Source: a virus. Taken from it: a DNA stretch of 32,142 nucleotides. The stretch lies in the IMG/VR virus record IMGVR_UViG_3300036772_000289, positions 1 through 32,142 of that record; one strand, given 5' to 3'. Shown here one piece after another: positions 1-32,142 of the stretch. Position numbers and translations under genes: made by a program. The stretch's first letter is position 1. Each line of letters begins with the position of its first letter. A model generated the notes under the pieces. That model was given only the letters and a program-made list of their open reading frames with translations, was not told the DNA's origin and did not search any database.

Positions 1-366
1 GACGCCCTGCCCCTGTTGGGCGACGCGGATCGGCGTGCCGGTCTGTCCGTTGCCCAAGTAATATTGCGCAAACCACTCCCAATTACGGAAATCGAGAGGC
101 TGACCCATGAGCTGCAGCGATCTCACGGCAATGACATTCCCAGCCCCCGGTGTCGCGGACACCGTTATGGCCGAGAAGCCATAACTCGCCGTAGCACTCG
201 CTAGCGTCAACGTCGCCGGAACCCGGATGCACTCCGCATCGGCGGCGACTTGATTGCGCGCCGCGTTGATGTACGTGTCGAGAGTCGCTGTAGCGATCAG
301 CGGAACAGGTGAACTCGGCGCTTGCAGCAACGCCTGCGTCAGCGTCTCATAGTTTGCGAGCGCCAT
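1..366 (-). CDS. virion-module protein, N-terminal part only
   Basis: The first 122 codons of a leftward gene that runs off the window. The start chosen is the ATG giving MALANYETL; an out-of-frame ATG lies five bases upstream. The visible part has a helical start (residues 1-45, with a PVPLIATATLDTYINAARNQV-like segment) followed by beta-rich sequence and a W-rich stretch (RNWEWFAQYYLGNG). It lies just downstream of the capsid genes in the same operon, so a head-completion, connector or tail role is likely from context. I do not recognise the family. Confidence 0.7.
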   Translation of the reverse strand, partial: MALANYETLTQALLQAPSSPVPLIATATLDTYINAARNQVAADAECIRVPATLTLASATASYGFSAITVSATPGAGNVIAVRSLQLMGQPLDFRNWEWFAQYYLGNGQTGTPIRVAQQGQGV

Positions 367-381
367 CGCATCGCCCGAGTC

Positions 382-834
382 TCATTCGGAGGTCGACGTT
401 TCTGCCGCCAGCATCTCCTGCCGGAGTCGGTCTTCACCCCACCGCTTATCGACCTTGACGCCAAGCGCTTCAGCGTGAGCAACCAAGTGATCATAGTCGG
501 CGGTATGGGCCGGATCGCTGTCAGGCATGGCCCGGAATTCCACCCCGGCGCTCGGATCAGGAACTTCGAATTCCATAACCATGCCCGGCACCGGCACGAC
601 TTCGACCATGGCATCTCCAGGCATCAACCCGGAACCGGTATTCATGGCGGCGTCGGTCACTTCGACCACGATCTTTGCGTCGTCCCAGCTTTTGAGGTCA
701 ACGTGGGGCACGGACATGCCGTCAGCGTTCCACACATTGACCTCGCCCATCCGATCGCCGAAGCCTTCCCCACAAATCACTAAGTTATAGAAGCTGCCCT
801 CGGGGCGCTCGACCTCGACGTGATCGATCATCAT
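382..834 (-). CDS. hypothetical acidic protein downstream of capsid genes
   Basis: A 150-residue acidic protein. Tandem ATGs at 834 and 831 follow the previous stop by one base, so translation is probably coupled. The N-terminal half is beta-rich (HVEVERPEGSFYNLVICGEG) and the last 40 residues are a helical segment (DYDHLVAHAEALGVKVDKRW) resembling the short LEM/HeH-like tails seen in some phage head proteins. That resemblance is weak. Position between the capsid genes and the next head gene suggests a virion or assembly role. No catalytic motif is visible. Confidence 0.72.
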   Translation of the reverse strand: MMIDHVEVERPEGSFYNLVICGEGFGDRMGEVNVWNADGMSVPHVDLKSWDDAKIVVEVTDAAMNTGSGLMPGDAMVEVVPVPGMVMEFEVPDPSAGVEFRAMPDSDPAHTADYDHLVAHAEALGVKVDKRWGEDRLRQEMLAAETSTSE

Positions 835-835
835 C

Positions 836-1714
836 TCAACACCTCTGAAGGATGACTATATCGGCAGCCGGGCTGGAGGGACCCGTGACCCAGGAGCCCG
901 ATACCGGTATGGTTGCGGCAGTCGCGGACGAGCCCGCGCCCGCCACCGTCAGGGTGTAGCCCGACCCGACAGACCCGATCGGCTGGCCTGAGTTCAGTAG
1001 CAAGACTCCGGTCAAGGTGCCCGCGCCGGTCAGTACGCAGTGCGCCCTGGCCGGGGTGATGATGTTGATGTTCGGGTCGAACGGATCGGGCACGATAGCG
1101 ATATTGGGCGCTACTATATAGCCCGCGCCGCCCGCCGTGGCGCCGGGGACGACCGGGGAGGTAGCGGCCAGCGTAATGCTTGATACCGCGCCGCTTGAGA
1201 GCGCAGCCACACCAATCGCCGGGACACCCGGAGACGGCGGCGAGTCGAAAAACACCAGCGGCGGCTTGGAATAGTTCGTTCCGCCAGCGTCGATTGTGAT
1301 CGTTCCGACCTTGCCGCCGATGATCGGCATCCAAGTCGAGTTGCCCAAGGATGGGGTGATGGTTGTGGTGGCCTGGACGTAGCCGCTCCCTGCCGCGGTG
1401 ACCGAGCCGCCGGTCGCTACCAAACCCTGCTGCCGGACGCGCATGTTAAACCCGTCAGACGACATGCGGTCGGGGCCGCCTGAGCCGACAATGAGGTTAA
1501 GCCACTGCGTCGAGACCGCGTCGTAGTATTCGAGGGCGGTTGTCGCTTGGTTGTAGGTAACGAGCCATTCGCCAGCCGGAACCGGGATCGTGCCTCCGAC
1601 CGGCAGAGTGAAGGTGTAGGTGTTGAAGGTGGGGGGCGCATTGAATAATTGCGCCGGGTAGATCGGCCCGTTCGACGGTAGCGCCAGCCCCGGACCCCCA
1701 ATCCACTGCGTCAT
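836..1714 (-). CDS. glycine/threonine-rich beta protein, probable virion component
   Basis: A 292-residue protein dominated by G, T, S, A and P with short alternating beta strands. Repeated pieces such as AAGSGYV, DAGGTNYS, GGAGYIV and VGSGYTL look like degenerate copies of one beta-hairpin unit. This composition is common in capsid decoration, tail and fibre proteins. The ATG at 1714 has an AGGAGA ribosome site a few bases upstream. The gene follows the major capsid gene by 13 bases, so a head decoration protein is a reasonable inference, but no family was recognised. Confidence 0.75.
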   Translation of the reverse strand: MTQWIGGPGLALPSNGPIYPAQLFNAPPTFNTYTFTLPVGGTIPVPAGEWLVTYNQATTALEYYDAVSTQWLNLIVGSGGPDRMSSDGFNMRVRQQGLVATGGSVTAAGSGYVQATTTITPSLGNSTWMPIIGGKVGTITIDAGGTNYSKPPLVFFDSPPSPGVPAIGVAALSSGAVSSITLAATSPVVPGATAGGAGYIVAPNIAIVPDPFDPNINIITPARAHCVLTGAGTLTGVLLLNSGQPIGSVGSGYTLTVAGAGSSATAATIPVSGSWVTGPSSPAADIVILQRC

Positions 1715-1727
1715 AAACTCTGTTCTC

Positions 1728-2771
1728 CTAGAACGTAGTGCTGGGGTTCACGACGCCAGTGACACGGGCATTGGCGCTCGGTTTTGCTGAAACGACGTTG
1801 TAGCCCAACACAACGACTCCCTGCTGCCCCATCTGGCCAATCGGCACCAACGAGTAGAAGCCGCTGAAGTCGAACGCCGCCGACTCACTCATATACATGG
1901 AGGTGTATTTGGTGTTCGGGTAGAACACTTGGCCCAACGGCACGAAGTGGTCGGCGAATATCGGCACGCCAGCGACGTTCAGATTCGGAAACGACGACCG
2001 AACGGGCGTTCCGACAGTCATTTCATTGCCGGGGCGAGTGAAGATCTGCTCGGCGCCGATGAAGTCGGAATTCAAGGTGGCGAAATCGCCGGGATTCATT
2101 AAGACGCAACTGGGCTTCTCGCCGCCCGCCGCATCGGTGACCGTGATCAGCGAGTTGGACATGGTCTTGCGAGTGAAGCCGACCGCGCCCGACTGCCCCG
2201 CCGAGGCGCTGGCCGTGTAGAGCTGACCCTGTAGCGAGGTGTTGCCCGGAGCCGTGCGGTTGATACCGCCATAGTTCGCAACGTTGGTGCCGTTGTCGAA
2301 CCCGTCATAGAGGCTGTTCGGCAACAAGCTGGAGGCGGTGTTGTTGCTGTAGAAAAGGCCGGCGAGGTTCTGCGTGGTGACGCTCCACGCGTCGTTCATC
2401 CTGGCTTTCAGAACCGAGATTTCGCGGTCGGTCGCTTGGATCACGATTTCGCCGAACGGCAGCGGGATCGGCACCACCCAATAGGCCAGAGGGAATTGCA
2501 TCGTCTGGATGCCCGGCGTCAGAACCGGCGAGTTGAACCCGCCGCCATAACCGGTAAATTGCCCTTGGACCATCGACTGGCCCTGCACCGGAACGGTGAT
2601 CTGTGACAGACCGCCGTCCGCGCGTTGTGCTCCGCCGAGAAAAAAGAACAGAGACGGACACGCGAAATAAATCTGAATGAATAGACGCGGTATCATTGCG
2701 CGACGGGTCGTCGCGGTTAATTCCGTGTATAGCGCGCCGGTTGGGACTACGCCTTGACCTGGTAATGGCAC
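1728..2771 (-). CDS. major capsid protein
   Basis: A 347-residue protein matching the pattern of a family of phage major capsid proteins: an N-terminal hydrophobic block leading into LGGAQRADGGLSQITVPVQG (residues 46-65), then VQGQFTGYGG, a central region on small polar residues with ARMNDAW (near 125), and C-terminal VAGVPIFADHFVP and NTKYTSMYM elements typical of a capsid shell domain. The start is GTG at 2771 with a GAGGAG site about nine bases upstream. It directly follows the scaffold-like gene, the usual order. Assignment to the HK97-type fold is expected for such proteins but was not tested. Confidence 0.88.
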   Translation of the reverse strand: MPLPGQGVVPTGALYTELTATTRRAMIPRLFIQIYFACPSLFFFLGGAQRADGGLSQITVPVQGQSMVQGQFTGYGGGFNSPVLTPGIQTMQFPLAYWVVPIPLPFGEIVIQATDREISVLKARMNDAWSVTTQNLAGLFYSNNTASSLLPNSLYDGFDNGTNVANYGGINRTAPGNTSLQGQLYTASASAGQSGAVGFTRKTMSNSLITVTDAAGGEKPSCVLMNPGDFATLNSDFIGAEQIFTRPGNEMTVGTPVRSSFPNLNVAGVPIFADHFVPLGQVFYPNTKYTSMYMSESAAFDFSGFYSLVPIGQMGQQGVVVLGYNVVSAKPSANARVTGVVNPSTTF

Positions 2772-2785
2772 TTATCGCGCTCCTC

Positions 2786-3361
2786 TCAACCGCCTCTGGC
2801 TTCTTTCAAAGCCGCGGGAATGGAATGGGCAAGCCACGTCTCGTCATCGCCGTCCATAAGTGCCTTGAAGGCGGTGTCGTTCGCGGCCTCGGCGGAGCGG
2901 TCGAAGAAATTCCAACGGGAGCCGCCAGTGACGACAGGCTCCGGCGGCGGATTGCGTTTTTCGTACAAAAGTCTGGCCGCTTCGTGGCTCGGAATGCCTT
3001 CGTCTGTCATCAGCTTCTCGACGGCCTCGATGCCTTCCTGCATCACGCCGTCGGCCTGCAGTTTGGCGCGGCCCTCTAGCCAACGGCTCTCAAGCTTGCG
3101 CTGGTTTTCCGCGTTCTCGCGCTCCTGTTTTTCCTTGGCACGCTCCTCGCGGTCCTTTGACAGATCCTCGCGAATGGCGCCGATCGCCTCAGTGAATTCG
3201 TTACGCAGGAAGTGCTCTGGCCCGGCCCGTTCGGGGGCCACCTCAACGACGGCCGCCTGCAACATCGCCCGCGCCTTGGGGCTCTTGCCGATCAATGCGG
3301 CAACGTCATTCACCTGCCGCAGATTGGCGAGTTCGGATTCCTCGATTTCGACCTTGGCCAC
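2786..3361 (-). CDS. capsid scaffold-like protein
   Basis: A 191-residue charged helical protein. Residues 60-100 form a predicted coiled coil (REDLSKDREERAKEKQERE), followed by LEGRAKLQADGVMQEGIEAVEKLM and a C-terminal helix rich in D, E and A. This architecture and its place immediately before the major capsid gene are typical of phage scaffolding proteins, which organise procapsid assembly and then leave or are cleaved. The start is GTG at 3361 and the previous stop is six bases away. There is no protease motif, so a protease-scaffold fusion is unlikely. Confidence 0.78.
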   Translation of the reverse strand: MAKVEIEESELANLRQVNDVAALIGKSPKARAMLQAAVVEVAPERAGPEHFLRNEFTEAIGAIREDLSKDREERAKEKQERENAENQRKLESRWLEGRAKLQADGVMQEGIEAVEKLMTDEGIPSHEAARLLYEKRNPPPEPVVTGGSRWNFFDRSAEAANDTAFKALMDGDDETWLAHSIPAALKEARGG

Positions 3362-3366
3362 CTAGA

Positions 3367-3540
3367 TCAATCCTTGGAACCAGCGTTCGCTATGTGCTTG
3401 ATCGACATCGCTCCGGATTTTGAGTTCGACGGGATGTGACTGGTCCGGCCGCCAAGATCGAGCTGCTCAAGCGGCACGCGAACGATCTGATCGTCCTTTT
3501 TCGGCAGGGTCTTGGTCGGGTCTTGGAAAATATTGGCCAT
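3367..3540 (-). CDS. 57-residue head-module protein
   Basis: A short gene beginning MANIFQDPTKTLPKKDDQI. The ATG at 3540 has an AGGAGAA ribosome site six bases upstream, one of the better sites in the late operon, and the stop lies six bases before the scaffold start. The protein is polar, basic at the ends and predicted mostly unstructured. It is convincing because of the ribosome site and tight fit between neighbours. No function recognised. Confidence 0.7.
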   Translation of the reverse strand: MANIFQDPTKTLPKKDDQIVRVPLEQLDLGGRTSHIPSNSKSGAMSIKHIANAGSKD

Positions 3541-3551
3541 AGCGATTTCTC

Positions 3552-3977
3552 CTATGCGGGCGGTTGCTGGGGCTGGGGCTGCGCACCAGGTTGCCCGCCG
3601 GGCGGTTGCTGCATCTGAGCGGAGCGCATCGCCGCCATCTGCGGGCCTTGCTGACGCTGCTGCATCAAAGCGCGCTGCGCCTCAGTCGTCTGGACACCCT
3701 GATTCACTCCGCCGGGCGGCACATGCTTGGCCATTTTGCTGATCCCGTCACGGACATCGCGGGCGATGTCGGAACCGGCCGGCAATACGGCGAGCAGGGT
3801 TTGCAGGGCTTGCACGTGAATAGCCAGCTTGGCCATCGCTTGGGCTTCAAGGCCGCGATTCGGGACCGGCATCGAGGCGCCGCCAACACCACTGGCTTGA
3901 CCTTGCGCGGAAGTGGCAGGGGCGCCGCCGGGGGGACTTGGCGGCGCTCCCTGCGCTTGTGGTTGGTCGTCAGGCAT
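3552..3977 (-). CDS. proline/glutamine-rich head-assembly protein
   Basis: A 141-residue protein with low-complexity ends and one ordered middle. Residues 1-35 are P/G/Q-rich, residues 40-85 form an amphipathic helical region (AQAMAKLAIHVQALQTLLAVLPAG, then ARDVRDGISKMAKHV), and the last 45 residues are Q/P/G-rich. Such proteins often sit between portal and scaffold genes in phages, where their role is unclear. Its ATG overlaps the stop of a tiny upstream reading frame as TAATG. Confidence 0.75.
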   Translation of the reverse strand: MPDDQPQAQGAPPSPPGGAPATSAQGQASGVGGASMPVPNRGLEAQAMAKLAIHVQALQTLLAVLPAGSDIARDVRDGISKMAKHVPPGGVNQGVQTTEAQRALMQQRQQGPQMAAMRSAQMQQPPGGQPGAQPQPQQPPA

Positions 3978-4048
3978 TACGGAGACCCCGGCGGTATTGG
4001 TCGCCGAGTCGGAATCTTCGGTTTGCCTTTACGCCTGCAACGGGACAT
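3977..4048 (-). CDS. 23-residue basic, proline-rich micro-ORF
   Basis: A small frame beginning MSRCRRKGKPKIPTRR and ending IPPGSP. It overlaps the next start as TAATG, the same coupling used elsewhere in this operon, which is the main reason to consider it real. Seven of its 23 residues are R or K. Its own ribosome site is weak. It is one of three tiny cationic frames in a row upstream of the portal-to-scaffold linker gene. Confidence 0.35.
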   Translation of the reverse strand: MSRCRRKGKPKIPTRRPIPPGSP

Positions 4049-4095
4049 GGGCTACTTGCGGCGGCCCTTCCGGTGCATCCGACCGCGCGTCACAA

Positions 4096-4152
4096 CTACC
4101 GACGCTTGTGTTTGCGGCCGCGCCGATTGCGCTTGTCTACGGGTCCGAACAT
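4096..4152 (-). CDS. 18-residue arginine/lysine-rich micro-ORF
   Basis: MFGPVDKRNRRGRKHKRR: nearly all of the second half is basic. An AGGAG sequence lies eight bases upstream of the ATG, a proper ribosome site that a random frame would rarely have. A nucleic-acid-binding or packaging role is conceivable from charge alone. No homologue is recognised and comparative evidence is needed. Confidence 0.4.
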   Translation of the reverse strand: MFGPVDKRNRRGRKHKRR

Positions 4153-4274
4153 GGAATGACTCCTGTTTCTGAGGTGCAACTCTCCGCAGCAACCGTGCCC
4201 TACGCGGGGCAGAGAAACGATCGAGGCCGCGGACCCCTCTCCTATGGGCACGCACCCAAGAGCAACGCTATCCG

Positions 4275-4304
4275 TTGATTCACCAAAAATGCCTGTGCTA
4301 TGAT
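4275..4304 (+). promoter_or_regulatory. sigma70-type promoter of the rightward island
   Basis: TTGATT (4275-4280), an 18-base spacer and TATGAT (4299-4304). Transcription should start near 4311-4312, exactly at an ATG, so the first gene would be translated from a leaderless or near-leaderless message. This promoter points against the surrounding late operon. Confidence 0.6.
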
Positions 4305-4311
4305 GCGGCAC

Positions 4312-4500
4312 ATGCAAAACAGCTCAACCGACACTCGCCTCAATACAAAGCAAGTTGCCGCGCTATTGAAGGTGACGCCAACGACAGTGGCCAACTGGCG
4401 CAAGCAGAAGATCGGCCCGCGCTGGTATCGGCGAGTGCGGAAGGTCTTCTACTTAAAGGCCGATGTAGAGAACTGGGAATTCAGTAATCCGGGGGATTAG
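4312..4500 (+). CDS. small helix-turn-helix DNA-binding protein (excisionase/MerR-like)
   Basis: A 62-residue protein. LNTKQVAALLKVTPTTVANW (residues 10-29) is a helix-turn-helix of the HTH_17/excisionase type, followed by a basic wing-like stretch (GPRWYRRVRKVFYLKADVENW). ATGs at 4300 and 4303 are in frame but lie inside the predicted -10 element, so 4312 is preferred. It is the first gene of the rightward island and probably regulates it, by analogy with small phage DNA-binding proteins. An Xis- or Cox-like role is possible, but no integrase is in the window. Confidence 0.78.
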   Translation: MQNSSTDTRLNTKQVAALLKVTPTTVANWRKQKIGPRWYRRVRKVFYLKADVENWEFSNPGD

Positions 4501-4534
4501 CCCCCCTTGACATACGCCGGGCACAGGCCCACCT

Positions 4535-4720
4535 ATGCGCGCAGTGGCCAGAATGATCGCAACCGAGCTCAAGCTGCCTCGGGAACTTATCGAGAAGATC
4601 GACGAGTTTCGGGCCAAGCAGCCCATTAAGCCGACAAGGTCAGCGGCCATCCGATACCTGATCGATCTTGGCCTCGATCACGCCACCACACCTCACCGTA
4701 CCTCACCCAACGTCAAGTGA
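4535..4720 (+). CDS. ribbon-helix-helix (Arc/CopG-like) protein
   Basis: A 61-residue protein. IATELKLPRELIEKIDEFRA (from residue 8) followed by TRSAAIRYLIDLGLDHA matches the beta-strand, helix, helix layout of CopG/Arc/MetJ repressors. The start may be 4535 or the ATG at 4553 (MIATEL). A TTGACA lies at 4507-4512 but no convincing -10 was found. Its last dozen codons (TTPHRTSPNVK) are written by the first NNCAC array, so the gene's tail and the array overlap. RHH proteins such as plasmid omega and ParG bind contiguous short direct repeats, which makes this gene a candidate reader of the arrays. Confidence 0.75.
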   Translation: MRAVARMIATELKLPRELIEKIDEFRAKQPIKPTRSAAIRYLIDLGLDHATTPHRTSPNVK

Positions 4721-4741
4721 CATCACGCCACCTCACAACAC
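4677..4741 (+). repeat. pentanucleotide array A (NNCAC)n, 13 units
   Basis: Thirteen consecutive five-base units in one phase, nine with an exact CAC core (atCAC, gcCAC, caCAC, ctCAC and so on). Imperfect units are cgTAC, ccAAC, gtCAA and gtGAC. It covers the end of the RHH gene and stops just before the AAAGGA ribosome site of the next gene. The two leading bases vary while CAC stays fixed. The period is not a multiple of three, so the pattern is not dictated by protein coding. Confidence 0.85.
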
Positions 4742-4756
4742 GAAAGGATCATCCAA

Positions 4757-5362
4757 ATGCCATTATCAATCGTCACCGCGCACATTCATCTACGAAGTAA
4801 GGCCGCGTATACGCAGTCTCGCAAGTACGAAGAGGCAAAACTTGAAGGAGAGCAACCAGACGATTACGATCGCCGCAATTGGCGCAAGCATCTACACGTC
4901 AAGCAACACCACGATGGCCGTCAGACCGTGTTTATTCCTGGTCGCGCCGTTCACTTTTGTCTGATCGATGCCGCCAAATACTCTATGCGGAAGATTTCCG
5001 CAAACTACACGTGGACAAAGAAGTTTGAGTCCGGCATCGCAATCCCCGATGACCTTGACCTCGGAATTGACCCGGCGAAGGTTGATTTCATTGACATCAA
5101 CGCGCACTCAAACGGCAAGCGCGGATCGGCTTCCAGGGTTACGAGGCGATTGCCGATCATCCCGGCGTGGCAAGCCGATTTTGTTGCGATGATCCTTGAT
5201 CCAATCATAACTGAAGATGTTTTCCATGAAATGCTGGAAATAGGTGGGCTATTCATCGGCTTGGGCCAAAACCGTCCGCAGAACGGCGGCTCTTCTGGGC
5301 GTTTTGAGATTGTCGCCATCGATTGGAATGCTGCCCTACAGCCCGTCAGGAAGGCGGCGTAA
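4757..5362 (+). CDS. RAMP/Cas7-like candidate protein of the array island
   Basis: A 201-residue protein. Features suggesting the RAMP (Cas5/6/7) superfamily are an opening strand SIVTAHIHLRSKAAY; a VFIPGRAVHFCLIDAAKY block (58-75), comparable to the IPGSSLKGALR motif of Cas7-type proteins; and a late glycine-rich segment, GLFIGLGQNRP then NGGSSGRFEI (164-185), comparable to the terminal G-rich loop. Between them lie a conserved-looking INAHSNGKRG loop (114-123) and ILDPIITEDVFHEMLEIGG. I recall similar proteins of unknown function in other phages, but this is memory, not a search. No nuclease residues stand out, so nucleic-acid binding is more likely than catalysis. The gene lies between arrays A and B with an AAAGGA ribosome site. 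Confidence 0.72.
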   Translation: MPLSIVTAHIHLRSKAAYTQSRKYEEAKLEGEQPDDYDRRNWRKHLHVKQHHDGRQTVFIPGRAVHFCLIDAAKYSMRKISANYTWTKKFESGIAIPDDLDLGIDPAKVDFIDINAHSNGKRGSASRVTRRLPIIPAWQADFVAMILDPIITEDVFHEMLEIGGLFIGLGQNRPQNGGSSGRFEIVAIDWNAALQPVRKAA

Positions 5363-5375
5363 GCCCCACTACTTC

Positions 5376-5465
5376 GACGCAACACAACACGTCACGATAC
5401 CCTAACTCACGACACCAGACAACACCCCACGCCAATATACGACACCGCACTTCACGCCACGACAC
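5376..5465 (+). repeat. pentanucleotide array B (NNCAC)n, 18 units
   Basis: Eighteen five-base units in unbroken phase between the RAMP-like and winged-helix-like genes. Twelve have an exact CAC core. The rest differ by one or two bases in the core (gaCGC, gaTAC, ccTAA, caGAC, gcCAA, taTAC). The run gacgcaacacaacac at 5376-5390 is identical to 6031-6045 in array C. The array ends just before the AAAGGA ribosome site of the following gene, so it would form most of that gene's upstream untranslated RNA. Confidence 0.9.
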
Positions 5466-5488
5466 ATCCCCCGAGAAAGGAACCGGCG

Positions 5489-5998
5489 ATGCGTACCACC
5501 ATCAATTCCGCCGCAATCAGGGACACGACCCGCGCGATTGCCGACCTGTTTCACGCCGCCTCAGTGGATGAAGTTGTTTCACACGATCAGATCAAAGCCC
5601 TGATCCCAGCTGGTCTACAACATATCAGCCACTACATTTTCGCCCACAGGGCCTTTAAACTTCTTAACAAAGAACACGGACTCGTGTTCGCCACGGTGCC
5701 CCGCGAGGGATATCGTCGTATGCGGCACGTCACTGGCGCTCAGTACACGGTTGATAAAATGCTGAGAAGGACACGGCGGGTTTGTCGGAAGGGCCAAACT
5801 GTGGCGACAAGCGCGATCTCGTTTGCCAACGACGCTACGCCAAGCGAGCGTCGCCAAGTTTATCAGGGCATAAATCTAGGCGGTTTACTAGAGCATCTCG
5901 CGACCTTGAGGACGGCCAAGTCCATGCCAGAAGAACCGCCGCGACCGAAGCCAGACAACTTCTCTTGGCTACGTGAGATGATGGGCGGGCCAAACTAA
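5489..5998 (+). CDS. winged-helix-like protein of the array island, function unknown
   Basis: A 169-residue protein. The N-terminal part is helical (AIADLFHAASVDEVVSHDQI, then SHYIFAHRAFKLLNKEHG), followed by LVFATVPREGYRRM (about 66-79), which resembles the beta-wing and GYR end of winged-helix DNA-binding domains. The middle is strongly basic (KMLRRTRRVCRKGQ, 90-103). The C-terminal third is helical with a polar proline-rich linker. The AAGGA ribosome site lies directly after array B. It is probably a nucleic-acid-binding partner of the RAMP-like protein or the array; the fold call is tentative. Confidence 0.72.
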   Translation: MRTTINSAAIRDTTRAIADLFHAASVDEVVSHDQIKALIPAGLQHISHYIFAHRAFKLLNKEHGLVFATVPREGYRRMRHVTGAQYTVDKMLRRTRRVCRKGQTVATSAISFANDATPSERRQVYQGINLGGLLEHLATLRTAKSMPEEPPRPKPDNFSWLREMMGGPN

Positions 5999-6005
5999 TT
6001 ACCAT

Positions 6006-6155
6006 CACACTACACCGCACCGCACTTCACGACGCAACACAACACTACAACGCACCGCACGGCATGACACTTCACTTCACGACACAACACCGCACGACAC
6101 TTCACATTACCTCACGACACCACAACCCACGACACTTCACTTTACAACACAACAC
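6006..6155 (+). repeat. pentanucleotide array C (NNCAC)n, 30 units
   Basis: Thirty five-base units in perfect phase filling the whole space between two convergent genes. Twenty-four have an exact CAC core; the exceptions (gaCGC, taCAA, ggCAT, atTAC, caCAA, ttTAC) each differ by one base. The leading dinucleotide is far from random: aa, cg, tt and ga account for most units. From 6001 to 6155 the plus strand has only about 14 G residues, so a transcript would be C/A-rich and weakly structured. No terminator hairpin is visible inside it. Confidence 0.93.
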
Positions 6156-6158
6156 ACT

Positions 6159-7856
6159 TTAATGCCCTCCGCCGGGATGCCCGCGCCCGTGCTGAAAAAA
6201 TTCCGGATGTTCAACCATGAGTTTTTGCCGTTCTTCCTGGCGATGCTTCAGACGCCGCAGTTTCTGGTCCTTGTTCGGGAACGGCAGATCTTCGATTGCG
6301 TCCTCCGGCCCCAGCACTCCTGATTTTACGCCCCACGCAATCAGCTGGGCATGATCATCATGATAAATCGGCGAGGATGAGTGCGAATCGACCGCAATCT
6401 GCCGATCCTCTGGAAGCTGCGACAATAGAAAGTCCGTCTCGCCCTTGTCGGCGTCGGTCCAATAAACCGTGGCGTCTTTGGCTTGGACGATCGCCAAGGT
6501 ATCATCTGCGGCAGCGGCACACTGCCGCTCGATTAAGAGAGAGCGGTCGCGTAGCCGCGGGCTGCCGGTTTTCATCAGGGTGTCGGCATGGACGCCGGCC
6601 CGCACGCCAGGCTCTCCCTGGCCGCTCATGATCGGCGGAAAGCCCGTCGCGCGCTCCATTAGACCGATGATTTCCCCGATGATCGGGATCAGTTCTGGCG
6701 GCAGCGGGGGCGTGATATCCTTGACATCGGACCCGCCCGGCAAACCAATATAACCAGACTGTCGGAACTTCCCATAGAGCTCATCGGTAATGCCGTCATG
6801 GCCCGGGAAGGCGAGTATCCTGTCAACCTGGAGTCCTACTAGCCGCTTCGAATCCTCTAGGTGCGTGCTCAGCCAGTCCTGCAGCAGCATCAGATCGGTA
6901 ATCTCCGATCGCCCCCACACATAACCGGCGACGTAATTCGGTTGGATCATCGAGTACGGGTGCCGCTCGGGCACGAAGAGGTTGCAGTGCTTGAAGAGGG
7001 GAGCGACAAGGATATCCGGCTCGATCAATTGGATGGTCGTGTAATCCTCGCCTCCCCGCGCGTCGTCGCGGATATAAATCTCATGCATCGGATAGAGGTT
7101 GATGTTCGGTCGCGGCGACAGCGGGGTCATGTTGGGATCGTTGCCGAGGTTGACGATTCCGCCGGGGTTAGGCTGTGTGGCGTTTCGCAGACTCGTATCC
7201 AGGATCGCCGTCGACAAAACCTGATGCATGAAGGTCCGCGGGACGCCCGTGCGATCTTCCTTGTCGCCTTTGGCGAGAATCCTCTTATAGGTCCTCTCCG
7301 CATTGGGAAGGTTGCGGATGCGGCGCCACACTTCATGCCGGTTTAACCACACCGTCTCGACCAGCGCCTCCTGCTTGTCGAGATCATTTATCCCTTCATC
7401 ATAGACGCCGAAGGCCCACGGCGGCACCAATTGGCCGCCACGGTAATAATAGGCCCCGTCCGCGGTCTTGCCGGCGAGTTGTTTCAAGAGATAGGAGCCG
7501 TAGGTAAGCGCCTCCTTAACCCCAACTCCGAACAGGATGTCGATATTCTTGTTTTGCCATTCGAGTGATACGAGCCGGGCGGCCACGGCGCCTTTGTCTA
7601 ACCATTCTTGAGGATAGATGTTTTCGTAATTCATGCCAAAGCGCAGCTCAGTCGGCGAGAACAGGTGCGAGGCTGTTCTGTCTACGTGGCCATACATAAG
7701 ATTGGCGAGCGCCAGACCGCCCTTCGGCTTACCGGTCTCAACCCAGGTTCCGAACGACCGATAGGTGGAGGCTCGCGTGGCTTGCCCTTCGGTGCAGGCA
7801 TCGATGATTTCGAGCGCCATCTTTGTCAGGCGTTTTGCGTCGGTTGGCAATCTCAC
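6159..7856 (-). CDS. portal protein
   Basis: About 565 residues. The protein has the portal pattern: helical N-terminal region (ASTYRSFGTWVETGKPKGG), beta-rich clip/wing segment with AGYVWGRSEI, the long helix LLQDWLSTHLEDSKRLVGLQ (near 320-340), and a later helical region (LPPELIPIIGEIIGLMERAT, then RDRSLLIERQCAAAADDTLA). The portal is the dodecameric DNA channel at one capsid vertex. The open frame extends to 8063, but that part lies inside the upstream spike gene, so I prefer GTG at 7856; ATG at 7820 is the alternative. It ends on array C. Confidence 0.85.
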   Translation of the reverse strand: MRLPTDAKRLTKMALEIIDACTEGQATRASTYRSFGTWVETGKPKGGLALANLMYGHVDRTASHLFSPTELRFGMNYENIYPQEWLDKGAVAARLVSLEWQNKNIDILFGVGVKEALTYGSYLLKQLAGKTADGAYYYRGGQLVPPWAFGVYDEGINDLDKQEALVETVWLNRHEVWRRIRNLPNAERTYKRILAKGDKEDRTGVPRTFMHQVLSTAILDTSLRNATQPNPGGIVNLGNDPNMTPLSPRPNINLYPMHEIYIRDDARGGEDYTTIQLIEPDILVAPLFKHCNLFVPERHPYSMIQPNYVAGYVWGRSEITDLMLLQDWLSTHLEDSKRLVGLQVDRILAFPGHDGITDELYGKFRQSGYIGLPGGSDVKDITPPLPPELIPIIGEIIGLMERATGFPPIMSGQGEPGVRAGVHADTLMKTGSPRLRDRSLLIERQCAAAADDTLAIVQAKDATVYWTDADKGETDFLLSQLPEDRQIAVDSHSSSPIYHDDHAQLIAWGVKSGVLGPEDAIEDLPFPNKDQKLRRLKHRQEERQKLMVEHPEFFQHGRGHPGGGH

Positions 7857-7884
7857 GCGCGCACGGCTGACTCCATACCTTTCC

Positions 7885-10008
7885 TCAATACGCCGTCCAG
7901 GAATACGCCGCCTGCCCGATCGAGCAGGAGGAGGCGCAGGAATAGACCGTAGTTTTCGTCCCGGACAGAAGCGCTCCGCCATTGCTCGTCGCGTTGATGA
8001 CGGTGATGTAGCCAAGATCCGGATAAACTCCAGTGACGATATAGGAAACCGCACCGCCCCCATTGTTTACCGAGATTCCAAGGCCAGGAAACATCCATGA
8101 GAGAGTCTTGGCATCCAGATAGAGCGCATCCGATTGTCCTTTGTAGGACCACGTGACGGTTTCTCCTATGACCGAATCTGTGAGGTTCTGCCCCCAGCTG
8201 TAGCCTGGGCATGAGGCCGACCGCAGATAAAGATGCGTTAGCGCAGTCGTGTTCCAGTCCACCGACTTAAACACGGTCCTGCACGCAATCGGGGGATAAG
8301 AGCCGATCGCCCCGAGGGCGCCGCTGACTTCAGCGTAGAGTGTTGGGCTCAGATTCGGCGTGGTCCAAGGGCACGGCTCAAATCCGCAATAAGGAGAAGT
8401 CAACTCGCCTCTTGAGACGTTGACATTCCCCACGGCGCCGCTGGCAGTTATCCACGCGCCAGGAATGAAGTAATCAGTATCCCACGTACCGATGCCCCGC
8501 GCCTCAGTCTGAAACTGCCCATTACCCCCGAGTTGGCTATAGGCATATCCGCCGCTGTCATAAACCCTCGTGTTGAGCTGAAAGCCCGACAGCGCCGATC
8601 CATCGATCTCCCGAAATGGTTGAGTCTCGACGTTTATCGGCAAAGACGCTCCGTAATAACCACCCCGAAGCCTGATGTTTCCGATCCCGCCGGCTTCCTG
8701 GCCGATGAACGGAAACGACCTTTGACAGTAGAGTATCGGCAATGCCGCCCCAGGCAAGCTCGGGTCATAGTTGAAATACGGATTCCTGATCTCGTTCGTC
8801 ATGGCGCCAGACCCAGCGGCCTGCGCCATCAATAGCGAGCTGCACGCGACAGGATTCTCGACGTGGACGCCGTCTAATGTAATGCCCATCCCCTGCGCGA
8901 CGACGACTCGCTCGGTCGCATAAAGGGTAGTTGCCGCCGCCACTTCCGCCTGCATATCCGTCGTCGAGGTCAGATCGTTGATCCCATAGTTGGCAAATGC
9001 CCATGGTATCCATATCTGGAAAGTGCCGACATTTGTTCCCGAGTTCCAGGCGGTCATCGTTAGCGGGATGACACCAAAATGGCTGGTGATGACCGTATAG
9101 GAATTATAGACGGTATTTACGTACTGATCGGGCGAAGCGATCGTTCCAGTAAAGGTGTAGTCGAACCCATTGCCATCGGCAACTTTTGTGAATGAAGAGA
9201 CACTGGACAACCCAAATGATGCGCTCTGTCCGCTTGTTGCCGAGATGTTGCCGCCAAACACAGTGACTTGGCGCGACAGCTCCGAATCTATGCCAATCGT
9301 AGCCGTCAATGACGGCTCAACAACATCGTTTATATAGGCTTGTGATCCGGCGACCAAGATCCCATAATATCCGTTGTTCCCGGCTATCTTACGAAAGGTG
9401 TTGCTGTCGCTCAGGCAACACGCGGCGTTCGCGTCGGTCTTGTACAGCGCGTAAAAATTATTGACATAGGTGTTCTCGACAAGGTTGATGCTCGATCCGC
9501 CGCTACCGCCAGCAAGGCCGATCCCGACACCGGCATTCGATTGCTGACCGCGATACCCATTGCTCGGCCCGGTCACCTCAATGTCCGACACTCGCATCCC
9601 CTGACCGGTGCCGACTAGGAAAGCGATGCCGTTGTTGAATGTGGACCTTATTTGGCATCCCTGATGGTTGCCGGCAGCGGCGGCATCGCCGAAGAATGCC
9701 ATAGAGAACCCGAACATGGTCGGCGAGGCAAGGCTGGATCGAAGATTGCCCGGCGGATCGAGATATAGCGTGCTCGATGTTTTGTACGTGCCTGCCGGGC
9801 AATAGACTCCGGTGTACCCATTGTTGAACGCGTAATCGATGCACGCCTGGATCGCCGACGTGTCATCGGTCGAGCCATTGCCCGTGGCCGGGCCGCAGAC
9901 CGGATCCTTGATGCTGATCCAGTCGAGCGTAACATTGGCGGCTCGGGTTGGCGTACCGATCGCCATCGCCAGCCCCAGCGCCAAGAGAAATCTTAGCGCG
10001 GAACCCAC
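7885..10008 (-). CDS. pectate-lyase-like right-handed beta-helix protein, probable tail spike
   Basis: About 707 residues. After an N-terminal hydrophobic, signal-like segment comes NVTLDWISIKDPVCGPATGN, then STDDTSAIQACIDYAFNNG and GVYCPAGTYKTSSTLYL. This is the classic start of the pectate_lyase_3/phage spike fold (GDGVTDDTAAIQAAID, then PAGTY). The long middle consists of repeating short beta strands with N, G and S turns, as expected of a beta-helix. Such proteins bind or cut surface polysaccharide during adsorption. Start GTG at 10008 is preferred because GGA-type ribosome sequence lies five bases upstream; the upstream gene overlaps it by 16 bases. Cysteines are unusually frequent. Confidence 0.82.
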   Translation of the reverse strand: MGSALRFLLALGLAMAIGTPTRAANVTLDWISIKDPVCGPATGNGSTDDTSAIQACIDYAFNNGYTGVYCPAGTYKTSSTLYLDPPGNLRSSLASPTMFGFSMAFFGDAAAAGNHQGCQIRSTFNNGIAFLVGTGQGMRVSDIEVTGPSNGYRGQQSNAGVGIGLAGGSGGSSINLVENTYVNNFYALYKTDANAACCLSDSNTFRKIAGNNGYYGILVAGSQAYINDVVEPSLTATIGIDSELSRQVTVFGGNISATSGQSASFGLSSVSSFTKVADGNGFDYTFTGTIASPDQYVNTVYNSYTVITSHFGVIPLTMTAWNSGTNVGTFQIWIPWAFANYGINDLTSTTDMQAEVAAATTLYATERVVVAQGMGITLDGVHVENPVACSSLLMAQAAGSGAMTNEIRNPYFNYDPSLPGAALPILYCQRSFPFIGQEAGGIGNIRLRGGYYGASLPINVETQPFREIDGSALSGFQLNTRVYDSGGYAYSQLGGNGQFQTEARGIGTWDTDYFIPGAWITASGAVGNVNVSRGELTSPYCGFEPCPWTTPNLSPTLYAEVSGALGAIGSYPPIACRTVFKSVDWNTTALTHLYLRSASCPGYSWGQNLTDSVIGETVTWSYKGQSDALYLDAKTLSWMFPGLGISVNNGGGAVSYIVTGVYPDLGYITVINATSNGGALLSGTKTTVYSCASSCSIGQAAYSWTAY

Positions 10009-10169
10009 GTGCTTCCTGTCGGCGCCGTCCACGTACTGGCAGTGGGCGCGATCCACGCCGCACCAGAACCACCCCCACTGCCGCCGCCACTCAACAGCAT
10101 CGCATAGGACGCCGTAGCAAGCAGCAGAAGCACAAGTCCCGCGAGCAGCGCGCGCAATACGCCTAGCAA
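9993..10169 (-). CDS. small secreted or membrane-anchored protein in the spike cluster
   Basis: 58 residues from a TTG start at 10169, which overlaps the previous stop and follows GGGGAG at a good distance; ATG at 10202 is an alternative without a ribosome site. A strong hydrophobic segment (LLAGLVLLLLATASYAMLL) is followed by a glycine/serine linker and WIAPTASTWTAPTGSTW, two copies of a W-x-APT-x-ST unit. It is either a signal-peptide protein or an anchored small tail component. Not recognised. Confidence 0.55.
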   Translation of the reverse strand: MLGVLRALLAGLVLLLLATASYAMLLSGGGSGGGSGAAWIAPTASTWTAPTGSTWVPR

Positions 10170-11050
10170 CCAAATGCTCCCCAATAGGTTTGGTTGTGGC
10201 ATATGTTGTTTTGCTGGGGCGTGGTCAAACCTGACGGCCAAACGATGACTTCTCCGACATTACCCGTGAGAACATTGCATGAAGAAGCCCCAGACCCACA
10301 ACCAAAGATGTCGGTTTGTGCCGCGGTATAGCCTGGCGATCCTGTGCTTCCGGTTACAGCGGCAGCTCCATCTACATCAAGAGACGAAGTCGTGGCGAGG
10401 ACCGTCTGCACAGAATGCGCGGCGCTGTCGGTCGCCGTGGCATTTATCTGAGCGCCCGCATAAGCAAATGCTTCGTTTGTCACCTGAAATCCCACCTGGG
10501 AACTGTTGTTATTCCCAATGACATCGCTGTAAGCACTAAACGCCGCGGTCCGCTCGGCAACGTATGATGTAGTCAACGGCTGATTGAGGACTCCAATCCC
10601 ACCAGCAATTGAGAGGAACTGCGTTCCGCTTCCAGTCATGCACGGCAATGAGCCAAAGCAGCTAACAGTCAACGTGGGGCGTTTAGCTATTGTGGCTTGG
10701 GTCATGTTAAAGCCATTGCCGCTTTGATCATAAATTGTCTTCACTGTGCATGTTATAGAGCCGCAGGATGAGCCACCTATAGTTGTTATGACGAGAGCGC
10801 CAGTCGTGGCGTCGGTGCTGAGATCGGCGCAGACTACGTCCGACACGTTGCAAACATTGATAGATGCCGTTCCGCGCTTGGCGGCGCTGCATGCCCGCAA
10901 CGACCAGCAGGCCGTCGCGCTTGAGACGACATCGAGCGGACCAGTATAGGTTACGCCAGCAGGAGGCGGGATGAGAACCATATTGGCGAACGCCAGATTG
11001 CCGGCGAGTAGCGCCCTGGCAACGAGCCCTAAAAAAAGCAGGCGCATCAT
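10163..11050 (-). CDS. arabinofuranosidase-B-like/concanavalin-fold protein, probable adsorption protein
   Basis: 295 residues with an N-terminal signal-like segment (MMRLLFLGLVARALLAGNLA). Features shared with the AbfB catalytic-type beta-sandwich seen in many phage fibre proteins are ACWSLRACSAAKRGTASINV, VKTIYDQSGNGFNMTQAT, AKRPTL and a late GNVGEVIVWPSGLT strand. The YDQSGNG motif is the clearest. Enzyme activity is not implied, since many such domains are only carbohydrate-binding. The start is set by the upstream stop (ATGA at 11050 or TGATG at 11047). The protein ends WGAFGC with paired cysteines throughout. Confidence 0.75.
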   Translation of the reverse strand: MMRLLFLGLVARALLAGNLAFANMVLIPPPAGVTYTGPLDVVSSATACWSLRACSAAKRGTASINVCNVSDVVCADLSTDATTGALVITTIGGSSCGSITCTVKTIYDQSGNGFNMTQATIAKRPTLTVSCFGSLPCMTGSGTQFLSIAGGIGVLNQPLTTSYVAERTAAFSAYSDVIGNNNSSQVGFQVTNEAFAYAGAQINATATDSAAHSVQTVLATTSSLDVDGAAAVTGSTGSPGYTAAQTDIFGCGSGASSCNVLTGNVGEVIVWPSGLTTPQQNNICHNQTYWGAFGC

Positions 11051-12231
11051 TGGATATAGACCGTGCAAACGCCGGTTGCGATGCCGCTCGATGTCCATAC
11101 TGTTGTGCCGGTCGTCGTAATACCCACCGTGTCGCCAGAGGCGAGCGACGAAGTCGTGACGGTCAGGGTTTGATCGGTCGCCGCCGTCCCGTTGGCGTTG
11201 AACGAGCCGCTGTGCAAGACCGTCCCAGCCGAGAGTGCCGTCCCGCTCGCCGCCTTGACGACGCTGATCGTCGCTACCCCGCCAGCCGCGACTTCCGGGC
11301 GGCAGACGATGCCGGTGACCGTGCGGCTCGCGTTCGCGCGGAAGATCGGGATGTTGTTCGGGTTGATCCCCGGTACGTAGGTGATTGGAATAATGAGCGT
11401 CGGAAGGGTGTTGCAGGACGCGACCGAGTCCGAAAGGTCTGCGCACGCAGGCTGCGCCGCGCCGGGCACTCCCGAGGTCGAGATCGTATTAAGAAACTGA
11501 TGCGAGACTGATGCTTTGCTCTCCACCCCACCGAGCACACTCGCCGTAGGCGGCTGCATTCCAGGGAAGAAATCGATCCCCGTTCCGTTCGCGTTAGCCA
11601 CAAAGGTTCCGCTCGCACCCGGTGGCAGCGTGGTTGAGTTCAGCCCGGTCATCGTCAGGCCGGTGGAGTTCGTGATCGTCCAATTCACCGTGCCGGTCAC
11701 CGCGACGGCGAGGGTCATGCCTGGCGCAAAGATCGTGCTGCTTGCGGCCGGTAGGGTAAGGGCGGGCGTGCCCGTCGTGGCGGCCAAGTTAAGCGCGCCG
11801 CCCATATCTCCAGCCGCCGCAGGATAGCTCGTCGTCTTGCTGGCGTCGGGGATCGAGGGGGAGATAACACCGCTTGACGCGACGATGGTCGTGCCGTTGA
11901 CCTTGCACGCGCCGAACGTAGATGCGCTGCACTGCGGGATGGCTGGCGACGCATCCGAACGCATCGCTGTAGTAGCGACTCCGTTGTTAGCGCTCGTCCC
12001 AATCGTCGCGGACGGATTTGCGAAGGTCGCGCCGTTCAACGTTAGTGTTGCGTTGCGCCCCGAGCCGCCCACGGTTCCCCCAGTAACCGTGATCTTCTGG
12101 ACGCCGGTAATTACGTTGGTGCCGTCGCTCAGGATCAGAACAAGGTTCGCGCCTACTGCTGGGTTGAGAACAAAGGCATACCCAGCAAGCGCCACAAGGA
12201 GAATCCCCAGTGCGGCAAGAACCTTTTTCAT
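11047..12231 (-). CDS. beta-rich tail/fibre protein with N-terminal hydrophobic segment
   Basis: About 394 residues from MKKVLAALGILLVALAGYAF, a signal-peptide or anchor-like start. The rest is threonine-, alanine- and glycine-rich with many short strands, including PAAAGDMGGALNLAATTGTPAL and NTISTSGVPGAAQPACADL, phrases often found in phage tail fibre proteins. The ATG overlaps the previous stop as TGATG. It is the first of three consecutive genes encoding exported-looking beta proteins. A receptor-binding or fibre role is inferred. Confidence 0.75.
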   Translation of the reverse strand: MKKVLAALGILLVALAGYAFVLNPAVGANLVLILSDGTNVITGVQKITVTGGTVGGSGRNATLTLNGATFANPSATIGTSANNGVATTAMRSDASPAIPQCSASTFGACKVNGTTIVASSGVISPSIPDASKTTSYPAAAGDMGGALNLAATTGTPALTLPAASSTIFAPGMTLAVAVTGTVNWTITNSTGLTMTGLNSTTLPPGASGTFVANANGTGIDFFPGMQPPTASVLGGVESKASVSHQFLNTISTSGVPGAAQPACADLSDSVASCNTLPTLIIPITYVPGINPNNIPIFRANASRTVTGIVCRPEVAAGGVATISVVKAASGTALSAGTVLHSGSFNANGTAATDQTLTVTTSSLASGDTVGITTTGTTVWTSSGIATGVCTVYIQ

Positions 12232-12644
12232 CACACGATCATCCAATTCGACACGCCGTCGTCGATTAGCCAGGTGGCATCTCGGGCGTTGTCACTAAAG
12301 ACATAAGTCGAGGCGCCATCTACGGTGCCAGAGACGGGCGTGATCGTGTAAGCCGTGCCGTCCGCCAAAGTTGTTTTCAAGACCCACACTCGCCCGGGCG
12401 ATCCAGCGCCAGGGATGTTGACTGTTTTTGCTCCAGCCGTTGAAGACGTTGCTTTAGTGATGGTCTGAGAGGCGGTCAACGTGACGGTATGGGTGAGGCC
12501 GGTCGTCCAAGGATCGATAGTGAAGCCGCCGCCGCTCCCGCCGGGTGCACCGCCGTCATCGAGAAGTCCGTCCCCCACCCAAACGGCGATATTCCCAGGA
12601 TTAACTAATCCTTGCTGCCCTACGATGGATCGCCCGCCTGCCAT
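12231..12644 (-). CDS. small beta-rich virion protein
   Basis: 137 residues. A glycine-rich linker (DDGGAPGGSGGGF) precedes a compact beta domain: HTVTLTASQTITKATSS, AGAKTVNIPGAG, GRVWVLKTTLADGTAYTITP and ATWLIDDGVSNWMIV. This resembles the small C-terminal domains of phage tail proteins that use ADGTAYTITPV-type strands. It lies two bases after the zinc-ribbon gene and is coupled to the next gene through TGATG. Likely a tail or head fibre part. Confidence 0.7.
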   Translation of the reverse strand: MAGGRSIVGQQGLVNPGNIAVWVGDGLLDDGGAPGGSGGGFTIDPWTTGLTHTVTLTASQTITKATSSTAGAKTVNIPGAGSPGRVWVLKTTLADGTAYTITPVSGTVDGASTYVFSDNARDATWLIDDGVSNWMIV

Positions 12645-12646
12645 TT

Positions 12647-13213
12647 TTATTTCCGATCGGCCCCCATATTGCCGGCCCGGATCATGCCAACGGCGCGTTG
12701 GGTGTGGTTGGTCGTAGACTTCTGGATGAAGCCGGCCATTGGACTTACCGCGGAGCCGGAGACGGAGCCGGCATATGGCTGAAACGAGGCCCCAGTCACA
12801 CTCGCGGGCTTTGGTATGTGCGCGGTGTCGCCTTCTCGCATTTCCGAGGGGTCGCGCATGTTGGTGATTTTGAGGTCGGACCGCAGATTCGCGATCTCTT
12901 CCCTTTGCGTGACCTTGACGAGAGAGTCGTGCTCGTCTTTGGGTTGGGCGGCATACTCGCTTTCGAGAATCCCCGCGGCCTCCTCGGCGCGCTCAATCGA
13001 GGCCGATTCCATGTTGCGATAGGTCTGGTCGACCGATTTGGTGTAGTGGCTCTTCTTAATTCTCGGTGCCTGCGGCACGAACACCGGCTCATCTTCGCTG
13101 ACCCACGCATCGCATAACAGACAGCGATCGGGCGGCGGGGTGTCGCTGCGCTCGTGCAAAAACTTAAAGACGCCGCCGCACTCCGGGCACTTATAATGTT
13201 GGAACTTCGCCAT
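12647..13213 (-). CDS. zinc-ribbon protein downstream of terminase
   Basis: 188 residues starting MAKFQHYKCPECGGVF. CPEC near residue 9 and CLLC near residue 31 form a four-cysteine zinc ribbon similar to FmdB-type regulatory ribbons. The remainder is helical and charged (SIERAEEAAGILESEYAAQP), then G/S-rich (QPYAGSVSGSAVSPMAGFIQ). The start overlaps the terminase stop as TGATG; a longer frame to 13336 lies inside the terminase gene and is not favoured. An accessory packaging role is a contextual guess. Confidence 0.75.
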   Translation of the reverse strand: MAKFQHYKCPECGGVFKFLHERSDTPPPDRCLLCDAWVSEDEPVFVPQAPRIKKSHYTKSVDQTYRNMESASIERAEEAAGILESEYAAQPKDEHDSLVKVTQREEIANLRSDLKITNMRDPSEMREGDTAHIPKPASVTGASFQPYAGSVSGSAVSPMAGFIQKSTTNHTQRAVGMIRAGNMGADRK

Positions 13214-15126
13214 CAGTACCTCCGCGGAGCGGCGCGCCGCCACGCCGCAGTCTGCATTTGGCGCGCCGCCATCTGCTGGCGCGCTTCCTTGCGCTTGAAG
13301 AAGTCCGCCAGTGTGTTGCGGTTCCATAGCGCCCATTGATCTTCGACGGAAATCGAGAGCTTGGCCCGCTCGGCCGCCCGGGTCCGGTTGCCGGCGATCA
13401 TCCCGCGGCGAAACCGGTCATCCCAATACCGGACGCCCATCGCCATCGCGTAAACATGATCGTCGCGGTTGCGGCCCTCAGCCCCAATAGTATCCCCGTC
13501 GCGGGTCACCCCCTTCATTTGTTCGAGAGCCCGCGCCGAGCGCACCACCAAAACGCCGTTATGAAAATAGTTGCGAGTCGCCTCCATGACTTGGACTTTT
13601 AACTGTTGCTGCGCCTTGAATTGCCAAGAATGGCCCGCATTCATTGAATCGGATCTAGTGTAGATGTATGATCTTGCGTTGTTGAATATATCATCAATTC
13701 CTTTCTCGCGCGCCGCCTGCCGGAGATATCCTTGCTGGACAATGCGCTGAGTCGTTTGATAGTGTCGCCACACCTCCTCTCCGGGACCATTGACATCAAC
13801 AATCATGCCGACCTGATTACCGTTCTTCGACCCGTAATAACCGACCAGCGTCCATAACAGCCAAGCGAACTGGTGCGGCTGAATGCTGCCGCTCTCATAC
13901 TCCGCCACCTGATCGATGCCGTCGGCGTAGCAGCGCAAGACCTCGACGGAGGAGTGATCGTTGTTTTCGTCGTGACCAAAGGCGGGATCACCGGAGACAA
14001 CATACATGCTCTCGCTAGCCGGCTCCTCCCACAGCATCAACTCGATCTCGCGGCGAGTGCGCGATAGCTTCATCTCAGACGTGACGAAATCGATGCCCGG
14101 CCAGAATTTAAAATATTGGGGTTTCGAAGCCGAAGCGATTTGGGCGGCGGCCTCTGTGATTTTCTCGGCCTGGAAGAAATTGCTTCCGGTGACCTGGTAC
14201 GCCTCCTCCTCGGTCCACGGCTGCTCTTGAGTGAGTGTCGAGTCCTCGGGATCGTCGTCATCCAATTCACGAGAAGGATCGACTTTCTTGCGATACCACG
14301 CCAGCTGTTCGAGTGAGATCCGATAGCCGTACTGGCGCTGAACGGCGCGCATGCGCTCAAGCTCACGCTGGTTGGGCGGGTCCACCCCATAGCGTGAGAA
14401 GTCGGCCGAATCGCGCGCCAACATCTGGGTTTCCTTGGCCCACCAGCCAATGAAGACGCAATGCGCGGACGGGTCGGCTTGGTGTTCCTGCCACATTTTG
14501 TAGCGCGCATTGTAGCCGCGGGCAGTAGATTCCCAGATGTAAAGCCGATCTTCATAGGTGTCGGAAAGAGATTGGCGAAGGGAGGTCAAGCCCTCTTCGT
14601 TTACCCAGGAGCACATTTCGCTGGCATGAAGATAGTTCAGGCCAGTTGATCGCCCGAGCCCGCCGCCAGTGCGCGAGTTTTTGGTGCCGGCCTGCATAAA
14701 GAGCAGCCACGAATCGTTTTCCAGCACCAGTGCGTCTCGGTTGCGGCCCTTGATCGCCGGGAAGTGCAGCCGTTTTGGAAGAGCGTCAATGACCTCCTCT
14801 ATTTCGCGGCGCGCAAGTTGGGTGTTGAATGCGGTGTCAAAGACAATCGCGCCGCGCAGACCATCGTGCATTCCAAGCCAGAATGCGTCGAAAGCGCGTG
14901 CGTCCGTGCTAATGCCGAGCTGGCGAGACTTTAGGCAATCGACATCGTGTTTATCGTGTTCGAGCGCGTAAAACACCGCGTCGTCGAACATCGTTTGCGC
15001 GAGATAGATGTTATCGGCAAGCACCGTGCCGCCGCCAGTGTCTTTCGAGTTGATCTTGACGTGATAGCGGAACTCGTTAAACGACTCGCGGAAGGCGGAG
15101 ACCTTTTCCGGAGACCAGCCGCTCAA
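13213..15126 (-). CDS. terL: terminase large subunit (DNA-packaging ATPase and nuclease)
   Basis: 637 residues. The ATPase domain has a Walker-A-like LKSRQLGIST (65-74), a Walker-B-like LNYLHASE with glutamate 170 and a coupling motif ESTARG (199-204). The nuclease domain shows the three acidic clusters of the RNase-H-like fold: SGDPAFG (Asp380), IVDVNG (Asp444) and NRDDH (Asp555/556). It cuts concatemeric phage DNA and drives it through the portal. The ATG overlaps the previous stop by four bases. No small-subunit gene is recognised upstream; one of the small coupled genes could serve. Confidence 0.93.
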   Translation of the reverse strand: MSGWSPEKVSAFRESFNEFRYHVKINSKDTGGGTVLADNIYLAQTMFDDAVFYALEHDKHDVDCLKSRQLGISTDARAFDAFWLGMHDGLRGAIVFDTAFNTQLARREIEEVIDALPKRLHFPAIKGRNRDALVLENDSWLLFMQAGTKNSRTGGGLGRSTGLNYLHASEMCSWVNEEGLTSLRQSLSDTYEDRLYIWESTARGYNARYKMWQEHQADPSAHCVFIGWWAKETQMLARDSADFSRYGVDPPNQRELERMRAVQRQYGYRISLEQLAWYRKKVDPSRELDDDDPEDSTLTQEQPWTEEEAYQVTGSNFFQAEKITEAAAQIASASKPQYFKFWPGIDFVTSEMKLSRTRREIELMLWEEPASESMYVVSGDPAFGHDENNDHSSVEVLRCYADGIDQVAEYESGSIQPHQFAWLLWTLVGYYGSKNGNQVGMIVDVNGPGEEVWRHYQTTQRIVQQGYLRQAAREKGIDDIFNNARSYIYTRSDSMNAGHSWQFKAQQQLKVQVMEATRNYFHNGVLVVRSARALEQMKGVTRDGDTIGAEGRNRDDHVYAMAMGVRYWDDRFRRGMIAGNRTRAAERAKLSISVEDQWALWNRNTLADFFKRKEARQQMAARQMQTAAWRRAAPRRY

Positions 15127-15374
15127 GAATCAGGTGCTGGCTCCAACCTTTCTGGTGATGATGCGAATAAGATCGCCGCGTGCTTCTCACAAAACCAGAG
15201 ATCCCGTTTCTTGAGATGGAACACCGCCGGCATGCTGCACACCGCACAAAAGATGATCGGTGGAGCGGTCCAGCTATGTATCTCTCCGACGATCTTGTGC
15301 TGCTCGGGATCATGGCCGCGCGGCGGATTGATCGGAACCCGGCGCATGCCGGCGGGGGTCGGCGACGTTCTCAT
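15123..15374 (-). CDS. small zinc-binding protein
   Basis: 83 residues. FCAVCSMPAVFHLKKRDLWF followed by CEKHA gives a C-x2-C, C-x2-H zinc-knuckle arrangement. It is coupled on both sides by four-base overlaps (with the preceding 96-residue gene and the terminase gene). Its position directly before the terminase makes a packaging accessory or a divergent small-subunit role thinkable, but there is no small-terminase signature. Confidence 0.72.
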   Translation of the reverse strand: MRTSPTPAGMRRVPINPPRGHDPEQHKIVGEIHSWTAPPIIFCAVCSMPAVFHLKKRDLWFCEKHAAILFASSPERLEPAPDS

Positions 15375-15661
15375 CGCCCGGAGATCAGTTGGCGAGCACG
15401 GTCGATGTGTTCGTCTTGAACTGGGGTCAAGATCCTCATATCGCCATGCATTTCGGTGGCAAGGCTCTCGCAGAGGCAGTGGAATAGGTGCGCTATATTC
15501 AAATCAGCATCTTGCCGAATGGCCGCCTCCATGTACCGACGACGCTCCTGTTCTTCAAACGAAGAGGGCGGCCTGTCACGCAGACGCTTGATCTGCAGCA
15601 TGGCCCGCGTGTACAGATCCCGTATCTCAAACACGAGCGCATCGCGCTCTTCTTCGATCAT
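15371..15661 (-). CDS. hypothetical helical protein before terminase
   Basis: 96 residues, almost entirely alpha-helical and charged: EERDALVFEIRDLYTRAMLQ, then RPPSSFEEQERRRYMEAAIR. Size, helicity and position two genes ahead of the large terminase would suit a small terminase subunit, but no helix-turn-helix was recognised, so this remains a guess. Confidence 0.68.
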   Translation of the reverse strand: MIEEERDALVFEIRDLYTRAMLQIKRLRDRPPSSFEEQERRRYMEAAIRQDADLNIAHLFHCLCESLATEMHGDMRILTPVQDEHIDRARQLISGR

Positions 15662-15670
15662 CGCCGACCC

Positions 15671-15859
15671 TTATCCAGGCTCATAATCGGCGACTTCCCT
15701 TTGGAAGTCTCTCCATGTATCCGCTGGGAAGCATATAGTGAAGCCAGGCATCTCGCCTTTATTGGAATAGAACGAAAGCGCGACGACCTTGTCTTGCGGT
15801 AAATCAAACGTGTCGAAGGTAATGGTTGTGAGGTCGTTGTTCCGATATTCTTTCCTCAT
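15671..15859 (-). CDS. hypothetical small protein
   Basis: 62 residues from MRKEYRNNDLTTITFDTFDL. The start overlaps the upstream stop as ATGA, so the longer frame to 15874 is not needed. It is a compact alpha/beta protein with alternating strands (VVALSFYSNKG, MPGFTICFPADTW) and a terminal helix. It lies in the coupled run of small genes at the head of the late operon. Function unknown. Confidence 0.68.
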   Translation of the reverse strand: MRKEYRNNDLTTITFDTFDLPQDKVVALSFYSNKGEMPGFTICFPADTWRDFQREVADYEPG

Positions 15860-16095
15860 CGCCGACCACCCCACGGGTCTTGCTGCGCCGCAACCTGCTG
15901 CATCGCCTCGGTCGCCCGAACCTCTACGCGCGACTTCACCGTTGACCAGAACTGCATCAGGTCTGGCTTGGGGTCGGTCGTCAGAAACGCGATCGGCTCA
16001 CCATCGGGCGGCACCACTACCACCGCGCCCGCGAACTCGGTAGAATCGATCTTGGCAATGCGGGCGGCCATGTCAGTAAACGGCGCGGCGTGCAT
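15856..16095 (-). CDS. hypothetical small protein
   Basis: 79 residues. Two strands (FAGAVVVVPPDGEPIAFLTT) are followed by a long amphipathic helix (LMQFWSTVKSRVEVRATEAM). Coupled upstream by TGATG and downstream by ATGA. Not recognised; the operon position suggests an early structural or packaging-associated role. Confidence 0.68.
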   Translation of the reverse strand: MHAAPFTDMAARIAKIDSTEFAGAVVVVPPDGEPIAFLTTDPKPDLMQFWSTVKSRVEVRATEAMQQVAAQQDPWGGRR

Positions 16096-16415
16096 CAGCC
16101 ATACCCGTAATAGAGGATGTCCATTATGGGAGACCCGGTCGAGGCGATGAACTGCACGTTGTTGAGGTCGCCCGCATAGGCAAACGGAGGATAGTTCGGC
16201 GGCGCCGCGCCAACCCCGAGGATCACGCCAACCGTCGCGGTCGGGGCCGTCCCGTCATCCCGATAACGCACCGCCGTCGAGGCCACGCTCAAGGTGATGA
16301 CCGCGACGGCGGCTCCGGCAGGAACCGTCAATTTGGTCGCCGACACGAGAGCCGCCGCGAGAATCTGCTGAAATCCCAACGGCCTCATGTCGCCGAGCTG
16401 GACGAGCAGGGTCAT
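16095..16415 (-). CDS. beta-rich phage protein with YRDDG motif
   Basis: 106 residues, beta-sandwich-like: LTVPAGAAVAVITLSVASTA, then VRYRDDGTAPTATVGV, then a final LNNVQFIASTGSP segment. The motif 'VRYRDDGTAPT' with a closing 'FIA..GS' strand recurs in small phage structural proteins I remember, whose role is unclear. Coupled at both ends by short overlaps. Confidence 0.7.
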   Translation of the reverse strand: MTLLVQLGDMRPLGFQQILAAALVSATKLTVPAGAAVAVITLSVASTAVRYRDDGTAPTATVGVILGVGAAPPNYPPFAYAGDLNNVQFIASTGSPIMDILYYGYG

Positions 16416-16657
16416 TCGTTGCGCCCCTCTGGATCAGCCGCGCGCTTCGGCACCGCCGGATCTTGCCGGATCGGTATAGGCTCGCTCTGCACGCCGCTCG
16501 CCCCCTTACCAATATTCTCGAAATACGCCGGCAACTCCCGCCGAGGCACCGCAATCAAATCGCCCGTATCGGGCGCTTCGAGAGTGACGTAGTCAACGCC
16601 AGCCTCGGCGACAAAATAGGTTTGTCCGTTGTAGGTGACAGTCGCGCGCCCGCTCAT
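16412..16657 (-). CDS. hypothetical small protein
   Basis: 81 residues. The first half is beta-rich (TVTYNGQTYFVAEAG, DYVTLEAPDTGDLIAVPRRE); the second half is a polar, proline-containing tail. Four-base overlaps couple it to both neighbours. No family recognised. Confidence 0.68.
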   Translation of the reverse strand: MSGRATVTYNGQTYFVAEAGVDYVTLEAPDTGDLIAVPRRELPAYFENIGKGASGVQSEPIPIRQDPAVPKRAADPEGRNE

Positions 16658-16860
16658 TTGTAGCTGTGCCCGTAAGTCGCCTTGACCCGCTTCAGCGCCT
16701 CGCCAACCGAAGGATATCCACCAGTGTTGAACGGCTCACCAACCTCCGGCGGCACCCCATGATATATGCTCGCCTTCCCGGTTTGCCATTGCACATACAA
16801 TTCCTGCGAAACCGGGTCGTATCCGACCGAATCGACGTGCGATGAATAGACGGGCGTCAT
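16654..16860 (-). CDS. KTSC-domain protein
   Basis: 68 residues matching the KTSC domain: HVDSVGYDPVSQELYVQWQT, then a SIYHGVPPEVGEPF segment and a C-terminal ATYGHSYK in place of the usual KxSC/KY end. KTSC domains are small beta proteins found alone in phages and bacteria, with unknown function. Coupled to both neighbours by ATGA overlaps. Confidence 0.8.
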   Translation of the reverse strand: MTPVYSSHVDSVGYDPVSQELYVQWQTGKASIYHGVPPEVGEPFNTGGYPSVGEALKRVKATYGHSYK

Positions 16861-17159
16861 TCCAACCAGACCCCTTGGCCCGACTCCGCAAACTCATCGA
16901 ACCGCCCCATATCCTCTAGCCACCGCTCTAGCGCGTGCTTCTCTACCAGACCCGCGCCCTCGGCATACCCCGCCGCCCGCAACATCGGCGTCGAGGAGCC
17001 CGGAAACGGCACCAACTCATTGAACCGGCAGATCAGCCGCACATCCTCTTTCTCCGCCGTCACGAACCGCGCCCGCGCCACCTGGCGCCAACCTCGCCCC
17101 GCCGCATCCGCTACCCCAACCTCAACCGAGGGGGCAACTAGGTAGAACACGCCAGTCAT
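16857..17159 (-). CDS. hypothetical protein
   Basis: 100 residues with a beta-rich first half (VFYLVAPSVEVGVADAAG, then RFVTAEKEDVRLICRFN) and a helical second half (LVEKHALERWLEDMGRFDEF). It is 49 bases downstream of the cysteine-rich first gene of the operon and coupled to the KTSC gene. Not recognised. Confidence 0.68.
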   Translation of the reverse strand: MTGVFYLVAPSVEVGVADAAGRGWRQVARARFVTAEKEDVRLICRFNELVPFPGSSTPMLRAAGYAEGAGLVEKHALERWLEDMGRFDEFAESGQGVWLE

Positions 17160-17208
17160 TCACCCGACCTCGCCGCAAATACTCGCATTTAAACCAGACC
17201 GCAAGAAA

Positions 17209-17550
17209 TCACTTCCTCTTCCGACCTCGATGAGCCTTCACCCGTGCCGCACTTTGCACCCGCCGCGCATCGCAGTATACACACACCCCCGGTGAAGCAA
17301 GAGTGCGGAGACGTTCGGATGGCGCGGTGTCAAGCTTGTGGAGGGTTAGGATATCAGTGGGAAAGTCCGAATCCGTTCCCGCGATCAATTGAGTTTCCGC
17401 AGCCTTGGCGCCCATGTCCGGACTGCGGGGGCTCAGGCCGGGAGCATTGCTGCGAAGGGCTTCGGGAACAGCCGCCCGAACCAACCCGCTCTCCGCACAC
17501 ACATGACCCCACTCAGCAACCCCACAAACCCGGCAAATAGCAGCCTTCAT
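17209..17550 (-). CDS. cysteine-rich (zinc-binding) first gene of the late operon
   Basis: 113 residues. AICRVCGVAEWGHVCAE at the N-terminus and VCVYCDARR near the C-terminus suggest a zinc site built from C-x2-C...H-x-C and C-x2-C. Phage proteins beginning 'CRxCGxAExxHVC' are familiar to me but have no assigned function. The start is fixed by the promoter: the ATG lies seven bases from the predicted -10, so the message is probably leaderless or has a minimal GGTTAGG leader. Confidence 0.75.
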   Translation of the reverse strand: MKAAICRVCGVAEWGHVCAESGLVRAAVPEALRSNAPGLSPRSPDMGAKAAETQLIAGTDSDFPTDILTLHKLDTAPSERLRTLASPGVCVYCDARRVQSAARVKAHRGRKRK

Positions 17551-17557
17551 CCTAACC

Positions 17558-17594
17558 CATATAGGCTAAACCCCGTAAAAATGTAACCGTTACA
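17558..17594 (-). promoter_or_regulatory. late-operon promoter with overlapping palindromic operator
   Basis: Reading leftward: TTACAT (17586-17581), 17-base spacer, TATATG (17563-17558). The 13-base palindrome TGTAACGGTTACA (17594-17582, one central base) overlaps the -35 element, where a bound repressor would block, or an activator help, polymerase. No matching copy of the palindrome was noticed elsewhere. Confidence 0.5.
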
Positions 17595-17780
17595 CCAACG
17601 CAATTCCTCCGGGGAGGGGGATGTGTGGGGTGCACTGGAATCGCCCAGCTCGCGTCCCGCCGCCCTCGCACAAAAGCGTCAGCCCTGACGCATTTGGCGG
17701 AGACAACATCCGCCCACACACTAGGAATTCTGCGGATCTCGGCGCCATTCTGAGATCTTACCCACACTTCAGCCCACAAC

Positions 17781-18068
17781 TTAGATCGTCCGCTGTGGCT
17801 GCCATGCGCCGCTGCTATTATGCGCCAGCGTCCAGCCACGCGTCTCAAGATAAGCCTTAGCTTTTGCTATCTGTTCCGCTGTCATGCCATCAGGTGGCTG
17901 CGCGGGCTGGTCCGTAGTGCCCCAATCGCGGCGAGCTACTTTGTGCCGGTCGCCGCTGTAATAGATCCGCAGACGCTCTCGGCGCGGCAGATACCAGCGG
18001 CCCGACATCGAGAAAAGCCTCGCTAAAGCAACGTAGTAGGCAGGCTCGTTTCGTATGCGCGCGTGCAC
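17781..18068 (-). CDS. hypothetical protein
   Basis: 95 residues if started at GTG 18068; the frame is open to TTG 18116, and ATG 18008 has a GAGG nine bases upstream, so the start is uncertain. The ordered part is YYVALARLFSMSGRWYLPRR, then RIYYSGDRHKVARRDWGTT and a C-terminal helix pair (MTAEQIAKAKAYLETRGWTL). It is divergent from the next rightward gene. The 230 bases beyond its stop, up to the late promoter, contain no convincing gene. Confidence 0.55.
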   Translation of the reverse strand: MHARIRNEPAYYVALARLFSMSGRWYLPRRERLRIYYSGDRHKVARRDWGTTDQPAQPPDGMTAEQIAKAKAYLETRGWTLAHNSSGAWQPQRTI

Positions 18069-18109
18069 GAGGACGAACGTGTTTTTTTGCTGACTGCTCT
18101 CATATCCGC

Positions 18110-18138
18110 TTGACAAGCTGTGTGCTGCACATTATCTT
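18110..18138 (+). promoter_or_regulatory. promoter with TGTGCTGCACA operator in the spacer (copy 1)
   Basis: TTGACA (18110-18115), 17-base spacer, TATCTT (18133-18138). The palindrome TGTGCTGCACA occupies 18121-18131. A 33-base stretch (18108-18140) is identical to 20475-20507, so the promoter has been duplicated with its operator. It drives the 18176 gene. Confidence 0.75.
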
Positions 18139-18175
18139 CCCATTATCAGAAACGGAAGAACCCCTGGAGGAACCG

Positions 18176-18376
18176 ATGACCCGCAGTCTCGATCTCGACG
18201 TAGACGCTCCCGACAAAGTCGCTCAAATCCTACGGGATGCCGCTCAAGCCTATCACGAGAGCGCCGGCGATCTTGCCTCGGCTTGGCAAGATCGGCGCGC
18301 AGGTGCGCCGTGGACGAAGATCGCGCGCGTGCTCGAAAAGGCCGCCGCAGCGATCGACAAAATTGATATGCCATAA
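18176..18376 (+). CDS. small helical protein behind repressor-controlled promoter
   Basis: 66 residues: MTRSLDLDVDAPDKVAQILR, then AAQAYHESAGDLASAWQDRR and a final helix. GGAGG five bases before the ATG fixes the start; the upstream extension to 18110 overlaps the promoter. The helix-rich, acidic character is compatible with an antirepressor, inhibitor or adaptor, but nothing specific is recognised. First gene of a two-gene rightward unit. Confidence 0.72.
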   Translation: MTRSLDLDVDAPDKVAQILRDAAQAYHESAGDLASAWQDRRAGAPWTKIARVLEKAAAAIDKIDMP

Positions 18377-18407
18377 GATGAGCAAGACCCAAACCCTGGA
18401 GGAGCCG

Positions 18408-18809
18408 ATGGAAATCAATATCACCAGTTTTGTGAACAATGAAGATCCATTCGAATATAGCGCGTCACGGGCAGAGCGCGGCGAAAACGCCGGGCGCGAT
18501 ACCTGGAACAACGCGAAAAACCTTGCGCCAACTTTACTGACGACTCCCGAGCAAATCGAAGCGTTGCGGGAATACGTCAAAGGATTTGGCGCGTGGGACG
18601 CCGAGGAAATTGCTGCATGGGATGACAGGGAGTGCAACGCGCTATTTGTCCAGCTTATCAGCGGCGATATGCGCGAGGCGGGAATGGATGATGTTGACCT
18701 AGAGGATTTTGATTGGGACGAATATGAACACCAAGCCGAACAAGGGGCGATTGGCGGTCACATTTTCCGCAGCGACGATGGCGAGATTTATTTCTCGCTT
18801 GCATCGTAA
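18408..18809 (+). CDS. conserved phage-type acidic protein, function unknown
   Basis: 133 residues from MEINITSFVNNEDPFEYSAS. GGAGG lies five bases upstream in the same CTGGAGGAnCCGATG context as the preceding gene, so 18408 is preferred over ATG 18378. It has an RAERGENAGRDTWNNAK segment, a helical middle (TTPEQIEALREYVKGFGAW) and an acidic C-terminus (DDVDLEDFDWDEYEH) rich in D and E. Proteins of this pattern occur in other alphaproteobacterial phages as far as I recall. The strong acidity would suit a DNA mimic, which is speculation. Confidence 0.74.
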   Translation: MEINITSFVNNEDPFEYSASRAERGENAGRDTWNNAKNLAPTLLTTPEQIEALREYVKGFGAWDAEEIAAWDDRECNALFVQLISGDMREAGMDDVDLEDFDWDEYEHQAEQGAIGGHIFRSDDGEIYFSLAS

Positions 18810-18843
18810 CACCTGACGATTGGCTTGTTAAGCCGAGCCATTC

Positions 18844-19047
18844 TCATCCAATCGCAAGCATGCGGTTTGCCCTACCGATGACGAACACCAGCAATGATGC
18901 GCCAGGGTGCGAGTGCGTTTCCTGTTCGGTAACATTTACATCAACCGTCTTGCCATCGGGGCGGATAACATGAAACATCATCGGGCCAAGGTGCGGGTCG
19001 CCCTCCGTCGAGAGCTTATAACCCTCATATTCCCATTCACATGGCAT
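18844..19047 (-). CDS. hypothetical small protein
   Basis: 67 residues: a beta-rich core (CEWEYEGYKLSTEGDPHLGP, MFHVIRPDGKTVDVNVTEQE) and a hydrophobic C-terminus (ASLLVFVIGRANRMLAIG). A GAGGGG ribosome site five bases before the ATG supports it. Last gene of the leftward accessory operon; 34 bases with a weak GGCTT/AAGCC stem separate it from the convergent gene. Confidence 0.65.
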   Translation of the reverse strand: MPCEWEYEGYKLSTEGDPHLGPMMFHVIRPDGKTVDVNVTEQETHSHPGASLLVFVIGRANRMLAIG

Positions 19048-19116
19048 CGCGAGCCCCTCAAACCCTGGAATTTATAGCATTTCCTGCCACCGAGGCATAG
19101 GTAAAATGGCGCATAA

Positions 19117-19368
19117 TCATCGGTGCTCCTCGCTCATTACGCGGATTAGTTTCTCGATTTGGTCGAGTCGCTTATTTAGGTTGTCGATGTCCTCTTTGGT
19201 GGCTGGACTCCATGTGGGGCTCCCGATGTCCTGGAGGGTTGGGCCCGGGTGCGGCACCCACGTGTTGACCCACGCGTTGGCGCAATCCCGCCCATCAGGG
19301 AGGCAGGCTGCGAGCGCGGGGTGGATCAGTAATGCGCCGCTAAGAATCGCTATGGCTATGTGTTTCAT
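19117..19368 (-). CDS. exported small protein with C-terminal coiled coil
   Basis: 83 residues. A clear signal peptide (MKHIAIAILSGALLIHPALA) with a probable cleavage site after ALA; the next residues ACLPDGRDCANAW hold two cysteines. The C-terminal third (TKEDIDNLNKRLDQIEKLIR) is a coiled coil. Not a lipobox match, so it is probably a periplasmic protein. A spanin-like or envelope role is possible, but there is no lysis cassette next to it. Coupled to the ClpX-finger gene by ATGA. Confidence 0.72.
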   Translation of the reverse strand: MKHIAIAILSGALLIHPALAACLPDGRDCANAWVNTWVPHPGPTLQDIGSPTWSPATKEDIDNLNKRLDQIEKLIRVMSEEHR

Positions 19369-19772
19369 TTGCTGGTCGGCGGGTCCAACTGTGGCCAGTA
19401 CATGGCGAGAGCAGCCTCGAAAAGCCGCCTCATTCTCGCGGCGATCTCGGCCGGATTTTCGCCGTCTTCGATAGCCTTGGCGATGATCTCCTCGTCAGTC
19501 AGCGATAGTATATCCTCACGATGCCAGGTCATCAATCGCTTCGTCGATCGCGCTTGCGGCGGCAGCCTGACTGCCCGCGGGTTGCGCACCTTGAACTCCG
19601 CGTCACTTATCGTGTCGCGACCCTCCACGCGATCAGGCTGTGTCATTGCTGCTTTGGCAAGATCGCAACATTCGATGCAAATCCGAACATTATTAGGTCC
19701 AGCGACGGGACGATGACGAAGCTCCGATTCAGATCGCCCGCAAAACGAACAATAGATCTTGGGAGTGATCAT
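19365..19772 (-). CDS. ClpX-type zinc-finger protein
   Basis: 135 residues. The N-terminus (IYCSFCGRSESEL, then VAGPNNVRICIECC) reproduces the ClpX zinc-binding domain pattern CSFCGKS...AGP..YICdeC, with cysteines at 8, 11, 32 and 35. No AAA+ ATPase follows; instead there is a polar linker and a helical C-terminus (SLTDEEIIAKAIEDG, then AARMRRLFEAALAMYWP). In ClpX this domain dimerises and binds adaptors and substrates, so a free copy could interfere with or redirect ClpXP. That is inference. Coupled by ATGA to both neighbours. Confidence 0.8.
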   Translation of the reverse strand: MITPKIYCSFCGRSESELRHRPVAGPNNVRICIECCDLAKAAMTQPDRVEGRDTISDAEFKVRNPRAVRLPPQARSTKRLMTWHREDILSLTDEEIIAKAIEDGENPAEIAARMRRLFEAALAMYWPQLDPPTSK

Positions 19773-19924
19773 CGGCTCACTTTTTCTTCAACATATCTCT
19801 CGCGTTGTTTGATTAATCTCTCTTGGTCGCGAGTCCAGAGCGATAACTGATCTGACAGCTTCGCTATCATCTGACCGTGGAAAGCAATAGATTGGTCGAG
19901 TTGCTCGAGCATACGATCGGTCAT
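19769..19924 (-). CDS. 51-residue coiled-coil protein
   Basis: A short gene (MTDRMLEQLDQSIAFHGQMI, then KLSDQLSLWTRDQERLIKQR), a single heptad-patterned helix. Two adjacent ATGs occur; the second (19924) lies five bases from GAGAGGGA and is preferred. The stop overlaps the start of the ClpX-finger gene as ATGA, so the two are translationally linked and may act together. Confidence 0.66.
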   Translation of the reverse strand: MTDRMLEQLDQSIAFHGQMIAKLSDQLSLWTRDQERLIKQRERYVEEKVSR

Positions 19925-19960
19925 CATTCCCTCTCCGTTCCAACATTGTTTTGGGAGCGA

Positions 19961-20191
19961 TCATGCCGGTCCCTCGACGCGCCATCCATTATTGGTGTGC
20001 AGGCAGCCTAACTCGGCATCCACACCAAGGGCGCCGCGATGATAGCCGGTCACCCAGACATGACCATTCCAGCGATAGCTTACCCTAAGGTCGGGCAAGC
20101 CGAGATCGTATCCAGGAGCCGCGTCTGCGCTGCGGCGAGTTACCCAATAATCCGCCGCGGTCGGATCACTAGGCTTCAACCACCCGCTCAT
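19961..20191 (-). CDS. hypothetical protein, first gene of leftward accessory operon
   Basis: 76 residues from MSGWLKPSDPTAADYWVTRR. Beta-rich middle: DLRVSYRWNGHVWVTGYHRG. A GGAGGG site five bases before the second of two ATGs fixes the start. It follows its own repressor-type promoter (20248-20220). Not recognised. Confidence 0.7.
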   Translation of the reverse strand: MSGWLKPSDPTAADYWVTRRSADAAPGYDLGLPDLRVSYRWNGHVWVTGYHRGALGVDAELGCLHTNNGWRVEGPA

Positions 20192-20219
20192 CATTCCCTC
20201 CGTTCCCAACCGCCCTCTA

Positions 20220-20248
20220 TATATAATGTGCTGCACACAGCCTGTCAA
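20220..20248 (-). promoter_or_regulatory. leftward promoter with TGTGCAGCACA operator (copy 3)
   Basis: Reading leftward: TTGACA (20248-20243), 17-base spacer containing TGTGCAGCACA, then TATATA (20225-20220). The operator sits at the same place in the spacer as in the two rightward copies. The -35 overlaps the stop codon of the repressor gene. It drives 20191 to 18844. Confidence 0.75.
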
Positions 20249-20448
20249 CCCTCTGAATTGAGAATTCTTGCGACCGTATCAGGCTCGCGATCAATCAGCG
20301 TCATGAGCACCTGAGCCGAGAGCGGGATCTTGAATCGCTCGATTTCCCATCCATGCAGCGTGCCGGCCGATACGTGGTAGAGCTCGGCGAATTTGCGCCG
20401 GCTCATCCCTAGCCGCTCCCGAATCTCGCGGATTTGCTGCCCTTTCAT
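20245..20448 (-). CDS. XRE-family (Cro/CI-like) repressor
   Basis: 67 residues from MKGQQIREIRERLGMSRRKF. SRRKFAELYHVSAGTLHGWE (15-34) is a textbook helix-turn-helix, followed by IPLSAQVLMTLIDREPDTVA, as in small HigA/NadS-type regulators. The frame is open upstream to 20499, but that part is the promoter, so the ATG at 20448, directly behind the -10, is chosen and implies a leaderless message. It most likely binds TGTGCnGCACA in the three promoters around it. Confidence 0.85.
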   Translation of the reverse strand: MKGQQIREIRERLGMSRRKFAELYHVSAGTLHGWEIERFKIPLSAQVLMTLIDREPDTVARILNSEG

Positions 20449-20454
20449 TTTTTC

Positions 20455-20483
20455 TATATAATTTTGCGTGCAGTGCTTGACAA
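20455..20483 (-). promoter_or_regulatory. repressor promoter, leaderless
   Basis: Reading leftward: TTGTCA (20483-20478), 17-base spacer, TATATA (20460-20455). Six bases separate the -10 from the repressor ATG, so the transcript should begin at or near the start codon. The -35 overlaps that of the rightward promoter (TTGACAA shared), so the two polymerases exclude each other. The spacer holds a half-matching GCACTGCACGC, possibly a weak operator. Confidence 0.68.
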
Positions 20484-20505
20484 GCTGTGTGCTGCACATT
20501 ATCTT
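20477..20505 (+). promoter_or_regulatory. promoter with TGTGCTGCACA operator (copy 2)
   Basis: TTGACA (20477-20482), 17-base spacer, TATCTT (20500-20505), operator at 20488-20498. The core 33 bases are identical to the 18.1 kb copy. It should drive the string of small rightward genes 20.5-22.7 kb. Confidence 0.75.
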
Positions 20506-20538
20506 CCAATCATCAGAAACGAACCAACGCTATTCCGG

Positions 20539-20616
20539 ATGAAAAGGCCCGGGTCGCCACCTCCTCTAAGCCGGAGACGCGGGGATGGTCCGCCAGTACA
20601 AGTCTGGCGCCGATGA
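20539..20616 (+). CDS. 25-residue proline/arginine-rich micro-ORF
   Basis: A tiny frame (MKRPGSPPPLSRRRGDGPPV, then QVWRR) at the front of the rightward transcript. Its stop lies inside the first copy of a repeated leader that carries the next gene's ribosome site, so it could be a leader peptide. No good ribosome site of its own. Weak call. Confidence 0.3.
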   Translation: MKRPGSPPPLSRRRGDGPPVQVWRR

Positions 20617-20635
20617 GCAGGAGCGAAACCCTATG
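20612..20635 (+). repeat. repeated leader L1, copy 1 of 3
   Basis: The sequence begins GATGAGCAGGAGCGAAACCC and ends at an ATG. Identical to 20837-20860; the first 17 bases recur at 21024-21040. It contains the AGGAG ribosome site nine bases from the start codon. At two of the three places the preceding stop codon lies in its first bases, so the unit looks like a mobile translation-restart cassette. Confidence 0.7.
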
Positions 20636-20830
20636 AACGATAATTGTTTATGCCTTAGCGTTTTGGAATGCGTTGCGGCGGGTAGCTGCAAACGCCACGC
20701 GATGGTGGAACGTGTGCTTGATCGGGTTGCGCGCGCTCTAGCACAGAGGCGAGATAGGGAGCGGCTCCAAAGAGAGTGCGATCTCCTAAACAAACTAGTA
20801 GGCGACAACGTTTTTTCCCCACCGGGTTAA
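20633..20830 (+). CDS. hypothetical small cysteine-containing protein
   Basis: 65 residues. MNDNCLCLSVLECVAAGSCK carries four cysteines near the N-terminus (CLC...C...C), followed by a long basic helix (ERVLDRVARALAQRRDRERL). The start is fixed by leader repeat copy 1. Function unknown; a DNA- or protein-binding accessory role is possible. Confidence 0.6.
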   Translation: MNDNCLCLSVLECVAAGSCKRHAMVERVLDRVARALAQRRDRERLQRECDLLNKLVGDNVFSPPG

Positions 20831-20836
20831 TAACCC

Positions 20837-20860
20837 GATGAGCAGGAGCGAAACCCTATG
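20837..20860 (+). repeat. repeated leader L1, copy 2 of 3
   Basis: A 24-base exact copy of 20612-20635 that supplies the ribosome site and ATG of the next gene. A third, 17-base copy at 21024-21040 begins inside the stop codon of that gene. Confidence 0.7.
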
Positions 20861-21025
20861 ATCGACCGTGATGCCGATATGCGCAAGCAAGGCTGGTACA
20901 AGCTGATGACGCCGCAACCGGCGAAGCGTCCAAGCGTACGCCAGCTTGCCTACAAAAAGGCGGCCGAAGCGGAGTTTGAGCGGCGAGCCGCAGAAGCTAT
21001 CGAATGGTGCAAGCGTTTTATCTGA
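20858..21025 (+). CDS. 55-residue helical protein
   Basis: MIDRDADMRKQGWYKLMTPQ, then PAKRPSVRQLAYKKAAEAEF and a terminal ERRAAEAIEWCKRFI. A basic, mostly helical small protein. The start is supplied by leader repeat copy 2 and the stop lies in copy 3. Not recognised. Confidence 0.58.
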   Translation: MIDRDADMRKQGWYKLMTPQPAKRPSVRQLAYKKAAEAEFERRAAEAIEWCKRFI

Positions 21026-21046
21026 TGAGCAGGAGCGAAAGCTGCT

Positions 21047-21124
21047 GTGGGCTTGAACGAGCGCAACGGGCCGCGCGGGACGGCCCTGAGCGGGCGACTC
21101 AGAGATGAGCCGACCAGTCCCTAA
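21047..21124 (+). CDS. possible 25-residue micro-ORF (GTG start)
   Basis: A short frame (MGLNERNGPRGTALSGRLRD, then EPTSP) beginning with GTG seven bases after the third leader copy (21024-21040). The only support is that each other copy of this leader precedes a gene. It may equally be non-coding. Confidence 0.22.
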   Translation: MGLNERNGPRGTALSGRLRDEPTSP

Positions 21125-21129
21125 GTCAG

Positions 21130-21207
21130 CAGCATCCCGCACCACAAAAATGATCATCGGTGTTCGGCTGCCATTGCAATGATCGAACGCCGCAGCTGTG
21201 GAGATAA
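21130..21207 (+). repeat. repeated leader L2, copy 1 of 2
   Basis: Contains AGCATCCCGCACC, then CATCGGTGTTCG and CGCCGCAGCTGTGGAGAT. The same blocks recur at 21398-21495 in the same order with small differences between them. Each copy ends with the GGAGAT ribosome site of the next gene, so the two small genes share a duplicated upstream region. Confidence 0.65.
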
Positions 21208-21211
21208 AAAC

Positions 21212-21394
21212 ATGACGCCACCAACGGAAGAAGAGTTTCGCAAAGCGCGTTCGATCGCTAACGAGGACGACCACCCGATGAGTGAGGGCGCCTATCAAAT
21301 TTGCCGCTGGTTCCGTGGCCAGATGTTCCTGCGCGACGAAGCAGAAACAGCGCTGACTGCCCTCCGCGCCACCGACGGTTCCCCGCCACAATAG
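21212..21394 (+). CDS. hypothetical small protein
   Basis: 60 residues: MTPPTEEEFRKARSIANEDD, then SEGAYQICRWFRGQMFLRDE and a helical tail. Its ribosome site (GGAGAT) is part of leader L2. Not recognised; small early phage genes of this kind are often host-takeover or accessory proteins. Confidence 0.6.
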   Translation: MTPPTEEEFRKARSIANEDDHPMSEGAYQICRWFRGQMFLRDEAETALTALRATDGSPPQ

Positions 21395-21397
21395 GCG

Positions 21398-21495
21398 AGC
21401 ATCCCGCACCCCAAATGCGCCATTCGCCTAATGTGAGGTTTCATCGGTGTTCGCCTTTCATTGTGATGGTCAAACGCCGCAGCTGTGGAGATGAC
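21398..21495 (+). repeat. repeated leader L2, copy 2 of 2
   Basis: Second copy of the 21130-21207 leader: AGCATCCCGCACC, CATCGGTGTTCG and CGCCGCAGCTGTGGAGAT in the same order, with a longer insert between the first two blocks. It leads into the 21497 start. Confidence 0.62.
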
Positions 21496-21496
21496 A

Positions 21497-21709
21497 ATGG
21501 AACAAGAGCGAGTCAGTATTGCGACGTATCTTGCGGCACGATATCGCCTACTTGGAAAGACGCTCTCATATCGGCAGTGGATAAAATCAGACCCAGATAA
21601 TGCAGCAAAATGGGATGGCTATCTGCTACAAACGCAGAGACAGCTCGCATCGTTACGAGCCGCCGAGCGTATTCCCGCCCTATCTCAAGGTGGCGGCGAA
21701 TTCTTATGA
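21497..21709 (+). CDS. hypothetical small protein
   Basis: 70 residues: MEQERVSIATYLAARYRLLG, then SYRQWIKSDPDNAAKWDGYL and a helical QRQLASLRAAERIP tail. GGAG six bases upstream favours ATG 21497 over 21491 or GTG 21485. Helical; not recognised. Confidence 0.6.
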   Translation: MEQERVSIATYLAARYRLLGKTLSYRQWIKSDPDNAAKWDGYLLQTQRQLASLRAAERIPALSQGGGEFL

Positions 21710-21758
21710 CGGCGCCACAGACGAATCCATCATAAGTAAAACCCTAAAGGATCGTCCA

Positions 21759-21944
21759 ATGAAATTTACATGCGAAGTCACTGTTCGCGGCAAACAATTC
21801 CCCAGTCTATACGAGTTTCATGCGCCAACCGAGGATCGGGCACGCAAATTGATTGCGGATTACTGCGCGTCCCTCGGGATCGAGGCGACGAGCTTTGATC
21901 TAGAGGAGCGCAAACCCGATATTCCTCATCGACACAAGTGGTAG
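21759..21944 (+). CDS. small alpha/beta protein
   Basis: 61 residues: MKFTCEVTVRGKQFPSLYEF, then APTEDRARKLIADYCASLG. A beta-hairpin plus one helix, resembling the compact 'xRxFxxxaxdxxxArxxa' proteins common in phages. AAAGGA lies eight bases upstream. Function unknown. Confidence 0.65.
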   Translation: MKFTCEVTVRGKQFPSLYEFHAPTEDRARKLIADYCASLGIEATSFDLEERKPDIPHRHKW

Positions 21945-22034
21945 ACAAATCATAAGCACATTTGGGGATAATTGGAGCGGAGACCGAGTGCCGTCGGCCC
22001 CCGCTCCAGCCACGACGATAAAGGACGTGTCGCC

Positions 22035-22568
22035 ATGACAATCCGTGTATCGCTTGCCGTGCTTACCAGTCTTAATCTCGCTCTCGCCGCCACCGCTCAG
22101 GCCGAATCTAATTCGGTTAACCTCTCGTGGCAATGCCAACTCACACCCTGCGTCTATGATGGCCAAAACCGGCCATTCGGTAGGGACTATTCGTCAGGTG
22201 TATTGGAGCGCCCAATCGGTGGCGTCCAATACATGATGGATTACGACCAACTCGGCCCTCTAGACAACCTGCTGCTCTATTACCAAGCAGCAGACTGTTC
22301 CGGTCAGCCCTATTTCTTCGGCGTCGGGTCCTTTGATCGCGCTGGAGATGCAATGCTTGAGCCCCCATTCGCCCACTACGACTCCGTGACCAAAGCAATT
22401 TGGGGTCCAACCGGCGCCCTAGTTTCGTTGTCCTACCAAGCCTATAAATACGGCAACCCGCCCTATTGCGCAACGGAATGGAGGGGCGGCTCGGGAACCG
22501 GACTCGCGAGAGTAGCCTCACCAATTGAATACAATCCGAGTATCGTGCCACCTTTCGTTCCGCGATAA
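22035..22568 (+). CDS. exported protein of unknown function
   Basis: 177 residues. A signal peptide (MTIRVSLAVLTSLNLALAAT, cleavage probably after AQA) is followed by a beta-rich secreted domain with several cysteines (WQCQLTPCVYDG, YYQAADCSGQPYFFGVG, NPPYCATEW) and many Y, G and P residues. AAGGA upstream supports the start. A secreted cysteine-paired protein in an early operon could modify the host surface or envelope; this is inference. Confidence 0.68.
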   Translation: MTIRVSLAVLTSLNLALAATAQAESNSVNLSWQCQLTPCVYDGQNRPFGRDYSSGVLERPIGGVQYMMDYDQLGPLDNLLLYYQAADCSGQPYFFGVGSFDRAGDAMLEPPFAHYDSVTKAIWGPTGALVSLSYQAYKYGNPPYCATEWRGGSGTGLARVASPIEYNPSIVPPFVPR

Positions 22569-22569
22569 C

Positions 22570-22692
22570 ATGCCGGAATTACTACGAACCCTTATCCAAC
22601 TCGTTCTTGCTATGCCCGCGGCCTTCGCGCTCGGTGGCACGATCGCTGGGCTGGTCATGCTTTCCTACGCCGTGGCGTGGTGGGTATGGTGA
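22570..22692 (+). CDS. 40-residue membrane protein
   Basis: MPELLRTLIQLVLAMPAAFA, then LGGTIAGLVMLSYAVAWWVW. One long or two short membrane segments. It starts one base after the previous stop. It is the last gene of the rightward operon. Size would allow a small holin-like or envelope role, but there is no endolysin nearby. Confidence 0.5.
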   Translation: MPELLRTLIQLVLAMPAAFALGGTIAGLVMLSYAVAWWVW

Positions 22693-22703
22693 TACTGCAG
22701 TTC

Positions 22704-22748
22704 GACCCCCGCTGACGGGGCCGCCCCTGAATATCGAGACAGGGGCGG
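22704..22748 (+). other. two adjacent GC-rich hairpins
   Basis: A short stem (CCCCG-CTGA-CGGGG) is followed at once by a nine-pair stem CCGCCCCTG (22721-22729) with CAGGGGCGG (22740-22748) and a ten-base loop. No T-run follows, so it is more likely a 3'-end stabiliser or small structured RNA than a simple terminator. Confidence 0.4.
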
Positions 22749-22838
22749 GCTGCCAGCCGAGGATTAGACGGTGAGTCCGGGATAGTCCTTTTCACCATCC
22801 CGCGACCAAGAGTACCTCGTCCATGCAAAACCCCGTCC

Positions 22839-22885
22839 GGCCGCGGCCCCGTTTTCCCTCGGGGCGCGGCGGCCGCCCCTTTTTA
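22839..22885. terminator. bidirectional terminator between convergent operons
   Basis: Rightward: GGGGCG (22861-22866) pairs with CGCCCC (22874-22879), immediately followed by TTTTTA. A competing, longer stem pairs 22840-22851 with 22860-22870; read leftward it is followed by a weaker T-run. It lies at the 3' ends of both the rightward operon (to 22692) and the leftward operon (to 22883). Confidence 0.62.
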
Positions 22886-23038
22886 CGGAGGAGTGGAGGT
22901 ACAGACGTTATTGTCGCAGACGATGTTATCGAGATCGTCCGACGTGCACATGTCATTGTCGCAGTTCACGCTAAAGGCATGGCTCGGATGAGTGAATCCA
23001 AGAATTGCAAGGATTGCGATTGCGTAAATGTATTTCAT
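22883..23038 (-). CDS. secreted mini-protein with duplicated cysteine motif
   Basis: 51 residues. A signal peptide (MKYIYAIAILAILGFTHPSHA) precedes a mature part of about 30 residues holding CDNDMCTSDD and CDNNVCTSTP, an internal duplication of CDN-x-x-CTS. A CAGGAGA ribosome site lies five bases upstream. Two C-x4-C pairs suggest disulfides or metal binding in the periplasm. Last gene of the replication operon. Not recognised. Confidence 0.62.
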   Translation of the reverse strand: MKYIYAIAILAILGFTHPSHAFSVNCDNDMCTSDDLDNIVCDNNVCTSTPP

Positions 23039-23058
23039 TGCCGTCTCCTGACCAGATT

Positions 23059-23268
23059 TTACCAGGAACCGCCCGGCGCGGCGTTCTTTGTTTCCACGGA
23101 AACGTCCTCCTCCAACCCCAGTTCCACCCCTCCCCGCCGCTCCGGTGACAATCCGAAGCTCATCCGTAGATTGGCAAGCGATCTCTCGGCCTCAGCGCGC
23201 GTCAAGACGCGCTGGCCTGGAACCTGCAATCGACCGGCAATGTAGGCGTCAAGATCTTCCCGCGTCAT
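23059..23268 (-). CDS. hypothetical small protein
   Basis: 69 residues: MTREDLDAYIAGRLQVPGQR, then VLTRAEAERSLANLRMSFGL; a helical N-terminal half and an acidic, disordered tail (GGVELGLEEDVSVETK). Coupled to the preceding P-like gene by ATGA. Not recognised. Confidence 0.62.
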   Translation of the reverse strand: MTREDLDAYIAGRLQVPGQRVLTRAEAERSLANLRMSFGLSPERRGGVELGLEEDVSVETKNAAPGGSW

Positions 23269-23696
23269 AACCGTTCCAGTTCAGCGAGTATAGCCCGGCG
23301 CTCGACCATCAGCTCGTCCATGCGGGTCACCAGCTCGCCCAGCGATGGCCACCATTTCTCGGTTTCCGACCACTGCCGGATTACCCATACAGCAACGTCC
23401 TCAGGGAATTGCGCAATGCGGTCCGTATAGACCCGCACCATCAGCTTGGTGTCCTCCGTGCCACTGCTGCGCGACGCCGTGCAGATGCGCAGGCGTCCGA
23501 GTTCCGCCATTACCGCCATTACGGTATTGCGCGAACTGGCAGCGCAGGCCTGCAACGCTACATCACGCGCCGCCTCGATTTCGCCCGCCGTAGCGGTAGA
23601 CGCTTCCAGGAAGAATTCGCGTTCGCCAAGCGGCGCATAACCGTACTCCGGGTCAATGCGGTAGGCATCCGTCGTTCTCCTCCAGCCAAAGCTCAC
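23265..23696 (-). CDS. P-like replication accessory protein (possible helicase loader)
   Basis: About 143 residues. The C-terminal half, VMAVMAELGRLRICTASRSS then TDRIAQFPEDVAVWVIRQWS and KWWPSLGELVTRMDELM, follows a pattern I know from proteins encoded just after O-like initiators in many phages ('AELxRLR.lT... yP.dvv... KWWPtwaeL'). By position it may load the replicative helicase, like lambda P. The start is uncertain: the frame is open to 23828 inside the O-like gene. GTG 23696 limits the overlap to 44 bases, but no start has a good ribosome site. Confidence 0.65.
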   Translation of the reverse strand: MSFGWRRTTDAYRIDPEYGYAPLGEREFFLEASTATAGEIEAARDVALQACAASSRNTVMAVMAELGRLRICTASRSSGTEDTKLMVRVYTDRIAQFPEDVAVWVIRQWSETEKWWPSLGELVTRMDELMVERRAILAELERL

Positions 23697-24420
23697 GCAT
23701 GGCGGCAACGACGCCGCCATGGCCCGCATCGTTGCGGCCGGATCGCGCTTGGCCATTGCCGCCTTGACGCTTGGCGAGAGTACGGCAACGGTCTTTCCAG
23801 GTGAGTGACCAATCAACTCGTTTGACATTCTTTCCGCCTTCGTAACACCAGTAGTTGCGCCATTCCGGCAATAAGTCGTCAGGGTTCAGCCCACGCTCCT
23901 CGGCGTAGGTGCGGTCGCTTTCGTCCGGTTCCCAATCCTCAGGCAGCGTCGTCGCCTTTGGTTTGGGCTTCGCGCGCGCGGAGTCTGCGTCAGCAGACAT
24001 CCTCCTTTCTTCCTTTCTTTCTTCTTTCTTTCCTTCCTTATAGTTTGTATCGGGTGGTGTATCGGTTGTGTATCGGTTGTGTATCGGTTGTGTATCGGGT
24101 CCTGTATCGGCTAGGTGAATCGGTAGCTGATATTTGCTGTAATTACAGATGGTTATGATCGTGCATGCTGTATCGGTTGTGTATCGGATCATCTCCGCCT
24201 TCTGCGCGGCAGCCAACCATCGCTGTATCGCCGGGACGGACCATCGCCAAGCCATTGCCAAGAAGCGAAAAGACGTTCGAATCTGTCCGCGATCCAGCCC
24301 ATTGTGCGGCGCAAACGCTGCATTTTCGATGAGCCACACCCATGCCGCTCTACGGCAATACGGCTCACGCCCAAAGACCGCCTTATCATACCATCCCCGT
24401 TGCATGCGGTAGAAGCTCAC
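23653..24420 (-). CDS. O-like replication initiator (replisome organiser)
   Basis: 255 residues. The N-terminal part (YRMQRGWYDKAVFGREPYCR, then RRAAWVWLIENAAF) with the following RGQIRTSFRFLAMAWRW is the winged-helix start of a common phage initiator family. A repeat-encoded linker (about 100-145) with a lysine/glutamate-rich stretch separates it from a C-terminal domain ending DLLPEWRNYWCYEGGKN and WSLTWKDRCR. It should bind iterons and recruit helicase. GTG start at 24420 with AGGGGGA upstream. The iterons lie in the linker-coding DNA, as in lambda O. Confidence 0.8.
   Translation of the reverse strand: MSFYRMQRGWYDKAVFGREPYCRRAAWVWLIENAAFAPHNGLDRGQIRTSFRFLAMAWRWSVPAIQRWLAAAQKAEMIRYTTDTACTIITICNYSKYQLPIHLADTGPDTQPIHNRYTTDTPPDTNYKEGKKEERKEERRMSADADSARAKPKPKATTLPEDWEPDESDRTYAEERGLNPDDLLPEWRNYWCYEGGKNVKRVDWSLTWKDRCRTLAKRQGGNGQARSGRNDAGHGGVVAAMRELWLEENDGCLPH
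24003..24187. other. replication origin: TGTATCGG iterons plus polypyrimidine tract
   Basis: TGTATCGG occurs at 24046, 24058, 24069, 24080, 24091, 24103, 24169 and 24180, mostly 11-12 bases apart (about one helical turn), with near-copies at 24116 (TGAATCGG) and about 24223. Next to them, 24003-24039 is almost pure T/C on the plus strand (TTTCTTCCTTTCTTTC and so on), an easily melted asymmetric tract. Iterons plus such a tract inside the initiator gene is the lambda ori layout. Confidence 0.78.
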
Positions 24421-24471
24421 GGCGTAAATTCCCCCTATCGTAAAATGCTGTATACTTAATCTGTTGCGTTT

Positions 24472-24714
24472 TTATGGTGTGCGCACTCGCCAAGTCTGTG
24501 GATCGAGGTCGAACATCGAGTCACGTTCTGGGACGAGCCAGCCGTTCCGGATCATTAGCTTCGCTGTGGGGTCGGCTACTGTGACACCCGCGGCGTCGGT
24601 GTAGCGGTCTTTATGGTCGGCGTCGTGCGTCAACATCATGCAGCCGGTTGATGCAATTCTACGGAGAACCCGCGTCTGGTGCTCGGTGGGAAGTTTCGGT
24701 TTTTTCGTTTTCAT
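24472..24714 (-). CDS. hypothetical small protein
   Basis: 80 residues: KLPTEHQTRVLRRIASTGCM, a helix that recalls a winged-helix start, then DAAGVTVADPTAKLMIRNGW and LVPERDSMFDLDP. The 'A..Li..GWL.p' pattern occurs in small phage DNA-binding-like proteins. ATG start. Located just upstream of the initiator gene. Tentative. Confidence 0.64.
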   Translation of the reverse strand: MKTKKPKLPTEHQTRVLRRIASTGCMMLTHDADHKDRYTDAAGVTVADPTAKLMIRNGWLVPERDSMFDLDPQTWRVRTP

Positions 24715-24718
24715 TTCA

Positions 24719-25027
24719 TCACCCGCGCTTTAATGTTGCTGGGTTGCGCTCTAGCTTATCCAATGCATCCCGGGAGGTTACGAATATTCTCTGGATCGTC
24801 GGGCCGTTACTGGTCGCGGCGTCGCATTTGATCTTGATGAGCGCCTCAACGGCGATGTCCAATCGATTGGAGAGGAAGTCGGTGCGCATCTTGCGGATTG
24901 CGTCATCGTAAGAGCCGACGCCATCGGCCTGCTTCTCTGCTTCGGTCATCGTGTCAGTCATTACGCAATCCCATACGTCACAGTGCCTGTAAGCCCTCTC
25001 GGGCTTGCCACAGGCAAGGCATTTCAC
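24719..25027 (-). CDS. small zinc-binding protein
   Basis: 102 residues. KCLACGKPERAYRHCDVWDC provides C-x2-C and H-C-x4-C ligands near the N-terminus. The rest is helical (SYDDAIRKMRTDFLSNRLDI, then TSRDALDKLER). GTG start overlaps the preceding stop as GTGA. Function unknown. Confidence 0.68.
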   Translation of the reverse strand: MKCLACGKPERAYRHCDVWDCVMTDTMTEAEKQADGVGSYDDAIRKMRTDFLSNRLDIAVEALIKIKCDAATSNGPTIQRIFVTSRDALDKLERNPATLKRG

Positions 25028-25218
25028 AGTGTGCGATATCCCGGCTCGCCTGGCCGCGGATAGATGTTGCGGGCGCGCCGCGTTGGCTTGAGCCCGAGCC
25101 GGTTCTCGATTATGCTGCCGCCGGACAAACCGTACCTGTCGGCAATTTGCTTGTAGGTGCGCCCAGACTTGCGTAACGCCAGCATCTCAGTAGTCTCTTC
25201 TTTCGGTGCGCGCGTCAT
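25024..25218 (-). CDS. small helix-turn-helix protein
   Basis: 64 residues. TTEMLALRKSGRTYKQIADR followed by YGLSGGSIIENRLGL is a resolvase/sigma-type helix-turn-helix ('lR.sGrTYkqIAdryGlS..si'). It may regulate the replication operon or bind DNA in replication. Coupled by ATGA and GTGA overlaps to both neighbours. Confidence 0.72.
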   Translation of the reverse strand: MTRAPKEETTEMLALRKSGRTYKQIADRYGLSGGSIIENRLGLKPTRRARNIYPRPGEPGYRTL

Positions 25219-25397
25219 GACGACCGCGGCTCCCAGATGGTTACCCCTTCCGCAACACGGTAACCCTCCCCGTCGTGCCTTATCGCCTCATCGATCAGTA
25301 AGCGCGCGGTGATGCATACCACGCACCCCGGTGCGTGATGGTGTCCCCATTCCAGCAGGCGACTCTCGATGCGTTGTATGATCTTCTCCGTATCCAT
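25215..25397 (-). CDS. hypothetical small protein with cysteine pair
   Basis: 60 residues from MDTEKIIQRIESRLLEWGHH. HHHAPGCVVCITARLL places two cysteines and nearby histidines in a possible metal site. AGAGGA nine bases upstream supports ATG 25397. Its first 110 bases overlap the 3' end of the preceding gene in another frame, which is unusually long. Confidence 0.62.
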   Translation of the reverse strand: MDTEKIIQRIESRLLEWGHHHAPGCVVCITARLLIDEAIRHDGEGYRVAEGVTIWEPRSS

Positions 25398-25575
25398 TGC
25401 TGTCGTCCTCTCTCGGTGGGTTGCTGATGTCGGCGCGGTCCAGTAGCTTATAGAGAGTCTTGTGCTCACCTTTCTTCAATCGGCCCGCGAGGTATAATTC
25501 CTGCAATGCGTCGGTAAGTGCGACATCTTCCATTGTGCGGTGACTGCGCCCGCCCGGCACATACAAACCTTTCAC
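25288..25575 (-). CDS. hypothetical protein with long 3' overlap
   Basis: 95 residues. The first part (MKGLYVPGGRSHRTMEDVAL, then DALQELYLAGRLKKGEHKTL) looks like a real helical protein. The last third (from about DSNGYGEDHTT) is read from DNA that also encodes the next gene and looks less natural. GTG start overlaps the RusA stop as GTGA. Either a genuine long overlap or a lost stop/frameshift extended the frame. Confidence 0.55.
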   Translation of the reverse strand: MKGLYVPGGRSHRTMEDVALTDALQELYLAGRLKKGEHKTLYKLLDRADISNPPREDDSNGYGEDHTTHRESPAGMGTPSRTGVRGMHHRALTDR

Positions 25576-25925
25576 CAGATGGCCTCTATCATAATGCCGG
25601 GATTCATGCTCCAGCGCTTCTCTGCCCAGATTGACCAGACATGACCGTCTTGCGCGAACAGCGCGTCTAGGAGCGCCTTCAAGAGATTATCGATGTCAGG
25701 CCGTACGGTGTGGGGTTCGCCGTCCATTGCGATTTTTTTGATCCCCGACCAACTCGCCGGTATCGGCATAAAGAAAATCACTCTGCCCGGCATGGGGATC
25801 TTGATCTTCTGCAACTGCAATTCAGCGCGAAATTTCCAATACGCCAACACGACAGGCCGCTCCTTCCACTTATCAGCGCGCGTCATGCGCGGTGCCGCCA
25901 TTGGCGCGATCGGGTAAAATGTCAC
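25572..25925 (-). CDS. rusA: RusA-family Holliday-junction resolvase
   Basis: 117 residues, the normal length of the family. The opening strand FYPIAPMAAPRMTRADKW is followed by PHTVRPDIDNLLKALLDALF (71-90), with the catalytic aspartates at about 77, 79 and 93 (QDGHVW), and AEKRWSMNPGIMIEAI. It cuts branched DNA arising in replication and recombination. GTG start at 25925 overlaps the stop of the membrane protein by four bases; the longer frame to 26054 is a shadow of that gene. Confidence 0.88.
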   Translation of the reverse strand: MTFYPIAPMAAPRMTRADKWKERPVVLAYWKFRAELQLQKIKIPMPGRVIFFMPIPASWSGIKKIAMDGEPHTVRPDIDNLLKALLDALFAQDGHVWSIWAEKRWSMNPGIMIEAIW

Positions 25926-26092
25926 ACTGGCCACGCAATAGAGAGAGCCGCGTTGATCATCATGCGACCGATGATCCAAAGCGCCTCCGCGATTACAATA
26001 ACCACTAATAGCGCGAGTATCCACCACGCGCCCGGCCGCGGAGCAGCGTCGCATTCGGTCTGCTCAATGTGGAGATGAGGGTCGTGCATCAT
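25922..26092 (-). CDS. 56-residue membrane protein
   Basis: MMHDPHLHIEQTECDAAPRP, then one membrane segment (WWILALLVVIVIAEALWIIG). The stop overlaps the RusA start as GTGA. ATGs at 26092 and 26089 follow GGAAG. Function unknown; single-pass small proteins are common in phage early operons. Confidence 0.58.
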   Translation of the reverse strand: MMHDPHLHIEQTECDAAPRPGAWWILALLVVIVIAEALWIIGRMMINAALSIAWPV

Positions 26093-26105
26093 GTTGGATC
26101 TTCCG

Positions 26106-26306
26106 CTAGCCCGCTAGAGCGCGAAGCGCTGGAGCGAGGTCGTCCAACGCCGCCTCGATTGCGAAAGCGAGATGGCGATCCACCAACTTCCCAGCCGCCT
26201 CTTTCGCTAGTCGCGCCAGCCTCAACAGATCGACGGCATCGGCGTCACTTAACTCGCGATATCCGTATTCGGCCGGATCAATTCCGCTCAGGATCAGAGG
26301 ATTCAT
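26106..26306 (-). CDS. hypothetical helical protein
   Basis: 66 residues: an N-terminal GIDPAEYGYRELSDADAVDL, then LARLAKEAAGKLVDRHLAFA and a terminal helix. GAGGAGATGAA before the ATG is a strong ribosome site. It lies directly downstream of a structured intergenic region that may control it. Confidence 0.66.
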   Translation of the reverse strand: MNPLILSGIDPAEYGYRELSDADAVDLLRLARLAKEAAGKLVDRHLAFAIEAALDDLAPALRALAG

Positions 26307-26321
26307 TTCATCTCCTCACTC

Positions 26322-26440
26322 CCAAAAAGAGCGGGCGGCCGTCGCGCCATTGCAAGGAGTCCCGGCCGCCCTAAGGTTGGGAGGAGAACTGGTACCGGAG
26401 CGTAATCTCCTCCGGCCTCTACCCCAAGAGAGGAAGGGGC
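26322..26440 (-). ncRNA. structured leader or attenuator-like RNA region
   Basis: Read leftward: a CCTCT/AGAGG stem (26433-26416), then two mutually exclusive stems, 26380-26387 with 26406-26413 (eight pairs) or 26395-26400 with 26410-26415 (six pairs), then a nine-pair stem GGGCGGCCG/CGGCCGCCC (26371-26333) followed by GCTCTTTTT. The last is a terminator shape. Together they fill the gap between two genes of one operon, which fits attenuation or a processed small RNA. No known riboswitch class was recognised. Confidence 0.45.
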
Positions 26441-26466
26441 AAAGCTCTGGATTCGTCGGTGCCATT

Positions 26467-26664
26467 CTACGCGGCGTCATTGGTAGGGGCCGCGGCTGTG
26501 GCGCTGCGTTCGAAACGCGCTATGAAGCAGTCGAGCCAGTCGCGGTTATCCTCTAGCGTTTCATTCGCGACGCCATAGCCAATCTCGTCAAGCATCGAGA
26601 TTTGGCGCAATTCGTCTAGGTTGCGTAGGATCGATCTCAGGTAAAATAGGTCGCGCTCAGTCAT
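26467..26664 (-). CDS. hypothetical helical protein
   Basis: 65 residues: MTERDLFYLRSILRNLDELR, then ISMLDEIGYGVANETLEDNR and WLDCFIARFERS. All-helical and acidic. Coupled by ATGA to the DUF3102-like gene. Not recognised. Confidence 0.64.
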   Translation of the reverse strand: MTERDLFYLRSILRNLDELRQISMLDEIGYGVANETLEDNRDWLDCFIARFERSATAAAPTNDAA

Positions 26665-27497
26665 TGCGCCGCTCTCAATCGAGCCGCAGCGTTGCCGTTG
26701 CCGTGCTGCACCCGAAACGCCGCCTCGAACTCGATCAGCCAGTCAGTGAATTCGTGCAAGTGCTCAGTGAGTAGCGCCATATTCTCGGGCCACTCAGCCG
26801 CGGCTTCGGCGACATTCAAATCACGACGCCCGTCCATCGCCAGCATTAACCCCGTGGCGAATAGGCTCATTGGGTTGTACGGGTCTATCCAAAGGGCAAT
26901 CATCCCCTCACGCGAGGAATCAGCCAATGCCGACGCTTCGTGAGCGAGAGCTTCCAGATCATCACGGTAATGCCCCTGCAACCCATCATCTGAAGTGACG
27001 ACGCTATCTCCGCCTTTGCGGTCGTCGTGCGGTGCTGCAGCGAGGATGGGAGCATGGGGAAGTGGACTGCTCTCACCTTCTGCGGAGACCGCTGCCTCCG
27101 GATGGGGGTCCGGGGATTGTGTTACATCGTGGTATTCGGCTTCGCTTACAGTTGGCTTGCGCGGCTTGGTGATTCCGCCGACGCTCAGTGCTCTTTCAAA
27201 CTCATCGTCGCCAAGTCTGGTAAGCTCATAAAGCGTCGTCCAATGCTGCGGTAAAAGCGTCAGCGTTGACGCTTTCGAGAGCCGTTCGTCTCGCGCTATC
27301 TCCATCAATTTCTGCGCCGTGCGCTTATCGAAATCGAGCTTTCCTAAGAGATCGATCCACTCGCCGTGCTTTACCGCGTCTTTGGATTCGATCAGCATGT
27401 TGCCGATGTCGATGTACGCAGTAGCAGCCTTGCGCCACGCCGCATTGATACGGTCGGCCCAGATTTGGTTGCCGATTGAGATGTTGGGCTTGCTCAT
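26661..27497 (-). CDS. DUF3102-like phage protein
   Basis: 278 residues. The N-terminal 95 residues (ADRINAAWRKAATAYIDIGN, then LIESKDAVKHGEWIDLLGKL and FDKRTAQKLMEIARDERLSK) fit the DUF3102/KfrA-adjacent helical family often found near phage replication genes. The middle (130-180) is a disordered S/P/D-rich linker. The C-terminal 90 residues are helical (ALAHEASALADSSREGMIAL, EHLHEFTDWLIEFEAAFR). A GGAGGGAGAAG site fixes the start. Its molecular role is not established. Confidence 0.78.
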   Translation of the reverse strand: MSKPNISIGNQIWADRINAAWRKAATAYIDIGNMLIESKDAVKHGEWIDLLGKLDFDKRTAQKLMEIARDERLSKASTLTLLPQHWTTLYELTRLGDDEFERALSVGGITKPRKPTVSEAEYHDVTQSPDPHPEAAVSAEGESSPLPHAPILAAAPHDDRKGGDSVVTSDDGLQGHYRDDLEALAHEASALADSSREGMIALWIDPYNPMSLFATGLMLAMDGRRDLNVAEAAAEWPENMALLTEHLHEFTDWLIEFEAAFRVQHGNGNAAARLRAAQ

Positions 27498-27673
27498 CTT
27501 CTCCCTCCAGGCTTATCGCGCCGCTCCACAGCCGCGGCCAATGAACTTAGGCTGCGTAGACGAACACCGATGATCAATCCAACGCTCGCGCCAAGCCCTA
27601 TCGACAACCCCGCGATCAAGGCAATGAAATCCCATTGCGTTTGTGCAACTAATGTCCAGGGCATTCCCGGCAT
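27494..27673 (-). CDS. 59-residue membrane protein
   Basis: MPGMPWTLVAQTQWDFIALI, then a membrane segment continuing AGLSIGLGASVGLIIGVRLR and a short basic tail. GGAGA eight or nine bases upstream of ATG 27673 and an ATGA overlap with the next gene support it. The glycine-zipper-like GLSIGLGASVG suggests helix packing in the membrane. Function unknown. Confidence 0.6.
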   Translation of the reverse strand: MPGMPWTLVAQTQWDFIALIAGLSIGLGASVGLIIGVRLRSLSSLAAAVERRDKPGGRR

Positions 27674-27699
27674 TGGCTAAGTCTCCGCTAACGCCGCCA

Positions 27700-27957
27700 T
27701 CATTCTGCTGCCTGCTTCGTGCCTGCCAAATCAGGCCATTGCACATCAGTTGGCCAGTTTGCATCGAACCAGTCGGATGCTAGCTCGCCGAGTTTCATTC
27801 CACACGACTGCCCCGCGAGAAGCCGGGTAATCAGCATGGAATTCCCCGCTCTCGGCTGAGCCGAATTCGTAATGGTGCGAGAGAGAGATGTTTCGGCAAT
27901 CCCGGTGCCATCGATGTAGGCTCGGGCGAGGACGCGAAGCTCATCGGCGGTGTGCAT
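27700..27957 (-). CDS. first gene of the leftward replication operon
   Basis: 85 residues: TADELRVLARAYIDGTGIAE, a short helical repeat, then TSLSRTITNSAQPRAGNSML and WFDANWPTDVQWPDLAG. The ALARAYIDGTGI...LSR pattern with SMLITRLLAG resembles small regulators that I cannot name with confidence. The ATG is seven bases from the -10, implying a leaderless message, and an operator overlaps the -35. Confidence 0.7.
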   Translation of the reverse strand: MHTADELRVLARAYIDGTGIAETSLSRTITNSAQPRAGNSMLITRLLAGQSCGMKLGELASDWFDANWPTDVQWPDLAGTKQAAE

Positions 27958-27964
27958 AGCCGCC

Positions 27965-28027
27965 GATATAAGGCGCCATTCTTAGCTTGGCAAGAAAATT
28001 TTCTCGGCGGCGTGCGGTGAGAAAATT
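27965..28027 (-). promoter_or_regulatory. leftward early promoter with inverted-repeat operator
   Basis: Reading leftward: TTGCCA (27993-27988), 17-base spacer, TATATC (27970-27965). Overlapping and upstream lie AATTTTCTC (27997-28005), 13 bases, and GAGAAAATT (28019-28027), a perfect nine-base inverted repeat. The left arm is part of the 12-base palindrome AGAAAATTTTCT (27993-28004). The same arms recur at 28895-28921. Confidence 0.7.
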
Positions 28028-28092
28028 ATGTCTTGTAAGATTTGGTTAAGGATTTAACATCAAGGGTTAATGCCATAGGACGAGCACGTTAG

Positions 28093-28500
28093 ATGCCGTG
28101 GGACGAACAGGCGTTTAGGGAGAAGATCCTTGAAGCTGGCGCGCGACGTGGCTTGAGCGAGCGCGATATCATGCGCAAGGCTGGCGTGAGCGAGGACACT
28201 TTCAATAAAAGCCCCGGCCCGTACGGCCGCACCTTCAATATGATAGAGGGGATTGCGGGCGCGGTCGGCCTCTCGCTCGCCGAGGCCATCGGGCAGCGGT
28301 CGGCGCTATCGATAGCTCTATTAGAGCAAGCGGTCGGAGCGGCTCTCCGCGCGATCCCGAGCGACCAAGCCGAGTTGTTGCCGGATGCTATTGTGTTGGC
28401 GTATGATGTCCTGTCGGAGCGGACCCAGAAAGGTCTACCGATCGACGAGTCGGTGCTTTCCACCCTGGAATCGATGCTCCGTCGAGGCAGGCCGCGATAA
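28093..28500 (+). CDS. CI-like repressor (helix-turn-helix)
   Basis: 135 residues. FREKILEAGARRGLSERDIM then RKAGVSEDTFNKSPGPYGRT forms an XRE-type helix-turn-helix, followed by FNMIEGIAGAVGLSLAEAIG. The C-terminal half is helical (LEQAVGAALRAIPSDQAELL, VLSTLESMLRR) and has no LexA/CI-type autocleavage domain, so induction must differ from lambda CI. It lies between two operator pairs with the same GAGAAAATT arms, like cI between OL and OR. Only a distant AGGA serves as ribosome site. Confidence 0.8.
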   Translation: MPWDEQAFREKILEAGARRGLSERDIMRKAGVSEDTFNKSPGPYGRTFNMIEGIAGAVGLSLAEAIGQRSALSIALLEQAVGAALRAIPSDQAELLPDAIVLAYDVLSERTQKGLPIDESVLSTLESMLRRGRPR

Positions 28501-28855
28501 GTGAGGCCGTCGAGCCGATGCACCAAAGCAAATCGTGGCTCAGATGGATAGTCGGTAAGACGTAAAGCAGGATAAGCAGGGCAAGAGCTGCCGAAACACG
28601 GCCCGCCGTGACGCCGGCAACCGAGCGGGACGCCACGGTGGCGGCGACGATAGGCGAGAACGGAATCGCTAGGCCGCCTATCTGATGGCCCATTTCGATC
28701 GACGCCAAAAGCCCCACCGAGACCAGTCCGACAGGTATGCAGAAAACCCGGAACCGCCTCAGCGCCGCATGTTCGGCGCGCGCTTGCGCCATTCCTTCTA
28801 AGAGCCGCCTTTCCGCTGGCTGCGTTTCGACCACCCCAACCTCCATATGTGCCAT
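28388..28855 (-). CDS. membrane protein in the immunity region
   Basis: 155 residues. A charged N-terminal helix (RRLLEGMAQARAEHAALRRF) precedes about four membrane segments (VFCIPVGLVSVGLLASI, LAIPFSPIVAATVA, VSAALALLILLYVLPTI, CIGSTASLIAACL). The last 37 codons overlap the repressor gene antisense. No good ribosome site was found at ATG 28855. Rex-like or superinfection-exclusion proteins often lie next to repressors, and this is the inferred role. The region has no better frame on either strand. Confidence 0.52.
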   Translation of the reverse strand: MAHMEVGVVETQPAERRLLEGMAQARAEHAALRRFRVFCIPVGLVSVGLLASIEMGHQIGGLAIPFSPIVAATVASRSVAGVTAGRVSAALALLILLYVLPTIHLSHDLLWCIGSTASLIAACLDGASIPGWKAPTRRSVDLSGSAPTGHHTPTQ

Positions 28856-28894
28856 AAAAATGAAGCATCTTTTAGGCGGTTAACGCTACAGGAT

Positions 28895-28928
28895 AAATTT
28901 CTCGGACCGTGAGAAAAAATTATTGACA
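28895..28928 (+). promoter_or_regulatory. right operator pair and -35 of the rightward operon
   Basis: AAATTTCTC (28895-28903), seven bases, GAGAAAAAATT (28911-28921), matching the arms of the left operator, directly followed by TTGACA (28923-28928). A clear -10 is lacking; candidates around 28946-28953 are poor. Occupancy by the 28.1 kb repressor would cover the polymerase site. Confidence 0.62.
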
Positions 28929-28993
28929 TGGCGAGAAAGCGTGCCCATTGTATGTCCGTCACAAGTCACACGCGATCGAGGGGGAGACAGAAG

Positions 28994-29197
28994 ATGAGCA
29001 TGAAAATCAGCATTCTCGTGAATGTCGAAGGCGTGACCATCAAAGAGGGCGCGCCCGACACCACGATACGATGGTTGACGGACGCGATACGGATCGGAAT
29101 CGGCATTCAATACGCCCAGCACGACATGCGCGCGCGCCCAGTCGAATACGACGAAATTAACGGTATTATCACGATCAAGGAGGGTCGTCGGCCATGA
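28994..29197 (+). CDS. hypothetical small protein, first gene of rightward operon
   Basis: 67 residues: MSMKISILVNVEGVTIKEGA, then PDTTIRWLTDAIRIGIGIQY and IITIKEGRRP. A beta-alpha-beta layout. GGGGGAG precedes the ATG at a good distance; the upstream extension to 28928 overlaps the promoter. A Cro-like role is suggested only by position, as no helix-turn-helix is visible. Confidence 0.68.
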   Translation: MSMKISILVNVEGVTIKEGAPDTTIRWLTDAIRIGIGIQYAQHDMRARPVEYDEINGIITIKEGRRP

Positions 29198-29274
29198 TCG
29201 AGCGTGCCTTGTCCTTTATTGCCGGTCTCGCGCTCGCCCTGGTGGCGTATGGCTTCTTTATGGTGCCGCCGTGA
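29194..29274 (+). CDS. 26-residue membrane micro-protein
   Basis: MIERALSFIAGLALALVAYG, then FFMVPP: a single membrane helix. It overlaps the previous stop by ATGA and the next start by GTGA, so it is locked into the coupled operon. Its AGGAGG-rich upstream sequence (within the previous gene) is a strong ribosome site. Function unknown. Confidence 0.55.
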   Translation: MIERALSFIAGLALALVAYGFFMVPP

Positions 29275-29558
29275 GCATCGATGAACTGGGAGGGATCATA
29301 GATCGCGCCGTCAAGTCGCTGCTCATCTCTCTCAGAGAGAGCGGATGCGAGACGCTGGATGAGGTGGAGATCGAGTTAGTTGAGGCGATAATCCTTGGCT
29401 CGATCGCCAGGAGTGGCGTCATGAGAGTGGATGACGAACCGCCGTGCGCAATCTGCGGCGGTATGCTCTCGGTGCCACTTGTGGATACGAGTGCGTTTCA
29501 CTTCAGACTAGCCGCGTGCCCAAACTGCTGCCCCACAGCCGACAGCGCTTCCGGCTAA
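29271..29558 (+). CDS. zinc-finger-containing small protein
   Basis: 95 residues. A helical N-terminal part (DELGGIIDRAVKSLLISLRE, EVEIELVEAIILGSIA) is followed by PPCAICGG and ACPNCCP, a four-cysteine zinc site with a 30-residue gap. GTG start overlaps the previous stop. Function unknown. Confidence 0.66.
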   Translation: MSIDELGGIIDRAVKSLLISLRESGCETLDEVEIELVEAIILGSIARSGVMRVDDEPPCAICGGMLSVPLVDTSAFHFRLAACPNCCPTADSASG

Positions 29559-29577
29559 GGTCCGACCAGAGTCACCG

Positions 29578-29787
29578 ATGGAATCAAACATGACCGATCC
29601 GAAAACCGCACGCGACTGCCTCGCACATTGCCTGGACGTATTGACGGACGAGCAAATGAAGATAGCCGTGGGACTCATCGAGGACTACGCAAGCTGGCGC
29701 ACTATAGACGCGATTGATCAGTACGCCATAGATCTCGCTAAAGCTTTAACAAAGCCGCTCACCGCGCCAAGGGACGTGCAACCATGA
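29578..29787 (+). CDS. hypothetical helical protein
   Basis: 69 residues: KTARDCLAHCLDVLTDEQMK, then IAVGLIEDYASWRTIDAIDQ and YAIDLAKALTKP. All helical. Start at 29578 or 29590. Overlaps the next gene by ATGA. Confidence 0.62.
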   Translation: MESNMTDPKTARDCLAHCLDVLTDEQMKIAVGLIEDYASWRTIDAIDQYAIDLAKALTKPLTAPRDVQP

Positions 29788-29972
29788 CGGACAGTGTGAT
29801 CGCTCTCGACACCACGCGCGCCGCAATCGAGGAGGCCCTCGATGCCGCCCGCGACCAACTGGCCGCCTTCGAGCATCAAAAATTCGCACGCCAAGATTGG
29901 ATCGGCATCACGCGGCGCCGGGTCTCGATCCTGGAAGCTCAACTCAGCGCATGGGATCGGGCGGCGGTATGA
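29784..29972 (+). CDS. small coiled-coil protein
   Basis: 62 residues: LDTTRAAIEEALDAARDQLA, then AFEHQKFARQDWIGITRRRV and SILEAQLSAWDR. Two helices likely forming a hairpin or dimer. Coupled by ATGA to the exonuclease gene, so it may assist recombination; inference only. Confidence 0.64.
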   Translation: MTDSVIALDTTRAAIEEALDAARDQLAAFEHQKFARQDWIGITRRRVSILEAQLSAWDRAAV

Positions 29973-31021
29973 ACAAGATCACTGCGGCAACTCCCAATGC
30001 CGCCAGTGAGGCGGGGCCGGAGACGGCGTACCCCCCCAGTCCCAATCCGGTCCCGCCGACCGAACAAGCCGGGCTTCCTATCTTTCAGGAGAGCTATCAC
30101 GGCGAGAGCGGAAACTCTATTCCCGAACATCCCAAGGGCATCCCTTTGGCCGAAAGAAGAAATGCACAGGAGTTACTGGCCCAAAATACCGCCCTCGGGA
30201 TCATCAAAAAGGATGCGGCGTGGCACGCCAACCGCCGGCTCGGGATCGGCGGATCTGACGCCAACAAAATCATGAGCGGGCGTTGGCTGGAGGTGTGGAT
30301 GGTCAAAACCGGCCGCGCCGAGGACGAGGACCTCTCCGATGTTCTCGCCGTTCAGATGGGCGTGGTGACTGAGGATTTGAATCTTGCTTGGTTCCAGAAA
30401 CAGACTAAGCGCGTAGTTGTTGGACGGAAGGCCGAGGTCAAGCATGCGTATTATAGCTTCATGCGAGCAGAACTCGACGGTGCGGTCTGGGAGCCCAATG
30501 CGATCGTTGAAGCGAAGTGGTGTGGCGCCTTCAACAAGATCGAGGAAATCGAGCAGCGCTACATGGCGCAGTGCCATCACAACATGCTGGTTTGCGGATA
30601 TGATCGCGCATTTCTTTCGGTCATTACCGGCAAACCGACCTACGAGCTTGTCGAGATCCGCCGTGACGACGATTACGCCGCGACACTACTGCAGTACGAG
30701 GAAGATTTCTGGCGGTATGTCGAGCGGGACGAAGCGCCGCCGGATCGCGAAAGCGTTGCGGCTCCGGTTAAACCGTCTCCGACAAGAATAGTGTCGATTG
30801 ATCTCGAAAATCCTGGATCTAATTGGGAATATTCGATAATATCTCCGGTCAACGAGTACGTCGACACTTTCGATGCCGCCAAAAAGAACGGCACAGCCCG
30901 CGATAACATTAAGTCGATGCTTCCTGACGATGTCAGTCTATGCCGCGTTGGTTTGGTTGATCTCAAGCGTGACAAGAGAGGATCTCTGACGATATCTTTG
31001 GAAAGGTTGCGCAATGTCTGA
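29969..31021 (+). CDS. YqaJ/lambda-exonuclease-type recombination nuclease
   Basis: 350 residues from MNKITAATPN. After a 75-residue disordered tail come NRRLGIGGSDANKIMSG (89-105), GVVTEDLNLAW (131-141, with the motif E) and MRAELDGAVWEPNAIVEAKW (165-184), where Asp170, Glu181 and Lys183 form the D...ExK active site of the YqaJ/lambda Exo fold. It resects double-stranded ends to make single strands for the annealase encoded next. The C-terminal third (PVNEYVDTFDAAKKNGTARD) is a separate helical domain. Confidence 0.85.
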   Translation: MNKITAATPNAASEAGPETAYPPSPNPVPPTEQAGLPIFQESYHGESGNSIPEHPKGIPLAERRNAQELLAQNTALGIIKKDAAWHANRRLGIGGSDANKIMSGRWLEVWMVKTGRAEDEDLSDVLAVQMGVVTEDLNLAWFQKQTKRVVVGRKAEVKHAYYSFMRAELDGAVWEPNAIVEAKWCGAFNKIEEIEQRYMAQCHHNMLVCGYDRAFLSVITGKPTYELVEIRRDDDYAATLLQYEEDFWRYVERDEAPPDRESVAAPVKPSPTRIVSIDLENPGSNWEYSIISPVNEYVDTFDAAKKNGTARDNIKSMLPDDVSLCRVGLVDLKRDKRGSLTISLERLRNV

Positions 31022-31979
31022 ATATCACGACGGAGAAACTGGCGAGGTTGTGGAGACGCCGCGCGTCTCTGATACGCGCGTGCAGCGCGGTGCACTGCTG
31101 TCGTCACCCGAGACCGCCGAAGTATGGGGCGCGCTCGTCGAGGCACAAGGGAAGATCGAGCCGCCACAGCGCACCAAAACCGCAAAGGTCAAGGGTCGCA
31201 CCAAGGCTGGAGTAGACTACGAGTATGAATATAAATACGCGCCGCTCGATGAAGTGCTCAACAAGGCGCGCGGACCCCTGCAAGAAGCCGGCCTCGGGTT
31301 CCAGCAATATCTTGCGTCGCGCGGTAGTCAGTCCGTGGTGTGCACCGTTATATTCCACAAGTCGGGGCAATGGACGGCGGTTGATTATCCCATCTTTTAC
31401 GACGCCAGCAAGGGCGCGCAGGGCTTTGCGTCCGGCGTAACCTACGCTAGGCGCTACGGGCTCACGCTCGCGCTCGGAATCGCCCCTGAGGATGACGACG
31501 ACGCCAATGTGGCCGATTCCCAACCCGCAACCATATCGGAACGGTCGAAAGGCGTAACCCGCGCCGCCGCGCCGCGCCCTATAACAACGGCGATCCATCC
31601 CGCTACATCTGGCGCCGCTGGCTCATCTACTGGTAACGGCGCCCAGCTCGAATGGATACCCAAATTTCTCGCCCGCAAGAGCTACGAGATCGACGCGCAG
31701 AAGGCCGGCGGCTGGTCAGCCTTCGAAAGGCTTTACTGCGCGATCGCCGATGCGGCGGACGATCTCGACCAGCTCATGAAGCTCGACGATGACAACAAGC
31801 AGCAGTGCGTCGAGTTTTCGCGGGCAGTGAGGCCGGCCGTCTATGACCGCTTTCGCGAGCACGTAAAGGCCAATGCCCATCGTTTGGCGCCGACGCCGTT
31901 CGTCGAGGAATCCGATACGCCGTCCGTCCTCGATCAAATGGGGGAGGAGCGGCGGCAGAGTCAGGGGGGGGATGTTTGA
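31014..31979 (+). CDS. erf: ERF-family single-strand annealing protein
   Basis: 321 residues. The ERF core is visible: EYKYAPLDEVLNKARGPLQE (72-91), AGLGFQQYL, then VVCTVIFHKSGQWTAVDYPI and GFASGVTYARRYGLTLALGI followed by acidic APEDDDDAN. It anneals complementary single strands with the exonuclease encoded immediately upstream (eight-base overlap). The C-terminal region after a T/A/P linker (EWIPKFLARKSYEIDAQKAG) is a separate helical domain. Confidence 0.87.
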   Translation: MSEYHDGETGEVVETPRVSDTRVQRGALLSSPETAEVWGALVEAQGKIEPPQRTKTAKVKGRTKAGVDYEYEYKYAPLDEVLNKARGPLQEAGLGFQQYLASRGSQSVVCTVIFHKSGQWTAVDYPIFYDASKGAQGFASGVTYARRYGLTLALGIAPEDDDDANVADSQPATISERSKGVTRAAAPRPITTAIHPATSGAAGSSTGNGAQLEWIPKFLARKSYEIDAQKAGGWSAFERLYCAIADAADDLDQLMKLDDDNKQQCVEFSRAVRPAVYDRFREHVKANAHRLAPTPFVEESDTPSVLDQMGEERRQSQGGDV

Positions 31980-32142
31980 AAGCTGACACCATCATCATGC
32001 GCCGGATGCCGGCGACCATGTATGCGCCGCATACCCTGGTGCCGCAAGACCAAGTCGGCGCCGAGCTGCTGGGAAAGATCCCGCTCGGCGAGGATGTGGC
32101 GGTCAAGATCATACGCAGCCGCAGCCTGCCGCAGCACCGGAA
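31976..32142 (+). CDS. DUF1367-like protein, N-terminal part only
   Basis: 55 codons before the window ends, from TTG at 31976, which overlaps the ERF stop by four bases; ATGs follow within 15 codons. LVPQDQVGAELLGKIPLGED, then VKIIRSRSLPQHR fits the start of DUF1367 proteins ('lrp...e.l.kik.G..v.....r.RnlphHRkff'), which occur in recombination modules. The defining part lies beyond the end. Confidence 0.55.
   Translation, partial: MKADTIIMRRMPATMYAPHTLVPQDQVGAELLGKIPLGEDVAVKIIRSRSLPQHR

What the first reader, a model, noticed from the sequence alone, without database searches (positions are those of the whole stretch)
4677..6155. Three in-phase (NNCAC)n pentanucleotide arrays interleaved with a RAMP-like gene: a candidate new repeat-protein system
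Seen: 13, 18 and 30 five-base units lie before, between and after the last two genes of a four-gene island (4677-4741, 5376-5465, 6006-6155). Nine, twelve and twenty-four units keep an exact CAC core, while the two other bases vary. Phase is never lost within an array. Known: ordinary microsatellites repeat one exact word, and CRISPR repeats are 20-40 bases, so this fits neither. Inference: the arrays are the substrate of the island's own proteins. Either they act as RNA, a low-G strand coated by a RAMP filament (Cas7 proteins bind RNA at a six-base step, so a five-base step would be new), or as DNA with two sites per helical turn, as omega or ParG bind heptads.
Basis: partly seen in the sequence, partly recalled or inferred. 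Interest (0 to 1): 0.95.

Follow-up and report, generated by a model that had tools for sequence, protein, structure and literature searches.

The report
Phage VIPR guide arrays with CAC scaffold
The odd five-base repeats are almost certainly guide RNAs of VIPR, a CRISPR-like phage weapon first described in a 2026 preprint, here built on a CAC backbone instead of the published GGY one, and its close relatives carry guides matching genes of rival mobile elements.

Summary
Three in-phase NNCAC arrays (13, 18 and 30 units; 9, 12 and 24 exact) flank two genes, and shuffles never reproduce them. The 201-aa gene is a RAMP (Cas7/Csm3 fold) homologous to the solved 'SUSP1 Vipr protein'; the 169-aa winged-helix gene is homologous to the gene beside vipr in phage SUSP1. 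The locus is therefore a VIPR system (preprint PMC13142463), in which repeats of three constant bases plus a variable NN form a guide RNA whose NN pairs address DNA, skipping one base per step.

Searching outward, 158 of 164 distinct relatives of the 201-aa protein have same-strand pentamer arrays within 1.5 kb (136-fold enriched over distant DNA). NN is hypervariable and the trimer conserved, but the trimer differs between lineages: CGC, CAC, GGC, GAC, GTC, GTT and others. Under the 1-nt-skip rule, guides of CGC relatives match terminase, serine-recombinase, rival vipr and primase genes, with the skip on the codon wobble.

No target was found for the window's own guides, and RNA was not observed.

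The parts
4677..4741 (+). Array 1: 13 NNCAC units (9 exact), putative vrRNA 1; overlaps the 3' end of the RHH ORF by 44 bases and ends just before the ribosome-binding site of vipr
4757..5362 (+). vipr: 201-aa RAMP (Cas7/Csm3-like) protein
   Evidence: HMM hit to PDB 36pp_D 'SUSP1 Vipr protein' E 5e-7; AlphaFold pLDDT 92.7 and RAMP fold; alignment A1
5267..5269 (+). Codon of Gln171 in the G-loop (GLGQNRPQNGG), candidate reader of the second scaffold base
   Evidence: correlation with the scaffold across the family; hypothesis only
5376..5465 (+). Array 2: 18 NNCAC units (12 exact), putative vrRNA 2
5489..5998 (+). vap: 169-aa winged-helix accessory protein
   Evidence: family-B HMM hits the gene beside vipr in phage SUSP1, 28.5 bits; co-occurs in 48 of 50 records; model pLDDT 90.4 with wHTH fold
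6006..6155 (+). Array 3: 30 NNCAC units (24 exact), putative vrRNA(s); long enough for two guides
4535..4720 (+). Ribbon-helix-helix regulator upstream; possible operon regulator, not conserved with the system
   Evidence: weak RHH_1 match, below the curated cut-off, and PHROG repressor; 1 hit among related loci
4300..4500 (+). Helix-turn-helix (HTH_17, excisionase-like) regulator; neighbour, not conserved with the system

Best explanation
The locus is a phage-encoded VIPR system with a CAC scaffold. The + strand is transcribed through vipr (4757-5362), vap (5489-5998) and the three arrays. Each array yields guide RNA (vrRNA) made of NNCAC units. The Cas7-like Vipr protein polymerises along it, about one subunit per five-base unit, reading the constant CAC and leaving each NN free. 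The NN pairs together base-pair with double-stranded DNA in the gapped pattern NNxNNxNNx (one target base skipped per unit), so a 12-unit guide reads about 24 of 36 target bases, typically with the skipped base on the codon wobble. The complex, helped by the winged-helix Vap, blocks transcription of genes of competing phages and mobile elements. Shown here: the arrays, homology of both proteins, linkage of arrays to the genes, hypervariable NN against a conserved trimer, array polarity, and natural targets by the 1-nt-skip rule for relatives with a CGC scaffold. Inferred from homology to the published system: transcription, filament formation, DNA binding and repression by this particular system; its targets are unknown.
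For: Identity: PDB 36pp_D E 5e-7; SUSP1 vipr 32.8 bits and SUSP1 neighbour gene 28.5 bits; RAMP fold. Linkage: 49 of 64 pattern-found loci carry gene A or B; 158 of 164 distinct Vipr relatives have arrays within 1.5 kb, 0.98 per kb against 0.0072 per kb beyond 3 kb; vap relatives in 48 of 50 records. Positive control: the same detector finds the published GGY-type arrays of SUSP1. Guide character: 135 homologous array pairs with vipr genes 86% identical on average have NN identity 0.33 and scaffold identity 0.87; the last two or three units are biased to AA, the first are not; median 15 units per array. Code: a Paracoccus litorisediminis guide matches 22 of 22 bases in prophage terL of two other Paracoccus genomes, a second guide 18 of 18 in serine recombinases, and the 2-nt-skip control of the first gives 0 hits; the L204 guide matches the vipr G-loop of other elements up to 24 of 24, and L127 a phage primase-helicase 23 of 24. 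The skipped base lies on the codon wobble in these cases.
Against: No target was found for the window's own guides: array 3 gave two hits at chance level, array 1 one viral hit that does not extend and control-level hits in 397 Hyphomicrobiales genomes; array 2 was not searched alone outside the local set. No CAC guide of any system has a convincing target; all validated targets come from CGC guides. The three window arrays share no common 3' tail (read directly) and no Rfam family matches. Arrays 2 and 3 are longer than the 9-16 units reported, and 16 of 61 units deviate from CAC, in the lower part of the range for CAC arrays. No expression data.
Confidence: 0.9

Rival explanations
1. TRAP-like regulation: the RAMP protein binds CAC triplets at a five-base step in its own mRNA and controls translation or termination of the operon; the NN bases are mere spacers.
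For: Arrays sit on the mRNA strand, usually just before a ribosome-binding site, a median 30 bases before the vipr domain start, and the CAC strand is predicted unstructured.
Against: NN bases of relatives match coding sequence of mobile-element genes under a fixed rule; multiple guide modules in tandem, away from gene starts; homology to Vipr, which is RNA-guided (PMC13142463); NN differs far more than the genes between close relatives, which a spacer role would not require.
Confidence: 0.04
2. DNA operator or partition site: an island protein (RHH or wHTH) binds the arrays as DNA, two sites per helical turn.
For: RHH and wHTH DNA-binding proteins are encoded next to the arrays.
Against: RHH is not conserved with arrays; arrays keep one strand relative to vipr and a 3' polarity; the constant trimer changes between lineages while the anatomy stays.
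Confidence: 0.02
3. A decaying VIPR: the window's arrays are relics of a once-active system that no longer makes working guides.
For: Exact CAC in 69, 67 and 80% of units against a median of 84% in CAC arrays; no recognisable tail; no target found.
Against: Both genes are open and well conserved; 60 of 61 units keep two or three scaffold bases; 37% of CAC arrays are at or below 0.80 exact.
Confidence: 0.12
4. Unconstrained low-complexity repeat with no function.
For: Low-G composition of the stretches.
Against: Enrichment beside one gene family 136-fold over distant DNA; conserved trimer with variable NN in phase in many independent phages.
Confidence: 0.01

Closest known systems
VIPR of Escherichia phage SUSP1, type II (preprint PMC13142463; PDB 36pp)
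   Same: RAMP protein with G-loop, adjacent small DNA-binding vap gene homologous by HMM, same-strand tandem pentamer arrays in the intergenic spaces, phage-encoded, five-base step with hypervariable NN
   Different: Constant trimer is CAC instead of GGY; no recognisable 3' tail in the window; two arrays longer than 16 units; Vipr only distantly similar to SUSP1 Vipr
VIPR relatives found here with a CGC scaffold (e.g. Paracoccus litorisediminis L206, viral contigs L127 and L139)
   Same: Same two protein families and anatomy; natural targets found by the 1-nt-skip rule
   Different: Second scaffold base G instead of A; Arg instead of Gln at the G-loop position
CRISPR class 1 backbone subunits (Csm3 of type III-A, Cas7 of type VII)
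   Same: RAMP fold, Foldseek E 2e-7, Z 13
   Different: No CRISPR repeats, no cas neighbours recognised; guide interrupted every five bases; a single small RAMP
TRAP, trp RNA-binding attenuation protein (own knowledge)
   Same: Works on RNA triplets at a five-base step
   Different: Unrelated fold; its spacer bases carry no targeting information

Membership tests
VIPR | Vipr: a single small RAMP homolog with RRM core and G-loop | tested here: met
   PDB 36pp_D 'SUSP1 Vipr protein' E 5e-7; fold matches Csm3/Cas7, Z 13; conserved G-loop in the family
VIPR | Adjacent vipr-accessory (vap) gene | tested here: met
   169-aa family beside the RAMP; its HMM hits the gene after vipr in SUSP1 at 28.5 bits; present in 48 of 50 records
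VIPR | Tandem pentamer repeats, constant trimer plus hypervariable NN, flanking vipr | tested here: met
VIPR | Constant trimer GGY, 'or a related consensus' (wording of the preprint) | tested here: inconclusive
   Window has CAC, not GGY; GGC arrays occur in relatives of the same protein family. Whether CAC counts as a 'related consensus' is in the preprint's fig. S17, not readable here
VIPR | 9-16 repeats per vrRNA | tested here: inconclusive
   13, 18 and 30 units; array 3 may hold two guides; family median 15
VIPR | Invariable 3' tail after the repeats | tested here: inconclusive
   Not recognisable in the window (three 3' flanks differ); constant elements follow the arrays in other CAC loci such as L028, L014, L076
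VIPR | NN code with 1-nt skip on DNA targets | tested here: inconclusive
   Met for CGC relatives; no significant target for the window or any CAC guide
VIPR | vrRNA expression and co-purification with Vipr | not testable with these tools
   needs RNA sequencing and pull-down
VIPR | Found mainly in phages and proviruses | tested here: met
   IMG/VR virus record with terminase, head and recombination genes
CRISPR-Cas class 1 | CRISPR array with repeats of 20-40 bases and spacers | tested here: not met
   Repeats are pentamers; no CRISPR-like array among tandem repeats of the window
CRISPR-Cas class 1 | cas genes beside the RAMP | tested here: not met
   The RAMP, Vap, RHH and HTH proteins give no cas family in Pfam or PADLOC
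TRAP | TRAP fold (11-subunit beta ring) | tested here: not met
   High-confidence model is a RAMP

The most novel reading that the evidence does not exclude
The RNA scaffold read by Vipr is itself switchable. Lineages of one protein family use CAC, CGC, GGC, GAC, GTC, GTT, CTC, CGA or AGT around the same NN code, so mutually orthogonal VIPR systems can coexist in one cell. A single G-loop residue (Gln171 in the window; Gln seen only with the CAC scaffold, Arg in nearly every scaffold whose second base is G) helps choose the second scaffold base, through the familiar Gln-adenine and Arg-guanine contacts.
Probability: 0.35. Interest if true: 0.75.

Novelty: new variant of a known kind. Interest (0 to 1): 0.62.

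Why it matters
VIPR is proposed as the ancestor of CRISPR RAMP systems and as the smallest RNA-guided DNA binder; it was characterised on GGY scaffolds. This locus and its relatives indicate that the constant trimer is lineage-specific and has switched many times (at least 28 changes on an approximate tree) while the NN code is kept. That would give sets of mutually orthogonal guide scaffolds, a handle on how the protein reads RNA, and a simple DNA signature (in-phase trimers five bases apart) for finding VIPR systems in raw sequence without protein models. The natural targets read here (terminase, serine recombinase, rival vipr, primase-helicase) support warfare between mobile elements independently of the preprint's E. 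coli and Pseudomonas data.

Tried and rejected
Microsatellite: rejected, because NN takes many values; the one-word microsatellites among the 115 pattern hits were filtered out, leaving 63 loci besides the window. Coding repeat: rejected, because arrays lie mostly between ORFs. Known RNA family: none in Rfam. A single-protein search of viral contigs with the 201-aa protein gave nothing; the array pattern and alignment profiles were needed. A first iterative HMM was contaminated by ORFs reading through arrays and was redone with starts forced past the arrays. A profile scan with the vap alignment could not be run. Window guide targets: array 3, 9-unit pattern, 2 viral hits, one extending to 10 units but with the skip off the wobble; treated as chance. 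L028 guide: 0 hits. Array 1: 1 viral hit that does not extend; 397 Hyphomicrobiales genomes at control level. L210 CAC guides in 237 Methylococcaceae genomes: one intergenic 9-unit hit against three control hits, then 0 for the second guide. The 3-nt-skip excess in the local test is the arrays themselves. L189 to an IS1595-like transposase, 22 of 26, is below threshold. The Gln/Arg correlation has only two well-supported independent contrasts and is not statistically established. Vap gave no convincing Pfam match.

Full report
Observation. Counting units directly confirms the three arrays exactly as reported: 13 units (9 exact CAC), 18 (12) and 30 (24), with phase unbroken and 60 of 61 units keeping at least two of the three CAC bases. 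No other trimer on either strand forms such an array in the window. Dinucleotide-preserving shuffles never reach the observed counts (0 of 2000 for the array-3 stretch). Array 1 starts inside the last codons of the ribbon-helix-helix ORF.

Arrays predict genes. A search with the 201-aa protein alone found nothing in viral contigs. Searching for the repeat itself (eight exact NNCAC units) gave 115 stretches. After removing one-word microsatellites, 64 loci (window included) had variable-NN arrays, often several per locus, nearly always on one strand and commonly separated by a gene of 500-800 bases. Sub-arrays are often separated by a short constant element (L028 GACAACAGTTTTCC; L014 GCCATTCCTTTTCC; a hairpin-like element in L076). 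With ORF starts forced past the arrays, a first-round search with the window's 201-aa protein hit 44 of the 64 loci, and the 169-aa family covers 40; 49 have at least one.

Genes predict arrays. Profile searches with the 201-aa family, blind to the arrays, fetched more loci from viral contigs and from bacterial and archaeal genomes. Of 164 distinct proteins in the combined set (which includes the array-found loci), 158 have a same-strand five-periodic array within 1.5 kb; the density is 0.98 per kb near the gene and 0.0072 per kb beyond 3 kb. The constant trimer is not always CAC: CGC 58, CAC 42, GGC 29, GAC 6, GTC 3, with one or two cases each of GTT, AGT, CTC and CGA, besides degenerate ones. 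The 169-aa family is found in 48 of 50 virus records tested, one copy each, two of them by weak matches.

Identity. The profile of the 201-aa family hits PDB entry 36pp, 'SUSP1 Vipr protein', at E 5e-7. The preprint on it (PMC13142463) describes VIPR: a RAMP protein, a small accessory gene, and vrRNAs of 9-16 repeats with constant GGY and variable NN, whose NN pairs recognise dsDNA with one skipped base per unit and repress genes of competing phages. In SUSP1 my array detector finds GGY-type arrays on the vipr strand, as published; the 201-aa HMM hits SUSP1 vipr (32.8 bits) and the 169-aa HMM hits the neighbouring gene (28.5 bits). AlphaFold models: 201-aa pLDDT 92.7, closest folds Csm3 and Cas7 of CRISPR types III and VII (Foldseek E 2e-7, Z 13); 169-aa pLDDT 90.4, N-terminal winged helix.

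Guide character. For 135 homologous array pairs whose vipr genes are 86% identical on average, NN positions are 33% identical and the trimers 87%; in L180 and L181, vipr is 99% identical, trimers 100%, NN 33-42%. Arrays have polarity: the last two or three units are biased to AA (about a quarter to two thirds of arrays, by scaffold) while the first units are not; window arrays 1 and 3 end in AACAC. Arrays end a median 30 bases before the vipr domain start. The CAC strand of the window arrays is predicted nearly unstructured, while the other strand folds.

Testing the code. For 546 guides against 3.8 million unmasked bases of related phage and genome DNA, two guides score 19 or more at 1-nt skip and none at 0- or 2-nt skip; shuffled guides reach 20 at most, once in each of two of five sets. 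The L204 guide reads FRPRNNGYYGRF, the G-loop of vipr genes in other elements (up to 24 of 24 bases), and L127 reads a phage primase-helicase gene (23 of 24; its margin over the shuffles is small). A guide of the Paracoccus litorisediminis element, searched in 125 genomes of its genus, matches a prophage terminase gene in two other genomes over 11 consecutive units, 22 of 22 bases, two units beyond the pattern used. By my arithmetic about 10^9 positions over 4^22 gives an expectation near 6e-5. A second guide of the same element matches the YTRKSSE[ED]GLEQ start of serine recombinases in two genomes, 18 of 18 plus further units. The 2-nt-skip version of the first guide has no hit. In these matches the skipped base falls on the codon wobble, as the preprint reports. 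All these guides have CGC scaffolds.

What is not shown. No significant target was found for the window arrays or any CAC guide. The window arrays lack a recognisable common tail, and two are longer than usual. Expression, binding and repression cannot be tested here.

Scaffold reading. Across 159 family members the residue after GxG in the G-loop is Arg in 59 of 59 CGC and 29 of 30 GGC systems, but Gln in 20, Arg in 15 and Ala in 3 CAC systems. Gln never occurs with a scaffold whose second base is G. The CAC members with Arg listed carry a different loop (GGFYGRF or similar). Only two contrasts on well-supported branches exist, so this is a hypothesis. On an approximate tree the scaffold needs at least 28 changes and is more clustered than shuffled labels.

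Verdict. The system is a VIPR with a CAC scaffold; what is added is the scaffold diversity and the natural targets, subject to what fig. S17 of the preprint already lists.

Noticed in passing
L117:3403-4402 (OQ594955, Pseudomonas phage LESphi2): P. aeruginosa LESB58 prophage 2 carries a Vipr relative (P21_9) with three GGC/NN arrays just upstream: a VIPR system in a well-studied clinical prophage.
   Followed up: partly
L206 (Paracoccus litorisediminis) guides; targets in L228, L229, L430, L431: Two guides of one element match prophage terminase and serine recombinase genes in other Paracoccus genomes under the 1-nt-skip rule.
   Followed up: yes
L393, minus strand near 5498 (record of L019): A CGC guide of L189 matches an IS1595-like transposase (ETDGGYFGGYIKP) at 22 of 26 bases; below threshold but in frame with the wobble.
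   Followed up: partly
L032, L054, L087, L104, L115: Tandem guide modules separated by a constant GACAACCGCTTTTCC element, with near-duplicate guides differing in a few NN, as if tracking target variants.
   Followed up: no
L123:2282-2623 and L316-L318: Other five-periodic runs (CRG/CYG trimers) lie about 1.5 kb upstream of the vipr arrays on the same contigs; not the VIPR scaffold, perhaps a coding repeat.
   Followed up: no
L153, L174, L202, L209, L251, L291: Six Vipr relatives have no detectable same-strand pentamer array within 1.5 kb; L209 is cut at the gene, the others may use a scaffold my detector misses.
   Followed up: no
window 24046-24110: About three copies of a 22-base tandem repeat (TGTATCGGGTCGTGTATCGGTTG, Tandem Repeats Finder).
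   Followed up: no

What the first reader, a model, noticed from the sequence alone, without database searches (positions are those of the whole stretch)
4757..5362. Phage protein with RAMP (Cas7-like) signatures outside any CRISPR locus
VFIPGRAVHFCLIDAAKY resembles the IPGSSLKGAL element of Cas7-type proteins. The late GLFIGLGQNRP and NGGSSGRFEI resemble the terminal glycine-rich loop, and there is a typical opening strand. No Cas1/2, Cas6 or palindromic CRISPR repeat is in the window. A stand-alone RAMP protein next to pentamer arrays would be a new context for the fold.
Basis: partly seen in the sequence, partly recalled or inferred. Interest (0 to 1): 0.85.

Follow-up and report, generated by a model that had tools for sequence, protein, structure and literature searches.

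The report
Phage RNA-guided VIPR cassette, altered code
The predicted CRISPR-like protein is real: this phage carries a complete-looking VIPR cassette, a recently described CRISPR-related RNA-guided system, and its guide repeats are built on a CAC scaffold instead of the published GGY scaffold.

Summary
The ORF at 4757-5362 (+, 201 aa) is a genuine RAMP. An AlphaFold model (pLDDT 91) matches Csm3/Cas7 at Z 12-13, and profile searches link it to the solved SUSP1 Vipr protein (PDB 36pp). It is therefore the vipr gene of a VIPR system, the phage-encoded RNA-guided DNA-binding system described in preprint PMC13142463 (April 2026). The "pentamer arrays" are the expected guide RNA arrays: three tracts of 13, 19 and 31 pentamers, each a conserved triplet plus two hypervariable bases. 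A vap homologue (5489-5998) follows. The cassette (4501-6158) is absent at the same site in a 96%-identical relative.

New here: in the window's lineage the triplet on the vipr strand is not GGY but CAC (CAC, CGC, CKC, CGA or GTT in relatives); this lineage is a separate, fully supported branch of the Vipr tree. Whether a published type already covers this could not be checked (supplement not readable).

Under the published 1-nt-skip rule, nine units of the third array match 17/18 bases, in codon frame, at the 3' end of the portal gene of three sister phages and 16/18 of its own (11 of 6000 shuffles as good; suggestive). No expression data exist.

The parts
4501..6158 (+). VIPR cassette as an insertion between the stop of an HTH gene (4300-4500, +) and the stop of the portal gene (6159-8063, -)
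   Evidence: Sister contig L091 (95.7% identical on both flanks) has portal stop and HTH stop directly abutting, without the cassette; L090 carries an unrelated ~1.3-kb insert at the same place.
4535..4720 (+). Small ribbon-helix-helix protein, probable regulator of the cassette; its 3' end overlaps array A
   Evidence: PHROG transcriptional repressor E 3.9e-7, Pfam RHH_1 E 0.0028 just below cut-off. Role inferred. An Arc-family gene also lies upstream of vipr in phage Medea1.
4679..4743 (+). Array A: 13 pentamers CAC/NN; NN = GC CA CT CG CT CC GT GT AT GC CT AA GA; ends at the Shine-Dalgarno of vipr
   Evidence: searches (window region 4672-4749; 0 of 2000 shuffles), sequence.
4757..5362 (+). 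vipr: RAMP-fold (Csm3/Cas7-like) protein, 201 aa
5373..5467 (+). Array B: 19 pentamers; NN = GA AA AA GT GA CC CT GA CA AA CC GC TA GA CG TT GC GA AT
5489..5998 (+). vap: accessory protein, 169 aa
   Evidence: Homologous to the gene downstream of vipr in L070-L086; profile-profile match to the accessory gene following vipr in LESphi2, prophiBWHA-1, wV8, LittleE and Medea1 (probability 98%, E 2e-13; PHROG 5926 for two of these).
6003..6157 (+). Array C: 31 pentamers; NN = CA TA CG CG TT GA AA AA TA CG CG GG GA TT TT GA AA CG GA TT AT CT GA CA CC GA TT TT AA AA AC; contains a 35-nt (7-pentamer) internal duplication
6196..6221 (-). Imperfect own-genome match of array C units 20-28 (16/18 bases) at the 3' end of the phage's own portal gene, in codon frame
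   Evidence: 17/18 in sister phages L090, L091, L092.

Best explanation
Window 4501-6158 is a VIPR system carried as an insertion cassette by a phage. The Vipr protein (4757-5362) should polymerise along an RNA made of triplet/NN pentamers, one RAMP subunit per pentamer, using the G-loop and thumb as Cas7/Csm3 does. The conserved triplets are held by the protein. The NN dinucleotides are exposed and pair with double-stranded DNA, leaving one unread base between pairs, and so block transcription of the targeted gene. The three arrays (A, B, C) are the guide RNAs, and Vap (5489-5998) assists DNA binding. The most likely purpose is competition with related phages: part of array C fits the 3' end of the portal gene of sister phages better than the phage's own. 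Shown here: homology, fold, arrays, partner gene, insertion, and lineage-specific triplet. Inferred from the published type II system: RNA binding, DNA reading and repression. Suggestive only: the portal target.
For: Vipr homology: P0002 (LESphi2 homologue) vs PDB 36pp E 1.8e-41; profile with the window protein included E 3.1e-51; profile of the window's own lineage alone E 1.1e-5; profile-profile between the two lineages 99%, E 7.9e-18. Fold: pLDDT 91.4, Csm3/Cas7 Z 12-13. Arrays flank vipr in nearly every homologue examined. Vap partner. Empty site. Portal match only at skip 1, 11/6000 shuffles as good. Positive control for the code on held data: a LESphi2 array (GGC/NN) has nine consecutive exact, wobble-aligned units in the related prophage contig L010. 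Published mechanism: PMC13142463.
Against: The triplet is CAC, not the GGY read by the characterised protein. No structured 3' tail was found on the window arrays (folds no better than shuffles). Arrays B and C (19 and 31 units) exceed the published 9-16. The window protein alone hits 36pp only at E 0.29. The portal match is found post hoc and covers 9 of 31 units. No target was found for arrays A and B. No expression data.
Confidence: 0.85

Rival explanations
1. The pentamer tracts are DNA-level binding sites (operators or iterons) for the ribbon-helix-helix or Vap protein, and are not transcribed guides; the RAMP protein acts without them.
For: Array A lies at the start of the cassette and overlaps the RHH gene; RHH and Vap are predicted DNA binders.
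Against: The two variable positions are hypervariable, whereas operators are conserved at all contact positions. The same alternation surrounds nearly every vipr homologue examined with lineage-specific triplets. Published vrRNAs co-purify with Vipr (PMC13142463).
Confidence: 0.07
2. A stand-alone RAMP used as an anti-CRISPR decoy or RNA-binding protein, unrelated to the arrays.
For: RAMP fold without other cas genes.
Against: Vipr family membership, conserved arrays and conserved partner gene.
Confidence: 0.04
3. The guide RNA is transcribed from the opposite strand, so the scaffold triplet is GTG (GYG in relatives) rather than CAC (CRC).
For: No strand-specific transcript data. The structural genes on both sides of the cassette lie on the minus strand, so read-through could cross it. 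The target pattern is the same for either strand, so decoding cannot decide.
Against: In type II loci the arrays share the vipr strand and the invariant tail is at the 3' end. In 44 arrays of this lineage the near-constant AA units (61% at the second-last unit, 10% inside) sit at the vipr-strand 3' end, and the arrays are interleaved with plus-strand genes.
Confidence: 0.2
4. The match between array C and portal genes is coincidence.
For: Shuffle P about 0.002 for one of three arrays tried, found after a scan; upstream units do not continue the match.
Against: Matches appear only at skip 1, in codon frame with the wobble base skipped, in three sister phages at 17/18; the three are homologous, so they are not independent.
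Confidence: 0.4

Closest known systems
VIPR type II (Escherichia phage SUSP1 / Pseudomonas fulva prophage; PMC13142463, PDB 36pp)
   Same: RAMP protein of about 200 aa, vap gene downstream, intergenic pentamer arrays made of a conserved triplet plus hypervariable NN, phage-borne, no cas genes.
   Different: Triplet CAC on the vipr strand instead of GGY; the lineage forms its own branch (100/100 support, branch length 2.1); no recognisable structured tail on the window arrays; arrays up to 31 units.
Csm3/Cas7 RAMP subunits of class 1 and type VII CRISPR complexes
   Same: Fold and glycine-rich loop (Z 12-13); one subunit per short guide segment is the likely arrangement.
   Different: No CRISPR repeats or spacers, no Cas1/2/6 or other cas genes found; 11-12% sequence identity; pentamer rather than hexamer periodicity.
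PHROG 4652 / PHROG 5926 (unknown-function phage families)
   Same: Window vipr hits PHROG 4652 (E 3.9e-8); the two families are adjacent in LESphi2 and prophiBWHA-1.
   Different: The window vap is too divergent to hit PHROG 5926 directly; linked only by profile-profile comparison.

Membership tests
VIPR (as a whole) | Vipr protein: small RAMP homologous to the SUSP1 Vipr protein | tested here: met
   Lineage profile vs 36pp E 1.1e-5, combined profile E 3.1e-51, hhalign 99%, fold Z 12-13 to Csm3/Cas7.
VIPR (as a whole) | Intergenic tandem pentamers alternating a conserved triplet with hypervariable NN | tested here: met
   Three arrays, 0 of 2000 shuffles each.
VIPR (as a whole) | Accessory vap gene next to vipr | tested here: met
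VIPR (as a whole) | Arrays transcribed as vrRNA and bound by Vipr | not testable with these tools
   No RNA data for this phage.
VIPR (as a whole) | DNA targets read as NN with a 1-nt skip | tested here: inconclusive
   Array C vs portal genes of sister phages, 17/18 over nine units, 11/6000 shuffles as good; arrays A and B no credible target.
VIPR type II | Triplet is GGY | tested here: not met
   CAC on the vipr strand (GTG on the other) in all three arrays. The paper allows 'a related consensus' for other types (fig. S17, not readable here), so this excludes type II, not VIPR.
VIPR type II | Invariable structured 3' tail after the repeats, 9-16 repeats | tested here: not met
   Window arrays run into the next Shine-Dalgarno or the portal stop; folds not better than shuffles; 13, 19 and 31 units.
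VIPR types I, III-VII | Type-specific Vipr phylogeny, vap and array architecture | not tested
   Supplementary figures S16-S21 could not be read (0 look-ups of supplements allowed).
Class 1 CRISPR-Cas | CRISPR repeat-spacer array plus further cas genes | tested here: not met
   No spaced repeats of CRISPR type; no Cas match in PADLOC or Pfam for the proteins tested.

The most novel reading that the evidence does not exclude
Vipr lineages have evolved different scaffold triplets (GGY, CAC/CGC, CGA, GTT, GCA), so VIPR codes are mutually orthogonal; the window's CAC system is a weapon against sister phages that targets their portal gene while sparing its own by two mismatches.
Probability: 0.35. 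Interest if true: 0.8.

Novelty: new variant of a known kind. Interest (0 to 1): 0.62.

Why it matters
VIPR is proposed as the ancestor of CRISPR RAMPs, and its characterised members use GGY scaffolds. A deep lineage, including prophages of alphaproteobacteria, with different triplets would show which part of the code is set by the protein, and would offer naturally orthogonal programmable DNA binders of about 200 residues. The polymorphic insertion next to a portal gene that one of its own guides resembles is a natural case for testing kin competition between phages.

Tried and rejected
Single-sequence AlphaFold of P0001 gave pLDDT 32 and was discarded. Single-protein scan of viral contigs with P0001 found nothing; alignment queries were needed. 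Exact search of array A units 2-10 in viral contigs: no hit. An exact nine-unit hit of array C in L089 is rejected as chance: flanking units do not match. Array A vs 199 Hyphomicrobiales genomes gave two 3-mismatch hits, one in frame in a tyrosine integrase; a second search of 385 Alphaproteobacteria gave 12 two-mismatch hits, none in an integrase and no more than the reversed-pattern control, so the integrase lead is dropped. A guide of L085 hit one homologous gene, apparently a membrane transporter, in three genomes at 2-3 mismatches, not a phage gene, treated as chance. Three 31-nt repeats at 20610-21052 look like hammerhead ribozyme cores but precede start codons with AGGAG and have no Rfam support: repeated ribosome-binding regions. 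The skip-3 hits in the all-against-all scan look like unmasked arrays matching each other. Manatee Spring phages MW202825/MW202753 share gene order but lack the cassette.

Full report
Observation. The ORF 4757-5362 exists as described and encodes 201 aa. It has no Pfam or PADLOC match and one PHROG match, phrog_4652 of unknown function (E 3.9e-8).

Identity. Homologues occur in phages of Pseudomonas (LESphi2, Medea1), E. coli and Salmonella (Felix O1 group), Mycobacterium, Gordonia and Listonella, and in many uncultivated viruses. The LESphi2 homologue matches PDB 36pp, "SUSP1 Vipr protein", at E 1.8e-41. A profile that includes the window protein matches it at E 3.1e-51. A profile built only from the window's own lineage (window plus L070-L086) still finds it at E 1.1e-5 as the only significant hit, and the two lineages match each other at 99% probability, E 7.9e-18. 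With an alignment of 35 sequences AlphaFold gives pLDDT 91.4, pTM 0.85. Foldseek and VIA-align place it with Csm3 and type VII Cas7 subunits (E about 1e-6; Z 12-13). The structure library ends on 8 April 2026 and 36pp did not appear among the matches shown, so no structural comparison with Vipr itself was made.

What VIPR is. The only paper found (PMC13142463, bioRxiv 2026.04.26.720920) describes VIPR as a phage-encoded RAMP (Vipr), a vap gene, and guide RNAs of GGY/NN pentamers. The NN pairs read double-stranded DNA with one skipped base, usually the codon wobble position, and binding represses transcription of competing phages. Seven types exist; all use GGY/NN "or a related consensus". The supplement could not be read.

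Anatomy in the window. Reading on the plus strand: RHH gene 4535-4720, array A 4679-4743, vipr 4757-5362, array B 5373-5467, vap 5489-5998, array C 6003-6157. Each array is a run of CAC plus two variable bases, far from chance (0 of 2000 shuffles for each). Arrays fill the gaps between genes and end at the next Shine-Dalgarno, or, for array C, at the portal stop. Their folds are no better than shuffles. Array C contains a 35-nt internal duplication, so it has probably grown by whole pentamers. The Vap protein has homologues downstream of vipr across the lineage and matches the accessory proteins that follow vipr in the GGY loci at 98% probability.

A lineage with its own triplets. A period-5 scan of homologous loci gives, on the vipr strand, GGY around the LESphi2, wV8, Medea1, Trine, LittleE and prophiBWHA-1 genes, and instead CAC (window, L070, L079, L080), CGC or CKC (L072, L073, L076, L078, L082-L085), CGA (L071) and GTT (L081) around the window's relatives; phiHSIC has GCA. 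In a maximum-likelihood tree of 27 Vipr proteins the two groups are separated with 100/100 support and a branch of 2.1 changes per column (bootstrap rough). In 44 arrays of the window lineage the second-last unit is AA in 27, against 10% AA inside; the array starts show no such bias. Arrays therefore have a fixed end at the vipr-strand 3' side, where type II RNAs carry their tail. This favours, but does not prove, transcription on the vipr strand.

A mobile cassette. Sister contigs of the phage were found through the portal protein. L091, 95.7% identical on both flanks, has the portal stop directly followed by the HTH gene's stop with no cassette. L090 (94% portal identity at DNA level) has an unrelated insert at that point. 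More distant phages with the same gene order also lack it. In LittleE and phiHSIC the gene also sits within the structural module on the opposite strand.

Targets. Guides were decoded with the 1-nt-skip rule and compared with shuffled unit orders. As a positive control on held data, a LESphi2 GGC/NN array has nine consecutive exact units, skip base on the wobble position, in the related contig L010. For the window, array C units 20-28 (TT AT CT GA CA CC GA TT TT) match 17/18 bases in the 3' end of the portal genes of L090, L091 and L092 (FMIEHPEFF / LMLEHPEFF) and 16/18 of the phage's own (LMVEHPEFF, 6196-6221 minus). The match is in frame and appears at skip 1 only. Within the three sister contigs 11 of 6000 shuffles do as well. 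It was found after a search with three arrays and covers part of array C, so it is suggestive. Array A and B targets remain unknown; an apparent integrase hit did not survive a larger search.

Verdict. What is not in the main text of the paper is a deep lineage with non-GGY triplets, tail-less arrays of up to 31 units in this phage, an insertion polymorphism, and a possible kin target. Whether the six VIPR types other than type II already include this triplet is the main open point for novelty.

Noticed in passing
L079:6983-7356: Four near-identical CAC/NN blocks separated by a shared linker (CACCGGTATTGAGCTTATGAGATTTATCGCCACCACACC...): an array apparently expanding by duplication of whole guide units.
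   Followed up: partly
L070:5870-5930 and 6679-6735: The same hairpin-forming linker (GGTCCC...GGGAGACC) follows the first array both upstream and downstream of vipr; a candidate tail in a CAC-type relative.
   Followed up: partly
L002:5406-5484 and L010:2199-2225: LESphi2 GGC/NN array decodes to nine exact consecutive units in a small ORF upstream of vipr in a related prophage contig.
   Followed up: partly
window 20610-20640, 20835-20865, 21022-21052: Three copies of CYGATGAGCAGGAGCGAAA, two of them just before an ATG: repeated ribosome-binding regions that mimic hammerhead cores.
   Followed up: yes
window 24046-24110: Tandem 11-bp repeats (TGTATCGGTTG) next to a CTTT-rich tract (24003-24039); possible replication or regulatory region.
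   Followed up: no
window 29897-31979: RecE/YqaJ-type exonuclease followed by an ERF-type annealing protein: a phage recombination pair.
   Followed up: no
L081 (IMGVR_UViG_3300022664_000223, 236 kb contig): A large-phage Vipr homologue (33% identity) with several GTT/NN pentamer arrays, a further triplet variant.
   Followed up: no
L090:7753-9077: At the VIPR insertion site a sister phage carries a different insert of about 1.3 kb, so the site between portal and HTH gene may be a hot spot for cassette exchange.
   Followed up: partly

Follow-up and report, generated by a model that had tools for sequence, protein, structure and literature searches.

A probable VIPR locus with CAC-core guide arrays in an uncultivated phage

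Viral Interference Programmable Repeat (VIPR) systems combine a RAMP protein with vrRNAs built of pentamers in which GGY alternates with NN (PMC13142463, bioRxiv 2026). According to the main text of that paper, the NN dinucleotides pair with DNA in such a way that one target base per unit, mostly the wobble base, is skipped, and the systems act against competing phages and satellites (PMC13142463). Seven types are distinguished there, with GGY/NN "or a related consensus", and the arrangement is presented as a noncontiguous code for RNA guides that predates CRISPR (PMC13142463). Neither CAC nor CGC cores appear in the main text, the core consensus being detailed in the supplement; a literature search found no VIPR paper besides this one.

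The window analysed here, a stretch of 32,142 nucleotides (positions 1 to 32,142 of IMG/VR virus record IMGVR_UViG_3300036772_000289), very probably carries a VIPR locus, in the wide sense of the VIPR family, with CAC-core guide arrays. Array A, vipr, array B, vap and array C follow one another in this order on one strand, as laid out below.

4535..4720, + strand: upstream ORF for a small repressor-like protein (61 aa, phrog_4738), overlapping most of array A with its 3′ end
4677..4741, + strand: array A, 13 NNCAC pentamers; putatively both a vrRNA and the vipr 5′ leader
4757..5362, + strand: vipr homologue (p201, 201 aa, phrog_4652), between arrays A and B; RAMP/Cas7 fold
5376..5470, + strand: array B, 18–19 NNCAC-like pentamers, in the gap between vipr and vap
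5489..5998, + strand: vap homologue (p169, 169 aa), between arrays B and C; predicted winged-helix DNA-binding accessory protein
6006..6155, + strand: array C, 30 NNCAC pentamers

As in the SUSP1/P. fulva type II VIPR of the published main text, a homologous RAMP-fold Vipr is here accompanied by vap on a phage genome, and pentamers with a constant trinucleotide and a hypervariable NN lie in arrays that flank the genes on the same strand. In SUSP1 and LESphi2, a sequence check confirmed arrays with GGT/GGC cores, arranged as in the window and likewise on the strand of vipr. The core is CAC in the window versus GGY in the type II description, which places the locus outside a subtype defined by a literal GGY. 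A structured 3′ tail, conserved in type II as published, is not detectable at the window arrays; arrays A and B abut start codons, whereas SUSP1 vrRNAs are free-standing; and array C has 30 units, versus the 9–16 reported for a single type II vrRNA. The locus is a member of the wider VIPR family, and not of the characterised GGY subtype. LESphi2 (OQ594955) likewise has, at P21_9/P21_8, a homologous vipr (30.6% identity over 67%), a vap and repeated vipr-strand arrays; unlike the window, it has a GGC core and is a temperate phage of Pseudomonas aeruginosa, in which P21_9/P21_8 are annotated as hypothetical proteins.

Vipr proteins are small and of RAMP fold, with an RRM core and a glycine-rich loop. 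The 201-aa protein is, by sequence comparison, a Vipr homologue. A profile of 23 p201 homologues searched against the PDB had SUSP1 Vipr as its sole good match (36pp, E 7.8e-7), and hhalign against the same protein gave 95.7%. The top structural matches of the AlphaFold model (pLDDT 91) are all Csm3/Cas7 proteins (Foldseek E 2.6e-7; Z 12.9 over 171 residues), and the family keeps a G-rich loop, GxGxxRPxxGG, with G164, G168, G170, R173 and G181 invariant. This protein presumably binds the guide arrays. Its RAMP fold is that of the guide-binding subunit in the Cas7/Csm3 backbone of class 1 CRISPR-Cas, from which the locus differs in its single small protein and its 5-nt unit with two variable bases; identity as a CRISPR-Cas system was rejected, the locus having no long identical repeats separated by unique spacers. 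The vap product is homologous to SUSP1 vap (36 bits) and its family adjoins vipr in 74 of 80 loci; its AlphaFold model (pLDDT 90) has weak winged-helix matches in the PDB and suggests a DNA-binding accessory protein of that class. The repressor-like phrog_4738 ORF has a homologue in just one other array-bearing contig (L067).

The three arrays are alike: each lies on the + strand, in a gap adjoining vipr or vap. With up to two mismatches allowed, CACNNCACNNCACNNCAC matches the window 51 times against 2.75 expected, a count reached in none of 100 shuffles of the window. The NN string of array A is AT GC CA CT CG CT CC GT GT AT GC CT AA, and in array C the CAC core is perfect in 24 of the 30 units. 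Tail-like ...CACAA units suggest that array C may comprise two or three successive vrRNAs (units 1–9, 10–24 and 25–30). An earlier note on this DNA had proposed that the variable dinucleotides are drawn from a few allowed letters, about 27 of 30 units in array C being aa, cg, tt or ga. A recount lowers this figure to 22 of 30 (20 of 24 among perfect-core units). Departure from base composition, also raised in that note, holds for the share of the top four dinucleotides in array C (P=0.0007 when N1 is permuted against N2; P=0.004 relative to NN frequencies pooled over related arrays) but not for array A or B in the same composition test (P=0.84 and P=0.64). The bias is confined to array C. The 1263 units collected from other CAC arrays linked to vipr use every one of the 16 dinucleotides, at an entropy of 3.85 of 4 bits; pooled NNs of related arrays are thus nearly unrestricted, and a restricted alphabet was rejected as a general property of the arrays. 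The notion that each unit carries a letter survives in substance, NN being the coding element of VIPR guide RNAs as described in the main text (PMC13142463), although the alphabet is not one of few letters. The shared blocks are real: a 15-base block, gacgcaacacaacac, is identical in arrays B (5376) and C (6031), and the unit order TT-GA-AA at units 5–7 of array C returns at units 15–17. Three 3-unit words recur in this array (shuffle mean 0.59, P=0.026) but no 4-unit word does, so that the suggested growth by duplication of multi-unit blocks is weakly supported here; for whole modules in relatives the support is clear.

The association of such arrays with vipr was approached from both sides. 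An array-first scan, in which IMG/VR was searched for six exact CACNN units, returned plain microsatellites together with many contigs bearing heterogeneous arrays in several blocks 500–800 bp apart, and in more than 20 contigs p201 homologues lie directly between heterogeneous CAC arrays, always co-oriented with them. Among bacterial genomes, none of 119 CACNN stretches is accompanied by a vipr homologue, and almost none is heterogeneous; prophage copies amount to 2 distant matches in 754 bacterial genomes of two classes. A protein-first scan yielded 282 relatives in IMG/VR, the best 80 of which were examined on the vipr strand at period 5 with all 64 trinucleotide cores tried. Pentamer arrays are present on that strand in 74 of these 80 loci, with scores of 16–66, compared to at most 10.4 for control periods 4, 7 and 8. 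These observations bear on the idea that the arrays are neutral tandem repeats, produced by microsatellite-like slippage with drift of the dinucleotides. Partial unit duplications in array C would suit this idea, as would the many CAC arrays elsewhere that are true microsatellites with a single NN; it is nonetheless scarcely credible, as cores are conserved while NN entropy is nearly maximal, the bacterial stretches that lack vipr are nearly all simple repeats, and in the protein-first set arrays and vipr occur together almost without exception. Two contigs (L029:2007-2705 and L040:144-842) each carry five heterogeneous CAC arrays and no Vipr homologue detected in the stretch examined; a distant Vipr, or one outside the stretch, possibly serves them.

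The identity of the constant trinucleotide varies among these relatives. The best core is CGC in 47 of the 74 loci, CAC in 18, GGC in 7, and CTC and GAC in 1 each, and the complements never score best. Mapped on the vipr tree, the core is clustered yet repeatedly changed, with at least 16 changes versus 39.6 for shuffled labels, and well-supported branches alone force 6 changes for CGC and 3 for CAC. In this uncultivated phage family (the best 80 of 282 IMG/VR relatives), the constant part of the code is thus mostly CGC or CAC and not GGY, and, given the switches on the tree, it can be tested directly which residues of Vipr recognise the core. Residue 171, within the G-loop, is R in 36 of 36 CGC-core Viprs and Q in 20 of 33 CAC-core ones, and residue 176 is mostly K in the former and N in the latter. 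Both are candidate core-reading positions, though confounded by descent: core-correlated residues such as 171 Q/R and 176 N/K come with too few independent pairs to be separated from it. R63 and D99 are further candidates from this comparison.

The anatomy of the arrays in relatives points to the strand that is read. In four loci (L065, L072, L119 and L077), modules consist of 7–15 variable units followed by a constant end, either AACACGACACGACAA or GACAA with TTTTCC preceding the next module. Modules of the CGC clade have AACGGCCAGC... after the variable units and then a tail of two hairpins; among its 22 base pairs, 5 carry compensatory changes. One phage locus (L319:1483-4058) contains about 14 vrRNA modules, 12 of them with the covarying two-hairpin 3′ tail (R1). 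With variable units first and the 3′ end constant, modules have the polarity published for vrRNAs, by which the guide RNA would correspond to the vipr strand. This polarity also weighs on a reading of the arrays as binding sites in double-stranded DNA (iterons, operators or a partition site) for vap, the repressor-like protein or another phage protein. The 5-bp periodicity, by which two units come close to one helical turn, and the DNA-binding type genes alongside would fit such sites; yet binding sites need neither a constant orientation to a RAMP gene nor variable-then-constant modules, whereas every one of the 74 loci has its arrays in strict co-orientation with vipr. The covarying RNA hairpins that follow the CGC-clade arrays, and the fact that the gene constantly linked to the arrays encodes a RAMP-fold protein, likewise speak against them, and we regard this reading as highly improbable.

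At the window arrays themselves, no stable fold indicative of a structured 3′ tail follows any of the three (z 0.3 to 2.0), and the CGC-clade tail covariance model R1 has no match in the window. An Rfam scan including hammerhead ribozymes had no match in the window or in 15 related loci, and a promoter and terminator scan of window positions 4300-6400 found sites no commoner than in shuffles. Arrays A and B run up to the Shine–Dalgarno region of the next gene and end 15–20 nt before its start codon, with the vipr ATG 15 nt past the end of array A; in nearly all relative loci, the last unit lies 1–38 nt before the vipr start. Such placement, along with the unstructured nature of the repeats, is what would be expected if the arrays were primarily leader RNAs for autoregulation of the operon, Vipr polymerising on the NNCAC repeats ahead of the Shine–Dalgarno sequences of vipr and vap and blocking translation, with no guide function. 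As a full account this is unlikely. It leaves unexplained the hypervariable NN and the rapid turnover of NN strings, the 14 modules of L319, the arrays that follow vap with no downstream gene on that strand, and the codon-like NN statistics described below; a leader function could, moreover, coexist with a guide role. The earlier note had suggested comparing the pace at which unit order and flanking genes change, and in relatives NN strings prove to change far more quickly than vipr: where vipr genes are identical, loci have 61–100% of NN 4-mers in common, compared to mostly 0–15% for loci whose vipr genes are 91–93% identical at the DNA level. In L032:7600-7849, two arrays agree in their last 10–11 NN units and differ in the first ones, as though the guides had swapped 5′ ends; vipr is absent from the stretch examined there.

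The guide role favoured here entails a reading rule, which was addressed by a target-free test on 250 non-redundant NN strings (3439 units, ends trimmed) with a codon-phase Markov model whose training set was viral ORFs (1.21 Mb). Total log-likelihoods at skips of 0, 1, 2 and 3 are −9641, −9469, −9546 and −9515, so that skip 1 is best, and for all guides together it is the sole skip with the real order clearly ahead of shuffled orders (z 2.2, equalled by 1 of 60 shuffles). The third codon position is best supported as the skipped one (−9437 vs −9473 and −9774), and swapping N1 and N2 costs about 100 log-likelihood units, abolishing the fit. A simpler order-5 model gives the same sign at skip 1 (z 1.7; 7 of 100), with other skips negative. 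The order effect at skip 1 is modest and its exact numbers are model-dependent; its direction agrees with the published rule, and the NN statistics of the window family fit the one-nucleotide skip, with the wobble base skipped, given in the main text (PMC13142463). The mild bias of the pooled NNs looks like that of codon positions 1–2 of phage coding DNA. Within the window, a sense reading as codon positions 1–2 is weakly the best for arrays B and C, and for array A it ties with an antisense reading of positions 2–3. The test, which needs no targets, lends independent support to the skip-and-wobble rule.

Searches for the targets themselves found no natural target, with hits at the level of chance. 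Exact 8-unit NNx scans of IMG/VR with array A (units 2–9), B (5–12) and C (13–20) returned 15, 9 and 15 hits, and the same scan with an L043 guide returned 7; an all-against-all local target scan at skips 0–3 (0–4 in the first run) gave nothing significant, and the decoded peptide of array C has no match in phages. These results say little about whether targets exist, because the guides were partial, only exact matches were counted and the phage's competitor may be missing from the collections. Array 541 of L121 and the − strand of L383 (6258) do match over nine consecutive units with one base skipped; this was rejected as a target, about 0.25 such matches being expected by chance in the set searched.

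Taken with the published system, these features suggest how the locus may work. Once transcribed, the arrays would act as guide RNAs along which one Vipr subunit after another would hold the invariable CAC of each unit, exposing its NN for base pairing with DNA. With every unit passing over a single target base, the target would read NNxNNxNNx, x being mostly the wobble base, and the complex, by analogy with SUSP1, would silence genes of competing phages or satellites. For the window locus, we infer transcription, RNA processing, binding, silencing and target alike. The arrays may also have a regulatory role as operon leaders alongside their guide role. A bolder proposal, offered tentatively and perhaps rather likelier to fail than to hold, is that the repeated switches of the constant trinucleotide inside a single Vipr family (GGC, CGC, CAC, rarely CTC/GAC) have given rise to orthogonal VIPR codes, each legible to one Vipr clade alone, and that the tail-less CAC arrays serve in addition as operon leaders by which Vipr adjusts its own synthesis at the level of translation. 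The family around this locus offers potentially orthogonal guide systems.

Elsewhere in the window, the major head protein (1728-2771) is about 34% identical to those of two uncultured phages from Manatee Spring, with no close cultured relative among its matches. A RusA-like resolvase is encoded at 25572-26054, and a RecE-like exonuclease followed by an Erf-like annealing protein forms a phage recombination module at 29897-31979. At 24003-24110, an 11-base tandem repeat (TGTATCGGTTG, 5.7 copies) comes after a CTTT-rich tract.
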